Under the pieces are notes generated by a model. The model had not been told where the DNA came from. It saw only the letters and a program-made list of their open reading frames with translations, and searched no databases. A stretch of DNA of 64,000 nt from Ancylomarina subtilis (GTDB lineage: Bacteria; Bacteroidota; Bacteroidia; Bacteroidales; Marinifilaceae). Made by a program: the position numbers and the translations under genes. Shown here one piece after another: positions 1 through 64,000 of the stretch (position 1 is the first letter of the stretch; the number at the start of each line of letters is the position of its first letter). Where the stretch lies: contig NZ_SHKN01000002.1 in assembly GCF_004217115.1 (NCBI RefSeq), forward strand, positions 310,001 through 374,000. The letters run 5' to 3'.

Positions 1-37
1 GCTAGGAAAGGGGGCGTTTTTTAAGATTTTTTTAAAT

Positions 38-730
38 TTATTGGCTCTCATCTTCGAAATTGAAACCCTCAATTTTTGATGCTCTGAGAATATGATGTTT
101 GCCTGGAGGACCTGCTAGTCTTTTGACTTCAAAACCAGATGCCCGAAGGGCTCTTTTCACAATCCCTTTTGAGCAATAAGTAACTAGACTAGCATCGGTA
201 TTGGAACAATTATATATTTTTTTGAAGATATTTTCATGCCATAGCTCAGGCTGAATATCGGGAGCAAAGGCATCAAAATAAATCAGATCATATTTATCTT
301 CCAAAGTAATCTTTTTTAAGTCTCCCTCTATTTTTTTTAGGTTGAAATAGTCAGATATCTGATACGTTTGATTCCATTTAACCTGATGTAATTTGTTAAA
401 TAAATCGGTGTTTTTAAAATCAATTTGTTGGGGATAATTCAGGACTTTGAGTTGATCTTCCTCAACGGGGTAGCGTTCTATGCTGTGATATTCAATCAAC
501 CTTTTATGAGTCTCAGCTTCAACAAGACTTAGGTAGGCATTGAGACCGGTTCCAAAGCCAATTTCTAAAATACGAATCGGGTTTTTATCAGAAAATCGCA
601 AACCTGCATTTATGTAAACATGTATGGCTTCCTGAATAGCACCATGTGTTGAATGATAATGTTCGTTCAATTCTGGAATAAATATGGTGTGTGAACCATC
701 TTCGGTTAATTTTATTTCTCTTTTCAGCAT
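38..730 (-). CDS. mnmD: MnmD-type tRNA U34 methyltransferase
   Basis: A 230-residue protein matching the stand-alone methyltransferase half of bifunctional MnmC. The family methylates 5-aminomethyl-2-thiouridine at the tRNA wobble base, using S-adenosylmethionine. Seen in the sequence: an SAM-binding motif ILEIGFGTGLNA near residues 54-65, a DLIYFDAFAPD motif near 148-158, and a C-terminal GPPGKHH motif, all typical of DUF752/MnmD. The FAD-dependent oxidase half of MnmC is absent, as is usual in Bacteroidota. The start is an ATG. The gene lies 24 bases downstream of the MATE gene on the same strand, so the two may be cotranscribed. Confidence 0.9.
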   Translation of the reverse strand: MLKREIKLTEDGSHTIFIPELNEHYHSTHGAIQEAIHVYINAGLRFSDKNPIRILEIGFGTGLNAYLSLVEAETHKRLIEYHSIERYPVEEDQLKVLNYPQQIDFKNTDLFNKLHQVKWNQTYQISDYFNLKKIEGDLKKITLEDKYDLIYFDAFAPDIQPELWHENIFKKIYNCSNTDASLVTYCSKGIVKRALRASGFEVKRLAGPPGKHHILRASKIEGFNFEDESQ

Positions 731-754
731 GGTGGCAATTAATAATGCATAGTA

Positions 755-2281
755 CTATGATTCTCTTTTACTGGTCTGATTTTTTTCAGGTTTAATTGGT
801 GAAATGATAACAGCTTGTTGTCGTAATCGACTTGGTAACAAGCTAATCCATTTCTTCTGAAAGGGTAATTCCTGATCATTATCCGGATGACGAAGCAACA
901 CGATAATAAACCCAAAAAACAAGAAACTGCCTTTGAGTATACTCGACAGGGTAAGGCCCCACCAAACTGCTGTGACAGGTACAAATTCGTGCTTAAGATA
1001 CTCTTGAAAAAGTGGTAGGATTTCAACAAGACTATAGGCAAAAATAAATGCAAATGGGATACGTAATATATTTCCGCTTATCCCAATAATGGCTGGAGGC
1101 ATGGCTTTACCAATGCCATTAAAAGCCCCTGTTGCTGTAATTTCAACGCACATGAAAATTTGTGAATAGCTGAGGATGATTAAATAAACAACACCCATTT
1201 TTAAAACAGCAGGTTCGTTTCCTTTTATAAAAAGGCTGAAGACTTCGGCTCCAAAAAAATAAAATAAAGCAGTACTGATTAAGCCTAAAAATGAAGCAAT
1301 ACCTAAAGTGATAAAAAAACCTTTTTGGATTCTGTCCCAACGTTTGGCTCCAAAGTTTTGCCCCGTAAAAGTTCCCAGTGCTGACGAAAAGCCTAAGGCT
1401 GTCATCCAGGAAAGAGCTTCAACCTGAGAGCCTATGGATTGTACGGATAAGGGCATACTGTTTCCTTGTGCAATATTATTCATGACTCGTGCAAGAACGA
1501 TGGCTAATAAGGCAAAACATGCGGATTGTAAAGCAACTGGTCCTCCTATTTTAACGATTGGTGTTAAGAACTGCTTTTGTAATTTGCCTAAATAGTGTTT
1601 GGTTGAAAGTGGTTGATATTTTCCTTTTAATAAGAAAATAAATATCCCGAATACCAAAAGCTGAGAACTAACAGTTGCAATTGCTGCTCCTTCAGCACCC
1701 ATAGCAGGAATAGGTCCCCATCCGAAAATCAGGATTGGATCGATAATCATATTAATAATCAGACCTACAGCATTTACGAAGAAAGGAATTTTTGTTTTGC
1801 CTGTTCCATTATAAATAGCTGACAATGTAATGTTAGAATAAGTGAAAGGCATGCCAAGCGCTACAATTCTTAAATATGTAAATGCGGTTTGGTTTACAAA
1901 ATCACTCTCAATCTGAAACAGACTTATAATTGATCCCGTAAATAACCATACAAGTATCGCAAAACCAATAGAAAGAACTAATGAAAGACCCAAAGCATTT
2001 CGAGTGAAGGCTGTGGCTTCATCCATATTCTTGCGTCCTATAGATTGTGAAATGCAAACTTCGGCACCAATTTTAGGAATATACATTAGGGAAGATCCCA
2101 GCCATACGAGATAACCAGCCATTCCCACAGCTCCAACAGTTTCGCTCCCTACATTCCCCAACCAGGCCATATCGATCATATTGTAGGCCATTTGTACGAA
2201 AGAAGTTGCTATAATAGGAATAGCAAGTTTGAGTATCTGAGAGAATATATTTCCTGAAGTAAGATCTTTTATCCGTGACAC
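755..2281 (-). CDS. MATE family multidrug/Na+ exporter
   Basis: A polytopic protein with about 12 predicted membrane segments. The N-terminal pattern IPIIATSFVQMAYNMIDMAWLG and the internal duplication are typical of the MatE family, which exports drugs or metabolites using H+ or Na+ gradients. The frame stays open to a TTG at 2383. I chose GTG at 2281 (reading VSRIKDLTSGN) because family members begin just before the RIxDLTxG motif and the upstream 34 residues look like untranslated sequence. That gives about 508 residues. The C-terminal tail after the last membrane segment is hydrophilic. The substrate cannot be told from sequence. Confidence 0.87.
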   Translation of the reverse strand: MSRIKDLTSGNIFSQILKLAIPIIATSFVQMAYNMIDMAWLGNVGSETVGAVGMAGYLVWLGSSLMYIPKIGAEVCISQSIGRKNMDEATAFTRNALGLSLVLSIGFAILVWLFTGSIISLFQIESDFVNQTAFTYLRIVALGMPFTYSNITLSAIYNGTGKTKIPFFVNAVGLIINMIIDPILIFGWGPIPAMGAEGAAIATVSSQLLVFGIFIFLLKGKYQPLSTKHYLGKLQKQFLTPIVKIGGPVALQSACFALLAIVLARVMNNIAQGNSMPLSVQSIGSQVEALSWMTALGFSSALGTFTGQNFGAKRWDRIQKGFFITLGIASFLGLISTALFYFFGAEVFSLFIKGNEPAVLKMGVVYLIILSYSQIFMCVEITATGAFNGIGKAMPPAIIGISGNILRIPFAFIFAYSLVEILPLFQEYLKHEFVPVTAVWWGLTLSSILKGSFLFFGFIIVLLRHPDNDQELPFQKKWISLLPSRLRQQAVIISPIKPEKNQTSKRES

Positions 2282-2430
2282 AAATTTGACTTTAAGCTGA
2301 TTAAAATATGAACGAAAGCTTTTTACGTTTGTCTTTGTATAAAAGCTTGTGAAAATAATGTCATGCAAAATTAAGAAATACAAGTAATAATATTGAAAAT
2401 AGCTCGATTAATTCAGATCTTGTAGCCATT

Positions 2431-3501
2431 ATGAGTGAAGAAATAATCAGGAAAATAATTCATATTGATATGGATGCTTTTTTTGCTTCGGTTGAGCAGA
2501 AAGATAATCCTGAACTTAAGGGTAAAGCGGTGGCTGTAGGCGGAGGTGGAGACAGAGGTGTTGTTGCAGCGGCTAGCTATGAAGCGAGAAAATTTGGGGT
2601 GCGATCGGCTTTGCCATCTAAAACCGCATTGAAACGCTGCCCACACCTTATTTTTGTGAAGCCTCGCCATTCGAGATACAAGGAGGTTTCGAATCAGATT
2701 ATGGCTATTTTTCATGAGTTCACCGATTTGGTTGAACCCCTTTCGATTGATGAGGCTTTTCTCGATGTTAGTCAAAATAAGAAAGGTTTACCTTCTGCAA
2801 CTGCAATAGCTGAAGAAATAAAGCGAAGAATAAAAGAGGAAACAGGTTTGACGGCTTCGGCAGGTATTTCGGTGAATAAGTTTTTGGCTAAAATAGCATC
2901 TGATTACCAAAAACCAGATGGCTTATTTGTGATTAAACCCAAAATGGTAGCGTCGTTTATTGAGAAATTGAGCATTGAGAAGTTTTATGGTGTCGGGAAG
3001 GTGACGACAGAAAAGATGCATCAGATTGGCATTTTTCATGGGAAAGATTTAAAGAAACGTTCATTATTGGAACTGACCCGTTTGTTTGGAAAGAATGGAG
3101 CTTACTACTATAATATTGCCCGTGGAATTGACGATAGAGAGGTAAATCCGAATCGGATCAGGAAATCGGTAAGTACTGAAAATACCTTTCACGATGATAT
3201 TAGAAGTAAAGAGGAACTTAAAAAAAGGCTGGAAGAGGCCACTTTGGATCTTCATAAACGCTTAAAGAGGACTAAATTTAAAGGCCGAACAATTAGTTTG
3301 AAAATCAAGTATAGTAATTTCGAACAAATAACCCGCTCTCGTACAGTTTTGCATGAGATAACGGAATATCGTGAAATTTTAGACCTGTCGAATAAGTTGC
3401 TCAATCAGCTCGAGTTGACAGATAGTGTGCGTTTGCTTGGCATCGGGATTTCCAATCAAATGAAACCTAACGAAGTGATCCAATTAACCTTCGATTTTTA
3501 G
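2431..3501 (+). CDS. dinB: DNA polymerase IV (Y family)
   Basis: A 356-residue translesion polymerase. Catalytic motifs are visible: IIHIDMDAFFASVEQ near residue 9 and the SIDEAFLD motif near 104, carrying the acidic metal ligands. A helix-hairpin-helix region (FYGVGKVTTEKM) and a little-finger domain follow. The C terminus QLTFDF resembles a clamp-binding motif (QxxLF-like), which would tether it to the sliding clamp; that is inference. It copies damaged templates at low fidelity. It is divergent from the MATE gene with about 150 bases between them. No LexA-type box was recognised upstream. Confidence 0.93.
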   Translation: MSEEIIRKIIHIDMDAFFASVEQKDNPELKGKAVAVGGGGDRGVVAAASYEARKFGVRSALPSKTALKRCPHLIFVKPRHSRYKEVSNQIMAIFHEFTDLVEPLSIDEAFLDVSQNKKGLPSATAIAEEIKRRIKEETGLTASAGISVNKFLAKIASDYQKPDGLFVIKPKMVASFIEKLSIEKFYGVGKVTTEKMHQIGIFHGKDLKKRSLLELTRLFGKNGAYYYNIARGIDDREVNPNRIRKSVSTENTFHDDIRSKEELKKRLEEATLDLHKRLKRTKFKGRTISLKIKYSNFEQITRSRTVLHEITEYREILDLSNKLLNQLELTDSVRLLGIGISNQMKPNEVIQLTFDF

Positions 3502-3546
3502 TTTAATGAATGCTGAATTCATATCATTCATTCAGAATGATTTTTC

Positions 3547-3554
3547 TATTTTTG
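3547..3554 (+). promoter_or_regulatory. Candidate Bacteroidota -7 element (TATTTTTG)
   Basis: The octamer fits the TAnnTTTG consensus used by the Bacteroidota housekeeping sigma factor. It lies 22 bases before the ATG of the 5'-nucleotidase C-domain gene. No clear TTTG -33 element was seen at the expected distance, so this is a weak call. Confidence 0.35.
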
Positions 3555-3576
3555 CATCTCATTAAAAGATTTAAGG

Positions 3577-4356
3577 ATGTTAAAACACCTAAGTTATTTG
3601 TTGTGGGCAACTTGCTTAATTTTTGTAGTTGCCTGCTCACCTCAATCTCAGCAAGAAGCCGGGGTTTTTGATACCAATTTTAGTATAGATTCTTGTTTGG
3701 ATCAGCAAGCTTCGCAGGATACGGCCTTCATTAATTTGATCAGTTTGTATAAAACCGGGATTGATTCTCAGATGAATCAAATCGTATCGGTAAGTTCTGA
3801 AGCATTAATGTCGGGTAAGCCAGAGTCTTTATTGAGCAACTATATTGCTGATGCAATGCTTGAAATCGGCAATCAGTATTGCCTTGAAAATCATCTTAGT
3901 CATGGTGTCGATTTATCGATTATTAATAATGGTGGTTTGCGAACCAGCCTTCCCAAAGGAACAATAACTACAGGAAAGATGTTTGAACTTTTGCCATTTG
4001 AAAACAAACTTGTGATCATTGGTATGAAGGGGGCTGATTTGAAAAATGTTTTGAGATATTTGGCTGCTAAAAAAGGTGAAGGGGTTTCAGGAATAAAGAT
4101 GGGAATAAAAGACGGGAAAGCTGTCGATGTTAAAATTGGTAGCGAAAAACTGGATTTAAATAAGATTTACCATATCATTAGTATCGACTACCTGGTAAAT
4201 GGAGGAGATGGAATGAATTCTTTTGATAAACGAGAGAATTTTCGTCATATGCACATGAAATTACGTGAAGCGATTATAGCACATGCCAAGACTTTGTACC
4301 AGTCAGGAACTGGAATTAAGTCTGAATTAGATGGGAGGATTTACTATGAGCAATAG
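3577..4356 (+). CDS. 5'-nucleotidase C-terminal-domain lipoprotein
   Basis: A 259-residue protein with a lipoprotein signal (LIFVVACSPQ, Cys at about residue 20). The body matches the substrate-binding C-terminal domain of UshA-type 5'-nucleotidases: the NNGGLRTSLPKGTIT motif near residues 127-141, ELLPFENKL, and the VNGGDGMNSF motif near 207-216. It lacks the metallophosphatase domain, which is the next gene, so the pair is a split enzyme. The two would hydrolyse nucleotides outside the cytoplasm, this half anchored as a lipoprotein. The coding end overlaps the next gene, indicating translational coupling. Confidence 0.88.
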   Translation: MLKHLSYLLWATCLIFVVACSPQSQQEAGVFDTNFSIDSCLDQQASQDTAFINLISLYKTGIDSQMNQIVSVSSEALMSGKPESLLSNYIADAMLEIGNQYCLENHLSHGVDLSIINNGGLRTSLPKGTITTGKMFELLPFENKLVIIGMKGADLKNVLRYLAAKKGEGVSGIKMGIKDGKAVDVKIGSEKLDLNKIYHIISIDYLVNGGDGMNSFDKRENFRHMHMKLREAIIAHAKTLYQSGTGIKSELDGRIYYEQ

Positions 4357-5281
4357 AAGAGATTTTTTTAAGAAGTTGGGAATGGGAGGCCTTTTTTTAG
4401 GTTTAGGTGGCTATTCATTCAGCTCCAAAGCAGCCAAGAACAAGCTGACGAAAATAACATTGCTACACACGAATGATATGCATTCTCATATCGATCCTTT
4501 TCCGGAATCAGATCCGAAGCATCCTGGCTTGGGTGGTTTTGCTCGAATTAATGCCCTGGTTAAAAGAATAAGACGAGAAGAAGAGCACACCTTATTGCTT
4601 GATTGTGGTGATATATATCAAGGGACACCTTATTTCAATTTTTTTAAAGGTGAAGCTGAGTTGAAGCTGATGTCAAAGATGGGCTATGATGCAGGTACAA
4701 TCGGGAATCATGAATTTGATAATGGTCTTGTTGGGATTTCATCTCAGATGAATCATATGAATTTCCCATTTATCAACTCAAATTACGATTTTACGGGAAC
4801 AGTCTTAGAAGGAAAGATAAATCCGTACAAAATTTTCTTCAAAGACAACATCAAGATTGGTATCTTTGGTTTAGGTGTTGAGTTGGAAGGACTGGTTGCA
4901 AGTAAAAATTGTGAGGGGGTTGAATATATTGATCCAATTTATATGGCAGAGAAAATGGTTGCCCTTTTGAAGGATAATGAGAAGTGTGACCTTATTATTT
5001 GTTTGTCTCACTTAGGCTATAGCAGCGATACTGATGACATGTGTGATATAAAGTTGGCGAAAAGCACGTCGGGTATTGATGTCATTTTAGGAGGCCATTC
5101 GCACACCTTGTTGGAAACTGCAACTCGTGTTCGTAATTTAGATGACAAAGAAGTCGTTATCAATCAGGTTGGATGGGCTGGTATTGCTCTTGGCCGAATT
5201 GATTTTTATATCGATAAGGAAGAGGGCATTAAGCTTGCAAGTTCAAGTTTACATTCCATTGATAAAAGATTGGAAGCCTAA
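4346..5281 (+). CDS. Metallophosphatase (5'-nucleotidase N-domain) with Tat signal
   Basis: A calcineurin-like phosphatase of about 311 residues. The N terminus SNRRDFFKKLGMGG is a twin-arginine (Tat) signal. Metal-binding motifs are visible: LLHTNDMHSH, LDCGDIYQGTPYF, GTIGNHEFD and GGHSHT. It is the catalytic half of a UshA-like 5'-nucleotidase whose C-domain is encoded just upstream. An ATG at 4331 is in frame, but the ATG at 4346 is preceded by GGGAGG at 4333-4338 with suitable spacing and gives a tidier Tat signal, so I use 4346. That start overlaps the upstream stop by 11 bases. Confidence 0.88.
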   Translation: MSNRRDFFKKLGMGGLFLGLGGYSFSSKAAKNKLTKITLLHTNDMHSHIDPFPESDPKHPGLGGFARINALVKRIRREEEHTLLLDCGDIYQGTPYFNFFKGEAELKLMSKMGYDAGTIGNHEFDNGLVGISSQMNHMNFPFINSNYDFTGTVLEGKINPYKIFFKDNIKIGIFGLGVELEGLVASKNCEGVEYIDPIYMAEKMVALLKDNEKCDLIICLSHLGYSSDTDDMCDIKLAKSTSGIDVILGGHSHTLLETATRVRNLDDKEVVINQVGWAGIALGRIDFYIDKEEGIKLASSSLHSIDKRLEA

Positions 5282-5323
5282 TGTTTGTATGCGATTCTGA
5301 TTCGGAATCAAAATTTAAAGTAA

Positions 5324-6232
5324 ATGAAGAACGTCTTTAAGAAGCTGGATAAGTCCAATTTACCTTATGTAGAAGGTGTGCTTTCAATTGTAGCTAATAT
5401 TTTATTATTTGCACTTAAATATTGGGCCGGAATCGTTACGGGATCTATTGCTATTATGGCTGATGCCTGGCATACGTTGTCTGATAGTTTGAGCTCGGTT
5501 ATAGTGTTACTGGGTGCAAAATTCTCCAAAAAACCTGCCGATAAAGAGCATCCATTTGGACATGGTCGTGCCGATTTAATTGCAGCTTTTGTCATTGGAA
5601 TTATGCTGATGCTTGTGGCTTTTGATTTTATTCTGCAATCCTACGATACGCTTAAAAATGGAGAAGGTTCCATGTTTGGCCCTTTGGCTATTTATGTGAT
5701 GATTGCCTCTGTGATTTTAAAAGAATTGCTGGCTCAGTTTGCTTTCTGGGGGGCACGAAAATCTGAATCGAAGGTATTAAAAGCCGATGCATGGCATCAT
5801 AGGAGTGATGCGATTTCTTCATTAATTATTTTGATTGGTATCTTTTTGGGTAAGTATTTTTGGTGGCTCGATGGTGCTTTAGGACTTGTTGTTGCTTTAT
5901 TGATTGGTTACGCAGCCTACGAAATTATTCGCGATTCCATTTACACGCTTTTAGGTGAGAGCCCTTCGGCGGAAATTATCGAAAAGCTAAAACGAACTTG
6001 TGAGCGTTGTTATCCTGAAAATTTACATCCGCATCATTTCCATGTTCATTCTTATGGCGATCATAATGAAATTACCTTTCATATTTGTTTGCCTCCTGAA
6101 ATGTCAATTCGAGAGGCTCATGAAATTGTCGATCATATCGAAAATGAAATCACTAAGGAATATGCTTATTCAGCAACACTTCATATTGATCCTCTTGATG
6201 AGGTTGAAACTGAAGGTTTTGATATTGATTAG
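5324..6232 (+). CDS. Cation diffusion facilitator (Zn/Fe-type) transporter
   Basis: A 302-residue CDF protein with about six membrane segments followed by a cytoplasmic C-terminal domain. The transport-site motifs are intact: DAWHTLSDS in the second segment and DAWHHRSDA in the fifth, the HxxxD arrangement associated with Zn2+, Fe2+ or Mn2+. HPFGHGR is the typical cytoplasmic loop. The C-terminal domain has several His residues (HPHHFHVHSYGDH), consistent with regulatory metal binding. It follows the 5'-nucleotidase pair by about 40 bases and may be read with it. Metallophosphatases need divalent metals, so a link is possible but unproven. Confidence 0.9.
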   Translation: MKNVFKKLDKSNLPYVEGVLSIVANILLFALKYWAGIVTGSIAIMADAWHTLSDSLSSVIVLLGAKFSKKPADKEHPFGHGRADLIAAFVIGIMLMLVAFDFILQSYDTLKNGEGSMFGPLAIYVMIASVILKELLAQFAFWGARKSESKVLKADAWHHRSDAISSLIILIGIFLGKYFWWLDGALGLVVALLIGYAAYEIIRDSIYTLLGESPSAEIIEKLKRTCERCYPENLHPHHFHVHSYGDHNEITFHICLPPEMSIREAHEIVDHIENEITKEYAYSATLHIDPLDEVETEGFDID

Positions 6233-6237
6233 TTTTC

Positions 6238-7170
6238 TTAAGTTTTGATGACTTTATTTTCCCGGGCAAAGAAAACGGCAATTATTGCACCGCCAATAAC
6301 GCACACAGCCCCAATCATTGAAATTGGATCTAAATTTTCAGTCTTGATCCAATTCACTTGAAGACCGGAAAGCACTGCCATTGTGATGAGGGTGATGATG
6401 GGATTCAAAGTGACAATGATACTAACTTTGTAGGCCTCGGTATATTTAAAGGCAAAAGCTAAAGAACCATAGGCAACAAGCGTATTTACCCCAAGGAAAA
6501 TGACGATCAACCAAATGGGGAGGCTTAAATCTGCGAAAGCAGGAAAATCAACAGTTGGGGTGTAAAGTAAAGCAGGTAATCCGTAAAGAAACATGTTCAG
6601 TGTTTGGGCAGGATGTTTTTGTACCAATTTTTTTTGAAGTGCAGCATACAAAACCCAGGCAACAGCCCCAATCTCAATCCATAAGAATCCTTTGTTAAAA
6701 GCTTGAGGATCGTGAAGAAACCCTTGTAATTGATTTTGATAAAACAGGATTAGACCAATGCCGGCAATAGCAAATCCCCCAATCTGCTTGTTGTTCAGTC
6801 TTTCTTTATAAACGACGAAACCAACCAGAGCTAATAGGATAGGACCCGTTTGTATAATGATTTGCGCATTACTTGGACTCGTGTAGTTAACCCCTTGGAG
6901 AAAGCCCATATAGTTTAATCCCAATCCTAAGGCAGCAATTACAAGCAGAACAGGGGGACGCTTAAATATCTGAAGCTGTTTTCTATCCATTACTAAGAAG
7001 TAGATAAAGAGAACAGAAGCAGCAAATGTAAATCGGAACCAAACAATAGAACTTGGATCAAGGTATTTAAGTGAGATCTTCAGAAAAATTGGCAAAAAGC
7101 CCCAAAGAAAAGCCGTTAGGCAAGCAAATAAAACCCCTTTAAGATTTGTTGATATTCCTGAGTTTCCCAT
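6238..7170 (-). CDS. DMT/EamA family transporter
   Basis: A 310-residue protein with about ten hydrophobic segments made of two EamA repeats. The first starts at LFACLTAFLWGFLPIFLK and the second around GAVAWVLYAALQKK. Such proteins export amino acids or other metabolites. The SPSNAQIIIQTGPILLAL stretch is characteristic of the family. It converges on the CDF gene with only five bases between the stops. The substrate is unknown. Confidence 0.88.
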   Translation of the reverse strand: MGNSGISTNLKGVLFACLTAFLWGFLPIFLKISLKYLDPSSIVWFRFTFAASVLFIYFLVMDRKQLQIFKRPPVLLVIAALGLGLNYMGFLQGVNYTSPSNAQIIIQTGPILLALVGFVVYKERLNNKQIGGFAIAGIGLILFYQNQLQGFLHDPQAFNKGFLWIEIGAVAWVLYAALQKKLVQKHPAQTLNMFLYGLPALLYTPTVDFPAFADLSLPIWLIVIFLGVNTLVAYGSLAFAFKYTEAYKVSIIVTLNPIITLITMAVLSGLQVNWIKTENLDPISMIGAVCVIGGAIIAVFFARENKVIKT

Positions 7171-7313
7171 TTTGGTCGGATTAAATTATTTAGAATGAGT
7201 TTAAGCAGGACGAAAGTAAACTATTTTTTTAGAATAATAGACGCATTCGGATATGATTTTAGTCTTGTTTTCAATAAATTATCTCTTTGTGTTATGGTTT
7301 GATTGTGAGTTTC

Positions 7314-8027
7314 TTAATCTTGATTTTGAATAACGGGTAAGTCAAAACAAACATAGCCCAAGGCTTTCCAGACTTCCAAAACTTGATTTAAGCCGATTTC
7401 AAATGTTGAATATTCCGGATTGTCCGAATGCAGGATAAATTGATTGTTATCCAAATCCTTTTGAACACGCTTGTAAACGATTCCATCTTCAGTACTGACA
7501 ACAACATGACAGGATCCATTCCGAATCAGTTCCCAATCTTGTACATATTCACAAATGATATAGGCACCAGCAGGTATGGGTAACATACTTTCGCCTTCAA
7601 TTTGGAAAGCACGGTAGCTTTTGTTTTCCGACAGTTCTGCAAAGGGCATTCTGAAGTTTGGAAGTTCACTAATAAATTCAGTATCCGAATAGCCATTTAA
7701 ATAACCAGCCGCCGCCTTTACAGGAACAAGTGTGATCATCTCTTCATTTTGATCATCCACAACAATGGGGAGAATCCTTAGTTTATCGCCTTTGGTATCC
7801 TGAAGTTTTTCTTTGTCCTGAGCGCTAATATCGGTTAGTACGAGTTCATCCAAAGCTCGATTGTAGAACTTCGTGAATTTAAGAAGTGTATCAAGTTTGG
7901 GTGTCGATCTTTTTTTCTCATAAGCGGATATGGATGAGGCACCAATACCTATTTTAAAAGAAAGTTTTGTTTGAGATAATCGTTTTCTTAAGCGAAGGTA
8001 TTTCAAATTCTGTGCGAGATATTGCAT
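7314..8027 (-). CDS. XRE-type repressor with S24 (LexA-like) domain
   Basis: A 237-residue two-domain regulator. Residues 1-60 are a helix-turn-helix of the Cro/C1 type (LSQTKLSFKIGIGASSISAYE). The C-terminal part is a LexA/CI-like S24 fold with the catalytic Ser in EGESMLPIPAG and the Lys in GIVYKRV, so self-cleavage is possible. Similar proteins in Bacteroidota act as general stress or metabolic regulators and are not tied to prophage; no phage genes are nearby. It is divergent from the aldehyde dehydrogenase gene, sharing a 115-base region. A TACTTTTG element at 8069-8076 precedes it. Confidence 0.85.
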   Translation of the reverse strand: MQYLAQNLKYLRLRKRLSQTKLSFKIGIGASSISAYEKKRSTPKLDTLLKFTKFYNRALDELVLTDISAQDKEKLQDTKGDKLRILPIVVDDQNEEMITLVPVKAAAGYLNGYSDTEFISELPNFRMPFAELSENKSYRAFQIEGESMLPIPAGAYIICEYVQDWELIRNGSCHVVVSTEDGIVYKRVQKDLDNNQFILHSDNPEYSTFEIGLNQVLEVWKALGYVCFDLPVIQNQD

Positions 8028-8068
8028 AATAATTCGTTCTGATGAATGTGATAAACTAAAAATTCGTG

Positions 8069-8076
8069 CAAAAGTA
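8069..8076 (-). promoter_or_regulatory. Candidate -7 element (TACTTTTG) of the XRE/S24 gene
   Basis: It fits TAnnTTTG on the minus strand, 41 bases before the ATG at 8027. No convincing TTTG -33 box was seen, so this is moderate to weak. Confidence 0.4.
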
Positions 8077-8111
8077 AAGAATACTTGTTGATATTGGCTT
8101 TGAATTCTTGT

Positions 8112-8130
8112 ATTTTGGTGATTACAAAAT
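8112..8130. promoter_or_regulatory. Inverted repeat ATTTTG-N7-CAAAAT, possible operator
   Basis: A perfect 6-bp inverted repeat with a seven-base centre lies 12 bases before the ATG of the aldehyde dehydrogenase gene, in the region shared with the divergent XRE/S24 regulator. The position suits an operator, but the repeat is short and AT-rich, so chance is a real alternative. Confidence 0.3.
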
Positions 8131-8142
8131 CAAAAAATATTT

Positions 8143-9537
8143 ATGATGACAAGTATAAAAGTAAGATCACCTTTCAATGGTCGATTGCTTCAGGAAATTC
8201 CCTTAATGGATGGTCAACAGGTTGAAGAAAAAATGGCTAATGCGTATGCATTATTTCAAGATCGAACACGATGGTTGAAACCTTACGAGCGAATTGAGAT
8301 TCTGGAAAGAACCAAGAAATTGATGGAAGCCAAAATTGAAGAATTAACTAAGATTGCAGCATCTGAAGGCGGGAAACCTTATCAGGATAGTAAGGTTGAA
8401 GTGCTTCGTGCGATTAATGGGGTTCAATTGGCAATTGAGTATATGGGTCAGATAAAAGGGGAGCAAATTCCTATGGGAATGACGGCAGCTTCACTTAATC
8501 GATTAGCCTTTACGATGCCCGAACCCATTGGAGTTGTGCTAAGCATATCGGCTTTTAATCATCCCTTAAATCTTGCTGTCCATCAGATTATTCCGGCTTT
8601 TGCTGTTGGTTGCCCCGTTATTATCAAGCCAGCAAGCAGCACACCTTTGTCTGCTATCGAGTTGGTTAAAATGATGAAAGAGGCGGGTTTGCCTGCAGAC
8701 TGGGTCGAGGTGGTGATCTGTAATCGTGAAAATGCTGAATTGATGGTTAAGGACAAGCGCGTGAATTATTTCTCTTTTATTGGTTCGGCAGAAGTGGGGT
8801 GGTCATTACGATCGAAGTTGGCTCCAGGCACACATTGTGCCATGGAACACGGTGGTTCCGCTCCGGTAATTGTGCAAGCCGATACAGATATTGACGAAGC
8901 TGTGACTTTATTGGGCAAGGGGGCATTTTATCATGCAGGTCAGGTTTGTGTATCTGTTCAGAGAATATATGTACACAAGTCTATTGTGGATGAATTTAGC
9001 CAGAAATTAGTGGCTTATGCAAAAGCAATTAAGGTTGGCGATCCTTTGGATCCGTTCACTGAAGTGGGACCTTTAATTGATTCCGAAGAACAGGATCGTG
9101 TTCATAAATGGGTGTGTGAGGCTGTAGAAGAAGGGGCTGAATTACTGTGCGGGGGGCACAAGTGTATGGAAACTTGTTACCTGCCAACTGTCTTGTTAAA
9201 TCCTGCAGAGGAATCGAAAGTCTCAAAACTTGAAGTGTTTGGTCCTGTTGTTTGTATTTATCCTTATGGAAAATTGCAGGAAGCTATTGATCGCAGCAAT
9301 TCATTGGACTTGGCCTTTCAAGCTTCGATATTTACTAAGGATATGGATAAAGCATTGGACACAGTTAATCAACTCAATGCTTCCGCGGTGATGGTGAATG
9401 ATCATACAGCTTTTCGTGTGGACTGGATGCCTTTTGGTGGCAGGGATGCATCAGGAATCGGTGTGGGAGGGATCCCTTATTCAATGAAAGAAATGACGCG
9501 TGATAAATTAATGGTTATCCGATCCAAATCGATTTAG
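8143..9537 (+). CDS. NAD(P)-dependent aldehyde dehydrogenase
   Basis: A 464-residue member of the aldehyde dehydrogenase superfamily, near full length. Seen: the cofactor-binding stretch IIKPASSTPLSA near residue 165, FIGSAEVGW near 213, EHGGSAPVIV with the general-base Glu near 243, and the catalytic Cys in YHAGQVCVSVQR near 277. It oxidises an aldehyde to an acid with NAD(P)+. The EHGG variant, in place of the common ELGG, occurs in less-studied subgroups, so the substrate is not assigned. Two ATG codons are adjacent at the start. A strong terminator follows. Confidence 0.9.
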   Translation: MMTSIKVRSPFNGRLLQEIPLMDGQQVEEKMANAYALFQDRTRWLKPYERIEILERTKKLMEAKIEELTKIAASEGGKPYQDSKVEVLRAINGVQLAIEYMGQIKGEQIPMGMTAASLNRLAFTMPEPIGVVLSISAFNHPLNLAVHQIIPAFAVGCPVIIKPASSTPLSAIELVKMMKEAGLPADWVEVVICNRENAELMVKDKRVNYFSFIGSAEVGWSLRSKLAPGTHCAMEHGGSAPVIVQADTDIDEAVTLLGKGAFYHAGQVCVSVQRIYVHKSIVDEFSQKLVAYAKAIKVGDPLDPFTEVGPLIDSEEQDRVHKWVCEAVEEGAELLCGGHKCMETCYLPTVLLNPAEESKVSKLEVFGPVVCIYPYGKLQEAIDRSNSLDLAFQASIFTKDMDKALDTVNQLNASAVMVNDHTAFRVDWMPFGGRDASGIGVGGIPYSMKEMTRDKLMVIRSKSI

Positions 9538-9546
9538 AGGATATAA

Positions 9547-9585
9547 AAAGAGGCTGTTTTATTGGACAGCCTCTTTAGTTTTTTT
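9547..9585. terminator. Intrinsic terminator, 11-bp stem
   Basis: AAAGAGGCTGT at 9547-9557 pairs perfectly with 9566-9576 and is followed on the plus strand by a T-rich run. It ends the aldehyde dehydrogenase transcript and probably serves the converging membrane gene too. Confidence 0.85.
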
Positions 9586-9595
9586 GAGTTTGAGA

Positions 9596-10102
9596 TTACT
9601 CCATATGTTTTAAGTTGACGGCGTAAAGGATGATGAAGAGAATCGTAATGAAGCCTCCTATTCCGAGTGTCATCATACCAACTTCCATTCCTATAAAATA
9701 GATAGGAACGAGCATCCAAAAAAGATTGACAACAGAGTATAGATAAAACCCATTCTTTTTAAGTTTGAACATTAAGAAGATACCTAATAAGCTTAATAAG
9801 GCAAACAGAACGTTAGTTGCAGTCATAGGGGCTAAATTCTCAGCCGTTTTTTCAAGAACTAAAAGTCCATTTTGAGCTGACTCATAGAAAAAACCTGAAT
9901 CCATTCCTGCATCCTCAAGTTTCTGAATTCCTTCTTCAATTTGAGCTACTTTATCAGGATACGTTTGGTCAAAAGTCACATACTGATAAACAGACTGTAG
10001 TAATCCAAATCCGCCACTACCAATAAATGATAGGATACACAGAACTGTAATAAATGTTGGTCTTTTTTTAGGTAATACTACCTGTGAAATATTGTCTTCC
10101 AT
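9596..10102 (-). CDS. Small four-helix membrane protein (paralogue 1)
   Basis: A 168-residue protein with about four membrane segments. The first, TFITVLCILSFIGSG, is followed by a soluble loop of about 60 residues, then a hairpin (LFALLSLLGIFLMFKLKKNGFYLYS) and a last segment ending in ILYAVNLKHM. The same layout and the same ends (TVLCILxFIGSG; LYAVNLKHM) recur in the upstream neighbour, so the two arose by tandem duplication. I do not recognise a function. Similar small proteins are common and uncharacterised in Bacteroidota. Confidence 0.75.
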   Translation of the reverse strand: MEDNISQVVLPKKRPTFITVLCILSFIGSGGFGLLQSVYQYVTFDQTYPDKVAQIEEGIQKLEDAGMDSGFFYESAQNGLLVLEKTAENLAPMTATNVLFALLSLLGIFLMFKLKKNGFYLYSVVNLFWMLVPIYFIGMEVGMMTLGIGGFITILFIILYAVNLKHME

Positions 10103-10152
10103 TGGGTGAAAATTAATGTATTAGTATAGGTTATTAATTGATTATTGAATAA

Positions 10153-10635
10153 TTAAGACATGTGTTTTAGATTGACTGCATATAAGGCAATGAATAAGGC
10201 TGAGAAAAATCCTGAGAATAAAAGGGCCATACTGACAAATAGATTCCAACCTATAAAAATAGGGGCTACAAACAGAAATCCAACCTGAGCAGCGGTATAA
10301 AGGTAAAAACCGATTCTCTTCATTTTAAACATCATAATTGCGCCAACTAAACTCAAAGCAAATAATATAAATTTGGAAAGTGAGATGGCTAAAAAGTTAT
10401 CAAAAACGACTTGAGCCATGTCAAGAGCTTGTTTAGCGATTAAAGCACCCGCATCGTTACCCAAATGACTATAGGCATCATCCCACATACAGGGTTGAAA
10501 CAGATCCATAAAAGGAGCAAAAAACATGGCTACCAGATTGCCTAAAGCACCTATACCACTACCTATAAATGTCAAGATGCAAAGTACAGTGAGTAGGGTT
10601 GGACGAGGATTTGGATGAACAGAAAGTGTTTCCAT
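10153..10635 (-). CDS. Small four-helix membrane protein (paralogue 2)
   Basis: A protein of about 160 residues, paralogous to the downstream gene: TLLTVLCILTFIGSG at the first segment, FKMKRIGFYLY in the middle and ALYAVNLKHM at the end. The frame is open to a TTG at 10668, but the ATG at 10635 (METLSVHPNPRP) aligns with the paralogue's start and is preferred. Function unknown. The pair is probably one transcript, with 50 bases between genes. Confidence 0.72.
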   Translation of the reverse strand: METLSVHPNPRPTLLTVLCILTFIGSGIGALGNLVAMFFAPFMDLFQPCMWDDAYSHLGNDAGALIAKQALDMAQVVFDNFLAISLSKFILFALSLVGAIMMFKMKRIGFYLYTAAQVGFLFVAPIFIGWNLFVSMALLFSGFFSALFIALYAVNLKHMS

Positions 10636-11127
10636 GTCAGAGATTTTTGGTTTGTGATAATATTTCAAAGTTCTTTTTCAATTGAAATTGGTAATAAATG
10701 TAATAAAAAGAGTGCAATTCCAAACATAAAAATTGGCATGATGTTATTATTAGTATTTGAAATCAAGAAATGGTTACACTATTTTTTATTAAAAGTGATT
10801 TATTTTATAACTCGAGGAATAGTCATTCGTTTTAAATTGTTTTAGACTTCTGTTTATTAAGGATTTAAGATAATCGTTAAAAGCTATTGTAAAAAAGGTC
10901 TCAAATGTTTTTTTAATAGGGCTAAATGTCTATTTTTGGAAAAATGAATACAGGCAGAAATCGATCTCTTTTATATTGAATGACAACTTGTAATTCAGTA
11001 GGTTGTGGTTGATTTATTGGGCTTGTAATCGAATTGATTTGGGTTATGCTTTTAGTGAGATCTTTTAGTATAACTTATAAATAGAACTGACAGATTTTAT
11101 AAAATACAAACAAAAGAAAAAACAACA
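10636..11127. other. Intergenic region upstream of glyA
   Basis: This is 492 bases of AT-rich sequence between the divergent membrane gene and glyA. A TATTTTTG at 10931-10938 fits the Bacteroidota -7 consensus and could drive glyA with a leader of about 180 bases. I see no folded RNA element, repeat or believable small gene. Confidence 0.4.
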
Positions 11128-12408
11128 ATGGAAAGAGATACTCTTATTTTTGACCTGATTGGACAAGAACACAATCGCCAGAAAGAAGGAATCGAATTGA
11201 TCGCTTCAGAGAACTTCGTTAGTGAGCAAGTAATGCAGGCTATGGGTTCATGTTTAACCAACAAGTATGCTGAGGGATATCCTGGAAAGCGTTACTATGG
11301 TGGTTGTCAGATTGTAGATCAAACTGAGCAATTGGCAATTGATAGAGCTTGTGAATTATTTGGTGCAGAGTATGCTAACGTACAACCTCACTCAGGTGCT
11401 CAGGCGAATGCTGCAGTATTTTATGCATGTATGAAACCTGGTGATACTTTCTTGGGATTAGATTTGGCCCATGGTGGTCACCTTTCTCATGGTTCTCCTG
11501 TAAACCTTTCTGGTAACCTATATAATCCAATTCCTTACCATGTAAGCGAGGAAACTGGAATGGTTGATTATGATGAGGTAGAAAAATTAGCTTTGGAGAA
11601 TAATCCAAAAATGATTGTTGCTGGTGCTTCGGCATATTCTCGTGATTGGGATTTTCCACGTTTACGTGAAATCGCTGACAAAGTAGGTGCTATTTTAATG
11701 GCTGATATTGCTCACCCAGCAGGTTTAATTGCTAAAGGTTTATTGAGCAACCCAGTTCCTCATTGTCACGTTTGTACAACAACAACTCATAAAACACTTC
11801 GTGGGCCACGTGGTGGTTTGATCATCGTAGGAAAAGATTTTCCAAATCCATTTGGTGCTAAAACGCCTAAAGGAGAAACGAAGATGATGTCTGCGGTTTT
11901 GGATTTTGCAGTATTCCCAGGACAGCAAGGTGGTCCTTTAGAGCACGTTATTGCTGCTAAAGCTGTTGCTTTTGGTGAGGCTTTAACTGATAGCTATAAA
12001 GAGTACGCTATTCAGATGCAGAAGAATGCTAAGGTAATGGCTGAAGAGTTCATGAAACTTGGTTATAAAGTTATTTCTGATGGAACAGATAATCACTCTA
12101 TGTTGGTTGATTTACGTTCTAAATTCCCTGAAATTACAGGTAAAAAAGTTGAGAATACATTGGTAAAAGCTGATATCACTATCAACAAGAACATGGTTCC
12201 TTTTGATACGCGTTCTCCTTTCTCTACTTCAGGTATTCGTGTAGGTACTCCTGCAATCACAACTCGTGGTCTTAAGGAAACTGAAATGCCAATTATCGTT
12301 CAAATGATTGATGAGGTAATCTCTAATATCGATAATGAGGAAGCTATTGCAGCTGTTAAAACTCGCGTTAATGAAATGATGACTGAGCGTCCTATGTTTG
12401 CTTGGTAA
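11128..12408 (+). CDS. glyA: Serine hydroxymethyltransferase
   Basis: A full-length PLP enzyme of 426 residues that converts serine and tetrahydrofolate to glycine and 5,10-methylene-tetrahydrofolate, the main one-carbon source. Seen: [11 protein letters not shown] near the N terminus, [14 protein letters not shown], the PLP-lysine motif [14 protein letters not shown] near residue 223, and [11 protein letters not shown]. The codon usage (many GGT, CGT and GAT codons) looks like that of a highly expressed gene. It is monocistronic: a long leader precedes it and a hairpin terminator follows. Confidence 0.97.
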
Positions 12409-12430
12409 TTTTTTATTATTGATATATTTC

Positions 12431-12463
12431 AAAGGCTGCCTTATGGGTGGCCTTTATTTTTTT
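12431..12463 (+). terminator. Intrinsic terminator after glyA
   Basis: A 10-bp stem (AAAGGCTGCC with GGGTGGCCTTT, including G-T pairs) around a TTAT loop, followed by a run of Ts. Confidence 0.8.
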
Positions 12464-12505
12464 ACCTTGTAAAAGATTTTGTTTGATTCTTGAAGGAATA
12501 GATTT

Positions 12506-13282
12506 ATGGAATGGTACTCGTATATTTTAGTTGTATTAGCAGGCGCATTTGCTGGTTTTATCAATGTCTTAGCCGGGAGTGGCTCTATCTTAATTTTGGC
12601 TTTGCTGATTTTTCTAGGTTTGCCGGCTACAGTGGCTAATGGTACTTTGCGTATAGCTATTTTAATGCAAAACATTGTTGGTGTTGCTAGTTTTAAACAG
12701 CAAAAGGTTTTTAAATATAAGGAAGGAATTGGTTTAGCATTACCTGCTATCGTCGGTTCAATTCTTGGGGCTGTTTTTGCGGTGAATATTAACGAGAAAA
12801 TAATGGAGAGGACGATTGGGGCTATTTTAATCGTTCTTTTTTTCATTGTCCTTTATAAACCAGATGCCTGGGTCAAAGGGCAGGCTGGTAAAATGGGCAA
12901 AAGACCGACTTTGAGTCAGCATATCATCTTCTTTTTCATTGGTTTTTATGGTGGTTTTATCCAGGCAGGCGTTGGTTTTTTTCTTCTGGCAGGTTTAGTT
13001 CTTGGAGCTGGATTTAATTTGGTGAAAGCCAATGCGATTAAAATATTTATAGTCCTACTCTATACTGCCTTTGCTTTAGGGGTATTTATTTATAACGATC
13101 AAGTCGATTACAAAATTGGATTAATTCTCGGATTGGGAAATATGATTGGAGCTTGGTTTGGAACCAAATTCGCTGTAAGTTGGGGAGCTAAATATGTACG
13201 TTATATTCTAATGGGAGTGATTATAGTTGCTTCAATCAAATTTTTAGGTGTATTCGATCTGTTTATGATGATTCTTAAATAG
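12506..13282 (+). CDS. TSUP/TauE-SafE family permease
   Basis: A 258-residue membrane protein with about eight hydrophobic segments. The duplicated TSUP (DUF81) signature is visible: FAGFINVLAGSGSIL near the N terminus and FYGGFIQAGVGFFLLAG in the second half. The family exports sulfite, sulfonates or other small organosulfur or carboxylate anions. The substrate here is unknown. It sits alone, 98 bases after glyA and beyond its terminator, and faces the tonB gene tail to tail. Confidence 0.87.
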   Translation: MEWYSYILVVLAGAFAGFINVLAGSGSILILALLIFLGLPATVANGTLRIAILMQNIVGVASFKQQKVFKYKEGIGLALPAIVGSILGAVFAVNINEKIMERTIGAILIVLFFIVLYKPDAWVKGQAGKMGKRPTLSQHIIFFFIGFYGGFIQAGVGFFLLAGLVLGAGFNLVKANAIKIFIVLLYTAFALGVFIYNDQVDYKIGLILGLGNMIGAWFGTKFAVSWGAKYVRYILMGVIIVASIKFLGVFDLFMMILK

Positions 13283-13297
13283 AAGACGTTATAAGAT

Positions 13298-14245
13298 CTA
13301 GTCTAATTGAAAGTGATAGGTGATGGTACCACGCTGATAGGCAGGAGCTTTACTGTCAGAATTGAATTTGGCTTTTAGTGCGGCTTTTTTTGCTGCCTCT
13401 AGTAGTGTGATATTGGCTGTGGTTGAACCTGAAACACCTGGTCGGGCACTGGTTACTTTCCCATTTCGATCAACTGTTACTTCTACCACAACTTTTCCAC
13501 TTTCCTGAAGGTCGTATTTCGGTTTGGGTATGGAAATCGAATTTCGTCCCTTTAGATCAAAAGAGTACCCCTTATTACCAAGCCCGCTACCTGTGTAATT
13601 GTTTGAATCTGCAGATCCATTTGTTTTGCCCTGATTGCCAGAAGGAAATGTTTTTCCCTGTGAACTGGCATTTGATGTGCCACTACCAAAAGCATTTTTT
13701 GTTTTATTATTGATTTTGGCAATCTTTTCCTGACGAGCCAACTCGGCCAATCTATCACGTTCTATTTTAGCCAATCTTTCTTGCTCGGCTTTTTCTTCTT
13801 GAAGTCTTTTTTGCTCAGCAAGACGTCTCTTTTCGGTTTCGATTTGCTTTGCTTTTTCTCGTTCTCTTTTTAGTTTTTTTGCCTTTTCTTCCTTCGCTTT
13901 GTTTTTTGCAATTTCTTCAGCAGATGGAAGGCTGGGCGCATCTTCGGTGTTCTGAGTCAGGATTTTTTCTTTTGGCGAACTGGCTGTTTTTTTAACTGCT
14001 TTTACAACGTTTTTCTTTTTAACAACCGGCTTAGGATTTGATTTTTTTGCTGATCGCGATTGTGTTGGAGCAGGTCTTTTGTTTCCGGCTCCTTGATCGG
14101 TATTACCAAAATTAATAAGGATACCTTCCTCTTCAGGTAAAGGCAGGGGAGTACGGAAACCCAGAAAAAACAGGAGTGCAACAATTGCTGCGTGAAACAA
14201 TAAAGTTCCCACAAAACCGACACGTTTACTTCCGGAATCCTTCAT
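13298..14245 (-). CDS. tonB: TonB-like energy transducer
   Basis: A 315-residue protein with one N-terminal membrane anchor (GTLLFHAAIVALLFFLGF). A long Lys/Glu/Arg-rich region at about residues 75-185 probably forms an extended helix, followed by a Gly/Asn/Ser-rich linker. The C-terminal TonB domain contains KVVVEVTVDRNGKVTSA and ends in ITYHFQLD. It would carry proton-motive energy from ExbB/ExbD to TonB-dependent outer membrane receptors. It is the last gene of an exbB-exbD-tonB operon, three bases after exbD. The long charged helix resembles TolA, so a Tol-like role is possible. Confidence 0.85.
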   Translation of the reverse strand: MKDSGSKRVGFVGTLLFHAAIVALLFFLGFRTPLPLPEEEGILINFGNTDQGAGNKRPAPTQSRSAKKSNPKPVVKKKNVVKAVKKTASSPKEKILTQNTEDAPSLPSAEEIAKNKAKEEKAKKLKREREKAKQIETEKRRLAEQKRLQEEKAEQERLAKIERDRLAELARQEKIAKINNKTKNAFGSGTSNASSQGKTFPSGNQGKTNGSADSNNYTGSGLGNKGYSFDLKGRNSISIPKPKYDLQESGKVVVEVTVDRNGKVTSARPGVSGSTTANITLLEAAKKAALKAKFNSDSKAPAYQRGTITYHFQLD

Positions 14246-14248
14246 ATA

Positions 14249-14641
14249 TTATTTTGCTGAAGTTGCTAAAATCAGTTTGTATTTATTGTTTTTGGCTATG
14301 TTCATCACTTTTACAACCTGTTCCATAGGGACGGATTTGTCCACGTGAAGCGAAATTGTTGGATCTTCGTGTTTGGCCAGCATTCGTTGTAGTTTCCCTT
14401 CAAGTTTTGAGAATGGTGTAGGCGTTGTTTCGATATAAAAGTTGTAGTGCTTATCTATCGATACCGATGTTATCGGATTGGCAGCCGTTTGACTGCTACT
14501 TTTTGGCAATAACAATTTTAATGCATTGGGTGCAATTAAAGTCGATGTTACCATAAAAAAGATCAACAGTAAAAAGACAATATCAGTCATAGATGACATA
14601 CTGAAATTGGCGTTGACTTTATTTCTTGATTTTAATGCCAT
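14249..14641 (-). CDS. exbD: ExbD/TolR biopolymer transport protein
   Basis: A 130-residue single-pass membrane protein. The segment MSSMTDIVFLLLIFFMVTSTL carries the conserved membrane Asp, the proton-binding residue of ExbD/TolR. The periplasmic domain is of usual length. It works with ExbB as a proton-driven motor. It lies eight bases after exbB and three bases before tonB. Confidence 0.92.
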   Translation of the reverse strand: MALKSRNKVNANFSMSSMTDIVFLLLIFFMVTSTLIAPNALKLLLPKSSSQTAANPITSVSIDKHYNFYIETTPTPFSKLEGKLQRMLAKHEDPTISLHVDKSVPMEQVVKVMNIAKNNKYKLILATSAK

Positions 14642-14649
14642 AGTGTGAC

Positions 14650-15360
14650 TTACTTGATAGGTTCATTCAAAAGATCCATAAATTCAGTTGTAGTCGCTTC
14701 CATTGTGAAAACAACTTTTTCAACTTTGGCAACCAAAATGTTGTAGGCAAAGTAGGCAATAATACCCACGACAAGTCCTGCAACAGTTGTAACCATAGCT
14801 GTGTAAATACCATTTGCAAGAAGAGAAACATCGATATTATTTCCAGCATTAGCCATGGCATAAAAGGCCTGAATCATTCCCATTACAGTACCCAGGAAAC
14901 CAATCATAGGGGCCGCACCAGCAACAGTTGCAAGGGTTGGTAAATTTTTCTCAAGCATTGAAACTTCAAGGTTTCCAATATTTTCAATAGCTGCATTCAC
15001 ATCGTTTAGCGGTCGACCAATGCGTTTTACCCCTTTTGAAATCATTCTTGAAACCGGGGTGTTATGCGATTCACACAGCGATAGAGCAGAATCGATTTTA
15101 CCATCATGAATGTAATCCTTAATTCGATTCATGAAGTTATCATCCTTCTTTGAAGCTTTCCGAATGGCATGAAAACGCTCAAAGAAAATCCAAATCGCAA
15201 TAATTGATAAGGCAAAGATAGGAATCATGATCCAGCCACCTTTGAAAGCTAAATCGATAAAATTAAGTGTTATTTCACTTGATTGGGTTCCAGTTTCGTT
15301 GATAATATCTTCAGTTTGAGCTATGTTCTGAAGACTTGCAAACATCAAAAGGTAATTCAT
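14650..15360 (-). CDS. exbB: MotA/TolQ/ExbB proton channel protein
   Basis: A 236-residue protein with three membrane segments. The MotA/TolQ/ExbB domain is clear: LATVAGAAPMIGFLGTVMGM near residue 140 and AMVTTVAGLVVGI near 185. It forms the proton channel with ExbD. The N-terminal stretch before the first membrane segment (about residues 1-35) may be a signal or loop. First gene of the exbB-exbD-tonB operon. Confidence 0.92.
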   Translation of the reverse strand: MNYLLMFASLQNIAQTEDIINETGTQSSEITLNFIDLAFKGGWIMIPIFALSIIAIWIFFERFHAIRKASKKDDNFMNRIKDYIHDGKIDSALSLCESHNTPVSRMISKGVKRIGRPLNDVNAAIENIGNLEVSMLEKNLPTLATVAGAAPMIGFLGTVMGMIQAFYAMANAGNNIDVSLLANGIYTAMVTTVAGLVVGIIAYFAYNILVAKVEKVVFTMEATTTEFMDLLNEPIK

Positions 15361-15390
15361 ATTGTCAATTTTCTGATTTATCTGTATATA

Positions 15391-15424
15391 AAAAACGAGA
15401 TATAATATAGAATATTATATCTCG
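15391..15424 (-). terminator. Intrinsic terminator after nhaD, 13-bp stem
   Basis: CGAGATATAATAT at 15396-15408 pairs perfectly with 15412-15424 around a 3-base loop, followed on the minus strand by five Ts. It separates nhaD from the exbB operon. Confidence 0.75.
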
Positions 15425-15479
15425 CTAAAGTAATATTATTGTTTTTTGTTTCCTCATAGAAATTATGAGAAAATTTTCT

Positions 15480-16868
15480 TTAATGCAATATCATAGCCTG
15501 GATGATGTAAACACCTGCACCAGCAAGGTATCCAATTAGAGCGAGAAGACTGATTTTCTTCAAGTACCAAATGAAATCGATTTTTTCCATTCCCATTGCA
15601 GCAACTCCGGCAGCAGAACCGATAATTAACATAGATCCTCCGGTTCCGGCACAATAGGCTAAGAATTCCCAGAATAATCCATCCTGAACAAAGTTTGAAG
15701 CATAACCAACAGCCTGAATACCTTCAATCGGATACATGCCCATAGCTGCAGCGACTAAAGGAACATTGTCAACCACTGATGAGAGAGCTCCAATTATTAG
15801 GTTGATGACATAGATGTTATGGATGTTTTTATCCAACCATGAAGCTAAAATGTCAAGGTGACCCGCTGACTGCATACTTGATACAGCAGATAGAATACCT
15901 AAAAAGAATAAGACCGTTGGAACGTCGACTTTTTTCAAAACACCGGTAACATTTAAACGGGATTTAGATTCATGACCTTTGTGGCGATGCATAATTTCTG
16001 TTACAACCCACATAACGCCCAGTCCGAATAACATGCCCAGATATGGAGGTAAGTGTGTTACTGTTTTGAATACAGGCACAAACAGAAGTGCAGAAACACC
16101 TAAACATAGAATAAAAAGACTTTCTTTTTGAGTGATATAATTATCATTACCATTATTAGACACTTGTGGTCGAGTTATTTCTCCTTTCATGTAGAAGCTA
16201 ACAATTACAAGAGGAACAATCATTGTAGCCAGACTAGGTAAGAATACACGTGTGACAATATTAATAGTAGATACCTGTCCACCAATCCACAGCATAATAG
16301 TTGTAACGTCACCAATTGGAGACCAAGCTCCACCTGCATTTGCAGCTAGTACAACCATCGATGCAAAGAACCATCGGTCTTTTTGATCATCAATTAATTT
16401 TCTAATTAAGGCAACCAGAACAATTGTTGTTGTTAAATTATCCAGAGTTGCTGACATGAAGAATGTTAGGATACTTAATACCCAAAGAAGTTTAATTTTA
16501 TTTGTTGTTTTAATCTTATCAGTGATAATCTTAAAACCTTGATGTTGATCTACAATTTCAACAATGGTCATAGCTCCCAAAAGGAAGAAAAGAATGGCAG
16601 AAATTTCGGATAAGTGGTGAAGAACTTCATGGTGGGTAATGAAGTTTAGCATACCATGCGTGTTATCCATACTTGGGTTTATCGAAACGTATTCGTTCCA
16701 TGCCCGGCTCACTCCTGATGTTAGAATATCAACACCTCCGACAACATAAATTACCCAGGTTATAACTCCAATTAAAAGAGCTGAAGCTGCTTTGTCAATT
16801 TTTAATGGATGTTCCAGAGCGATTGCAATATAGCCAAGAACAAAAACCACGACCATTAATGTAAACAT
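15480..16868 (-). CDS. nhaD: NhaD-type Na+/H+ antiporter
   Basis: A 462-residue polytopic antiporter of the NhaD/ion-transporter superfamily. Diagnostic stretches are visible: ATLDNLTTTIVLVALIRK near residue 143, NAGGAWSPIGDVTTIMLW near 178, and the C-terminal SSVVDNVPLVAAAMG near 365. It expels Na+ in exchange for H+. Members are common in marine bacteria with sodium-based energetics, which fits the Rnf complex at the right end of the window. It is a single gene bounded by a hairpin terminator and divergent space upstream. Confidence 0.92.
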   Translation of the reverse strand: MFTLMVVVFVLGYIAIALEHPLKIDKAASALLIGVITWVIYVVGGVDILTSGVSRAWNEYVSINPSMDNTHGMLNFITHHEVLHHLSEISAILFFLLGAMTIVEIVDQHQGFKIITDKIKTTNKIKLLWVLSILTFFMSATLDNLTTTIVLVALIRKLIDDQKDRWFFASMVVLAANAGGAWSPIGDVTTIMLWIGGQVSTINIVTRVFLPSLATMIVPLVIVSFYMKGEITRPQVSNNGNDNYITQKESLFILCLGVSALLFVPVFKTVTHLPPYLGMLFGLGVMWVVTEIMHRHKGHESKSRLNVTGVLKKVDVPTVLFFLGILSAVSSMQSAGHLDILASWLDKNIHNIYVINLIIGALSSVVDNVPLVAAAMGMYPIEGIQAVGYASNFVQDGLFWEFLAYCAGTGGSMLIIGSAAGVAAMGMEKIDFIWYLKKISLLALIGYLAGAGVYIIQAMILH

Positions 16869-17075
16869 ATTATTTTCGTTTTAATAGTTAATTAGTTGCT
16901 TTTTGTCAGGCACTAATATAATCATATTTAGCTATCTAGAGAATGCAAAAAGTTAGCATGTACCTAATTTTAGTCTTAATTCAGTAATTTAGACTCAGCA
17001 TTAATTGTGAATTGAACTTTAAATTTAGGTCTTTCGAAAACGAAAAAATGGATATTCTTTTGGATTAAAGTTTTG

Positions 17076-20000
17076 CTATTCAGAGTCTTTCTTCGTGTTG
17101 TTTTTTCTTAGAAAGCTTAGGTATTTTCTGAATAATTCGGAAATGGTATTGAAATCTTCTTTATAAAAAATTCCAACACCTTGAGTATTTCGAGATGCAT
17201 CGGAGGCTAAATATTCGTTTGAGCGAGTAAAAGCTTTCATTTGAAGCTTGCCTTTTTTATCCAATTTTATATTGACATCAAAGTCTCCAACGATATCATT
17301 GTCTTGATTCTGATTGGAATTCGAGTTCGTTCCGAGATTGCCATTAATGGTAACTTTATCGTCGAAAAGTTGAGTCGAAAGTGCAAATTCGATCTCATCA
17401 CTTGTGATATTATCACCAGGTCGGTAGCTGAAACCAACATCAAATTTATTACTGATTTGGCTCAACCAGTTGGATAGTTGATTTGAAAGCAGTTCACTTG
17501 TGGTGACACCAACGGCATAACTTGAGTTTTTATTCTCAAAATTAGCATCAGTTGATCGCATATATTCAGGTGTGTAAAAACGATTCAAAACCAGCAAGGA
17601 AAGAATTTGTTTATTCATTTCATCCTCGGTAGAAAAGAGTGCTGCTAAGATACTTTGAGTTTGTTGGTCCAGAGTTGGGAAATCAATATCAAAACGGATA
17701 TTTGGGTTACTGAGTTGTTGACTCAGATTCATATTGCACTGGACCTGTATCTTTTTAGTATTGTCAACGTAAGGGGTATTTAATAGAATGTCGTAAAGTG
17801 TTGTTTTTACATTGTAAACGGCATTAATGTCAATTGTTGCACTGTAGGGATCACCATCCCATTTGATTGTTCCTCCATTCGATAAATCAAACTTTTTATT
17901 GATCACATTCTGAAGTGTAAACAAATAGCTTCCGGTTTGAATGGTGTAGTTGCCATAAATTTTAAAATCCCCTTTGGTATCAATTCCAAGCTGGAGATTG
18001 CCACTTCCATTTGCCTTTAAAACATCTCCAATTTTTGAATCGAAAATGATTTGGATATCTGTTTCCGGCGTAACTTCCAGGTTGCAGTTTAGTTTAATAC
18101 CACTAAGGTCGATATCATATTTCTCAGGTTCAATTTCACCCGTATCAAAAGTATGGATGAAAGTTATAAAATCACTTTTTTCAATATCCCCTGTTTTATT
18201 AAGAGGAATGTATATACGTGTGTCTCTATTGGTTTTGGCATCTATTTCAATCTCGATATCATCCGGAGACCCGTATAGGTGAGTGATTCCTGTGAGAAAG
18301 GCTTGTCCGTAAAGCAATTCGTTATCAGTAATCTTTGTATTTAGAAGTTTAAAATTGTTTGTGCTTAAGGCAAGATCCAGATCTAACTTGGTGTAATTAT
18401 TTAATGCGATGGCTCCATAAATTTCAGCCATATTATTTTCAGAATCGTAAAATTTAAAGTTATTAAACTGTATTTCTTTTGGGGTGAAAATAATACTGTC
18501 ATTACACGTATATTTGGTTTGCAACTCTTCAATTTTAAATGATGTGTTTAAGAATTTAAGTTTCCCATTAATACGAGGTAAACTTGTTGGTCCTTCCACT
18601 TGCATAAAACCGCCAAGACGACCTTCGAGTTCCGAAATATTTCCTTCCAAATATGGACGCATAATGTTCATTCGCATGGAATCTAAGTTGAGACTTAGAG
18701 CAACAGAATCCAATTCAGGATAATAACTCCCCTGAATATTTATTTCTCGTTTATCATTATGAATGGCATATGCCTCTAAAGAAAGTTTCTGCTCATTTTT
18801 AATCCAATCACTTTTAAGATGTAAATCTCCAATGGTATCATTATGAAATGTTAGATTCTCCAATACAAGGTCTGTATTGGTTAAGCGGTCGCCATAAAAA
18901 TCAGAAAGTTGAAAGTACCCTCTGGTGTTACCATCAATTCCTAAATTCTTGCTGTTGTTTATTGTATTAATATTCTTTAAGCTGATATTATTAATCTGAC
19001 ATTTTATGATGTCTTCAGGCAAAGTTGATATTTTTCCATCGATTGAGAAAAACTGTTGGTTCTGACTGATTTTGAATTGATCAATACTGTAACTTGTACT
19101 GTCAATTTGGATGTGAGATTGATTAATCTGCCAGGTACTATCAGCTAGAATGATGGTGCTTGGAAGAAGATCGATTTCCCATTTTGGAGTGGTACCCATT
19201 GCTTTAGAATCAACAGTCGCAATAGCTGATAAGGAACCGCTGTATGTTTTGGCTCCCCAATTATTCCAGTTTAAATCGTATTTAAGATGATTGTTTTGAG
19301 CTTCAATTTGATGTGAAAGATTGAAGATGTTGTAATCTTCACTAAAAGCTAATTTATCACTTCGTCCTTTTAATATTAGTTTGTCGTCATTCGTGTTTAA
19401 GTTGACTTTTATGCCTTCAATGCTTTTTGAATCGTAGGTTAAAGATGGAATGTGTAGGTTTAAATTTAAAGAATGTTCTTTTGCATTGATTTCACCACTT
19501 AGTTGACTGTTGGGGGATAAGCCTATGTTAGGATAAATTAATTGGATTAATCCGGAATTTTCCTTTATCAAAAGATCGATTTTAAAGTTATTGGTTGAAT
19601 CTATTTTAGTGTATGATGAATCAGGGGCATAAGCAGGCAAATAATAATATATCATGTTTGATAATGAAGAAACAAGTTTATCAAGTTCATAATTCCCTAT
19701 TACATTTAGATCGGCCAGATCTGATTTTAAATCAAATTGTTTGAGTGTTGGTGTGGTTTTAGAATCGATTTTAATTTCATCTAAATTGAATTTCCCCCTA
19801 CCATTTTTGTATTGTATACTATCAATTAAAATATGACCATTAGCATTATCAAATCGATCCCCTGTAAAGTTTGCATTTAAGTTTAAATTGAGCTCTGAAA
19901 GCTCATCCTTCGTGTTTAAATGGAGAGGGAATAATTTTGCATTTTTTAAATGGGAATCAAAATTAACGACTGGCGTTTCTTTTGAAAAGTCGATTTTTCC

Positions 20001-21557
20001 TGCAAAGTCAAATTCAATATTGGGGTCTAAAAGGGATAATTTTCCATCGAAATGTTTATCTGCAAAATAGCCATCTAATGATAAGTTTTTGTATTCGTAA
20101 TTAAAGAAATTGAATTTCTCGATATTACCCATCATTGCGCCTTGAGTTCCTTTTTTTGAACTTGATCCCTTTAAGGACACATTCATAGAAACTTTGCCGA
20201 TTTTTTCCTGGCTTAGAAGATGCCCAAGGTCGAAATCTTGTGTGTTGATATCACCTCTAAAACTTAGGCTGTTGTCAACTAAGCTGGGTTTTAATAGAAT
20301 ATCTGTTCTGATATTTCCCTGATCGGTTTTAAAATTTCCATAAAAGACAAAATCATTGATAAATCCATTGAATTTACCTTTGTAACGGATGAGTCCCAGA
20401 TTGTCTAATTGCCTAGGGAGTTCAATGTAGTTGCCCTCGTAATTTGGGATGTAAACATTCTCAAGATCAGAGATGCTGGTCGTTAATTCATCAAAATCGG
20501 CTTCGAGATAGGAGTTTTCAATTGATGGAAGGCCATTTAGATAAAAGCGTCCCTTAAAATTGGTGTGATTTCCATATATAACATTAATATTACGCCCTTT
20601 AAGATCGTAAATTGTTCCATAAACATGCCCCGATAAAAATCCAGATTCTCTAAAACCTAAAAGGTTATCATTAAAATAAGCCAAATCTTCAAAACTAATT
20701 TTTGAGGATCTAATCTTGAAGTCAAGTTGCATTTTTTTCGTAAAATGACTCCAATAGCCTTGTCCACTCACATAATTCAGAAGTATTTGACCTGCAGAAA
20801 GTACACTTCTTGGGGAGCTAATGGTCGCATCTGACATTCCCCATTGTGTTGGTGTAATCCAGGAATGGGTTTTGAAATCTTTTATGATAAAACCTGATTT
20901 TTCAATACAACTCATGTGTTTCAGATCAAAATCGACCGAATCACCAATGATTTTAATATTTCGAGCTTGAAGTTTGATATTTCGGACATCGATATCGTCG
21001 TAGTTCATACCAAAAGCTTGTTTTTGAGCTTCCAGAGTTAAGAAAGTAAAACGAGAATCGATTAAATCGAGGTCTGAAACACTAATGACCCAGTTTTTTT
21101 TATGAACTGATGTGTCAGGAATTTCTTGTTTATTTGAGAGCGAATCTAAGAAAATTTGAAGATTCTGTACTCGATCTTTTCCCTCGTATAAATTAAAATA
21201 GGCTTGCTTTAAATTGAGTTTCCCAATGTACGCTTTCTTCGATTTGAAATTAATTGAATCCAGTTTGGAATTCAATTCGCCAACGTAAATGAGAGTATCT
21301 TTTCTATGATCCTCTATATAGACACCTTTAAAAATGATACTTTTGAAAGGGGAGAAATCGACACCTTGAATAGTTACTGGCGTATGCGTTTTCTCAGAGA
21401 TTGATTTGGCGATCTTTTGACAAAAATAGGTTTGCACACGTGGACTCAAAAATACAAGATAGGCCAATATAAGTACCATAATGATACTTGCTATGGACCA
21501 AATTGATATTTTGAGGAATTTTTTAATAGTTTTGTGCTTTTGAGTGCAATTGCACAA
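17076..21557 (-). CDS. tamB: TamB/AsmA-like translocation and assembly protein
   Basis: A 1493-residue protein with an N-terminal membrane anchor (SIWSIASIIMVLILAYLVFL) and a very long repetitive beta-rich periplasmic body. The C-terminal TamB (DUF490) domain includes DIDFPTLDQQTQSILAALFS and GVTTSELLSNQLSNWLSQ. Such proteins span the periplasm and move lipids or help assemble outer membrane proteins. The only start with enough upstream sequence for the anchor is TTG at 21557, which lies at the edge of the perfect palindrome GTGCAATTGCAC (21544-21555); the next ATG is inside the anchor. The start is therefore uncertain. Confidence 0.85.
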   Translation of the reverse strand: MCNCTQKHKTIKKFLKISIWSIASIIMVLILAYLVFLSPRVQTYFCQKIAKSISEKTHTPVTIQGVDFSPFKSIIFKGVYIEDHRKDTLIYVGELNSKLDSINFKSKKAYIGKLNLKQAYFNLYEGKDRVQNLQIFLDSLSNKQEIPDTSVHKKNWVISVSDLDLIDSRFTFLTLEAQKQAFGMNYDDIDVRNIKLQARNIKIIGDSVDFDLKHMSCIEKSGFIIKDFKTHSWITPTQWGMSDATISSPRSVLSAGQILLNYVSGQGYWSHFTKKMQLDFKIRSSKISFEDLAYFNDNLLGFRESGFLSGHVYGTIYDLKGRNINVIYGNHTNFKGRFYLNGLPSIENSYLEADFDELTTSISDLENVYIPNYEGNYIELPRQLDNLGLIRYKGKFNGFINDFVFYGNFKTDQGNIRTDILLKPSLVDNSLSFRGDINTQDFDLGHLLSQEKIGKVSMNVSLKGSSSKKGTQGAMMGNIEKFNFFNYEYKNLSLDGYFADKHFDGKLSLLDPNIEFDFAGKIDFSKETPVVNFDSHLKNAKLFPLHLNTKDELSELNLNLNANFTGDRFDNANGHILIDSIQYKNGRGKFNLDEIKIDSKTTPTLKQFDLKSDLADLNVIGNYELDKLVSSLSNMIYYYLPAYAPDSSYTKIDSTNNFKIDLLIKENSGLIQLIYPNIGLSPNSQLSGEINAKEHSLNLNLHIPSLTYDSKSIEGIKVNLNTNDDKLILKGRSDKLAFSEDYNIFNLSHQIEAQNNHLKYDLNWNNWGAKTYSGSLSAIATVDSKAMGTTPKWEIDLLPSTIILADSTWQINQSHIQIDSTSYSIDQFKISQNQQFFSIDGKISTLPEDIIKCQINNISLKNINTINNSKNLGIDGNTRGYFQLSDFYGDRLTNTDLVLENLTFHNDTIGDLHLKSDWIKNEQKLSLEAYAIHNDKREINIQGSYYPELDSVALSLNLDSMRMNIMRPYLEGNISELEGRLGGFMQVEGPTSLPRINGKLKFLNTSFKIEELQTKYTCNDSIIFTPKEIQFNNFKFYDSENNMAEIYGAIALNNYTKLDLDLALSTNNFKLLNTKITDNELLYGQAFLTGITHLYGSPDDIEIEIDAKTNRDTRIYIPLNKTGDIEKSDFITFIHTFDTGEIEPEKYDIDLSGIKLNCNLEVTPETDIQIIFDSKIGDVLKANGSGNLQLGIDTKGDFKIYGNYTIQTGSYLFTLQNVINKKFDLSNGGTIKWDGDPYSATIDINAVYNVKTTLYDILLNTPYVDNTKKIQVQCNMNLSQQLSNPNIRFDIDFPTLDQQTQSILAALFSTEDEMNKQILSLLVLNRFYTPEYMRSTDANFENKNSSYAVGVTTSELLSNQLSNWLSQISNKFDVGFSYRPGDNITSDEIEFALSTQLFDDKVTINGNLGTNSNSNQNQDNDIVGDFDVNIKLDKKGKLQMKAFTRSNEYLASDASRNTQGVGIFYKEDFNTISELFRKYLSFLRKNNTKKDSE

Positions 21558-21641
21558 AATTAGACAAAAAGAAATAGAAAACAGCGGTTGAAAGCTGTGT
21601 TTGTATTCTTTTTTAATCTTTTTACGTTAATTTTTAATTTG

Positions 21642-22664
21642 ATGAGTATAACGATATTAGGAATTGAATCTTCGTGTGATGATACATCAGCTTCTGTTTT
21701 GAGAGATGGGGTGATTCATTCTAACATTATTGCCACTCAAACGGTGCATATGGCATATGGTGGGGTTGTGCCTGAACTTGCTTCACGTGCACACCAACAA
21801 AATATAATTCCGGTGGTTGATCAGGCTTTAAAAGAAGCCAATGTGACTGCTGATGAAATTGACGCTGTGGCCTTTACTCGTGGCCCTGGGCTTTTGGGGT
21901 CTTTGATGGTTGGAACATCATTTGCTAAAGGTTTCGCTTTGTCAAAAAATATTCCTCTGATTGAGGTGAATCACCTAAAGGCTCATATTCTGGCTCATTT
22001 TATTGATGATTTAAAAAACACTTACGATCATCCAGGTTTTCCATTTCTGGCACTTTTGGTTTCAGGAGGTAATTCACAAATTATTATTGTGAAAGATCAT
22101 ATGGAAATGGAGGTAATCGGCGAAACGATTGATGATGCTGCAGGTGAAGCATTTGATAAGTGTGCAAAGGTAATGGGAATTCCTTATCCGGGAGGCCCGG
22201 TAATTGATAAAAGAGCTAAGGAAGGTAATCCTTTGGCTTTTGAGTTTAGCCGACCAAAAATTCAAGGCTTGAATTATAGTTTTAGTGGCTTAAAGACTTC
22301 ATTTTTATACTTCATCAGAGATAAAGTGAAAGTCAATCCTAATTTTATTGAGGAAAATATGAATGATTTGTGTGCTTCACTTCAATACACGATTGTTGAT
22401 GTTCTAATGAATAAGGTTAAGCGTGCCGTCCGCGAAACGGGTATAAAAGAGGTTGCTATTGCAGGTGGTGTTTCTGCTAATTCTGGTTTGCAAAATGCAA
22501 TGAAAGAGACTGCATCAAAACAAGGTTGGAAAGTTTATATCCCGCAGTTGGGTTATTCTCTTGACAATGCGGCGATGGTTGCCATTACCGGCTATTTTAA
22601 ATATTTGAACAAGGATTTTGTGGAACAGGATACGGCTCCGTTTGCACGAATGACTATAAAATAA
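21642..22664 (+). CDS. tsaD: tRNA t6A37 threonylcarbamoyltransferase TsaD
   Basis: A universal enzyme that transfers the threonylcarbamoyl group onto A37 of ANN-decoding tRNAs, working with TsaB and TsaE. Seen: MSITILGIESSCDDTS at the start, the metal-binding HLKAHILAH motif near residue 110, LALLVSGGNSQI and AIAGGVSANSGL. An upstream in-frame ATG at 21588 would add 18 hydrophobic residues absent from the family, so I use 21642, giving 340 residues. Divergent from tamB. Confidence 0.96.
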   Translation: MSITILGIESSCDDTSASVLRDGVIHSNIIATQTVHMAYGGVVPELASRAHQQNIIPVVDQALKEANVTADEIDAVAFTRGPGLLGSLMVGTSFAKGFALSKNIPLIEVNHLKAHILAHFIDDLKNTYDHPGFPFLALLVSGGNSQIIIVKDHMEMEVIGETIDDAAGEAFDKCAKVMGIPYPGGPVIDKRAKEGNPLAFEFSRPKIQGLNYSFSGLKTSFLYFIRDKVKVNPNFIEENMNDLCASLQYTIVDVLMNKVKRAVRETGIKEVAIAGGVSANSGLQNAMKETASKQGWKVYIPQLGYSLDNAAMVAITGYFKYLNKDFVEQDTAPFARMTIK

Positions 22665-22668
22665 AACG

Positions 22669-22707
22669 AAACAGCCTTGAGATTAAGATTTCAAGGCTGT
22701 TTTTTTT
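22669..22707 (+). terminator. Intrinsic terminator after tsaD, 12-bp stem
   Basis: A perfect 12-bp stem (22669-22680 with 22691-22702) followed by a run of Ts, immediately downstream of the tsaD stop. Confidence 0.88.
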
Positions 22708-22727
22708 ATGAGACAAAAGCGATTGAT

Positions 22728-23177
22728 CTATTCCGTATTAATATTTAAGTAGCCTTTTAAAACCAAAATGGCATCTTCTGAGAAATCTTTTAAACAAATC
22801 CGGAATTCCTCCTGTTCCTTTGTTAAGACAATGAGTTCATCATTTTCAATTTTGAATCCTTTGATATCTTTTCTGTAGATTTTGGTTCGTCGTTTAAACC
22901 ACCCATACTTGTATTTTACTCGTCGTGAGTTAATCTTTAAGTATTCACGAGGGTACATGAATTTGCAGCCCAGGAGAATTCCAATTGTATATATGGTGGC
23001 AACAGTAACAATAAAGGGGGCAAAGTATCTGCAAAGAGGAATCATTTCTAAGTCTTTCACAAAAAAATATAAAACAACTGCAGAGATAATAAAGGCTATG
23101 CCCACAGCTAATTGTTTGCTTTTAGCATTGAGGGCTTTAATTTTATGACTTCTGATATCGTATTCGAATTGAAGCAT
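22728..23177 (-). CDS. Membrane protein with PH-like C-terminal domain
   Basis: A 149-residue protein with two membrane segments (AVGIAFIISAVVLYFFV and FAPFIVTVATIYTIGILL). A cytoplasmic part of about 70 residues, rich in Lys/Arg and beta strands (KYGWFKRRTKIYRKDIKGFKI), resembles bacterial PH domains such as DUF304/YdbT-like. That resemblance is by pattern only. The function is unknown. It faces tsaD tail to tail across the terminator. Confidence 0.6.
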   Translation of the reverse strand: MLQFEYDIRSHKIKALNAKSKQLAVGIAFIISAVVLYFFVKDLEMIPLCRYFAPFIVTVATIYTIGILLGCKFMYPREYLKINSRRVKYKYGWFKRRTKIYRKDIKGFKIENDELIVLTKEQEEFRICLKDFSEDAILVLKGYLNINTE

Positions 23178-23251
23178 AGCATTTTGTTTTTAATATTGTA
23201 TTCAAGTTACTTAAAAATGAATCAACATAAAAACCCTGACTGAAAATCATC

Positions 23252-23794
23252 TTATTCTTCAATAAGTATTTGTGAAAATAAACTGTTTTGCTGAAGCAGA
23301 TCGGAATAGGATTCTGAAATAAAGTCTTTTGCATTTATTTGGAGAAGCTTGATGTAGAAATTGCTTTGTTCCTGAAGCTTATCTTTTGTGAGATTATGAT
23401 CCTTGTTTGAGGCTTCAATTTCGATAAACGTTCCTAAGTTTTTAACTGTGTCCAAATGAAACTTGACATTCTCAATAAAATAGATTTCTCTATCCTTTTC
23501 GACAACACATTTTTTACCCAATGCTTTTTCTAAAATATTTTTAAGACCAGATTCTGTCTCTGTTTTGTATAAGGAAAACTGACTTTCTTTGCAGCCTTGC
23601 TTATCTTCTCTTTCGTAATGAATTAAGTTGTTTTCTATATTCCCCTCCCGAAGTTTTAGTCGTCCATTTTTTGAATGAAAATATGTGTCGATTTGATGAT
23701 CGACCCCTTTGAAATCGGCCTTGTGAGACTTAAGAATTTCCCTGATTTTATTTAAATCGCGACAATGGGCTTTTATTTCGATATTTATTGGCAT
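23252..23794 (-). CDS. CYTH-domain protein (class IV adenylate cyclase-like)
   Basis: A 180-residue protein. The N-terminal IEIKAHCRDL matches the ExExK-type start of CYTH proteins. QIDTYFHSKNGRLKLRE, YEREDK and the later FIEIEAS carry the alternating charged residues of the triphosphate tunnel. The family includes CyaB-type adenylate cyclases and thiamine or inorganic triphosphatases, so the reaction is not certain. About 75 bases separate it from the PH-like gene on the same strand. Confidence 0.8.
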   Translation of the reverse strand: MPINIEIKAHCRDLNKIREILKSHKADFKGVDHQIDTYFHSKNGRLKLREGNIENNLIHYEREDKQGCKESQFSLYKTETESGLKNILEKALGKKCVVEKDREIYFIENVKFHLDTVKNLGTFIEIEASNKDHNLTKDKLQEQSNFYIKLLQINAKDFISESYSDLLQQNSLFSQILIEE

Positions 23795-23856
23795 CGTTTT
23801 TTAGAATAAAGATTGAGCCTCAAAAGTAAACATTAATTGGTTTACGGGACTGTTGT

Positions 23857-24426
23857 TTAGTCCTGAGAATTCACAAGTTCAATAATCTTTTCAGAAATTT
23901 GATGAAGAGGAATTATAAACTGAGGGTTTGCAATTTTAAATGCAGCAGAAGGCATAATTCGGGCAATTGCATTTTCTGGATCTTCTACAATGCAAATGCC
24001 TCCCATTTCGTTTATTTGATGAAGACCGAAAGCACCATCCTCATTCAATCCGGAAAGGACAAGTCCGATTAATTTATTTTTATAGCACCAGGCAGCTGTT
24101 TCAAACAGAACATCAATGGAGGGGCGAGAGTGATGTACTTTTGAATCAGTTGAGAGTGCAAATGTTTCATCGCTTTCAACAAGTAGGTGGTAATTTGGTG
24201 GTGCAAAATAGATTGTTCCTGCTGTTATTTTTTCCTTTTCTTCAGCTTCTTTAACCTTTAGTTCACAGATTTCATTCAAATAGCGAATAAAGGAATCGTT
24301 TGGGTTATCACCAATATGAAGCACAGCAATTATGGCCAAAGGGAAGTCCTTTGGAAAAAGGGGAAGGGTCGCTTTTAGAGCTTCCAGTCCTCCAAATGAA
24401 GTGCCTATAACTAAAGCCTTATACAT
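23857..24426 (-). CDS. cheB: CheB-type protein-glutamate methylesterase, no receiver
   Basis: A 189-residue catalytic domain without the usual N-terminal response-regulator domain. The catalytic Ser is in VIGTSFGGLEAL (Ser10), the His in VLHIGDN (His37), and the Asp in SGLNEDGAFGL near residue 130. It would remove methyl groups from glutamates of a sensor or chemoreceptor. It overlaps cheR by eight bases and ends the four-gene signalling operon. No chemoreceptor, CheA or CheW is in the window, so the target may be the giant hybrid kinase; that is inference. Confidence 0.88.
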   Translation of the reverse strand: MYKALVIGTSFGGLEALKATLPLFPKDFPLAIIAVLHIGDNPNDSFIRYLNEICELKVKEAEEKEKITAGTIYFAPPNYHLLVESDETFALSTDSKVHHSRPSIDVLFETAAWCYKNKLIGLVLSGLNEDGAFGLHQINEMGGICIVEDPENAIARIMPSAAFKIANPQFIIPLHQISEKIIELVNSQD

Positions 24427-25276
24427 GCTTTACCCAGATTTTTTTGTAAATTTTTTGTTTCGGGTCTATATCTAAAAAATGGTATTCTTTACTGGTGAAC
24501 TTTAAGCTTTCTTTTGTGCCTAAGCATAAATGCCCACTCGAAGAAAGGCTTTCATGAAATAAATTGATCACTCTACTTTGTAAATCTTTATCAAAATAGA
24601 TGAGAACATTTCGGCAGATAATGAGATTTACCTCAGCAAAAACAGAATCTGTAACAAGGTTGTGGTCTGCAAAAACCACTTTTTTCACCAGGTTTTGATC
24701 TAATTTTATCGATCCATATTTCATGGTGTAAAAATCGGATAACTTAGATTTTCCACCTGATTTTTTGTAGTTTCGCTCAAATTGTTCCAAGTTACGTATG
24801 GGGTAAATCCCTTGTTTGGCGATCTCTAAGACTTTACGGTTAAAATCAGTCGCATAAACCTGACAGCGATCAAGAATGCCTTCTTCACGCAGAAGTATGG
24901 CAAAAGAATAGACTTCTTCTCCCGTTGAGCATCCCGCATGCCATATCTTAATGAAGGGGTAGGTTTTAAGACTAGGAATCACATTTTCTCGAAATGAGGC
25001 GTAAAATTCAGGGTCACGAAACATCTCAGTTACATTGATAGATAGATCTTCGAGCAGTTCCATAAAAAAATCTTTGGAACGCAAGGCCATATTCTGCATT
25101 TGAGATATGCTTTCGAAATGACCAATTGCCATACGATGAAGCAATCGTCTTTTTATATGAGATCTTGAATATTTTCGAAAGTCGTAACCATATTTTTGAT
25201 ATATAGCTTCAAGAATCAGAGGGATCTCAATATCTATATTCTCATCTTGCTCGACTTTATTTTGAATGCTAGTCAT
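24419..25276 (-). CDS. cheR: CheR-type protein-glutamate methyltransferase
   Basis: A 285-residue SAM-dependent methyltransferase. An N-terminal helical domain (YGYDFRKYSRSHIKRRLLHRM) is followed by the SAM site IWHAGCSTGEEVYSFA near residue 107 and LIICRNVLIYFD near 203. No TPR extension is present. It pairs with the downstream CheB, and both overlap their neighbours by eight bases, so expression is tightly coupled to the hybrid kinases upstream. Confidence 0.92.
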   Translation of the reverse strand: MTSIQNKVEQDENIDIEIPLILEAIYQKYGYDFRKYSRSHIKRRLLHRMAIGHFESISQMQNMALRSKDFFMELLEDLSINVTEMFRDPEFYASFRENVIPSLKTYPFIKIWHAGCSTGEEVYSFAILLREEGILDRCQVYATDFNRKVLEIAKQGIYPIRNLEQFERNYKKSGGKSKLSDFYTMKYGSIKLDQNLVKKVVFADHNLVTDSVFAEVNLIICRNVLIYFDKDLQSRVINLFHESLSSSGHLCLGTKESLKFTSKEYHFLDIDPKQKIYKKIWVKHV

Positions 25277-26870
25277 ATTTATGAGTAGTTTTGACTCCCT
25301 GACTTAATACCGCTTCCAGTTCTTCTTTTTTAAACGGTTTGCTAATAAAATTGTTCATGCCTGCGTCCAGACATACTTGTTTGTCTTCAGAGGAAGCACT
25401 CGCAGTTAGCGCAATAATATAAGTTGTGTTTCCAATGTTTTCATTGGCTTCATGGCTTCTTATCTTTTGGGATGCATTGATTCCGTCCAAAACTGGCATT
25501 TGCATGTCCATTAAGATGATGTCGTAATTATTCTGCTTGTACATTTGTAAAGCTTCGAGACCATTTTTAGCCACATCGCAGGTTAGACCAAGTTGTCTTA
25601 GAGTTAAGACTGCAACTTTCTGATTAATTGGATTGTCTTCAGCTACAAGTATTGAAAGGTCTTGAGGAAAATCCGTATTACTTTCTGGGATTGTAGTCAT
25701 TTCTTTTTCTTTATATTCGAATTTGAGTTCAAACATGAATTCTGTACCGACATCTTGTTTGCTTTGAAGCTTGATTTTACCTCCCATTAAATTGGTCAGA
25801 TTTTTTGAGATAGCCAGCCCCAATCCGGTTCCCCCATATTGTCTGGAGATTGAACTGTCAGATTGTGTAAACTCCCGGAATAGGGTTTTCTGAGCCTTGT
25901 CAGGAATGCCAATGCCTGTATCTTTTATTGAGAAATGCAACGAGACCCAGTCTTCGTTTTTCTCAAGCAACCTAATGGTCACTTTTACGGCTCCTTTCAA
26001 TGTGAATTTAACTGCGTTATTGGTTAAATTCATAATGATTTGATTGAGTCTGAATGAATCACCTCTAAGAGTATCAGGAATATCTTCGTCAATATCAATA
26101 CTGAAATCGATCCCTTTTTCAATGGCTCTGAAATTCAGAAGCTGGTATATGGTATCGCACAGTTTTCTAATATCAAAGTCGATGCATTCCAGGTCGATTT
26201 GTCCGGCTTCAATCTTTGAAAAATCCAGAATGTCGTTGATAATTTGTAACAGATGTTCACCTGAAGTGGTTACAACCTTTAACATATCCTGGTGTTCGCC
26301 ATTCTCCGTTTCATTCAGCATTAATCGGGATAAGCCTAAAATACCATTCATCGGAGAACGAATTTCATGTGACATATTAGCTAGAAACATCGATTTTGCA
26401 CGAGTGGCTTCTTCGGCTTTATCTTTGGCAATAATAAGTTCTTCGTTTTTATTTTCAAGATATTTTAAAACCAGATTTAGTTCCTTCCTTTGGCGATACA
26501 GATCCAGAAAAACACTAACCTTTCCCTTTAAAACTTCTGGGATAATTGGTTTCGGAATAAAGTCAACGGCTCCTGTTTCTATACCTTTCATGATATGAAA
26601 ATCGCTTTGGTGAATAGCAGAAACAAAGATGACGGGTAGATATTTGGTTTTTTTCCGATGACGCATTAATTCTAATGTTTCATAACCATCCATGCCTGGC
26701 ATTTGAACATCAAGAATTGCCATTGCAAATTCATCTTTCAGGCTGTATTTCAAAGCTTCTTCTCCAGAAAAAGCTTTAACGATTTCGACATTAAAATCGC
26801 TGAGAATATATTCAAGACTGATTAAATTCTCTTCCTTATCATCAACGATTAATATTTTATCTTTATTCAT
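25269..26870 (-). CDS. Receiver-histidine kinase-receiver hybrid
   Basis: A 533-residue soluble protein. It has an N-terminal receiver (phospho-acceptor Asp54 in AILDVQMPGMDG), a coiled linker, a HisKA domain with His168 (NMSHEIRSPMNG), and a HATPase_c domain (DTGIGIPD, GGTGLGLAISKNL). A C-terminal receiver follows with Asp455 in LMDMQMPVLDG. No membrane segment is present, so input comes through the N-terminal receiver, perhaps from the upstream giant kinase. It lies three bases after that gene and overlaps cheR by eight. Confidence 0.93.
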   Translation of the reverse strand: MNKDKILIVDDKEENLISLEYILSDFNVEIVKAFSGEEALKYSLKDEFAMAILDVQMPGMDGYETLELMRHRKKTKYLPVIFVSAIHQSDFHIMKGIETGAVDFIPKPIIPEVLKGKVSVFLDLYRQRKELNLVLKYLENKNEELIIAKDKAEEATRAKSMFLANMSHEIRSPMNGILGLSRLMLNETENGEHQDMLKVVTTSGEHLLQIINDILDFSKIEAGQIDLECIDFDIRKLCDTIYQLLNFRAIEKGIDFSIDIDEDIPDTLRGDSFRLNQIIMNLTNNAVKFTLKGAVKVTIRLLEKNEDWVSLHFSIKDTGIGIPDKAQKTLFREFTQSDSSISRQYGGTGLGLAISKNLTNLMGGKIKLQSKQDVGTEFMFELKFEYKEKEMTTIPESNTDFPQDLSILVAEDNPINQKVAVLTLRQLGLTCDVAKNGLEALQMYKQNNYDIILMDMQMPVLDGINASQKIRSHEANENIGNTTYIIALTASASSEDKQVCLDAGMNNFISKPFKKEELEAVLSQGVKTTHKYD

Positions 26871-26873
26871 GAC

Positions 26874-29800
26874 TTAATTGTATAACCAGATTTTTAGCAT
26901 TGAAAACAACTTATTTTCATCTATCGGTTTTGATAGATAATCATTGGCTCCATGTGCAATCGCTTTGTCGTAATCTTCTTTCATTGCCTTAGCAGTTGTA
27001 CAGATTACGGGAATATCTTTAATTTTGGGTGTTTTTCGGATATGTTCAATGGCGGTATAACCGTCCATCTCAGGCATCATGACATCCATTAGAATCAAAT
27101 CGATGTTATTATTTTCCTTAAGGACTTCCAGAGCAATTTTCCCATTTTCAGCTTCAAGGACTTCCATATCTTTATCCTCAAGGATTTTTCCTAGGGCAAA
27201 TATGTTTCGAATTTCGTCGTCAACAACCAGGATTTTTTTTCCTTTAAATATCGATTCGTCCAGAGTTCCGTTGTGTAGTGATTGAGATTGTGGGTTTTTT
27301 ATAGAAACATGATGTAAAAACAAGCTGACTTCATCCATTAATCTTTCATCAGATTTTAACCCCTTTAAAATAATTGAATTGGTGTATTTACTCAATTCCC
27401 TGTGTTTTTCTCTTGAAAGTTCTTTACCTGTATATATAATGGTATTAGGAATCCTGATATTAAGGGCCGTTAGTTTTTTGAGCAGTTCGTGTCCTGAAAA
27501 ATCAGGCAATCCCAAGTCTAAAATAATGCAGTCGTATTGTTTTGATTTAATTTTTGTCAGGGCTTCGGTACCACTTACAGCCTCATCAATTTGCACATCA
27601 TTTTGCTGCAGCAAAAGGTTTATAACCTGTCTGGTGTTCGCATTATCTTCAACGATTAATATGTGTTTTGAATTTGAAAAAAGTTGTTTGTTTATTTCAT
27701 TCATAGCCGAATCAAAATCGACGGCATTAACAGTTGTTAGTTGATCTTTTTCGTCTTCTTTTAAACCGTCAACAGGAGATACGACGTGTAAGGGTAGGTT
27801 GGATGTAAGCGGATTATTTTTTAATAGTTCCAATTTTTCCTCACCATCAGTTAATAGAAGAATAGATGAAATAATCACTGATGATGGCTGATACGTTTCG
27901 GCCAATGCTATAGCAGACTTTATATCAGCGGCAGCTACAGCCTTAAAATCGTTTTGATTAATTAAATGCAGCAGTTTTTTAGCTTTCTCTTTCTCAGGAT
28001 GAATCAAAAGAACTAAAGCTTTATTTGAATCAGAATATCTGTCATCATCAATGAATTGAGTTGGTACAGACAATTCAATCTCTACATCTTTGGGTTTTTC
28101 ATTTTCTGCAGGAGGCATTTTTCGAATGACTTCATGTTTAATCTCAGATTCATGATTGGGTTTTTCAGGAATGATGATCGTGAATGTAGAGCCTTGATCG
28201 ATCTTACTTTCCAAATGGATTTCTCCTCCAAGCATATAAGCCAACTCTTTGGATATTGATAAGCCCAGGCCTGTACCGCCATACTTTCTTGATGTGCTTC
28301 CATCAGCTTGTTGAAAAGCTTCGAATATTGCTTCTTTTTTGTCATCAGGAATACCAACCCCAGTATCTGTTATCGAAATAGAAAGAGCTTGTGATGGATC
28401 TAAATCTGTTCTCATTAAAGCAGTCTTATCATCAAGCTTATCGAAGCTCACGGTGATACTTCCTTTTGTTGTGAATTTGATAGCATTCGAAAGCAGATTT
28501 TTAATAATCTGAGATAATCGTTGCTTATCACTAATAAAGGTTTTTGGAATGTTCTTATCTATTTCAACAGAGAGAGCTAATTTTTTCTTTTCAGCCTGAT
28601 GTTTGAAATCGAGCATAATTTCCTGTTTAATTTCCTCTGCATTTGTAGGAGCAAATTCAACAGTCATCTTTCCTGCTTCAATTTTGGATAAGTCAAGTAC
28701 TTCGTTTATTAGCTGTAAGAGATCTTTGCCACTTTTATGAATAATTTCAGCAGATTCAATATCTGATTGGGTTAGGTTCCCTTTTTTATTCTTTGCAAGC
28801 ATGCCGGAAAGAATCAACAGCGAATTGAGCGGGGTGCGTAATTCGTGCGACATATTAGCTAAGAAGTCTGATTTATACTGACTAGCTTGCTCAAGTTCTT
28901 TTGCTTTTAATTCGAGTTCGTCGTGTGTTTGAGAAAGGTTTTGGTTTTGTTTTTCAATCTCATTTTTCTGTAATTCTAACTGATTGCTTCGTTCCTCAAG
29001 TTCTTCGTTGGCAACTCGTAACTCTTCTTGCTGAACCTGGAGTCTTTTTTCGTTTTCGGTTAAAATTTTAGTGTGTTCCTCAAGTTCTTCGTTGGCAACA
29101 CGTAACTCTTCTTGTTGTACTTGTAGTTCATTGGCTTGATCCTGAGTTGTTCTCAATAGGTTTTCAAGACGTTCGCGAGCAATGGATGAAGCAATATTGA
29201 CCGTTATGGTTTCGTTGGCTGTTTCGAGGAATTTGATTTTTTGAAGCGTAAATTCTTGAATCGAGGCCAACTCCATTACGCCCCATAAATGGTTGTTGAA
29301 TACCAGAGGAATTAAGAGAATTTCTTTAGGTGAGATTTCACCAGTTCCCGAAAATATTGTGAAATAATCTTTAGGCAGATCTTTAATGTGTTTAATCTCT
29401 GTTGAATCAGTAATAGAGCCAACTAATCCATGGCCTTTTTTAATAAATTTGAATTGGTTTTTATCGGGTAAGCCATATGCTGCCTTTAGATTGAAAACTT
29501 CATCTCCCTCATCATAAATGTATAAGGCACCAAGCTCGGCATTAAGAAATTTGATTGTAAATTGAAGCGCATTGTTTGCAACTTCAGAGATTTCCTGATC
29601 GCCGCGTAATTTTTTATTCAGTTGGTTCAAGCCTGTGCGAAACCAATTGGTTTCTTCATTTTTAATGTGCGAAGCTTTTAGTTGATCAACAATACGATTG
29701 AAGGTATGTGTAAATTCATCTTGTTTAGATCTTGGCTTTAATTTGGCTGTATAGTCTCCTTCAGAAACTTTTTGGATATTGTGAATAATGCGCGTGAATC

Positions 29801-30635
29801 CAAATTGAATTTCATTGAAAGATTGAGTCAATATTCCAAGTTCACTATTGCTTTTATAGTTCAATTTTTTTTGAGGAATCCCCTTGTTGAGAAGCTTGAA
29901 ACTTTTAGCAAGAATCGCAGCGGGTTTTGAAATTGATCTGTTAATGATATAGGAAATACTCGAAATGAATATAGCAATGAATAGAATAAAAAAGCCAATA
30001 ATATAGATGAGAGCAGTGTTTACATTATTAGAAATTTGCTCCGTTTCTTTTGCAAAATCACCAAAATGAGTCTTTAGTTCATTAATATCGTTTAGAAGCT
30101 CAAAATTGATTTCGCCATCTTTATGATTTTCGATATGTTTTTGGATATGCATGCCAAGATTATACCCATATTTGGCTATTGCTTGATTTTCTTTCAGTCT
30201 TTGAGGATTAATTTTATTGAGGAGTTTTAATCGGTCGTAGAGAATATTGACAATTTTTTCTTCGGGGTGATGGCTACTTGGAAAGGCACTATAAAAGAGT
30301 GCGATAAAATCTTTTCTGGATAAATTCTGAATATGTTCATCAATACTTGAAAATGTATAGGCCATGGTGTTAGCCTCTTTAATTTTTTTAAGAGATGAAA
30401 TGTAATAAGTTTTGTCGTTTAAAGCGATATACTTATAATAGTCTTGAAGTCCATTGTTAAAAGTATTGTTATGAATACGATCAGCATTCATAAACAGAGT
30501 GAGGACTCGACTGGATTGAAAAAAGAAATTTGCTAAAAAGCCTAAAAGGATGATGCTTATAATTGAAACGACTGTTAGAAGAAATAGTCTGGATTTTATT
30601 TTCCAATCTCGAAACTTCGATATAGGCAGATTCAT
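26874..30635 (-). CDS. Giant HAMP-GAF hybrid histidine kinase with three receiver-like domains
   Basis: A 1253-residue sensor. Two membrane segments flank a helical periplasmic domain (about residues 35-210); HAMP follows, then GAF (about 345-490). A long coiled coil holds two copies of QQEELRVANEELEE. HisKA has His597 (NMSHELRTPLNS), then comes HATPase_c. The first receiver-like domain (around 870-980) lacks the acceptor Asp; the next two have Asp1040 (LDLGLPDF) and Asp1184 (LMDVMMPEMDG). The layout resembles methyl-accepting stress sensors that work with CheB and CheR. A TATTTTTG element lies at 30677-30684. First gene of a four-gene operon. Confidence 0.93.
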   Translation of the reverse strand: MNLPISKFRDWKIKSRLFLLTVVSIISIILLGFLANFFFQSSRVLTLFMNADRIHNNTFNNGLQDYYKYIALNDKTYYISSLKKIKEANTMAYTFSSIDEHIQNLSRKDFIALFYSAFPSSHHPEEKIVNILYDRLKLLNKINPQRLKENQAIAKYGYNLGMHIQKHIENHKDGEINFELLNDINELKTHFGDFAKETEQISNNVNTALIYIIGFFILFIAIFISSISYIINRSISKPAAILAKSFKLLNKGIPQKKLNYKSNSELGILTQSFNEIQFGFTRIIHNIQKVSEGDYTAKLKPRSKQDEFTHTFNRIVDQLKASHIKNEETNWFRTGLNQLNKKLRGDQEISEVANNALQFTIKFLNAELGALYIYDEGDEVFNLKAAYGLPDKNQFKFIKKGHGLVGSITDSTEIKHIKDLPKDYFTIFSGTGEISPKEILLIPLVFNNHLWGVMELASIQEFTLQKIKFLETANETITVNIASSIARERLENLLRTTQDQANELQVQQEELRVANEELEEHTKILTENEKRLQVQQEELRVANEELEERSNQLELQKNEIEKQNQNLSQTHDELELKAKELEQASQYKSDFLANMSHELRTPLNSLLILSGMLAKNKKGNLTQSDIESAEIIHKSGKDLLQLINEVLDLSKIEAGKMTVEFAPTNAEEIKQEIMLDFKHQAEKKKLALSVEIDKNIPKTFISDKQRLSQIIKNLLSNAIKFTTKGSITVSFDKLDDKTALMRTDLDPSQALSISITDTGVGIPDDKKEAIFEAFQQADGSTSRKYGGTGLGLSISKELAYMLGGEIHLESKIDQGSTFTIIIPEKPNHESEIKHEVIRKMPPAENEKPKDVEIELSVPTQFIDDDRYSDSNKALVLLIHPEKEKAKKLLHLINQNDFKAVAAADIKSAIALAETYQPSSVIISSILLLTDGEEKLELLKNNPLTSNLPLHVVSPVDGLKEDEKDQLTTVNAVDFDSAMNEINKQLFSNSKHILIVEDNANTRQVINLLLQQNDVQIDEAVSGTEALTKIKSKQYDCIILDLGLPDFSGHELLKKLTALNIRIPNTIIYTGKELSREKHRELSKYTNSIILKGLKSDERLMDEVSLFLHHVSIKNPQSQSLHNGTLDESIFKGKKILVVDDEIRNIFALGKILEDKDMEVLEAENGKIALEVLKENNNIDLILMDVMMPEMDGYTAIEHIRKTPKIKDIPVICTTAKAMKEDYDKAIAHGANDYLSKPIDENKLFSMLKIWLYN

Positions 30636-30676
30636 AGCGATTTAATATTGGTTGAATTCTCTCATGTATTATTAAA

Positions 30677-30684
30677 CAAAAATA
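30677..30684 (-). promoter_or_regulatory. Candidate -7 element of the giant-kinase operon
   Basis: TATTTTTG on the minus strand, 42 bases before the ATG at 30635, fits TAnnTTTG. No clear -33 TTTG was seen. Confidence 0.35.
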
Positions 30685-30848
30685 GTCAAAAATAAAATGA
30701 ATACACTTTATTTGTAGATGAATCGCTTAATGTAAGTGTTAGATAGAATGTAACTAATAAGCCTAAAAAATAATATGAAAGGTATTGTTTATTATTGATT
30801 TAACTGTAGATTTAGATAATTACTAACATATAAAATATTTAACATTAG

Positions 30849-31889
30849 ATGAAACAAATTTTGATCGTATTGTTGTTGGTTTCCAGTTTTGCCGTTTCGG
30901 CACAGCATAAAGATTTAAACAAACTCTTTTCTAAAGGAAAATTTGAAAAAGTGATTGAACAAGCTGTTGTAAGACTTGAAAAATCGCCTGACGATGCGAT
31001 CTTAAATATGATAATCGGCCGAGCGCACGCATCTATGAATCGGTATCAAACAGCAATTCCATTTCTTCAAAAGGGTGTCGAGGCAGAAGAACAAGATTCA
31101 GCGGTTAAGGCATGGTGTTTGGCTGAAATGGGTAATGCTTATTACTATACGGGACAGAGGGAAAAAGGATTGGCATATTTGAAAAAGGCCATTGAGATGC
31201 AGGCAACCAGGAGTTGTTCACGTTTTGCTCAAAATTGTTTGAAGCGCTTTCAAGAGAACAAATATTTTCAAAAATGGAAAGTTCGAGAAACAGAACACCT
31301 TCGTTTTCATTTTCAAGATGAATCTGTAGTTGATAATGTTGAAAAATATATCGCTCAGCACGAAAAAGCTTATCAAGTAATTAATCAATTTTTTAAGGCT
31401 GAACTAGGTAAGAAGATTGACTTTTTTGTATGGAAGGATAGGGAAGAGGCTTATGATGTGTTGGGACGCCCTTTAGGTTTTGCAAACTCGGAAAGAAAAA
31501 TAATAAATGTCTGGTATAAGCAAACTAGGGGATATGAAATTTGCCATATTATTTGTGATGTGGCCATTCAGCCAAAAAAGAAGAGTCTACTGATAAACGA
31601 AGGTGTTTGTGTCTATTTAGATCAGACGATTCACAATAAGATGGATGCAGCCAGACAAGTTCTACCCAAGGGAGAATTTCATTTGCTTGAGCTTTGGGAA
31701 TCACCAACACATTATGAGAGAGATTTATCTTATCCAATGGGTGGTGCTTTTATCGATTTCTTAATCAATAAGGCAGGCCGGGGAAAAATTATTTTGCTGT
31801 TGAAGGACCAGACAATAGAGAATGCCGAAAAAATTTACCCTGATTTTAAGAATCTTGTCAAAGTATTTGAAGCTATGTTGGAGGGCTAA
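30849..31889 (+). CDS. Secreted TPR protein with degenerate gluzincin-like domain
   Basis: A 346-residue protein with a signal peptide (LIVLLLVSSFAVSAQ) and TPR repeats at about residues 20-120 (NMIIGRAHASMNRYQTAIPFLQKG). The C-terminal domain is laid out like MA-clan metallopeptidases (DUF1570-like), but the HExxH position reads YEICH: Tyr229, Glu230, His233. NEGVCVYL supplies the third-ligand Glu251. Loss of the first zinc His suggests an inactive peptidase fold acting in binding. It is divergent from the kinase operon and has its own terminator. Confidence 0.72.
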   Translation: MKQILIVLLLVSSFAVSAQHKDLNKLFSKGKFEKVIEQAVVRLEKSPDDAILNMIIGRAHASMNRYQTAIPFLQKGVEAEEQDSAVKAWCLAEMGNAYYYTGQREKGLAYLKKAIEMQATRSCSRFAQNCLKRFQENKYFQKWKVRETEHLRFHFQDESVVDNVEKYIAQHEKAYQVINQFFKAELGKKIDFFVWKDREEAYDVLGRPLGFANSERKIINVWYKQTRGYEICHIICDVAIQPKKKSLLINEGVCVYLDQTIHNKMDAARQVLPKGEFHLLELWESPTHYERDLSYPMGGAFIDFLINKAGRGKIILLLKDQTIENAEKIYPDFKNLVKVFEAMLEG

Positions 31890-31905
31890 GTGTACTTAAC
31901 CCAGG

Positions 31906-31936
31906 AAAGCATTCTTAATTTAAGGATGCTTTTTTA
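31906..31936. terminator. Intrinsic terminator, 12-bp stem
   Basis: AAAGCATTCTTA at 31906-31917 pairs with 31921-31932 (one G-T pair) around ATT, with a run of Ts. It ends the TPR gene and overlaps the tail of the converging kinase gene. Confidence 0.75.
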
Positions 31937-34320
31937 TTCAAGACGTTATTGCTCAAATGGCTTTGTTTCGGGAAACTCATAATGAAATTGGAGCCTTTAT
32001 TTAGCTCACTTTCGACCCATATTTTCCCCTGGTGTTTATCAACAAACTCTTTGCAGATGAGTAGGCCTAGGCCCGTGCCTTTTTCATCCATAGTACCTGT
32101 TGTCTGTATTTTAGTATCAATTCGGAAGAGTTTAACTACATTTTCAGGGCTCATTCCTATTCCATTGTCTTTTATTGAGATTTTTATCTGTTGATTATTT
32201 TCTTCAGTCTTTATTGTTATTTCACCATGTTCAGGAGTGAATTTGATAGCGTTCGAAATCAAATTGCGAAGTAAACTGGTTAGCATGTTATCGTCCGCAT
32301 AAATCTGCAGACCTGATTCGTTTGAACTTTGGATTTTAATTTTTTTCTGATTGGCCTGATACGAAGCAAACGAAATAGAATCTTCAATAATCGGTTGGAG
32401 ATTTAAAAGCTCAGGATTAAATGGGATTTGATCAGACTGACTCATGGCCCACTCGAGTAGTTTCTCAAGAAGTTTGTAATTAAGCTTAGCTGAGTGCTGA
32501 ATATCCTTAATCAAATCAAGCTTGGTTTCATCATCCAGGTCTTCATAACTCATGCTTAAAAGATCGGAAAAACCAATAATAGCATTAAATGGATTTTTAA
32601 GATCATGAGCTATAATGGATAAGAATTTATCTTTAGTCAAATTGGCTTCTTGTAATTTCTCAGCCGTTGTGTTAAGTTCCGTTAGGGTTTTGGTTAGTTT
32701 GGTTGTGTCGTATCCCACGCCAATGATTAGATCTGAAGAACTGGTAAAGGCAGCCCAGAATTGATTCCTGGGTTCTTTTTCTTTATTAATCACGGTATAT
32801 TCATGGAATTTCCCATTTGATTTTGAAAGGTGAGTCTTAAAATCGTTAAAGTCAGTCTGGTGCTTTAAGAGGATTTTAAAAGGATTGTCCATGGCTTGAA
32901 CTTCGGTCAAGGTATAGCCTGTCACTTTTTCACATTCTTTATTCCATAGGCAAATTCTTTTGTTTGCATCAACACCAAGAATCATAATGGGGGCGATCTC
33001 GAATAAGGATTTGAATTGCATTTCACTTTTCCTTAATTCTTCATCAGCCTTTTGTTTGTCTTCGATAATGCGATTTGTGGCATCAGAAATCGTGTGGAAT
33101 TCCGAATAGGTTAGTTTCCTTTTATCGATATTGGTATTGGAATAAATGGCTTTCTTTAATTGTCGAATAAAGGTTGTGGTATTTTTCTTGGTTTTGTTGG
33201 TTAGGTATCTAAATATCAACAGGATAATTAAATGGTTTAGTATGATGAGAATTAGGATTGTGCTTGCTTTTCTGATTTGAGTCTTTTGCATTTTCTTGAT
33301 GCTACCATTAATTTCTGCTTCAATCAGACTGAGGTCAAACCACGCACCAATCACCCAGTCCCATTCGGGGTAGGCTTTTACAAAGGATCTGTTTTTGTCT
33401 ATTTGCCCATTAGCTTCATTTGGCCAATCAAAATTTGTGAAGCCACCATTAGGTCTTTTCGATGCTTCAATTTCAGCCCGAATTAGAGCAAATCCCTTGG
33501 CATCTTTAAAATCGATAATATTATCGCCGTTTTTGTATAGTGTTGTATTTGATACAATGACATTACCCTTTGTATCGTTGATGAAAATTTGCTGATTAAC
33601 ACCATATTTGATGTTTTTGATATATTCTATGGCTTCTTTCTTTATGTCTTCTTCAATATCAGGTATGTATTCACCCGTCCCCAGTACAATGTCCAGTGGT
33701 TTGAAATATCGCAGATATATAACCGATGGAGAGCTAAAGGATTGGTTTGCGGTAAAAGAAGTAGATTCCCCCCTAATAAAACCTTTCCCTTGTTCTAGAG
33801 CGATTCGGATTTCTTCCTGTACGACGGCTTTTTCAGGGGAGTCGGGGAGTTGTAAAAAGTTTGTTCCTTCAATTTCGGGATGAGCTGGGTAGAGAATCTC
33901 TTCTCCATTTGTTTTGATCATAAAATAATCACCTCGAATTTCTTTCGACCTAAGAGGACGTAGCGCTTCTCTAGCCATTTGAAGAATGGCTTCTTTGCTA
34001 TATCTGTTTTTATTGGTTCGATATAAATTTTCAACCAATAAGTAGGCCTGATCAACTCGGTGAATTAAGATGTCATTAACCTGATTAATTCGAATATCTC
34101 GACTAATGGCAATATGCTCAATCACCTGATCGACCTCGTTTTGAATTAATTTTTCTTGTGTTTGGATATGGTTTTCTTTACTTAGCTTACTTTGTTTTTC
34201 GAACGATTTGTATTCGAAATAAAGAAACAGACCACTTGTTAGGATTGCTGAGAGTGCAAAAAATATAACAACGTATAGAAGAAAGGTTTGGGGTATGGAT
34301 AGGGTTTTGTTTTTTGGCAT
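31915..34320 (-). CDS. Cache-PAS sensor histidine kinase
   Basis: An 801-residue membrane sensor. The first membrane segment (FLLYVVIFFALSAILTSGLF) is followed by a periplasmic double-Cache-type region of about 300 residues (GDYFMIKTNGEEILYPAHPE and AYPEWDWVIGAWFD are typical). A second membrane segment lies near 355, then a PAS domain near 440-550 and HisKA with His572 (IIAHDLKNPFNA). HATPase_c carries DNGIGMSPE and GTGLGLLICKEF. No receiver is fused, so a separate partner is needed. None is adjacent. Cache domains usually bind small organic ligands. Confidence 0.92.
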   Translation of the reverse strand: MPKNKTLSIPQTFLLYVVIFFALSAILTSGLFLYFEYKSFEKQSKLSKENHIQTQEKLIQNEVDQVIEHIAISRDIRINQVNDILIHRVDQAYLLVENLYRTNKNRYSKEAILQMAREALRPLRSKEIRGDYFMIKTNGEEILYPAHPEIEGTNFLQLPDSPEKAVVQEEIRIALEQGKGFIRGESTSFTANQSFSSPSVIYLRYFKPLDIVLGTGEYIPDIEEDIKKEAIEYIKNIKYGVNQQIFINDTKGNVIVSNTTLYKNGDNIIDFKDAKGFALIRAEIEASKRPNGGFTNFDWPNEANGQIDKNRSFVKAYPEWDWVIGAWFDLSLIEAEINGSIKKMQKTQIRKASTILILIILNHLIILLIFRYLTNKTKKNTTTFIRQLKKAIYSNTNIDKRKLTYSEFHTISDATNRIIEDKQKADEELRKSEMQFKSLFEIAPIMILGVDANKRICLWNKECEKVTGYTLTEVQAMDNPFKILLKHQTDFNDFKTHLSKSNGKFHEYTVINKEKEPRNQFWAAFTSSSDLIIGVGYDTTKLTKTLTELNTTAEKLQEANLTKDKFLSIIAHDLKNPFNAIIGFSDLLSMSYEDLDDETKLDLIKDIQHSAKLNYKLLEKLLEWAMSQSDQIPFNPELLNLQPIIEDSISFASYQANQKKIKIQSSNESGLQIYADDNMLTSLLRNLISNAIKFTPEHGEITIKTEENNQQIKISIKDNGIGMSPENVVKLFRIDTKIQTTGTMDEKGTGLGLLICKEFVDKHQGKIWVESELNKGSNFIMSFPKQSHLSNNVLNKKASLN

Positions 34321-34641
34321 AGTATGTCGAGGGTCTACTGAAAAATCAGGCTCTAATCTACAAAAAAAATATATGAATTTTTGTCTTTATTATTGAAAAT
34401 ATATGTTTTGATTGGGAATAGGGTATTCTTATTAGTCTTGCTTGTGTTTCGAGTGGTTTTATTTTGAGAAAAGCAGGTTGTTATGTTTATTAATGGCTTG
34501 TTTTTTTATAAATTTGAAAACCTTATATGGTTAAGGAAACTGAAAATATTTTTTTTTGTTAGTCATATCAGATTTTGACTGTTTGTCTTGCTATTATGGC
34601 TAGTGAGATTATTGAGAGAAAATTTAGAACGATTTTGATAA
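34321..34641. other. Intergenic region, 321 bases
   Basis: Very AT-rich sequence between the divergent Cache kinase and the TfoX-C gene. It presumably holds both promoters. I see no repeat, folded RNA or gene that I can support. Confidence 0.4.
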
Positions 34642-34926
34642 ATGAAAACGCTTACCGATTTACCCAATATTGGAAAGACTCTTGCAGATAAACTCAATAG
34701 GATTGGGATAAAAAATGAGCAAGATTTAAAGCAAGTTGGCAGTGAGAATGCTATAATTAAAATCGCTGCAGTTGAGAAAAGTGGCGTTTGTATCAACATG
34801 CTTTATGCTCTTGAGGGTGCTATACAGGGAATTCGATGGCATGGGCTTGATCATGAAAAAAAGGATGAATTGAAAGCGTTTTACAGAATGTTTGAGTTGA
34901 GTGAAAAGCTGTCGCAAAGCGAATAA
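34642..34926 (+). CDS. TfoX C-terminal domain protein
   Basis: A 94-residue protein consisting only of the TfoX/Sxy C-terminal domain. TDLPNIGKTLADKLNRIGI is a helix-hairpin-helix-like start, and MLYALEGAIQGIRWHGLD is the family hallmark. Full-length TfoX regulates competence in gammaproteobacteria. The stand-alone C-domain is common in Bacteroidota and its role is unknown. It is followed nine bases later by a DUF2007 gene. Confidence 0.85.
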   Translation: MKTLTDLPNIGKTLADKLNRIGIKNEQDLKQVGSENAIIKIAAVEKSGVCINMLYALEGAIQGIRWHGLDHEKKDELKAFYRMFELSEKLSQSE

Positions 34927-34935
34927 TTTAAAAAT

Positions 34936-35199
34936 ATGAATAGTATGTCGACAAAAGAAAAGGGTATGGATTTAATTGTTATTTATAGAGGAAACCCAGT
35001 TGATTCCGAAATTATAAAGGATGTTTTGAATGATCAGGGAATTGTTGCCAGTTTAAAAAATCAACTGATGAGCAGTATTGCACCTTGGTATGTTTCTGCA
35101 GGAGGATTTAATCCTGTAGAAGTTGAGATTTTTGCCAGAGATAAGGAAAAAGCACTTGCCTTGATTGAAGAGTTTAATAAAAATAACCCGGCTGATTAG
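34936..35199 (+). CDS. DUF2007 putative signal-transducing protein
   Basis: An 87-residue protein. VIYRGNPVDSEIIKDVLNDQGIVASL and the GGFNPVEVEIFARDKEKAL region fit DUF2007, a small ferredoxin-like fold of unknown job. A second ATG three codons later could also serve as the start. It forms a two-gene unit with the TfoX-C gene and ends at a clear terminator. Confidence 0.8.
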   Translation: MNSMSTKEKGMDLIVIYRGNPVDSEIIKDVLNDQGIVASLKNQLMSSIAPWYVSAGGFNPVEVEIFARDKEKALALIEEFNKNNPAD

Positions 35200-35641
35200 T
35201 CTTTAATCGGTTCGTAATATAAATTAGTGTGAAGCTGTGGTCGCGAGGCCATGGCTTTTTTTGTATGCGATTAAGAAAAGTGAAGTTGGAATTGTGGTTT
35301 TACTTGTCCTTTCTAAACGCGTAAAAAATACGCATGTTTACATGATGTTTAGTTGTTGTATTTATTGTTAGTATTTGATTATCTTTTTATTAGTTTATTG
35401 TTTTGCATTATTTTTTTTGTTTTGCTTTATATTGTTTTTTATATTTAGTAGTGTTTTGGGGTTAAATCCCGATCTGTCACTTTACAATTAGATAAAGTTT
35501 ATTTAGTCATGTTTTTGAAGTTGTTTGTGGAAGTTTAAGGTTTGTGTTGTTGAATGGATGTTGGTTGATTAATTAGGTTCTGTTAAGTGTTGATTTGATT
35601 TTTTTATTAGCAATTTTTATTAATAACTAACATTCTAAATT
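35200..35641. other. Intergenic region upstream of the collar gene
   Basis: The first 60 bases hold the terminator of the preceding operon. The remaining sequence up to 35641 is unusually T-rich and presumably contains the promoter and a long leader for the collar gene. A CATGTTTACATG palindrome lies at 35333-35344. I saw no gene or known RNA family. Confidence 0.4.
35233..35262 (+). terminator. Intrinsic terminator, 10-bp stem
   Basis: AGCTGTGGTC at 35233-35242 pairs with GGCCATGGCT at 35247-35256 (three G-T pairs) around GCGA, followed by seven Ts. Confidence 0.82.
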
Positions 35642-36229
35642 ATGGACGCATTTTTAGCATTTATTGGATTGTGGCCTGTTAGTTGGGCACCAAAGTATTG
35701 GTCTTTTTGTTGGGGACAATTTATTCCCGTAAGTCAAAACCCTTCTCTTTATTCATTAATTGGGGCAAATTATGGTGGTGATGGAAGAAATGATTTTGGC
35801 TTGCCTGATTTCAGGGGTAGAGTTCCTGTTGGTGCAGGAGTAGGACCAGGTCTTGCATCGTATCAACTTGGTATGAAGTACGGTTTTGAAAGAATAGTTT
35901 TAAATGAAGCACAGATGCCAAGTCATAATCATGAGGCTACTATTAGTGGTTTAGAGATCGGATTTATGGCTAGTGCTTTAGGTGGAACAGAAAGTACTCC
36001 TGGTGCAAATAATGCAACAACTTTAGCTGCAACAAAAAAGTCAATGGGAGCAGGGGATTTTCTTTATAATACAGAAAGTCCGACTGTAGAACTTAACGGT
36101 GTTTATTCTACAGGTGGAGATGTGTTAGTTTCTGATACAGGTGGTGATCAGTATGTTGAGAATCGTCAACCTTTTACTACTGTTAATTATATTATTTGTA
36201 TGGATGGTGTTTATCCTCAACGTCCTTAG
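35642..36229 (+). CDS. Phage-tail-collar (MdpB-like) protein
   Basis: A 195-residue tail-collar domain protein of the microcystin-dependent protein family. The family landmarks are present: WAPKYWSFCWGQFIPVSQN, GANYGGDGRNDFGLPDFRGRVPVG, EAQMPSHNH and the C-terminal NYIICMDGVYP. It has no signal peptide. Phage homologues form the tip or collar of tail fibres. Here no other phage gene is nearby, so it is a chromosomal, non-phage copy. Such copies usually occur in twos or threes; this one is single and is followed by a binding-protein-like gene and a giant adhesin. Confidence 0.87.
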   Translation: MDAFLAFIGLWPVSWAPKYWSFCWGQFIPVSQNPSLYSLIGANYGGDGRNDFGLPDFRGRVPVGAGVGPGLASYQLGMKYGFERIVLNEAQMPSHNHEATISGLEIGFMASALGGTESTPGANNATTLAATKKSMGAGDFLYNTESPTVELNGVYSTGGDVLVSDTGGDQYVENRQPFTTVNYIICMDGVYPQRP

Positions 36230-36237
36230 TTAATTAC

Positions 36238-36307
36238 AGAGAGTGTCTTCTGAGTTGTATTTCTGTATAAGAATTCTCAAGATTAGCTTAATTGACACTC
36301 TCTTTTT
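36238..36307 (+). terminator. Hairpin with 10-bp perfect stem and T run before the next start codon
   Basis: AGAGAGTGTC at 36238-36247 pairs perfectly with 36294-36303; the loop is 46 bases and five Ts follow. It looks like an intrinsic terminator of the collar gene, but it ends six bases before the ATG at 36313, so it could instead control the downstream gene as an attenuator. Confidence 0.6.
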
Positions 36308-36312
36308 ACCAT

Positions 36313-37479
36313 ATGTCTATGAATCAAAATATTAAGATTGGATTTCTTGCACCATACTCTTCAATTTATCCCGACATGGTACCTAGTTTAGTTAGTGGAT
36401 TTTATTCTGCTATTCCCGAGAAGTACCATCAACTTTTTCAAATATTTCCGGAATATGTTGGTCAGGGTGGAGATAAAGCTACAACAGAAGCCGTAAATAA
36501 ATTGTTAAATTTCAATAGGGTCGATATTGTTTCTGGCTTTGTGAGTTATAAAGTTTTACCATCTGTAATACCGAGTATTGAAAACAGGCAAAAACTTGGA
36601 CTTTTTTTTGATGTAGGAGAGTACATCCCTTACACGCATCATATATCCGATAGTGTTTTTAATAATAGTTTCCAGATGTGGCAATCGCAGTTTTCATTAG
36701 GTTATTGGGCTCATCAAAAATATGGAGAAAAAGGAGCTGTTATTATGCCAATTTACGATGGAGGATACCATTTGCAGTCTGCCTTTAGACAAGGAGCGAT
36801 TATGGCTGGAGCTTCAAACATGGATATGTATATACTGAAATATCAGCCTGGAGCTTCTCAGTTGAAAGGTCAGATAGAAGGTTTGTTCGATGAAATAAAA
36901 AAAACGCAACCAACATATATTCATTCTCTATTTTGCGGTAGCGAAGCATTAGAATTTTACTATGAATATTGTAAATCAGGATTAAATAATAAAATTCCAC
37001 TTGTAGTAAGTGCACACATGTCGTCAGATGATATTTTAAATCAAGTAAGTAATCTTGATCTAAATTTATACTCTGCTTCTATGTGGAATTATCATTCAAA
37101 AGATAAAGCAAATATCGAATTCAAACATAAAGTTAACCAGTTTGCTGGTCAAAAGCCCGATTTATACACGCTTTTAGGTTATGAAACGGGGTTGGTTTTC
37201 GAACGATTAATTCCTGAGTTTCAAAAAAAGGATTGGTCAGAAATTAAAAAACGACTTAAAACAGAAATTATTGATGGACCAAGAGGTAAACGCTCTTTTT
37301 TCCTGAATTCAGAATATGCCACTCCATTAATCGATATTGAAAAAATTGGATTTGCAAATAATCAAGTAACGAAAATTGTTATTGATCAGGGTAGAGCTTT
37401 GGAATACAATAGTCTAGCTTACGAAAAAATTCATAAGGAAAATGTAAGTGGATGGCAAAATCCATATTTATGCGTTTAA
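36313..37479 (+). CDS. Periplasmic-binding-protein (LivK-like) fold without signal peptide
   Basis: A protein of about 388 residues with the type 1 periplasmic-binding fold of branched-chain amino-acid receptors: IKIGFLAPYSSIYPD at the N terminus, AVIMPIYDGGYHLQSAFRQG near the hinge, and YTLLGYETGLVFERLI late. Members normally have a signal peptide; here the fold starts within seven residues of the Met. A TTG at 36292 is in frame but gives no signal either. No ABC permease or ATPase is nearby. It may be cytoplasmic or travel with its neighbours by an unknown route. Ligand unknown. Confidence 0.75.
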   Translation: MSMNQNIKIGFLAPYSSIYPDMVPSLVSGFYSAIPEKYHQLFQIFPEYVGQGGDKATTEAVNKLLNFNRVDIVSGFVSYKVLPSVIPSIENRQKLGLFFDVGEYIPYTHHISDSVFNNSFQMWQSQFSLGYWAHQKYGEKGAVIMPIYDGGYHLQSAFRQGAIMAGASNMDMYILKYQPGASQLKGQIEGLFDEIKKTQPTYIHSLFCGSEALEFYYEYCKSGLNNKIPLVVSAHMSSDDILNQVSNLDLNLYSASMWNYHSKDKANIEFKHKVNQFAGQKPDLYTLLGYETGLVFERLIPEFQKKDWSEIKKRLKTEIIDGPRGKRSFFLNSEYATPLIDIEKIGFANNQVTKIVIDQGRALEYNSLAYEKIHKENVSGWQNPYLCV

Positions 37480-37515
37480 TCAAATTAGAATTGCTGTAAC
37501 TTAAAAAATAGCATT

Positions 37516-40500
37516 ATGAAAAAGGTTTACATTTTTACTTTCCATAAGCAATTAAGAAATTTTTCAGAGTTTACAAAAGGTCTAAGCAAGTTGATTATGA
37601 TGTCTTTTTTGCTTGCCAGTATGTTGTTTGTTTCAGGTAATGATGCTTCTGCTCAATGTACAGAATCATTCGTATCTAGTAATGATAGTGCTAATAGTAT
37701 TGAAACTAATGTCGGTCAGAGTTTTACAGCTTGCCAGGATGGTGTTCTTACAAAAGTGCGCGTATTAAGTACAGCTGCATACAGTAATAAGACGCTTACT
37801 ATTTATGAAGGGGCTGGTTTAATTTCGCCTCTAGGTTCAGTATCAGGTGTAAGTCTCATTATTGCCCCAGATGGTGATTTTACGAGTTTTTCGGAAATAG
37901 ATGTTTCCTCATTAAATATTTCAGTTACTAATGGAAGTCAATATACCTTTTATTTTGGTTCATCTACTGTTTCTCTCAAGTATGCAAATAGTGATTTTTA
38001 TGCTGGAGGAACTGCTTATTATGAGGGGAGTGTAATTGGTGTAGCGGACTTCCTTTTTGAGGTGGATATTGCAGCAGGGTCTTCCAACGCCGCTCCCACA
38101 GCCACTGCTCCAAGTGCTCCAATTGTAAGCGAAGATGACACAAATGTTGCTTTGGCTGATGATATTCAAGTAGCAGATACCGATGGAGATGACCAGACGG
38201 TTACATTTACAATTACAGGTGGTACACTTACTACAGGAACTACAGGCATTATATTTGGTGGCAGTGGAAATGGATCAGCTAGTTTTACAGCAGCCGGTAC
38301 ACTGGCTGCAATAAATACCGCCCTGGATGCTGCAACTTTTACTCCTACACCTAACCTAAACGGGACAAATGCTGGTGTAATTTCGTTTTATGCAAATGAT
38401 GGTACAGAAAACTCAAATACTGCATCAGTTACTTTTAATATTACAGCTGTTAACGATGATCCAACTATTTCAGGTTTGCCAACAGATATAACAGTTTCGG
38501 AGGATATTGCAAGTAATGTCGATCTTTCGGCTGCCACTTTAAGCGATGTTGATGCAGGATTAAACAGTATTGTATTAACTATTTCTGCATCAGCAGGAAC
38601 TCTTACTGCTGGTTCAGGAGGTTCAGTCACCATTGGCGGTTCAGGTACAGGAACACTTAGTTTAACAGGTTCTGTAGCTAATATTGATACTTATCTAAAT
38701 ACGTCATCGAATATAAAATATACAAGTGCTTCGAATGTAAATGGTAACGATGCTGCTACATTAACTCTAACAGCTAATGACGGAGGTTATACCGGAACAG
38801 GTGGAGGAACAGATGTTTCTTTAGGAACAGTTAATGTTGATATAACAGCTGTTAACGATGCTCCAATTATTTCAATTGAGGGATCTGTTTTATCTTATAC
38901 CGAAAATAATACAGCTATTCAAATTGATGCATCGGCAACTGTAAGTGATCCTGACGGTGATGCCGAATGGAACGGTGGACAACTGGCTATAGAAATAGAT
39001 TTATATAATGAGGCAGCAGATGAAATTAGCATTAGTGATACCGATGAAGATGGAATAGCAATTACCATTAGCGGAGCCAATATATTTGCTAATGGCACTG
39101 ACGTAGGAGATTTAGTTCCCAGTGGAGGAGTAGCAACAGGGGGCACGCAACTCGCTATCGGATTTGATTCTGATGCTACAAATGCCATTGTGCAGGAAGT
39201 GTTTCAATCTATACGATACAGGAATACTTCTGATAATCCTGGAACTTCAAATCGGGTAATAACCATTGCTGCTTTGGATGCAGTTCTTGCCAGTAAAACT
39301 GTTCAACGTACAATTGGTGTTACGGCTGTTAACGATGATCCAACCATTTCAGGTTTGCCAACAGATATAACTGTTTCGGAGGATATTGCAAGCAATGTTG
39401 ATCTTTCAGCTGCCACTTTTAATGATGTTGATGCAGGAGCAAACAGTATTGTATTAACTATTTATGCATCAGCAGGGACTCTCACTGCCAGTTCAGGAGG
39501 TTCAGTCACCATTGGAGGTTCAGGTACAGGAACACTAAGTTTAACAGGTTCTGTAGCTAATATTGATACTTATCTAAATACGTCATCGAATATAAAATAT
39601 ACAAGTGCTTCGAATGTAAATGGTAACAATGCTGCTACTTTAACACTGACTGCTAATGATGGAGGATATACCGGATCGGGAGGAGGAACCGATGTTTCTT
39701 TAGGAACAGTGAATATCGATATTACTGCTGTTAATGATACTCCCACTGCTTCCAGTTTCACAGCCTCTTTAATTTATCAGAATACCGCTTATGAATTTTC
39801 AACAGCCAATTTTAGTTACTCTGATATTGACAGCGATCCCATTGATCATTTAAGGATAACAGCAGTTCCTAGTAATGGAACATTATGGATTGATTCAGAT
39901 GCTAGTGAAACAGTTAACGGAGCAGAAATTGCTTTATCAAATAATAGCACTGTTTCAAAAGCAGATTTAGACGCAGGTTATTTAAAATACTTGAATACAA
40001 CTGGAACATCATCTAGTTTTACATTCGATGTGAACGATGGAACCGACTTCAGTGCTTCTACCTATACTGCTACATTGTCGGTTATACCAGAGCCAACTGT
40101 TACACTTAGCTTGGAACCATTATCTACTATGGTCGAAGATGGAGGAACTACGAATGTTAAGGCAACATTATCGCATAGCTTTAATAAAAATGTAACAGTG
40201 AATCTTTTTGTTTCAGGAGTAGCAACAGGTTCAGGCACTGATTATACTTTAGCTGCATCATCAATAGTAATATCAGCTGGGAATACCTATAACTCCGTAC
40301 AACTTACTTCTGTTAGTGATGTTTTAGATGAAGATGATGAAACTGTAATAATTGATATATCAACAGTTATAAATGGTGTCGAATTGGGGACACAACAAGT
40401 TACAGCAACAATACTTGATGATGACGCAAAGCCTGCTATTACATTTACTTATGAAGAACAGAATAGTATTGGTGAGTCAGGAATTGTAAATATGACTATT

Positions 40501-43500
40501 CAAGTATTTCCTGCAAGTGGAAGAGATATATCAATACCATTTTCTGTTAATGGTTCTAGCACAGCTACAATTGGTGCAGATTATTCTATAACAGCAAGTC
40601 CTGTAGTTATTCCGGCTGGAGATGATGAAATTAATATTGTTGTTACTATCAATTCAGATGCTATAGATGAAAATAATGAGACTGTTATAGTTGATATTGG
40701 TTTAGTTGCTAATGCAATACCTCAGATGTATACTTCACAAACTATAAATATTATTGATGACGATGCTTTACCGACCATTGCATTTAACTCAACTGGTTCA
40801 AATGGATTGGAATCAATTAGTAGTGCTAATCTTCAAGTAGATCTTTCATCTGTAAGTGGTAGAGATGTTTTTGTAGATTATGTGGTGACAGGAACGGCTA
40901 CAGGCGCTGATTATACACTTGCAAATGGAACTTTAACCATAAGTGCAGGGGCAGCATCAGATAATATAACAATATCAAGTATTGTTGATGATTTATTAGA
41001 CGAAGATAACGAAACAGTAATTGTTACATTATCGAATCCTGTAAATTCAACATTAGGAACAAATACTGTTCATACCTATACTATCAACGATAATGATGCT
41101 TTACCGACCATTGCATTTAACTCAACTGGTTCAAATGGATTGGAATCAATTAGTAGTGCTAATCTTCAAGTAGATCTTTCATGTATAAGTGGTAGAGATG
41201 TTCTTGTAGATTATGCTGTAACTGGAACAGCAACTGGCGGTGGGACTGATTATACACTTGCAAATGGAACTTTAACCATAAGTGCAGGGGCAGCATCAGA
41301 TAATATCACAATAGCAAGTATTATAAACGATCTTTTGGATGAGAATAACGAAACAGTTATTGTTACATTGTCGAATCCTGTAAATGCAACTTTAGGAACA
41401 AACACTGTTCATACTTATACAATACTTAATGATGATGTCGCTCCGACTATTGAATTTATTGCAACAAGTTCTAGTGGAGCAGAATCAGTAAGTAGTAAAG
41501 ATTTACAAGTCGATTTATCAGCAGCAAGTGGATTGAATGTTTCAGTTGACTACGCAGTAACAGGAACAGCAACTGGTGATGGGACTGATTATACTCTTGC
41601 AAACGGAATATTAACAATAAGTGCAGGGTCAGCATCAGATAATATCACAATAGCAAGTATTATAAACGACCTTTTAGATGAGAATAACGAAACAGTTATT
41701 GTTACATTGTCGAATCCTGTAAATGCAACTTTAGCAACAAATAATGTTCATACTTATACAATTAATGATGACGATGCTGCGCCAACAATTGAGTTTAGTT
41801 CGACATCTTCAAATGGACTAGAATCGGTAAGTAGTGCCAATTTACAAATTGATTTATCAGCGGCAAGTGGTTTGACTGTGACGGTTGATTATGCGGTAAC
41901 CGGAACAGCAACTGGAGCTGACTATACTTTGGCAGATGGTACCTTAACGATTGCAGCTGGTGACGCCAGTGATAATATTACCATTGGAAGTATTGTTGAT
42001 GATCTCTTGGATGAAAATAACGAGACGGTGATTGTGACCCTTTCGAATCCAACGAATGCAACTTTGGGAAGTAACACGGTTCATACTTATACGATTACGG
42101 ATAATGATGCGACGCCAACAATTGAGTTTAGTTCGATTTCTTCTAATGGCTTGGAATCGGTAAGCAGTGCTAATTTACAAGTAGGTTTATCAGCTGCAAG
42201 TAGTTTTGATGTTACAGTTGATTATACAGTAACAGGAACTGCAACGAGTGCTGATTATACTTTAGCTGATGGAATGTTGACTTTTGCAGCGGGCGATCTT
42301 AATAAGAATATCACCATTGCCAGTATTGTTGATGACCTGTTGGATGAAAATAATGAGACGGTCATTGTAACTCTTTCAAATCAGACGAATGCCATATTGG
42401 GTAGCAACACGGTTCATACCTATACGATTACGGATAATGATGCGACGCCAACAATTGAGTTTAGTTCGATTTCTTCTAATGGATTGGAATCGGTAAGTAG
42501 TGCCAATTTGCAAGTGGATATTTCTACGGCAAGTGGTTTAGTAGTTACAGTTGATTATACGGTAACGGGAACTGCAACGAGTGCCGACTATACTTTAGCT
42601 GATGGGACTTTGACTTTTGCAGCGGGTGATCTTAATAAGAACATCACAATTGCCAGTATTGTCGATGATCTGTTGGATGAGAATAATGAGATGGTTATTT
42701 TGACCCTTTCAAATCCGACGAATGCAACCTTGGGAAGTAACACGGTTCATACCTATATGATTACGGATAATGATGCGACGCCAACAATTGAGTTTAGTTC
42801 GACATCTTCGAATGGCTTGGAATCGGTAAGTAGTGCCAATTTGCAAGTGGATATTTCTACGGTAAGTGGTTTAGTAGTTACAGTTGATTATACGGTAACG
42901 GGAACTGCAACGAGTGCCGACTATACTTTAGCTGATGGGACTTTGACTTTTGCAGCGGGTGATCTTAATAAGAACATTACCATTGCCAGTATTGTCGATG
43001 ATCTGTTGGATGAGAATAATGAGACGGTTATTGTGACCCTTTCAAATCCGACGAATGCGACCTTAGGCAGTAATACGGTTCATACTTACACGATAAATGA
43101 TAATGATGGTATCCGAGTAGTGGATTTTAATTCGACATCTTCAAATGGATTAGAGTCGGTGAGCAGTGCTGATCTGCAAGTGGATCTTTCGGCAGCAAGT
43201 GGTTTAACTGTTACAGTTGATTATACGGTCACGGGAACTGCAACGAGTGCCGACTATACTTTAGCTGATGGGACATTGACTTTAGCAGCGGGTGATCTTA
43301 ATAAGAACATTACCATTGCCAGTATTGTCGATGATCTGTTGGATGAGAATAATGAGACGGTTATTGTGACCCTTTCAAATCCGACGAATGCGACCTTAGG
43401 CAGTAATACGGTTCATACCTATACGATTACGGATAATGATTCGAGACCAGTTATTACATCAAGTCAGAGCTTTGCAATAGATGAGGATATTTCTAATGAT

Positions 43501-44595
43501 GAAAGTGTTGGAATTATCTTGGCAACTGATGCTGATACAGGGACCATTTTAAGTAGTTGGTCAATTGTTGATGGAAATGTTGAGGCCATATTTGCAATCA
43601 GTTCTACTACAGGTGAATTACGTGTTGTTGATAATACAAAAATTGATTTTGAAAAGGTTGAATCTTATACATTGGGTATTATGGTTAGTGATGGTATAAA
43701 TACCTCCACTGTAGAAAATGTGAATGTTAATGTCGTTGATGTTAATGATAATAAGCCTTTAGTAATAGAAAATCAAAGTTTCTCAGTTAATGAGATGGAG
43801 GCCAATAATACGAGTTTAGGAATGGTTTTAGCATCCGATAATGATTCAGGAACAGCCCTTAGTAAATGGAAAATAATGTCGGGAAATTCCGTCGGTATTT
43901 TTGGAATCAATTCTTCAACAGGAGAACTCCGTATTTTTGATAATACAAATTTGGATTTTGAAAGAACGAATCATTATACTTTGGGTATTTGCGTGAGTGA
44001 TGGCAAGAATATCTCGGCGATAGAGGACGTTTTTGTGACGATTATTGATGTGAATGAAAGACCGATTGCTAATGCTGGAGAAAATCAATTTGTGCCCAAT
44101 AATTCGAGGGTGGAACTTAATGCGTGGCATTCCTATGATCCGGATGGAGATTATTTAGACTTTGTTTGGTCTGCACCTGAAGGGATCGAGTTATCAGATG
44201 TTCATGATCCTAAACCGACCTTTATGTCTCCGAATGTGCTTGTTTTGACTGATTTTGTTTTTAAGCTTATTGTCAATGATGGCGAATTAGATTCAGAAGA
44301 AAGTTCAGTGGTTGTAACTGTTGATAATGTGACCGGAATTGAAGAGATCGATAGTGATCCCGTGAATGTCTCTTTGTATCCGAATCCTTCAAAAGGCGCT
44401 TTTTATATTGAATTAAATAAGCGTCCTACTGATGGTGCTGCCCTTGAATTGATTAATCTGAGTGGTAAGCTTATTTATAGTCAGAAACTTTATGAGAAGA
44501 AAACGTACCTAAATTTATCACTCAAATCAGGAATGTATTTCTTAAAAGTTGAGCTGGATAATAGAACTGTCATGAAGAAGATTATTATCGAATAA
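37516..44595 (+). CDS. Giant T9SS-exported Calx-beta/cadherin adhesin
   Basis: A 2359-residue surface protein. A long signal peptide ends near residue 47 (NDASAQC). An N-terminal beta domain and cadherin-like repeats follow, two of them (DPTISGLPTDITVSEDI...) nearly identical and about 134 residues long. Next come ten Calx-beta repeats of about 110 residues (each ending near TYTITDNDA), two cadherin-type repeats (SYTLGIMVSDG, HYTLGICVSDG) and a PKD-like domain (YDPDGDYLDFVWSAP). It ends with a type A sorting domain (VSLYPNPSKGAFYIEL...MKKIIIE). It should be exported by T9SS and bind Ca2+ and other surfaces or cells. Confidence 0.9.
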   Translation: MKKVYIFTFHKQLRNFSEFTKGLSKLIMMSFLLASMLFVSGNDASAQCTESFVSSNDSANSIETNVGQSFTACQDGVLTKVRVLSTAAYSNKTLTIYEGAGLISPLGSVSGVSLIIAPDGDFTSFSEIDVSSLNISVTNGSQYTFYFGSSTVSLKYANSDFYAGGTAYYEGSVIGVADFLFEVDIAAGSSNAAPTATAPSAPIVSEDDTNVALADDIQVADTDGDDQTVTFTITGGTLTTGTTGIIFGGSGNGSASFTAAGTLAAINTALDAATFTPTPNLNGTNAGVISFYANDGTENSNTASVTFNITAVNDDPTISGLPTDITVSEDIASNVDLSAATLSDVDAGLNSIVLTISASAGTLTAGSGGSVTIGGSGTGTLSLTGSVANIDTYLNTSSNIKYTSASNVNGNDAATLTLTANDGGYTGTGGGTDVSLGTVNVDITAVNDAPIISIEGSVLSYTENNTAIQIDASATVSDPDGDAEWNGGQLAIEIDLYNEAADEISISDTDEDGIAITISGANIFANGTDVGDLVPSGGVATGGTQLAIGFDSDATNAIVQEVFQSIRYRNTSDNPGTSNRVITIAALDAVLASKTVQRTIGVTAVNDDPTISGLPTDITVSEDIASNVDLSAATFNDVDAGANSIVLTIYASAGTLTASSGGSVTIGGSGTGTLSLTGSVANIDTYLNTSSNIKYTSASNVNGNNAATLTLTANDGGYTGSGGGTDVSLGTVNIDITAVNDTPTASSFTASLIYQNTAYEFSTANFSYSDIDSDPIDHLRITAVPSNGTLWIDSDASETVNGAEIALSNNSTVSKADLDAGYLKYLNTTGTSSSFTFDVNDGTDFSASTYTATLSVIPEPTVTLSLEPLSTMVEDGGTTNVKATLSHSFNKNVTVNLFVSGVATGSGTDYTLAASSIVISAGNTYNSVQLTSVSDVLDEDDETVIIDISTVINGVELGTQQVTATILDDDAKPAITFTYEEQNSIGESGIVNMTIQVFPASGRDISIPFSVNGSSTATIGADYSITASPVVIPAGDDEINIVVTINSDAIDENNETVIVDIGLVANAIPQMYTSQTINIIDDDALPTIAFNSTGSNGLESISSANLQVDLSSVSGRDVFVDYVVTGTATGADYTLANGTLTISAGAASDNITISSIVDDLLDEDNETVIVTLSNPVNSTLGTNTVHTYTINDNDALPTIAFNSTGSNGLESISSANLQVDLSCISGRDVLVDYAVTGTATGGGTDYTLANGTLTISAGAASDNITIASIINDLLDENNETVIVTLSNPVNATLGTNTVHTYTILNDDVAPTIEFIATSSSGAESVSSKDLQVDLSAASGLNVSVDYAVTGTATGDGTDYTLANGILTISAGSASDNITIASIINDLLDENNETVIVTLSNPVNATLATNNVHTYTINDDDAAPTIEFSSTSSNGLESVSSANLQIDLSAASGLTVTVDYAVTGTATGADYTLADGTLTIAAGDASDNITIGSIVDDLLDENNETVIVTLSNPTNATLGSNTVHTYTITDNDATPTIEFSSISSNGLESVSSANLQVGLSAASSFDVTVDYTVTGTATSADYTLADGMLTFAAGDLNKNITIASIVDDLLDENNETVIVTLSNQTNAILGSNTVHTYTITDNDATPTIEFSSISSNGLESVSSANLQVDISTASGLVVTVDYTVTGTATSADYTLADGTLTFAAGDLNKNITIASIVDDLLDENNEMVILTLSNPTNATLGSNTVHTYMITDNDATPTIEFSSTSSNGLESVSSANLQVDISTVSGLVVTVDYTVTGTATSADYTLADGTLTFAAGDLNKNITIASIVDDLLDENNETVIVTLSNPTNATLGSNTVHTYTINDNDGIRVVDFNSTSSNGLESVSSADLQVDLSAASGLTVTVDYTVTGTATSADYTLADGTLTLAAGDLNKNITIASIVDDLLDENNETVIVTLSNPTNATLGSNTVHTYTITDNDSRPVITSSQSFAIDEDISNDESVGIILATDADTGTILSSWSIVDGNVEAIFAISSTTGELRVVDNTKIDFEKVESYTLGIMVSDGINTSTVENVNVNVVDVNDNKPLVIENQSFSVNEMEANNTSLGMVLASDNDSGTALSKWKIMSGNSVGIFGINSSTGELRIFDNTNLDFERTNHYTLGICVSDGKNISAIEDVFVTIIDVNERPIANAGENQFVPNNSRVELNAWHSYDPDGDYLDFVWSAPEGIELSDVHDPKPTFMSPNVLVLTDFVFKLIVNDGELDSEESSVVVTVDNVTGIEEIDSDPVNVSLYPNPSKGAFYIELNKRPTDGAALELINLSGKLIYSQKLYEKKTYLNLSLKSGMYFLKVELDNRTVMKKIIIE
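38449..38850 (+). repeat. 402-base coding repeat, copy 1 (copy 2 at 39328-39729)
   Basis: This block inside the adhesin gene recurs 879 bases downstream with only scattered substitutions and the same length, encoding a cadherin-like domain. Confidence 0.8.
40087..43443 (+). repeat. Ten tandem Calx-beta coding repeats, about 330 bases each
   Basis: Units start near 40087, 40432, 40768, 41101, 41440, 41779, 42112, 42442, 42778 and 43111. Units 6-10 are close to identical in stretches of DNA, while units 1-2 are diverged. This indicates recent duplication or gene conversion at the 3' end of the array. Confidence 0.85.
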
Positions 44596-44611
44596 GAGTC
44601 TGTTTTTTTAG

Positions 44612-44641
44612 ATCGCCCTGCTCAATAAGCAGGGCGATTTT
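44612..44641. terminator. Bidirectional terminator between adhesin and thiC
   Basis: ATCGCCCTGCT at 44612-44622 pairs perfectly with 44628-44638. It is T-flanked on both strands and ends both converging transcripts. Confidence 0.85.
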
Positions 44642-44666
44642 ATGTATTGATTAAAAGGGCAAAGGA

Positions 44667-46358
<1,692 letters not shown>

Positions 46359-46432
46359 TTACTTTTCAGTTATCGGTTTTCAGGATATCACCTTTAAATT
46401 TGAATAACTTTATCCTTTACCCTTTTAAACCT

Positions 46433-47170
46433 TTAGCCTTGTTTTCCAATTTTTAGTTTTTGACTGCTTAAGTCCATAGCGTTATAGAGCAGTAGTTCTC
46501 CATCGAGTATCTTGCCAATTCCTGTAATGATTTTAATGGCCTCGGTTGCTTGTATAAGGCCAATTAAACCAGGTACGACAGGAAGTACGCCGATTTTTTT
46601 TCCATCTGTAAGAGGAATTTGATCCGGTGCTTCAGGATACAAATCGCTGTATTGAGTTTTAGTTCTGTAGTTAAAAACAGAAACTTGTCCGCCGTATTCA
46701 AATACAGAAGCAAAAATCCAGGCTTTGTCAGCTTTTTGTGCCGCACGGCAAATGATGTAGCGGGTTTCAAAGTTGTCACAGGCATCAATAATCAGGTCGT
46801 ACTTTTTAAATAAGGCAACAGCATTATCCTTTGTTAATCTGTAATTGAAACAGTCAATCGTGATATTTGGGTTCTGTTCTTTCAATTTTTGTGCGCTGAC
46901 TTCAACTTTATATTGCCCCTCGTCGCTTTCATCATACATGATTTGTCGTTGCAGGTTGCTCACTTCAACGATATCACCATCCATGATGCCTATCCGCCCG
47001 ACCCCGGTTGAGCAGAGATATTTAAGCAGAGGAGAGGCTAGTCCGCCGGCTCCAATCACAAGAACACTCGCATTCTTTAGTTTGATTTGTGCCTCTTCTC
47101 CAAAGTCAGGAAGTATGATCTGGCGTTGGTATCGATCCCGTTCTTTATCGCTTAGTTTATATGTGTCCAT
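46433..47170 (-). CDS. thiF: ThiF/MoeB/HesA-type adenylyltransferase
   Basis: A 245-residue E1-like enzyme expected to adenylate the ThiS C terminus. The nucleotide-binding stretch VLVIGAGGLASPLLKYL (near residue 35), GIMDGDIVEVSNLQRQ and DACDNFETRYII are conserved. The two CxxC zinc pairs of E. coli ThiF and MoeB are absent: the region reads TQYSDLYPEAPDQIP, and the usual catalytic Cys before GVLP is replaced (GKKIGVLPV). It may therefore be a zinc-free variant. It lies between thiH and thiC. Confidence 0.85.
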   Translation of the reverse strand: MDTYKLSDKERDRYQRQIILPDFGEEAQIKLKNASVLVIGAGGLASPLLKYLCSTGVGRIGIMDGDIVEVSNLQRQIMYDESDEGQYKVEVSAQKLKEQNPNITIDCFNYRLTKDNAVALFKKYDLIIDACDNFETRYIICRAAQKADKAWIFASVFEYGGQVSVFNYRTKTQYSDLYPEAPDQIPLTDGKKIGVLPVVPGLIGLIQATEAIKIITGIGKILDGELLLYNAMDLSSQKLKIGKQG

Positions 47171-47346
47171 AGATTATTTAATTTTCTGTAAAAGTCCAAT
47201 AATTCAAAAGTCAAAATGGTCATTCATTTATTGTTGTCAGTTTCGAAAATCAGTTTAATGAACTAATCTGTGATATTTTGTGTCATCTGTGGTTTCCAAT
47301 TCTTTTTACTTTATCCTTGTTCTACTTTTAACCTTATTTTCCCTTG

Positions 47347-48453
47347 TTACATATACCTGTCCCAGTCCTTCCAAACAGCCTCGTATTTTTTCTCGTGCAA
47401 CATGCTTTCAATTTCTTGAGGACTTCGTTGATCCGAAACTTCGAATTGTTCCAGGGCTTTGGTGTGTACCGCATAGCCACCAGGTTCTGTTTTTGATCCT
47501 GCACTCATGGCTGTTATGCCAAGTTTGAAGACATGATCGCGAAAAGTGGGTGATTCCCGGGTTGAGAGTGAGAGTTCGACTTCCTGATTCAGAATTCTGA
47601 AGGCACAAATGACCTGTAATAGCTCCCTGTCAGAGATCGCCATGTTAGGCTGAAAACCTCCTGCATTAGGACGCAAGCGTGGAAAGGAGATTGAATAGCG
47701 AGACTGCCAATATGTTTTTTCCAAATAGGATAGATGAAGAGCAGTATGCCAGATATCCGAACGCCAATCTTCTAAGCCGATAAGACAACCCAAACCGATT
47801 TTATGAATGCCTGCTTTACCCAGTCTGTCAGGTGTTTCAAGTCGATATTGAAAGTTTGCTTTTTTTCCGGCAGGGTGATAGTTTTTGTAATTTTCCTGGT
47901 GATAGGTTTCTTGATAAACGTAAACGGCATGTAATCCTGCTTGTCTCAGTTGCTGATATTCTTCGGTACTCATGGGTTGTACTTCCACCGAAATTTGGGC
48001 AAAATGAGGACGCAGTAATTCGATAGCTCCCATCAGGTAGGTAAAACCAGCTTCCTTTTGATGTTCGCCAGTGACTAAAAGGAGGTGTTCGAAGCCCATT
48101 TGTTTAATGGCCATAGCTTCTTTTAGAATCTGATCTTCGCTAAGGGTTACGCGTTCAATTTTGTTTTGATGACTGAATCCACAGTACACGCATGAATTTG
48201 AACAAGTATTGGAAAGGTATAAGGGGACATAAAGTTGAATGGTTTTACCAAAACGCTGTTGTGTCGCCAGCATACTTTTCTGAGCCATTTGCTCCAAAAA
48301 GGGAGCCGCTGCAGGAGAAATCAAAGCCTTGAAGTCTTCCAGTCCACATTGGGTTTGATTAAGAGCATGCAAAACATCTTGCTCCGTTTTAGCATAGATG
48401 CTGTCCTTAATTTGTTCCCAGTCGTATTGTTTTAAGGTGTCAAAAAAACTCAT
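47347..48453 (-). CDS. thiH: 2-iminoacetate synthase ThiH
   Basis: A 368-residue radical-SAM tyrosine lyase that makes dehydroglycine for the thiazole ring. The cluster motif is in SNTCSNSCVYCGFSHQN near residue 85 (CxxxCxxC), followed by LLVTGEH and SFPRLRPNAGGF typical of ThiH. ThiH replaces the oxygen-dependent ThiO, fitting anaerobic or microaerobic growth. It starts two bases after the thiG stop. Confidence 0.95.
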   Translation of the reverse strand: MSFFDTLKQYDWEQIKDSIYAKTEQDVLHALNQTQCGLEDFKALISPAAAPFLEQMAQKSMLATQQRFGKTIQLYVPLYLSNTCSNSCVYCGFSHQNKIERVTLSEDQILKEAMAIKQMGFEHLLLVTGEHQKEAGFTYLMGAIELLRPHFAQISVEVQPMSTEEYQQLRQAGLHAVYVYQETYHQENYKNYHPAGKKANFQYRLETPDRLGKAGIHKIGLGCLIGLEDWRSDIWHTALHLSYLEKTYWQSRYSISFPRLRPNAGGFQPNMAISDRELLQVICAFRILNQEVELSLSTRESPTFRDHVFKLGITAMSAGSKTEPGGYAVHTKALEQFEVSDQRSPQEIESMLHEKKYEAVWKDWDRYM

Positions 48454-48455
48454 GC

Positions 48456-49226
48456 TTATAAGTTTAGAAATGAGGTTAGAGGACTGCTGGCTTCTGCTTG
48501 GTTGAGTTGTGTACCCAGTTTGGCCTCAAAAGCTATTCGACCCGCTTGAACGGCCAGTTTGAACGCTTCAGCCATTTTTATCGGATCATTTGCAACAGCA
48601 ATAGCCGTATTGACAAGCACAGCATCAGCACCCATCTCCATGGCTTCGGCAGCATGACTGGGTGCCCCAATGCCTGCATCAACTACGACAGGAATGTTTG
48701 CCTGTTCAATAATAATCCTAATAAATTCACGTGTAATGAGGCCTTTATTGCTCCCGATTGGTGAACCCAGAGGCATCACGGCAGCAGCACCCGCTTCTTC
48801 AAGCTGTTTGGCCAGAATGGGATCGGCCTGCATATAGGGCAGAACGATAAACCCCTTTTTTGCCAACTCTTCACAAGCTTTTAGTGTTTCTATAGTATCA
48901 GCAAGTAAATATTTCGGATCGGGATGAATTTCAAGTTTGAGCCAATTGGTTTGCAGGGCTTCTCTTGCCAGTTCTGCCGCAAATACGGCTTCTTTTGCTG
49001 TTCGTACGCCAGATGTGTTGGGCAATAATCTAAAACGATTCGGATCGATATGCTTCAGGATATCGTCTTCCGGGTTCTGAATATCCACTCTTCGCAGAGC
49101 AGTGGTGACCATTTCGCTGCCAGAGGCAATCAGAGCTTCTTCCATAAGTTGATTGGAACTGAATTTTCCGGTTCCAAGAAAAAGCCGGGAATTAAATTCC
49201 TGGCCCGCAATTGTTAGTTGTTGCAT
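48456..49226 (-). CDS. thiG: Thiazole synthase ThiG
   Basis: A 256-residue TIM-barrel enzyme that assembles the thiazole phosphate from DXP, dehydroglycine and ThiS-thiocarboxylate. Seen: [38 protein letters not shown], the substrate loop [13 protein letters not shown] and [12 protein letters not shown]. Its start overlaps the end of the thiE-type gene by 13 bases, indicating coupled translation. Confidence 0.97.
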
Positions 49227-50476
49227 AACGGATTTATTAGTTGTTTAAGGTAGTTTGTTGTTGTTGAGATGAGATTTTCACTTGATGTAATGGCTGAGGA
49301 TAAAGCAATACCATGCAGACCACTTTCCACAAGATCGGAGACGTCTTCAATATTGATTCCGCCGATGGCAACAATAGGCAAATGGATGTTTTCAATTTGG
49401 CACTGCTCTATGATTTGCTTGTAGCCCTTGAGCCCTAAAACAGGAGCTAAGTTCTTTTTGGTCTGCGTAAAACGAAAGGGACCCAAGCCGATGTAGTCGA
49501 CACCTGACTGGTGTAGTTGGCGGATATCATTTATATCATTGGCCGTTCCGCCAATAATGTATTCACGTCCCAATAGTTTTCGGGCTGTGACGGGAGATAG
49601 ATCAGCCTTACCCAGGTGAACGCCGTGGGCACCGATTTCTTTTACCAGATGTGCATGATCATTTAGGATAAGTTTTGCTTGATACTGATGACATATATCG
49701 GCTGCTTGCTTGCCCATTTTTAAAATATCTTCATCTGATTTATTTTTTAGACGAAGTTGAATCCATTTGGCACCTGCCTTGCACACCTGTTGGATTTGTT
49801 CCAATTCGTTCAGTTTGGAAAAATCGTTTGTGATGAATTGAAAATCTGAAATTGATGTGTTTTTTATCATCATTTTACTATTTGCTTGAATCTCATAAAA
49901 ACGTTTGGAGACCAGTTCCGGACTAAGATGATTGCCTTCCCAAATACTTCCCAAAAGCGCACAACCCATAAATCCCAAATCCAAACAATCCTGAATATTT
50001 GTTTGGTCTATTCCGCCCAGAGCGATGCAGTTTTTAATTTCAGGATGATCCTGAAATAAAGTTTGGATCTCGTTGGGGTAGAAAGCAGAAGGGTAGCCTT
50101 GTTTAGAGATTGAATTGTAAATCGGACTCAAAAAAACATAGTCGTGCGTTTTGTAGTGGTTTAAAACTTCAAGGGGCGTATGGCAGGATCTGCTCCGGCT
50201 TATATTTTGACGTTTTATTGGATATTCATCTGTTTGATGGACGCTTTTGAAATGAACTCCTCCCAGATAGAATTCTTCAGCCAGAATATGGTGCTGATGC
50301 AGAATCACACGTGAATGGTATTGCTTTGCTAAGCTATGAAGCATGTGCTTTAATTCATTGATTGAAGCATGTGGTTTCCGAACATGTAGCCTCTGAAGTC
50401 CCGATTTAAAAAGGGCTTCCCAAAGGCGAACTTCATCCGGAAGGATTTCTTCAGGTGTAATAACTATAGGTGTCAT
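49214..50476 (-). CDS. thiE: TenI-ThiE fusion (thiamine phosphate synthase)
   Basis: A 420-residue protein with two thiamine-phosphate-synthase folds. Residues 1-200 are TenI-like ([38 protein letters not shown]). Residues 210-415 hold a fuller ThiE site ([45 protein letters not shown]-like [24 protein letters not shown]). The C-terminal half probably joins pyrimidine and thiazole units; the N-terminal half may aromatise the thiazole as TenI does. Single ThiE proteins are about 210 residues, so this is a true double-domain product. Confidence 0.9.
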
Positions 50477-50509
50477 AGGATTTTGAGATTAGTTTTGTTG
50501 AATAATAGA

Positions 50510-50710
50510 TTAACCGCCTTGTGTGGCGCGAATCAACAAAACCTTATCATCTTCCTTTATCAGATGTTTATCCCATAGAATTGAGGGGATAATTTCTTGC
50601 CCTATGGCAACGGCTATGCCTTTGGGGGATGTATTGAGCTGGCAAAGCAGCTTTGAAATACTTGAGGCATCAGCGATATCGATGCTTTCATCATTTACAT
50701 AAACCTTCAT
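50510..50710 (-). CDS. thiS: Sulfur carrier protein ThiS
   Basis: A 66-residue ubiquitin-like protein ending in the required Gly-Gly (RATQGG), which is adenylated and thiocarboxylated to supply sulfur for the thiazole. It is the first gene of the thi operon, about 45 bases after the first TPP aptamer. Confidence 0.95.
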   Translation of the reverse strand: MKVYVNDESIDIADASSISKLLCQLNTSPKGIAVAIGQEIIPSILWDKHLIKEDDKVLLIRATQGG

Positions 50711-50753
50711 ACGAGTTAGTTTTGTAGTAAATGAGAAGAGGCTTAAGCCAATG

Positions 50754-50830
50754 CTTGATATTCCTACGTCGGTATGATCCGAATCAGGTTATGAGGGTGT
50801 GATCTCAGCCCATAGGGCACCCCTTATCAA
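50754..50830 (-). ncRNA. TPP riboswitch, proximal aptamer
   Basis: Read on the minus strand, this holds the THI-box core in order: GGGGTGCCC (50823-50815), a P3 hairpin GCCC-TAT-GGGC, CTGAGA, ACACCC closing P2, ACCTGAT, then a P5 hairpin TCGG-ATCATA-CCGA and CGTAGGAA. TTGATA and TATCAA at the ends close P1. It lies directly upstream of thiS and would sense thiamine pyrophosphate. Confidence 0.93.
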
Positions 50831-50841
50831 TTACTATATTC

Positions 50842-50877
50842 AAAAAAAAATGTGTGTTTTACAGAAGGCTGGTAAAC
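50842..50877 (-). terminator. Possible attenuator hairpin between the two TPP aptamers
   Basis: On the minus strand a bulged stem (50869-50877 with 50856-50864, AAGG-type loop) is followed after five bases by nine Ts (50850-50842). The bulges and the gap make it a weak terminator, but its place right after the distal aptamer suits an expression platform. Confidence 0.4.
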
Positions 50878-50892
50878 TGAAATCAGAATGAT

Positions 50893-51098
50893 ATTAACTC
50901 CCTTCGTCGGCATTATCCGCATCAGGTTCTTAAGGGTATAATCTCAGCCTGTTTTAATACCGATTAGCAATCAGCTAGGTTTACTTTTGCTTTAAACTCA
51001 AGTTACTTGTCTGATTGTCTATCGGAATTATACCATAAAAAAAGTGAATTAAATATCACAAGTTTAAATGAAATGGTATAAGGCACCCCCGTAAAACG
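50893..51098 (-). ncRNA. TPP riboswitch, distal aptamer with very long P3 arm
   Basis: On the minus strand the 3' half is a textbook THI box: GGCTGAGA, ATACCC, GAACCTGATG, CGGATAATGCCG, ACGAAGGGAG (50956-50898). Its 5' partner GGGGGTGCC is about 125 bases further upstream (51090-51082). Directly after it TTATACC can pair with GGTAT just before the core, so P3 is a long arm closed by GCCT/AGGC plus this extension. P1 pairing is weak by eye. It is thus a second, larger aptamer in tandem with the proximal one. Confidence 0.75.
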
Positions 51099-51134
51099 TT
51101 GTCAAATGTATGGAAATATTTTAATAATAAAAGC

Positions 51135-51155
51135 CTAAACGGACTTCGTTCCGTA
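51135..51155 (-). terminator. Possible terminator of the Myb-like gene
   Basis: The 5-bp stem ACGGA/TCCGT (51139-51143 with 51150-51154) directly follows the stop codon on the minus strand, with a loose T-rich tail. Weak. Confidence 0.35.
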
Positions 51156-51398
51156 TTATTTTTTTGAAGAGTCAGAAGAGGGAGATGTTTTCTTTTTAAT
51201 TTGAGTAAGCTCCATTTTACGGATTCGGGCACGAATAGCCCCTTTGGTTCTGTTTAATTTGATAGCGATTTCTGAAACCGGGACACCATCGAAAAAAAGG
51301 TTAATCATGTCATCATCATCTTTTCTACTCCATGGCTTGTAGGCTTCCTTATTTTCTTTTTTTATTTGCTTGATCTTATTAAAGTCGTCCTGATTCAT
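51156..51398 (-). CDS. Small Myb/SANT-like helix-turn-helix protein
   Basis: An 80-residue basic protein. Residues 20-65 (PWSRKDDDDMINLFFDGVP, then VSEIAIKLNRTKGAIRARI) have the Trp-led start and third-helix pattern of a Myb/SANT-type DNA-binding domain, like those at the C termini of some helicases. The tail is Lys/Ser-rich. It may bind DNA, but its target is unknown. It is transcribed toward the thi leader with a possible short terminator between. Confidence 0.65.
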   Translation of the reverse strand: MNQDDFNKIKQIKKENKEAYKPWSRKDDDDMINLFFDGVPVSEIAIKLNRTKGAIRARIRKMELTQIKKKTSPSSDSSKK

Positions 51399-51558
51399 TT
51401 TGTTTTTTTTTATGTGATTATCTGGATTCCGATTGTAAAGATAGTTAGAAGTATTTAGTTTAAAACTTTGGATTGTTCCAGGCTTAATAAAAGCTTTGAT
51501 GATAAATATAAAAGGAGTTTTTTGTCTTGTATTATGTTGTTAATGAATTGTTATCTTC

Positions 51559-51590
51559 TTTGGAGATATGTTTACTAAATTATAAATTTG
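51559..51590 (+). promoter_or_regulatory. Bacteroidota-type promoter (TTTG-N20-TAAATTTG)
   Basis: TTTG at 51559-51562 and TAAATTTG at 51583-51590 match the -33 and -7 elements with normal spacing, about 50 bases before the lipoprotein ATG at 51640. The best-formed promoter I found in the window. Confidence 0.6.
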
Positions 51591-51639
51591 ATGTTCAATA
51601 AATGAAACAATAAATATTTAAACCTAAATCCTAAAATTG

Positions 51640-52176
51640 ATGAAGTATCTAAGTTTATTAGCCCTGGTCCTGGTGTTTATGTCATGTAATTCAACGCAGT
51701 CTGGTTCGAAAAAACAGAATGCAGAGCAACAAGTTATCAGTCAGGTGAAATCAGCAACACTCAGTATCGATCAATTAATGACGGTGGCTGCAGATAAGGT
51801 CGGACAAGAGGTTTGTTTCAAAGGTTTGGTCAATCATGTGTGTGCCCATTCCGGAAAACGATGTATTTTGAAAAATGCGGAGGGAAATTTGTCTATCCGA
51901 GTTGAAGCGACGGGAGATCTTGAAGGTTTTAATAAGGAAATCGCGGGTAATGATTTGGTGGTGACCGGTATTCTTCGTGAGAAAAGATTAGCCACGAGTG
52001 AAATTGATGAGTGGGAAATGCAAGTGAAAGAAAAGTCTAAAAGTGAAGAAGGCGGGAAGCATTGCAGTTCAGAGATGGCAAACATTAAGGAAATGCGCGA
52101 TTGGATGAAAGCCAACAACAAAGATTATTATGCCATTTATTATGTAGACGGAACAGATTATGAAGTTGTGGAGTAA
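51640..52176 (+). CDS. OB-fold-like lipoprotein
   Basis: A 178-residue lipoprotein: LLALVLVFMSCNST carries a lipobox with Cys at about residue 17. The middle (VGQEVCFKGLVNHVCAHSGKRCILKN...LSIRVEATG...LVVTGILREKR) has the strand pattern of an OB-fold like those in periplasmic metal- or nucleic-acid-related lipoproteins. It contains several Cys and His residues (VCAHSGKRC) that could bind a metal. The start is the ATG at 51640, not the adjacent TTG. The stop lies inside the next gene (17-base overlap), so they form an operon. Confidence 0.72.
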   Translation: MKYLSLLALVLVFMSCNSTQSGSKKQNAEQQVISQVKSATLSIDQLMTVAADKVGQEVCFKGLVNHVCAHSGKRCILKNAEGNLSIRVEATGDLEGFNKEIAGNDLVVTGILREKRLATSEIDEWEMQVKEKSKSEEGGKHCSSEMANIKEMRDWMKANNKDYYAIYYVDGTDYEVVE

Positions 52177-52705
52177 GAAAGCTATACGTAAGTGGTTAAG
52201 ACTGACTCATCGTTATCTGGGGTATTTCTTTGTGGGAATCACTCTTATTTATGCCATATCGGGCATTATCCTGAATCATAAAAAAAAGGGTGAAGATCCG
52301 GCTTATAAAACCGAATATATCAGTTATCAATTAAGCTCCGGTCTTAGTCCGAATCAAGTGACAGCGTATTGGAATGAGAATATATCGGATTATGCTTTAA
52401 ACAGAATTATACCCGAATCCGAATCATACAACCTCTACTTAAAGGGTGGTTTGGGAACCTACAACCCGATGACCGGGGAGTTAAATTTTGAGGTTTATCA
52501 GAAGAAACTATGGGTGTTTTTCATTAATAAGCTGCATTACAATAGTAAATTAGGATGGACACTAATGGCCGATATATTTGCCATTGCCATGCTCATATTT
52601 GCTCTTTCAGGCATGTTGATGGTGCCAGGTAAAAAAGGCATTCGTGGAATAGGGAAATGGCTTATTGCCATTGGTATTGTTTTGCCATTCCTGTTCTTCT
52701 TGTAA
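52160..52705 (+). CDS. PepSY-associated membrane protein
   Basis: A 181-residue protein. RKWLRLTHRYLGYFFVGITLIYAISGIILNH is typical of the first helix of PepSY-TM proteins. A periplasmic loop of about 85 residues follows, then LHYNSKLGWTLMADIFAIAMLIFALSGM and a last helix. Family members sit next to metal or haem uptake or reductase genes. Coupling to the upstream Cys/His-rich lipoprotein suggests a shared periplasmic job, possibly metal handling (inference). A strong terminator follows. Confidence 0.78.
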   Translation: MKLWSKKAIRKWLRLTHRYLGYFFVGITLIYAISGIILNHKKKGEDPAYKTEYISYQLSSGLSPNQVTAYWNENISDYALNRIIPESESYNLYLKGGLGTYNPMTGELNFEVYQKKLWVFFINKLHYNSKLGWTLMADIFAIAMLIFALSGMLMVPGKKGIRGIGKWLIAIGIVLPFLFFL

Positions 52706-53133
52706 TTAATGACAGACAATTTGAGAAAAGCTTATCAAAGGCAAATTGCTTTTGATGAGCTTTTTGTATTAAGATTAATAGGTGTTTGTTATTTTGATTG
52801 AATTTAAATTAGGTCTGTCCGATTTTATTGAATAGCTGATTATTTCTTTAATGTGTGAAATGTCTACACCCTGTTTTGTTCTTATTGCTTTGTGTTTGAT
52901 TGTTTTATGATGTGTTTTTAATTAACTTCAATATGCGTTTAAGATTACATAATACATTGGTTTGGTATTTCTCTTATGTCATTATTTTGTTTTAAAGCCT
53001 GGCATAACAGATGTCCACTCATAAGTAAACTTGTAATTCTTGAATCTGTTAGAAGGAACAAGAAGCTCATTGGTCTTATGTGTCTGATAAGTTTAATTGG
53101 GTTTCGATTTATTCATTAATCAAATTCATTAAA
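52706..53133 (+). other. Intergenic region before the unrecognised helical protein gene
   Basis: The first 60 bases hold a terminator. The rest is AT-rich, with no clear repeat or RNA element. An in-frame ATG at 53080 precedes the preferred start at 53134. Confidence 0.4.
52726..52765 (+). terminator. Intrinsic terminator, 14-bp stem
   Basis: AAAAGCTTATCAAA at 52726-52739 pairs with 52751-52764 (one G-T pair), and the T run overlaps the stem end. It closes the lipoprotein-PepSY operon. Confidence 0.82.
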
Positions 53134-53883
53134 ATGGTTACAGAAGAACAAATTACCACATGTAAAGCGCAGGTTGCTGCAATTCCTGATGAAAAAATTG
53201 TAGTGCCCAACATGCCATGCAATGTTTACCTTGCCGAAACTGAAACCCTTGAAACCTGGGCCATGCAGGATAAAGAAAAGCTGGCTACGGCTGGCGTTAG
53301 CGAAGAACGAATTGCTGAAATAGCTGTGCGGGCCACAGTCCTTCGGCAATACCAAGCCGATTGGATTATTGTGCGCCGAACCGGTAAAGACGCCGAAAAA
53401 GAGTGGAAGGCCTTTGCTACGGGCGCTTACGATTTATGTAGCGAAATGAAACATGCCTTTAAATATGCATTCAGAAATGAGCCCGAGCTTTTGAGACGTG
53501 TGGATGAGATTGCTGAAGGCACAGGTGATGCTGATATGATTCAGGATTTAAAAACCTATTCGAAATTAGGTCTAAAACATCAGGATTTGCTTACACCTAT
53601 TGGTTTTGATGTAGCCAAGTTGGATGCGGCAAGTACGATGTCGGATGAAGGGGCTAATTTGCTGGCTGAGGCCAATGGGAGCAAGTTAAAAGGCAATGTG
53701 CAGAAGGTTGCTCGCGACAAAGCTTATACTCACCTAAAAGAAGTGGTGGATGAAGTTCGCGCCTGTGGCAAATACCTTTTCTGGAAAGACAAAAAACGTT
53801 TGGTAGGCTACGAAAGTTCTCATTGGAAGAGCCAAAATGCCAGACGCAAAAAAGATGAAATAGAAGAAGTTATCGTTGATTAA
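53134..53883 (+). CDS. Unrecognised helical, charged cytoplasmic protein
   Basis: A 249-residue protein without signal or membrane segments. It is rich in Ala, Glu and Lys and probably all-helical, and ends in a basic tract (FWKDKKRLVGYESSHWKS, then NARRKKDEIEE). I do not recognise the family. The frame opens at 53080, but the ATG at 53134 (MVTEEQITTC) is more natural. Three sampled 60-base lines of this gene have 43-57% G+C, against 30% in one line of the next gene, so it may be acquired. A strong terminator follows, and 20 bases beyond that starts the RACATG array. Confidence 0.7.
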   Translation: MVTEEQITTCKAQVAAIPDEKIVVPNMPCNVYLAETETLETWAMQDKEKLATAGVSEERIAEIAVRATVLRQYQADWIIVRRTGKDAEKEWKAFATGAYDLCSEMKHAFKYAFRNEPELLRRVDEIAEGTGDADMIQDLKTYSKLGLKHQDLLTPIGFDVAKLDAASTMSDEGANLLAEANGSKLKGNVQKVARDKAYTHLKEVVDEVRACGKYLFWKDKKRLVGYESSHWKSQNARRKKDEIEEVIVD

Positions 53884-53902
53884 TATAAAGCTCAATTAAA
53901 AG

Positions 53903-53928
53903 AACTCTGCGTAAGCGGAGTTTTTTTT
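53903..53928 (+). terminator. Intrinsic terminator between the helical protein gene and the array
   Basis: AACTCTGC pairs with GCGGAGTT (one G-T pair) around GTAA, followed by eight Ts. It should stop transcription before the RACATG array. Confidence 0.85.
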
Positions 53929-53945
53929 ACGCCTAAAATTAAATG

Positions 53946-54183
53946 ATCATGTTCCCATATTGATGGTCATGTTCATTTTTTAGCCTCACATGTTACTATT
54001 TTTCTGGTCATGTCAATATTTTACTTTTCATGTTACTTATTTAATGCCCATGTTCAACATAACGACCGAAAACCCAACATGGCAGCTTATTTTACGACAT
54101 GAGTACATAAAATATGACATGGTAAGTCTGTTGTTAACATGACGGCCTTAAAGTTGACATGGGAGCTTTTGTTTTAACATGGG
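53946..54183. repeat. 20-bp-period RACATG array in two divergent halves
   Basis: Thirteen motif positions; twelve contain CATG. Left half, read as CATGTY on the plus strand: 53948, 53968, 53989, 54009, 54029, 54049. Right half, read as RACATG: 54058 (CATA variant), 54078, 54098, 54118, 54138, 54158, 54178. All steps within a half are exactly 20 bases except one of 21. The orientation flips at about 54055, where CATGTT and AACATA abut. The 14-base spacers between motifs show no shared sequence and no complementarity across halves. The period is not a multiple of three. It looks like an ordered set of protein-binding half-sites lying on one face of the DNA; the function is unknown. Confidence 0.9.
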
Positions 54184-54420
54184 GAGGAATAACTGAACTT
54201 TTGTACTAAGTGATATACAAGGATTCTATTTCTGAAATCAATTGTTGGCTGTGTTAAGTATTAGTTGTCTGGTAGTTATCAATTTTGTAACTTGTTGGGA
54301 CTTTGATTTATATTTCGATAATTAGGTTGTTTTTTCGAGAGATAAAAATGCTTGAACATTATTATATATCAGTTAAACTATCGCATGATAATAGATGTGA
54401 AACTTAATAAAACTGGAATC
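54184..54420 (+). other. Intergenic region between the array and the lipoprotein gene
   Basis: An AT-rich stretch presumably containing the promoter of the 54421 gene. At 54195-54198 GAAC without TG could be a decayed further array unit. Nothing else was recognised. Confidence 0.35.
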
Positions 54421-55071
54421 ATGAAGAAACTCTTACTCGTGTCGATTATTGTAATCTTTTACTGTTGTAGCAAAGAAGATAGTACTTCTAAGATGGAAAA
54501 TTTAGTCGTTTATTCTTACTATACTACAGCAATAGGTGAATATCCATATGATAATTTGTATCCTGCCTCAGATGGTCCGATAACATCAGCTGATTTTTAT
54601 TTTTTCAATGCAAAAGATATTGTTGTTCCTATACAAAAGGATATTATAACAATTGATAATCTTACTGATTATTCCGATTATAAATCAGAGGTGGTTGGTC
54701 TTTTAGAAACTCAAGGGAAGTTGAAGCTATCCAATGGTTCAGTTGTTAATTCTATACAGATCGATATTCGCAATTTAGATAATGGTACGTATAAAAGAGG
54801 TTATGCGAGTACAGTAGTAGATGCTCATAATGATGATGAATGGAATGATGTTCTGACTAAAAATGCGATATCCTTATCTATAGGAGAATATTTGGTGGTA
54901 GTTATACATGGTGGTCATCCCTATTATTGTAGTGAAGGCTATTCCTATAAAACAATCACTATTACCAAAGATATGCCAACTTCAGATAGGTATATAACTA
55001 TTGTTTTTCCATGGGACATGCATTATAAAGGGTATTTCGATTGGATCGATAATGATGGCTTTTATAATTAA
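54421..55071 (+). CDS. Uncharacterised lipoprotein
   Basis: A 216-residue protein with a lipoprotein signal (LLLVSIIVIFYCCSKE). The body is rich in Tyr, Asp and Ile and appears beta-rich; I recognise no domain. The reading frame is open upstream to 54352, but the ATG at 54421 fits the signal peptide. It lies just downstream of the RACATG array. Confidence 0.6.
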   Translation: MKKLLLVSIIVIFYCCSKEDSTSKMENLVVYSYYTTAIGEYPYDNLYPASDGPITSADFYFFNAKDIVVPIQKDIITIDNLTDYSDYKSEVVGLLETQGKLKLSNGSVVNSIQIDIRNLDNGTYKRGYASTVVDAHNDDEWNDVLTKNAISLSIGEYLVVVIHGGHPYYCSEGYSYKTITITKDMPTSDRYITIVFPWDMHYKGYFDWIDNDGFYN

Positions 55072-55135
55072 GAAATTCTATACTGTATTAATAGAGGAGT
55101 AATATAATTGATGTTTAATTAAAAGAATTGTAGAT

Positions 55136-55564
55136 ATGAACTCGAGTTGTCAAGATATGTGGGAAACTTATTCAATTGAAATTGAAAAGTTAGAAATCCT
55201 ACGAACTCAATGGTATAAACATATTACTCTTTTGGTTTCAAGTTTATTTGGAATACTAATCTCTTTAAGCCCTCTTGTTAATGAGGAGAGAAGTTCGGTT
55301 ATAATATTTGTTATAGCATTAACCCTTTTAGGATTAACAATACTTTGTTTTTTGTTGAAATTATTTGGACAGATATTGACAATAAAAAAAGCAATATTGC
55401 GATACCACGATGAAGCTTCTGAGGCAATTAAAAAAGGAAAACTTCTTCCTAATGTTTTGGTTGAAGAGAGCAAGCTTTTTATTCGTGTTGAATATTTTGG
55501 ATACCTGACATTTCTTGGTTCGATTTTTATGTTGATATTATTTTTGTGGCTTACCTATCTATAG
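55136..55564 (+). CDS. Small membrane protein, three predicted segments
   Basis: A 142-residue protein. A soluble N-terminal helix is followed by HITLLVSSLFGILISLSPL, VIIFVIALTLLGLTILCFLL and a C-terminal segment (YLTFLGSIFMLILFLWL). Between the second and third segments lies a charged helical loop. No family is recognised. Confidence 0.6.
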   Translation: MNSSCQDMWETYSIEIEKLEILRTQWYKHITLLVSSLFGILISLSPLVNEERSSVIIFVIALTLLGLTILCFLLKLFGQILTIKKAILRYHDEASEAIKKGKLLPNVLVEESKLFIRVEYFGYLTFLGSIFMLILFLWLTYL

Positions 55565-55681
55565 GGGATTATTGATTCTCTTTTATAATAAATGAACGAA
55601 TAATTATTTTTAGTATGATTTTTTACAAAATGTTGGATATAAATTAAGAATGGTAATTATAATCTTAAAAAGGATAATATT

Positions 55682-56368
55682 ATGATAACAATATTATTAA
55701 ATCTTCTTTTTGTGTTTTCATTATTTGTTAATGGTTATTCTCAAAAGTATAACCTACCAATAGACTCAAATGGAAATATTGTCTTCAAAGAGGTAATTAA
55801 TAGTAATCTGTCAAAAAGCAAGCTCTATTCAAACGCCCAGGAATGGATTGCAAAAACATTTGGGGATTATAAAAAAGTGATTCAATTCGAAGACGAAGTG
55901 AATGGAAAATTAATATTGAAAGGGGTAAATAATGTTAAGCATTTTGTTGAAGTGCATATAGCTGGAATTCATATAATAAATAGAGAAACAATTAAGTTTA
56001 CATTAACCATTGAGTGTAAAGAAAATAGATACAGATATATAATGGATAATATTGTTGTGTCCTTACATAATGATGGAGAGACTTGGGACAGTTCAATTTT
56101 TGAAAGAATAAATGATATTAAATCGTCAAAAAATAAGATTGAAAGACTTAATCAAGAATTGGAGGATTTAAAAAAGATAGACACATCGTCTTATAAAAGA
56201 AAGCAGTTGAAAAGGTACCACTGCGATGTGAGCAATATAGAGAAACAAATAAAATACGCAACTTCAGGGATAGAAAGCAATACTAAATTTATTGATTCTG
56301 AATTGGAGGCAATAAACACAATATTACCATCACTTAAAATTGCAATGTCAAAAAAAGATGATTTCTAA
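55682..56368 (+). CDS. DUF4468-like secreted protein
   Basis: A 228-residue protein with a signal peptide (LLNLLFVFSLFVNGYS). The region LPIDSNGNIVFKEVINSN through the DNIVVSLH strand resembles DUF4468, a TBP-like fold common in secreted Bacteroidota proteins. The C-terminal third (RINDIKSSKNKIERLNQELEDLKK) is a coiled coil, longer than in most members. Function unknown. Confidence 0.7.
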   Translation: MITILLNLLFVFSLFVNGYSQKYNLPIDSNGNIVFKEVINSNLSKSKLYSNAQEWIAKTFGDYKKVIQFEDEVNGKLILKGVNNVKHFVEVHIAGIHIINRETIKFTLTIECKENRYRYIMDNIVVSLHNDGETWDSSIFERINDIKSSKNKIERLNQELEDLKKIDTSSYKRKQLKRYHCDVSNIEKQIKYATSGIESNTKFIDSELEAINTILPSLKIAMSKKDDF

Positions 56369-56429
56369 TAAGGGAATATATTCATGCTTTGTAGGTGTCT
56401 GCAAACCAATAATCCTGGATAAATGAAAT

Positions 56430-56990
56430 ATGTCAGACAAATTTAAAGGACAATACAGAATAGAATCTGCTCGTTTGCAAAATTGGGATTATTCGAATGC
56501 CGGCATGTATTTTATAACTATCTGTACGGCGAATCGGGAGCCTTTTTTTGGAAATATCAGGAATGGGCTGATGCAATTGTCTGAAATAGGGAAATTGGCT
56601 GAAATATATTGGCATGAAATCCCATTGCATTTTCCATTTGCAGCCATCGATGAATTTGTTGTGATGCCCGACCATATTCATGGTATTATCATTATCAGTA
56701 AGCAGGATGATAATGGATTGTGTTCTGATAGAGACGCGATTAATCGCGTCTGTACGGATGTAGGAGGCGTTACAGGCATTAAAAATCCGATGTTATCGGA
56801 TAATTTATCGAGAATCGTCAGATGGTATAAAGGCCGAGTATCGTTTGAATCGAGAAAAATTCATGTCGATTTCATGTGGCAATCGCGATTTTATGATCAT
56901 ATCATTCGAAATGATGAAGCCCTGCAAAGAATCAGAAATTATATTCGAAATAATCCGTTAAAATGGTCGGGAAATCAGCAAGGCGATTAA
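56430..56990 (+). CDS. REP-associated tyrosine transposase (RAYT)
   Basis: A 186-residue Y1/HUH transposase domain protein. The N-terminal SARLQNWDYSNAGMYFITICTANRE is typical of Bacteroidota RAYTs. The HUH pair is His82/His84 in VMPDHIHGIII, and the nucleophile is probably Tyr171 in RNYIRNNPLKW. Such enzymes nick single-stranded REP palindromes. Unusually, a perfect 20-base palindrome of the REP type lies inside the gene (about residues 101-107), and a shorter version overlaps the stop codon. It appears intact. Confidence 0.88.
   Translation: MSDKFKGQYRIESARLQNWDYSNAGMYFITICTANREPFFGNIRNGLMQLSEIGKLAEIYWHEIPLHFPFAAIDEFVVMPDHIHGIIIISKQDDNGLCSDRDAINRVCTDVGGVTGIKNPMLSDNLSRIVRWYKGRVSFESRKIHVDFMWQSRFYDHIIRNDEALQRIRNYIRNNPLKWSGNQQGD
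56732..56751. repeat. REP-like palindrome inside the RAYT gene
   Basis: AGACGCGATTAATCGCGTCT is a perfect 20-base palindrome of the kind that RAYT enzymes recognise. Here it is translated as part of the protein. Confidence 0.7.
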
Positions 56991-56994
56991 TCGC
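56983..56994. repeat. Short REP-like palindrome at the RAYT stop codon
   Basis: GCGATTAATCGC is the 12-base core of the internal palindrome and contains the stop codon (TAA at 56988-56990). Confidence 0.6.
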
Positions 56995-57019
56995 GTTTGT
57001 AATGGATCAGCATATAAAA

Positions 57020-57058
57020 AAAACAGCCAGCTCGATAGGTCGAACTGGCTGTTTTTTC
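57020..57058. terminator. Bidirectional terminator between RAYT and rnfA
   Basis: AAAACAGCCAG at 57020-57030 pairs with CTGGCTGTTTT at 57045-57055, extended inward by TCG/CGA. It is A/T-flanked on both sides. Confidence 0.85.
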
Positions 57059-57151
57059 TTGTGTGCGCAGGGCACGATCATATGGGGATTTAGGTTATTT
57101 CTGAAACGAGGTACGAATATAGTACAATATTTTAAATAACCTAGTTTTTTG

Positions 57152-57724
57152 TTAAACAATTCCGGAGAATCCCATAAAGGCCATTGCAAGTAAACCTGCT
57201 ACAATTAGCGCTGCGGGTGTTCCTTTCATTCCTTTAGGCAGATCAATTAGATCCAGATGTTCGCGAATACCGGCAAATAATACAAGAGCTAAACCAAAAC
57301 CAATGGCAGTTGCCCCTGAGAATACAACGGCTTCTAAAAGGTTGTAATCTTTCTGAATGGTCATGATGGCTACACCCAAAATGGCACAGTTTGTTGTGAT
57401 CAGCGGAAGAAATACACCCAAAGCCTGATAGAGTGGAGGACTTACTTTTTTAAGGATGATCTCAACCAATTGCACCAATGCCGCAATAATCAAAATAAAG
57501 GTGATGGTTTGCATAAAACCGATACCAAAGGCATCCAATACAAATTTTTGAATCAGGTAAGTCACGATAGTCGCCAATATCATAACAAAGGTTACGGCTC
57601 CTGTCATCCCTACGGCTGTTGATATTTTTTTCGATACCCCAAGGAATGGACAAATTCCAAGGAATTGTGCCAATACAACGTTATTAACGAATATGGCTGA
57701 TATAATAATTAAAATATATTCCAT
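57152..57724 (-). CDS. rnfA: Rnf complex membrane subunit RnfA
   Basis: A 190-residue protein with six membrane segments. [20 protein letters not shown] near the N terminus and [14 protein letters not shown] in the middle hold the cysteines that bind a shared membrane [2Fe-2S] cluster with RnfE. It belongs to the Rnf ferredoxin:NAD+ oxidoreductase, which pumps Na+ or H+. Last gene of the operon, 12 bases after rnfE. Confidence 0.96.
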
Positions 57725-57736
57725 GATTAGTTCTCC

Positions 57737-58321
57737 TTAAGCTTTTCTTAATCGGTTAATAATTGCAATCAGATAACCCAATGCCAGGAAAGCACCTGGT
57801 GCCAGGACAAATACTAGCATGCCATAATTTTCGTTGAATATGCTGATGCCGAAAACTTTTCCGCTACCCAACAATTCACGAACCGATCCTAAAATTGTTA
57901 ATGCCATAGCGAACCCCAGTCCCATTCCTGCACCATCGATAATAGAAGGTATAATCTTGTTTTTTGAAGCAAAGGCTTCTGCACGTCCCAATACAATACA
58001 GTTTACTACAATCAGAGGAATAAACACACCCAATTGTTCGTGTAGAGCTGGTACGAAACCTGCCATTACCAAATCAACCATGGTAACAAAAGAGGCGATG
58101 ATAACTATAAAAGAAGGAATCTTCACCTTATCTGGAATTTGATTACTTACTAAAGAGATAACTAAATTCGACATGATAAGAACGAAAGTTGTTGCCAAGC
58201 CCATTCCCATACCATTGATTGCCGATGAGGTGACACCCAATGTAGGACACATTCCAAGCAGCAGTACAAATACTGCATTCTCTTTGAAAAATCCTTTTGA
58301 AAAATTCTGCCAGTTATTCAT
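57737..58321 (-). CDS. rnfE: Rnf complex membrane subunit RnfE
   Basis: A 194-residue paralogue of RnfA with six membrane segments in inverted topology. FVLLLGMCPTLGVTSSAING and LIVVNCIVLGRAEAFA hold the conserved cysteines. The start overlaps rnfG by eight bases. Confidence 0.96.
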   Translation of the reverse strand: MNNWQNFSKGFFKENAVFVLLLGMCPTLGVTSSAINGMGMGLATTFVLIMSNLVISLVSNQIPDKVKIPSFIVIIASFVTMVDLVMAGFVPALHEQLGVFIPLIVVNCIVLGRAEAFASKNKIIPSIIDGAGMGLGFAMALTILGSVRELLGSGKVFGISIFNENYGMLVFVLAPGAFLALGYLIAIINRLRKA

Positions 58322-58931
58322 GACTTGTGTCCTCCTTCGTTTTGGTTTTCATATACTCGTTGTAACCCTTTTGTACGGCATCCAGAAATGCACGAGAGCT
58401 GATGGTTGCTGCTGTAATCGCATCAATATCTCCACCGTCTTTGCTCACAGTAAATTTTGTTGTGCCGGGGTTTTTATTGATAATACTGCTTTTTTGTTTG
58501 GCAGGATCTGTTGGCTTAAACCAAGTTCCCATTTTTGTACCCAAACCAGGTGTTTCCTTGTGTTCTAGTACCGAATAGTTATTAATTGTACCATCGGGTA
58601 GGAAACCGACCATAACCCAAACATAGCCAGCGAAACCTTGTGTAGTATAGGTTTTAACGGCTGTTCCAACCAGCTTACCCTCTTTAGTAGCAGGATAGAA
58701 TTCCAGTTTATCGCCACCAGGCATCTCTACTTCAGACATTTCGTCGCTAGGGTTGTTGTCGAAAGCAGGAACAACTTCTTTAATTGCTTTTAATTTTTTT
58801 GCCAGCTTAGCTGCGGCAATTGGTTCTTTGGTTAGTTCGTATAGTCCACCCAAAGCAGCTGATGCTACCAGTGTTATTATAAACAACACCAGAACCATAT
58901 TTGTAAATGTAGATTCTTTTTTACCAGCCAT
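58314..58931 (-). CDS. rnfG: Rnf complex FMN subunit RnfG
   Basis: A 205-residue protein with one N-terminal membrane segment and an FMN-binding domain. The flavin is attached to a Thr in the TAATISS motif (DAITAATISSRAF near residue 175). GFAGYVWVMVGF and ETPGLGTKM are typical of the domain. It passes electrons on the outer side of the membrane. Two bases separate it from rnfD. Confidence 0.95.
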   Translation of the reverse strand: MAGKKESTFTNMVLVLFIITLVASAALGGLYELTKEPIAAAKLAKKLKAIKEVVPAFDNNPSDEMSEVEMPGGDKLEFYPATKEGKLVGTAVKTYTTQGFAGYVWVMVGFLPDGTINNYSVLEHKETPGLGTKMGTWFKPTDPAKQKSSIINKNPGTTKFTVSKDGGDIDAITAATISSRAFLDAVQKGYNEYMKTKTKEDTSHE

Positions 58932-58933
58932 GA

Positions 58934-59929
58934 TTATTTCCTTTTTTCGCCGAAACGCTTAGGTTTAACAGATACATTAATTAGTGGTACAAATCCATTC
59001 ATAATAAGAATTGCGAATGATACCCCTTCCGGGTAAGCTCCGAATACACGAATCACAACGGTTAGAATACCAATACCAATACCGTAGATGATCATCCCTT
59101 TGTTTGACATAGGCGAGGTCACATAATCGGTTGCCATAAAAATAGCTCCTAATAATAAACCACCTGTTAGGATATGAAAAGCCGGACCTGCGTAGGCCTC
59201 AGGATTTGATAAGTTTAAAATTCCTGAGAAGATTGCTACAGTTGCAATGACTGAAACAGGAATATGCCAAGTGATGATTTTTTTAACCAACATGTAGATT
59301 AGCCCAAGGACAAGTGCTGCTCCGGCAACTTCCCCTAGTGAACCACCCATGTTTCCAAGGAACATATCCATACTGGATGGTAGTTTTGCCATCAAATCAG
59401 TTAATGAATCCCCTTTGTTTAAACCTTCTTTGATGATTGCTAAAGGTGTTGCACCTGTAGCAGCATCGAAATAGGAGGTTTCAAAACCAAGAGCTTTAGG
59501 CCAGGATGTCATCTGAACAGGGAAGGAGATTAATAGGAAAACACGTCCCACAAGTGCAGGGTTGAATACGTTGTTTCCCAATCCTCCAAAGGTCATTTTA
59601 CCTACGCCAATTGCAACCAATGCACCAATAATAATGATCCAGATTGGAAGGTTGGCTGGCATGTTAAAGGCCAGAAGAATACCTGTGATTAAAGCAGAAC
59701 CATCTTTAATAGTAGGTTCTACATTAAGTAAATATTTTTGGATTAAGAATTCGAATAGGTAGCATGATGCAACGGCAGTAAGGGTTACAACAAGGGCACC
59801 CATTCCAAAGTAATAGAAGGATAATAATAGAGCCGGAAGCATCGCGAAAACCACACCATACATGTTTTTTTGTATGGAATCGCCACTGTGTATGTGTGGC
59901 GATGGAGCGACAAGTACTTTGGTGTTCAT
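58934..59929 (-). CDS. rnfD: Rnf complex membrane flavoprotein RnfD
   Basis: A 331-residue protein with about nine or ten membrane segments. The covalent FMN site is in the TGATPLAIIKEG stretch near residue 160. PHIHSGDSIQKNMYGVVFAMLPAL and NPALVGRVFLL are family signatures. Upstream lie 111 bases without a gene, larger than other gaps in the operon. Confidence 0.96.
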   Translation of the reverse strand: MNTKVLVAPSPHIHSGDSIQKNMYGVVFAMLPALLLSFYYFGMGALVVTLTAVASCYLFEFLIQKYLLNVEPTIKDGSALITGILLAFNMPANLPIWIIIIGALVAIGVGKMTFGGLGNNVFNPALVGRVFLLISFPVQMTSWPKALGFETSYFDAATGATPLAIIKEGLNKGDSLTDLMAKLPSSMDMFLGNMGGSLGEVAGAALVLGLIYMLVKKIITWHIPVSVIATVAIFSGILNLSNPEAYAGPAFHILTGGLLLGAIFMATDYVTSPMSNKGMIIYGIGIGILTVVIRVFGAYPEGVSFAILIMNGFVPLINVSVKPKRFGEKRK

Positions 59930-60040
59930 ATATTTTAAAAATTAAAAGGTTTAAAGTATAAAGGTTAAAGTGAAAAAGTTTTAAAATAAAGGAATTGAAG
60001 GGTGATATGTTTTAACCTTTCTGTCCTTTATCCTTTAACC

Positions 60041-61369
60041 TTATTTTCTACTTCGCATGATTTGACCAACTTTCCCTTTCCCCAAGCGGATGTAATCCAA
60101 CAGTGGTCGGGTTGCAGGACATGTGAAACTACAAGAACCACACTCAATACAGTCCATTATGGCATCTTTTTCAAGTCTCTCGTATTCTTTTTTGTCAGCC
60201 AAAACCATAAGCAGATAGGGCTCCAATCCCATAGGACATACTGAAACACATTTCCCGCAACGGATACAGGCTTTGGTAGCTTTACGCGCTGTTTCTTCCT
60301 GAGCTAATAAGAGTAAACCCGAGCTTCCTTTGGTTAAAGGGACATCAATACTAACCAATGCTTTTCCCATCATTGGACCCCCACCAACAATTTTAGCCGT
60401 ATCTTCGGGTAAGCCACCAGCTGCTTCAATAATGTCGCTAACAGGTGTTCCAACTCGGAATTTCCAGTTTGATGGATTTTTTAATGATTTACCAGTGATG
60501 GTTGCCACACGTTCGAACAAGGGCTTGTTCTTTTGAACAGCTTCGTAAACGGCAAATGCAGTTCCTACGTTTTGGACTACGGCACCCACTTCAATTGGAA
60601 GGGCTCCTGAAGGCACTTCACGGTTCATGGTCGCAGAAATCAATTGTTTTTCACCACCCTGTGGGTATTGTGTTTTTAAAGGACAAACCTCAATACCTGA
60701 ATATTTTGTTGCTACTTGAGTCATGTGAGCGATGGCATCGGGCTTGTTGTTTTCAATACCGATGATGGCTTTTTTAACATCAAGCGCTTTCATTAGAATC
60801 TCGGTTCCAACCATAATTTCATCCGCTTTTTCAAGCATCACTCTGTGGTCAGAAGTTAAATAAGGCTCACACTCAACCGCATTGATAATAAGAACCTCAG
60901 CTGTTTTGCCAGGAGGTACTGATAGTTTCACATGAGCAGGGAAGGTTGCACCACCAAGGCCAACAATACCTGCATCACCAACACGTTTGATAATTTCTTC
61001 TTTGGTGAGAGCAATTTCTGTTACTAAATCTTCGCTTCTGTCGATGTGCTCCAACCATTCGTCGCCTTCTACCTTAATGATGATAGATGTACGACGGAAT
61101 CCTGTAGCATCCATAACATCGTCAACCTTAAATACCGTTCCCGATACTGAAGAGTGAATGTTGGCAGATACAAAACCTGACGCTTGAGCAATAACTTGAC
61201 CCACTTTAACCACATCACCTTTTTTGACAATGGCTTTGGCAGGTGCACCAATATGTTGAGCAATTGGAATCGTCGCTATTTGGGGAATTGGCAATTCTTG
61301 GATTGCACTGTTGGCAGAAAGTTTATTTTCTTCCGGATGAATACCCCCTATTGAAAATGTTTTTAACAC
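60041..61369 (-). CDS. rnfC: Rnf complex NADH-binding subunit RnfC
   Basis: A 442-residue peripheral subunit with FMN/NADH-binding regions (GLGGATFPAHVKL, GGGPMMGKAL) and two [4Fe-4S] motifs (CIRCGKCVSVCPMGLEP, CIECGSCSFTCPATRPL). It begins at GTG: a strong AGGAGG lies seven bases upstream and the protein MLKTFSIGGIHPEENK aligns with family starts. It sits 15 bases after rnfB. Confidence 0.96.
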   Translation of the reverse strand: MLKTFSIGGIHPEENKLSANSAIQELPIPQIATIPIAQHIGAPAKAIVKKGDVVKVGQVIAQASGFVSANIHSSVSGTVFKVDDVMDATGFRRTSIIIKVEGDEWLEHIDRSEDLVTEIALTKEEIIKRVGDAGIVGLGGATFPAHVKLSVPPGKTAEVLIINAVECEPYLTSDHRVMLEKADEIMVGTEILMKALDVKKAIIGIENNKPDAIAHMTQVATKYSGIEVCPLKTQYPQGGEKQLISATMNREVPSGALPIEVGAVVQNVGTAFAVYEAVQKNKPLFERVATITGKSLKNPSNWKFRVGTPVSDIIEAAGGLPEDTAKIVGGGPMMGKALVSIDVPLTKGSSGLLLLAQEETARKATKACIRCGKCVSVCPMGLEPYLLMVLADKKEYERLEKDAIMDCIECGSCSFTCPATRPLLDYIRLGKGKVGQIMRSRK

Positions 61370-61384
61370 TGATTGTCCTCCTAT

Positions 61385-62320
61385 TTATTTGTTATCAGAT
61401 GTTCCGTTCTTAGTCTCTTCGCTTTTTTCTGCTTTTTCAACTGTAGGCTTTGCTACAGGTTTCACTGTTTCAGCAGTTGGCTTATCGGCTGGCTTTTCCT
61501 TACGTGGAGGAAAGTTTAGCTCATGAATAGCTTGTGTTGGGCAAACCACAACACATTTGCGACACAATTTACACTTATTGTAGTCGATATAAGCCAAGTT
61601 GTTTTCAAGCGTAATAGCATCGAATGGGCATTCCTTCACACATTTCCCACAACCAATACAAGCCACAGAACATGCTTTTTTAGCCACACCACCTTTATCT
61701 TTGTTCACACATGAAACAAAAATACGACGGCTCTTAGGGCCTTTCTTTCTTAGTTCAATGATGCTGTTTGGACAGGCTTTTACACAAGCCCCACATGACA
61801 CACACTTGTCTTCGATAATAACAGGCAATCCTGTTTCTTTATCCATATACATGGCATCGAAGTTACAAGCATCCACACATTCGCCTAATCCCAAGCAACC
61901 ATATTGGCAACCTGTATCTCCAGAGTAAAGAGAAGCTGCAATGGTACAAGAAGCTGCGCCATCGTATACATTTGTTTTGGGACGGTTGTCACAAGTTCCG
62001 TTACAACGAACAACCGCAACTGTTGGGTCTGCTGCTTTTATTTCGTGTCCTAAAAGGGCACCAACGTGAGACATAACCGGAGCGCCACCAACCGGGCAGT
62101 TCATATTTGAAATGTCGTCGGCCTTAACCAGAGCTTCGGCAAAACCTCTACACCCCGGATAACCACAGCCCCCGCAGTTTGCTGCAGGCAATGCTTCTTC
62201 TACCTCGTCGATGCGAGGATCTTCGTATACTTTGAATTTTTGTGCTACAAAGTAAAGGATGATTGCAGCCGCAATTCCAATAGCACACAAAGCAATAATT
62301 GTGATAACTATAATGTTCAT
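61385..62320 (-). CDS. rnfB: Rnf complex ferredoxin-accepting subunit RnfB
   Basis: A 311-residue protein with an N-terminal membrane anchor. A [4Fe-4S] motif (ANCGGCGYPGCRGFAE...NCPVGG) is followed by ferredoxin-type clusters at CGLGECVDAC, CVSCGACVKACP, CIGCGKCVKECP and CKLCRKCVVVCP. It takes electrons from reduced ferredoxin. The C-terminal tail (KPTAETVKPVAKPTVEKAE) is Pro/Lys/Glu-rich and disordered, an addition seen in some Bacteroidota. Confidence 0.96.
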   Translation of the reverse strand: MNIIVITIIALCAIGIAAAIILYFVAQKFKVYEDPRIDEVEEALPAANCGGCGYPGCRGFAEALVKADDISNMNCPVGGAPVMSHVGALLGHEIKAADPTVAVVRCNGTCDNRPKTNVYDGAASCTIAASLYSGDTGCQYGCLGLGECVDACNFDAMYMDKETGLPVIIEDKCVSCGACVKACPNSIIELRKKGPKSRRIFVSCVNKDKGGVAKKACSVACIGCGKCVKECPFDAITLENNLAYIDYNKCKLCRKCVVVCPTQAIHELNFPPRKEKPADKPTAETVKPVAKPTVEKAEKSEETKNGTSDNK

Positions 62321-62325
62321 TGTTT

Positions 62326-62751
62326 TTAGATATTTACAATTTTATGTATAGTGAATGAAAACGTTTTCTTTAGTTTGTCTTTAAAAAAGTAGAGCAAACC
62401 GTAATAGGGTATTAAGATACCCAAAGCCAACAAGCCACTTGTTAGTTCATTGGTAAATGCCGAAGCTATAAACAGAGTAATAAGAACTATAATAAAGGGC
62501 AACACATAGGCTAATACAAGAGCCAGCCAACCTAACGATTCGCTATAAACCACTTTAACTTGTTCACCCATTTCGAAAGATTTGCTGTAGTCGATGATAT
62601 CGATCTCTTTCTCTTTCATATCGGACATGGAGCAAGCCGATTGGGCATGACATCCAGAGCAAGCCGATACATTAAGTATGCTGACTGTAATCTTTTCGTC
62701 TTTTATCTGAGTGATAATACCGACGTGATCTATTTGCTTATTGTTCTGCAT
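62326..62751 (-). CDS. rseC: RseC/MucC family protein
   Basis: A 141-residue protein with the Cys-rich SACSGCHAQSACSMSDMKEKE motif near residue 30 and two membrane segments. RseC proteins accompany Rnf/Rsx operons and take part in reducing SoxR or modulating the envelope response. Here it leads the rnf operon, six bases before rnfB. Confidence 0.88.
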   Translation of the reverse strand: MQNNKQIDHVGIITQIKDEKITVSILNVSACSGCHAQSACSMSDMKEKEIDIIDYSKSFEMGEQVKVVYSESLGWLALVLAYVLPFIIVLITLFIASAFTNELTSGLLALGILIPYYGLLYFFKDKLKKTFSFTIHKIVNI

Positions 62752-63001
62752 GTAGTAGTCTCACTGTTTAGTTGTGTGATTTTAACTAAAATTCAAGTCT
62801 GGATATTTGTGTTGTATCTGTTTGGTTTATATTTAATTAACCAGGTATGATGAGCAGTGAAATATCCATATTTTTTAATCTCACACCAGCAAAAATAACA
62901 CTTTAGGTTAGATAGCATTAGGGGGCTGGTTTATTTATTATTTGTTTAAATAGAGGGACTTCACTCGTTTTGTAAACTAGAGATTGCAATTTTTCATCTA
63001 T

Positions 63002-63016
63002 CTGTGTTGAACACAG
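63002..63016. promoter_or_regulatory. Inverted repeat CTGTGTT-G-AACACAG
   Basis: A perfect 7-bp inverted repeat with a one-base centre, 250 bases before rseC. It could be an operator, but it is far from the gene. Confidence 0.25.
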
Positions 63017-63220
63017 TCTGTTTGCTGGATTACAGAAATAAATCATTATTTTTTGATTTCAAAAAAAGCATTTTCAATTTAGAATGATTTTAAGATAAAA
63101 TGTTTGTTGCAGACCTCATTTAATCATTGTTATCTATTCGTTTTGATTGTTCTGCCTGACTATTTGCAAATGAGGGGTGATGGTATCCTGTTTAAAATTA
63201 GTAAGTTGATTTGTATGGAA

Positions 63221-63257
63221 AACAAAAACGGAATTTACACAAGGCAAATTCCGTTTT
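63221..63257. terminator. Bidirectional terminator, 12-bp stem
   Basis: AAAACGGAATTT at 63225-63236 pairs perfectly with 63246-63257. On the minus strand it is followed by a T-rich run, closing the last gene of the window. Confidence 0.85.
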
Positions 63258-63276
63258 AAAGTCGTTGATCGTGGTG

Positions 63277-64000
63277 TTAGAAATTGAACCTTAGAGCCAC
63301 ATAGGGCATCACTGAATTGTCAATTTTGTAGTTGCCATCTTCTTTTTCTATCCAAGCCCAACGGTAGTCTACCCCGGTATAAAGAAATGGATTGATTTTA
63401 TAAGCAAAACGCATCACTGCTAATGAGTTCTCATCAAACTTGAATGCATCGTCTAGCTTGGTTAGATTTCCTTTACTATAACTTCCTTCAATCAGAATTT
63501 TATCGAAAAGGTCTTTGGTTCTTAGGTGAAGTTGCATGAAAGCAGGTGATGTTTCGTTTATGTCATCTGGTAGCAGAAGATTTCCACCTATGATGATTTT
63601 ATCAAGAATGCTTGCATTCAATGAGCCATAAATACCTTCTTGTTTTTCGGCTCTGCCCAATTGAGCAATTTTAGCATCTTTATTCAATTCATACATGGCA
63701 TCGAAGAATTGTGGCATGTAATTGTCGCTATACCATAGTCTCTCGATACGCGCATTTAATTTAAACAGGTTGCCAATGATCTTCATGTTTGCATTCAGAC
63801 CGATACCCATTCCTGTACCACTATCGTAATTTGCCAGTGTTTCAGGGGCAGCAAAATAGGTTTTTAAACTATCCGATTCAACTTTTCTTAATTTGCTGTA
63901 GTGAGCATACCATCCTAAATTGAACACTGATGAGTTCACAAGGGTAATTCCCATATCGACACTCCAGGCATTCATACCATCTTTAAGAAAGTGGTTGATA
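63277..64000 (-). CDS. Outer-membrane beta-barrel-type protein, truncated by window edge
   Basis: At least 240 residues, open past the right edge: the codons before the Met at 63975 read INHFLKDG without a stop. Alternating polar/aromatic strands (INPFLYTGVDYRWAWIEKE, SVMPYVALRFNF) and a C-terminal Phe indicate an outer-membrane barrel, probably a porin-like protein. The N-terminal part and signal peptide are outside the window. The terminal hairpin follows. Confidence 0.7.
   Translation of the reverse strand, partial: INHFLKDGMNAWSVDMGITLVNSSVFNLGWYAHYSKLRKVESDSLKTYFAAPETLANYDSGTGMGIGLNANMKIIGNLFKLNARIERLWYSDNYMPQFFDAMYELNKDAKIAQLGRAEKQEGIYGSLNASILDKIIIGGNLLLPDDINETSPAFMQLHLRTKDLFDKILIEGSYSKGNLTKLDDAFKFDENSLAVMRFAYKINPFLYTGVDYRWAWIEKEDGNYKIDNSVMPYVALRFNF

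What the first reader, a model, noticed from the sequence alone, without database searches (positions are those of the whole stretch)
53946..54183. Array of RACATG motifs at strict 20-bp period, flipping orientation at its centre
Seen directly: twelve CATG motifs plus one CATA variant in 238 bases. Six are read as CATGTY (53948, 53968, 53989, 54009, 54029, 54049), then seven as RACATG (54058, 54078, 54098, 54118, 54138, 54158, 54178). Every step within a half is 20 bases except one of 21. The spacers are unrelated, so only a six-base core is kept. This is not an iteron (whole unit conserved), not CRISPR (repeat too short) and not coding. Two divergent, helically phased half-site arrays suggest cooperative binding of a protein filament, as in partition centromeres, or a nucleoprotein scaffold. 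I know no described element of this form.
Basis: partly seen in the sequence, partly recalled or inferred. Interest (0 to 1): 0.92.

Follow-up and report, generated by a model that had tools for sequence, protein, structure and literature searches.

The report
Phased DNA array with matching binder
A short stretch of bacterial DNA carries thirteen evenly spaced copies of a six-letter word, and comparison with many relatives suggests that the protein encoded next door reads that word with a swappable tail, as one of a set of protein-and-DNA-array pairs that may mark or tie together places on bacterial chromosomes.

Summary
In detail: 12 CATG + 1 CATA, steps of 20 bp with one of 21, orientation flipping at 54055. 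The 249-aa protein encoded at 53134-53883 has no significant Pfam, PDB or fold match. It belongs to a multicopy, divergent family: 65 of 81 distinct members have a 20/21-bp-phased array of their OWN short motif just 3' of the gene, 3 have it 5', 13 neither. At one orthologous locus, protein bodies 93-96% identical carry different C-terminal tails and different array motifs, and homology can stop at the tail codons. Tail predicts motif beyond body (partial r 0.27, p 0.0005), although not better than body among the 37 long-tailed loci. Distant homologues (NCBIfam PQLLE) have the array 5' of the gene (36 of 40) and vary at the N-terminal arm. A. salipaludis keeps all 13 CATG cores while spacers change. 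Two PQLLE-type genes, and one look-alike gene, have a second array of the same motif elsewhere in this genome with no such gene beside it; one is conserved between species. Best reading: the terminal helix binds one half-site per two DNA turns, building a short filament that marks, condenses or tethers chromosomal sites. Binding is inferred from sequence; the cellular role is open.

The parts
53134..53883 (+). Gene for the 249-aa all-helical protein inferred to bind the array
   Evidence: multicopy family; AlphaFold2 mean pLDDT 91.6; no Pfam hit; weak NCBIfam NF052641 hit, 29.3 bits against a cut-off of 80
53812..53880 (+). Codons of the C-terminal variable basic tail (residues 227-249, ESSHWKSQNARRKKDE...), predicted as a separate last helix (229-248); inferred DNA-recognition element
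   Evidence: tail varies with array motif; orthologous-locus swaps
53898..53927 (+). Hairpin with U-run, probable transcription terminator lying between gene and array
   Evidence: RNA fold -15.8 kcal/mol, z -3.6; the consensus scan reported no terminator, perhaps because the T run pairs in the stem
53948..54054 (-). Left half-array: six RACATG on the minus strand (CATGTY on plus)
54049..54061 (.). Centre of the array, near-palindrome CATGTTCAACATA (CATGTTCAACATG in A. salipaludis)
54056..54181 (+). Right half-array: AACATA then six RACATG at exactly 20 bp
   Evidence: whole array: motif bases 5 of 78 changed, spacer bases 42 of 160, Fisher p 2e-4
54306..56548 (.). Variable cargo distal to the array, present here, absent at the same place in A. 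salipaludis (boundary, not part of the module)

Best explanation
The array is the cognate binding site of the protein encoded next to it. The protein body is a conserved helical scaffold. Its variable C-terminal basic helix reads the 5-6-bp motif, one protomer per two helical turns, all on one face, so that roughly 8-16 protomers line up as a short nucleoprotein filament; in this window two half-filaments face away from a central dyad. Tail codons and array lie side by side, so one recombination event can exchange specificity and target together. A distantly homologous clade does the same with an N-terminal arm and an upstream array. Backed by sequence evidence: gene-array pairing, tail-motif covariation, selection on motif and period. 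Inferred: binding itself, and filament formation. Most likely use (about 0.35): marking, condensing or tethering chromosomal loci, because several arrays of related or look-alike genes also occur far from the gene on the same genome.
For: Gene-array pairing: 65 of 81 distinct C-tail members (duplicates removed by the last 60 residues; truncated copies included; 56 of 70 for those of 200 aa or more) have the array downstream within about 430 bp, 3 upstream, 13 none; 36 of 40 N-arm members have it upstream (data). 19 of 27 phylum-wide loci have an upstream array (five of the 27 are also among the 40; L206 looks like a flagellar protein and a false hit). Natural swaps at one orthologous locus: L043/L044 CTACGG, L045 CAAC[TA]G, L046 CGATAG with bodies 93-96% identical; with Marinifilum L054-L058, five or six motif classes in 9 loci; homology stops at the first tail codons in, for example, L054/L056 (5693) and L046/L055 (5692). 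Same tail, body up to 37% different, same motif: YIRxKNxKN with ATCAG in L048, L050, L054, L060. Partial Mantel tail-motif given body: r 0.26, 62 loci; 0.27, 59 loci without duplicates; 0.28, 53 loci thinned for close kin; each p 0.0005. N-arm clade r 0.17, p 0.02, 32 loci. Selection: window array 5/78 against 42/160. Period: 389 of 601 consecutive core distances of 6-60 bp are 20 or 21, in arrays picked by a fit that favours 19-22. Second arrays with the same motif: 778k with 1790k, 911k with C7:77k, 1109k with 463k; the 1790k array is at the same place in A. salipaludis (score 127), motif bases 4/49 against spacer bases 22/83 changed.
Against: No binding was measured. Among the 37 thinned loci with tails of 12 aa or more, body predicts motif as well as tail does (0.19 each, p 0.001), so the tail may not be the only reader. 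Members that end before the tail (L016, L026, L031, L034, L080, L086, L088) still have arrays. L096 keeps a short basic end but shows no array; L019, L102, L106 show none. Permutation tests ignore relatedness apart from the thinning. L117 (own genome) has no array. The third cis/trans pair (1109k with 463k) belongs to a gene whose homology to the family is not shown. For the RACATG array itself no second array was found; the looser scan covered 2.07 of 4.0 Mb.
Confidence: 0.57

Rival explanations
1. Partition centromere: the protein is a ParR/TubR-like adaptor and the array its centromere, serving segregation of a replicon or island; diversity of motifs reflects incompatibility groups.
For: Adaptor-like gene beside arrays of direct repeats; specificity classes as in C. 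perfringens ParR/parC (PMC9426499, passages seen, which mention 20-bp repeats for pSK41 ParR); several copies with mostly different motifs per genome.
Against: No motor NTPase among the window neighbours scanned. In the flanks of 84 loci the recurrent families are neighbours of orthologous loci, integrase, IS200-like and thioredoxin-like genes, none seen to be a motor. No hit in plasmids or phages; no significant match to a partition fold.
Confidence: 0.13
2. Local regulation: the bound array silences, insulates or autoregulates neighbouring transcription.
For: Arrays are intergenic; in the N-arm clade they lie upstream of the gene, where a promoter would be. Of five arrays without a family gene, two lie between divergent genes (423k of C2, C7:77k).
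Against: In the C-tail clade arrays lie downstream of the gene; the side follows the variable end of the protein, not the promoter. Two of the five gene-less arrays lie between convergent genes (361k, 1790k), one between genes in tandem (463k).
Confidence: 0.16
3. Selfish or recombination module: array and tail are parts of a mobile or gene-converting unit, the array being a recombination or integration hotspot.
For: Tail-array exchange at a fixed locus and 5'-truncated copies carrying tail plus array (L062, L068, L070, L089); an integrase with Phage_int_SAM_4 downstream of arrays; insertions just distal to the array; patchy distribution.
Against: The integrase cluster appears at 8 of 84 loci, in Labilibaculum and one Marinifilaceae MAG. 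No common end sequence was seen by eye in the five loci aligned. The window array is under site-by-site selection in a shared locus. No enzyme domain was found in the protein.
Confidence: 0.11
4. Iteron replication origin with its initiator.
For: About 20-bp period and adjacency to a probable binder gene.
Against: No Rep domain found; only a short core is kept; several different copies on one chromosome; no plasmid relative found.
Confidence: 0.02

Closest known systems
ParR-parC (type II, ParMRC) plasmid partition, e.g. C. perfringens families (PMC9426499, passages seen)
   Same: DNA-binding adaptor next to an array of short direct repeats; specificity classes differ in repeat sequence and spacing
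   Different: Here no actin-like motor found, chromosomal loci, no RHH match, about 8-16 sites with only 5-6 bp kept, and a terminal helix that is exchanged together with the array
C. elegans meiotic pairing centres with ZIM/HIM-8 zinc-finger proteins (recalled; only a search listing was seen)
   Same: Paralogous binders, each with its own short motif in arrays on chromosomes
   Different: Eukaryotic, zinc fingers, no adjacent gene-array layout; analogy of layout only
NCBIfam NF052641 PQLLE family protein (no function in its name)
   Same: Remote homologue by profile comparison (hhalign E 2.6e-5, probability 75, 172 columns); shown here to have phased arrays too
   Different: Window protein scores 29.3 bits against a cut-off of 80; array lies upstream and the N-terminal arm is the variable part
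Polymorphic toxin CdiA-CT/immunity layout (recalled)
   Same: Conserved body, variable terminus encoded beside its cognate partner and exchanged with it
   Different: Here the partner is a DNA array, and nothing points to a toxin
Iteron plasmid origins (recalled)
   Same: About 20-bp phasing next to the binder gene
   Different: No Rep domain found; only the core is conserved; chromosomal and multicopy

Membership tests
ParMRC/ParABS/TubZRC partition systems | Motor NTPase gene beside the adaptor gene | tested here: not met
   seven window neighbours scanned, none an NTPase; recurrent families in the flanks of 84 loci listed; none recognised as a motor, though most were judged by sequence start only and just six proteins were run against Pfam
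ParMRC/ParABS/TubZRC partition systems | Array of short repeats next to the adaptor gene | tested here: met
ParMRC/ParABS/TubZRC partition systems | Known adaptor fold or domain (RHH, ParB, wHTH) | tested here: not met
   no significant Pfam, PDB-sequence or fold match
ParMRC/ParABS/TubZRC partition systems | Stabilises inheritance of a replicon | not testable with these tools
   No experiment; window protein without match in the plasmid and phage collections
Iteron replicons | Rep initiator domain | tested here: not met
Iteron replicons | Whole repeat unit conserved | tested here: not met
   only the 6-bp core is kept
CRISPR or other repeat-RNA arrays | Repeats of about 20 nt or more with spacers, transcribed as RNA | tested here: not met
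   Six-base core only; no Rfam match at 52600-55400; a terminator-like hairpin lies before the array. In Labilibaculum a hairpin lies after the array instead, so transcription of arrays there is possible
NCBIfam NF052641 (PQLLE) | Score over the curated cut-off of 80 bits | tested here: not met
   29.3 bits, E 6.3e-7
RAYT/REP elements | Palindromic REP units near an IS200-like transposase | tested here: inconclusive
   Y1_Tnp gene at 56430-56990, but the array is of single half-sites, not hairpins; mobility not tested

The most novel reading that the evidence does not exclude
A new kind of bacterial chromosome-addressing system: scaffold proteins with exchangeable terminal reading helices, each polymerising on its own phased array, beside its gene and at one or more distant sites, so that each protein forms a separate chromosomal node or tether, comparable in layout to eukaryotic pairing centres, with specificity and address evolving together by cassette exchange.
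Probability: 0.33. Interest if true: 0.94.

Novelty: categorically new. Interest (0 to 1): 0.86.

Why it matters
It would be an unnamed way in which bacteria mark defined chromosomal sites, and a natural set of dozens of protein-tail/DNA-word pairs from which a compact DNA-recognition code might be read off. It could also give separate array-binder pairs for imaging or tethering loci. It makes a testable question of what local, sequence-specific chromatin does in Bacteroidota and some Myxococcota.

Tried and rejected
Chance: rejected by shuffles and genome-wide scans. RNA element: no Rfam match. Viral or plasmid origin: no protein match. PADLOC and PHROGs: three families each, one member of 52 at most. 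PDB sequence and fold searches: nothing significant, viral fold library likewise. Promoter scan: 5 found, 7.3 in shuffles. The idea that the array side is set by a promoter was set aside because it follows the variable protein end. Strict within-genome orthogonality was considered but not held: two arrays of G016 are 0.85 similar, two of G032 0.74. FN3-like C-terminal modules in L200, L203, L204, L212, L215, L221 are seen by eye only; Pfam did not confirm them in the four proteins scanned. Homology of the 306-308-aa CarboxypepD_reg type to this family was NOT shown (hhalign E 0.086 and 0.024), although three of its four genes seen in this genome have clear upstream arrays and the fourth an irregular one. 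Of the other own-genome windows scoring 75 or more, 823k, window 28801 and C2:28k fall in coding sequence and 1834k is a 42-bp simple repeat; 437.6k, 462.6k and 1110.4k of C1 were not resolved. First counts of 69 of 85 and 37 of 41 held some genes twice; the report uses the counts. Because one search showed body and tail predicting equally among long-tailed loci, the confidence was lowered from a draft 0.60 to 0.57, and two rivals were raised by 0.01. Literature: the listings of searches showed nothing on this element; open-licence PMC only; one paper was seen in passages.

Full report
Observation. The array is as described: six CATGTY at 20-21-bp steps, then AACATA and six RACATG at exactly 20. 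It lies in a gap without an ORF of 60 aa or more, after a gene for a 249-aa protein (53134-53883) and a terminator-like hairpin (a consensus scan, did not report it). The motif is not enriched in the window; its phasing is the signal. In the whole own genome 9 of 10 exact RACATG pairs at 20 bp are in this array.

Host and conservation. The window lies in a genome of the genus of Ancylomarina salipaludis: G002, whose 345,652-bp contig matches that of L071. A. salipaludis keeps the gene (98% protein identity) and 13 CATG cores with every step 20. Motif bases changed in 5 of 78, spacer bases (one deletion included) in 42 of 160, Fisher p 2e-4; the gene in 25 of 750. The deleted spacer base turns the 21-bp step into 20. 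Another congener, G004, lacks gene and array at the place. Just beyond the array (54305-56549) this genome holds cargo that A. salipaludis lacks.

The protein. No Pfam match (scattered weak hits for 29 relatives), a remote NCBIfam PQLLE match below its cut-off, no significant PDB sequence relative. AlphaFold2 with 52 sequences gives an all-helical model, mean pLDDT 91.6, with a 56-residue helix and a separate last helix 229-248; no significant fold match in the PDB or viral libraries. Relatives occur in 13 of 58 genomes of the neighbourhood, with up to 9 matches each, most at 30-38% identity, but in only 1 of 395 genomes (the own one) drawn from the class. A DNA-pattern scan of species genomes gave 64 loci, from Labilibaculum, Marinifilum, Ancylomarina, Marinilabiliaceae, Prolixibacteraceae, Aquimarina, Marivirga, Flammeovirgaceae and some Myxococcota or Deltaproteobacteria.

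Arrays beside the genes. Reading the flanks of these loci showed 20/21-bp arrays of different motifs. With a periodic-array fit (score 75 or more), and genes seen twice removed, 65 of 81 proteins have an array within about 430 bp downstream, 3 upstream, 13 none (scores). One of the 13, L012, has its array slightly further downstream; L072, L078, L081 are borderline (68-72); L093, L095, L100, L104 have an unusual C-terminus as well; L019, L092, L096, L102, L106 remain without. Upstream scores outside the three exceptions do not exceed 68.2. Of 601 consecutive core-motif distances between 6 and 60 bp, 389 are 20 or 21, in 62 arrays picked by a fit that favours 19-22.

Tail and array go together. 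At a locus shared by Labilibaculum (L043-L046) and Marinifilum (L054-L058) the flank upstream and the gene body align at about 84-94% within a genus, and at about 78% (flank) and 65-70% (gene) between genera. Tail codons and array mostly do not align; in L054/L056 and L046/L055 the match ends at 5692-5693, the start of the tail codons, while in some pairs, such as L043/L046, it runs a few dozen bases further. Motifs there are CTACGG, CTACGG, CAAC[TA]G, CGATAG, ATCAG, CTACAG, CGATAG, CTACAG, TAACTG in the order L043-L046, L054-L058. Conversely the tail YIRxKNxKN comes with ATCAG in four proteins with bodies up to 37% different. Tail distance predicts motif distance after allowing for the body: partial r 0.26 over 62 loci, 0.27 over 59 without duplicates and 0.28 over 53 thinned for close kin, each p 0.0005 in 2,000 permutations; body given tail is 0.08 in each (p 0.02-0.06). 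But among the 37 thinned loci with tails of 12 aa or more the two are equal (0.19 each, p 0.001). Among duplicate-free pairs with bodies less than 50% different, motif similarity is 0.75 where tails are alike (45 pairs) and 0.53 where not (142 pairs). Members that end before the tail still have arrays.

The mirror clade. Profile comparison links the family to PQLLE proteins (hhalign E 2.6e-5). There, over NF052641 matches above and below its cut-off, the array lies upstream in 36 of 40 proteins; one also has a weak downstream score. The variable part is the N-terminal arm; four proteins with RPKxSE arms all have GCTT/GAAGC-type arrays. Arm-motif partial r is 0.17, p 0.02, 32 loci. Matches were found in 22 of 56 genomes of the family and 15 of 395 of the phylum; 19 of 27 phylum loci examined have upstream arrays. 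The array thus usually sits next to whichever protein end is variable, which is easier to explain by joint exchange than by promoter control; L069, L098 and L099 are exceptions.

Distant second arrays. About 2.07 Mb of the own genome was scanned. Besides the window, arrays lie beside NF052641-type genes (778k, 911k) and beside 307-308-aa genes with a helical part and a CarboxypepD_reg-like domain (628k, 1003k, 1109k; a fourth, irregular one at 1045k). Homology of these last to the family is not shown. Five have no such gene beside them as judged by eye from the ORFs: 361k, 463k, 423k of C2, 1790k, and C7:77k. Motif models of gene-linked arrays pick out gene-less ones: 778k with 1790k (6 sites), 911k with C7:77k (6), 1109k with 463k (7), with a rough chance expectation of at most 0.05; 423k matches C7:77k. 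The 1790k array is at the same place in A. salipaludis (score 127) but not found in three other congeners; motif bases changed in 4 of 49 and spacers in 22 of 83 (Fisher p 0.012). The 361k array has three matching units at a contig end in G004, none in G001 and G003, and could not be judged in G002. No partner was found for the RACATG, 628k or 361k arrays, with half the genome unscanned by the looser method.

DNA shape. Averaged over 59 arrays, A+T is 0.41-0.60 within three bases of the motif centre and 0.77 one helical turn away. This may reflect bending of DNA by the bound row, though intergenic background or a longer motif in some arrays could contribute.

Mechanism and verdict. Best supported is a sequence-specific, phased nucleoprotein row built by the neighbouring protein through its terminal helix. 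I put 0.57 on this explanation and about 0.35 on a role in marking, condensing or tethering chromosomal sites; partition, local regulation and recombination remain rivals. The partition family is not claimed, since a motor gene and a known adaptor fold were looked for and not found. I found no description of such an element in the search listings named, which cover open-licence papers only.

Noticed in passing
G000:C1:1790067-1790346 (L271): Array without a family gene beside it, with the motif of the PQLLE-type gene at C1:778957, about 1 Mb away; present at the same place in A. salipaludis.
   Followed up: yes
G000:C7:77182-77470 (L303): Array without a family gene beside it, with the TGGCGGA motif of the gene at C1:910005.
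   Followed up: partly
G000:C1:463663-463974 (L309) and C1:1108985-1109332 (L321): Gene-less array whose motif matches that of the array beside a 308-aa helical plus CarboxypepD_reg-like protein.
   Followed up: partly
G000:C1:360953-361130 (L240): Nine-unit AGGGGAATG array between two convergent genes without a family gene; three matching units also visible at a contig end at the same place in G004.
   Followed up: partly
G000:C1 near 437600, 462600 and 1110400: Further windows with array scores of 78-98, not resolved; the last looks like a tandem repeat of a longer unit.
   Followed up: no
window 56430-56990: Y1_Tnp (IS200-like) gene downstream of the array cargo; only part of it is an open frame at this place in A. 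salipaludis.
   Followed up: no
L046:6126-7202, L053:8716-9798: Tyrosine recombinase with Phage_int_SAM_4 just beyond the arrays in Labilibaculum, also near truncated gene copies that keep tail and array; possible cassette exchange machinery.
   Followed up: partly
L200, L203, L204, L212, L215, L221: Longer relatives with C-terminal modules that look FN3-like by eye; Pfam did not confirm this in the four proteins scanned.
   Followed up: partly
L098, L099: Myxococcota homologues with C-terminal basic tails but arrays upstream of the gene, an exception to the side rule.
   Followed up: no
L068, L070 (Labilibaculum manganireducens): Two 5'-truncated copies about 95% alike over 0.8 kb, carrying the gene's 3' end and a CAATAG array at different chromosomal places.
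   Followed up: partly
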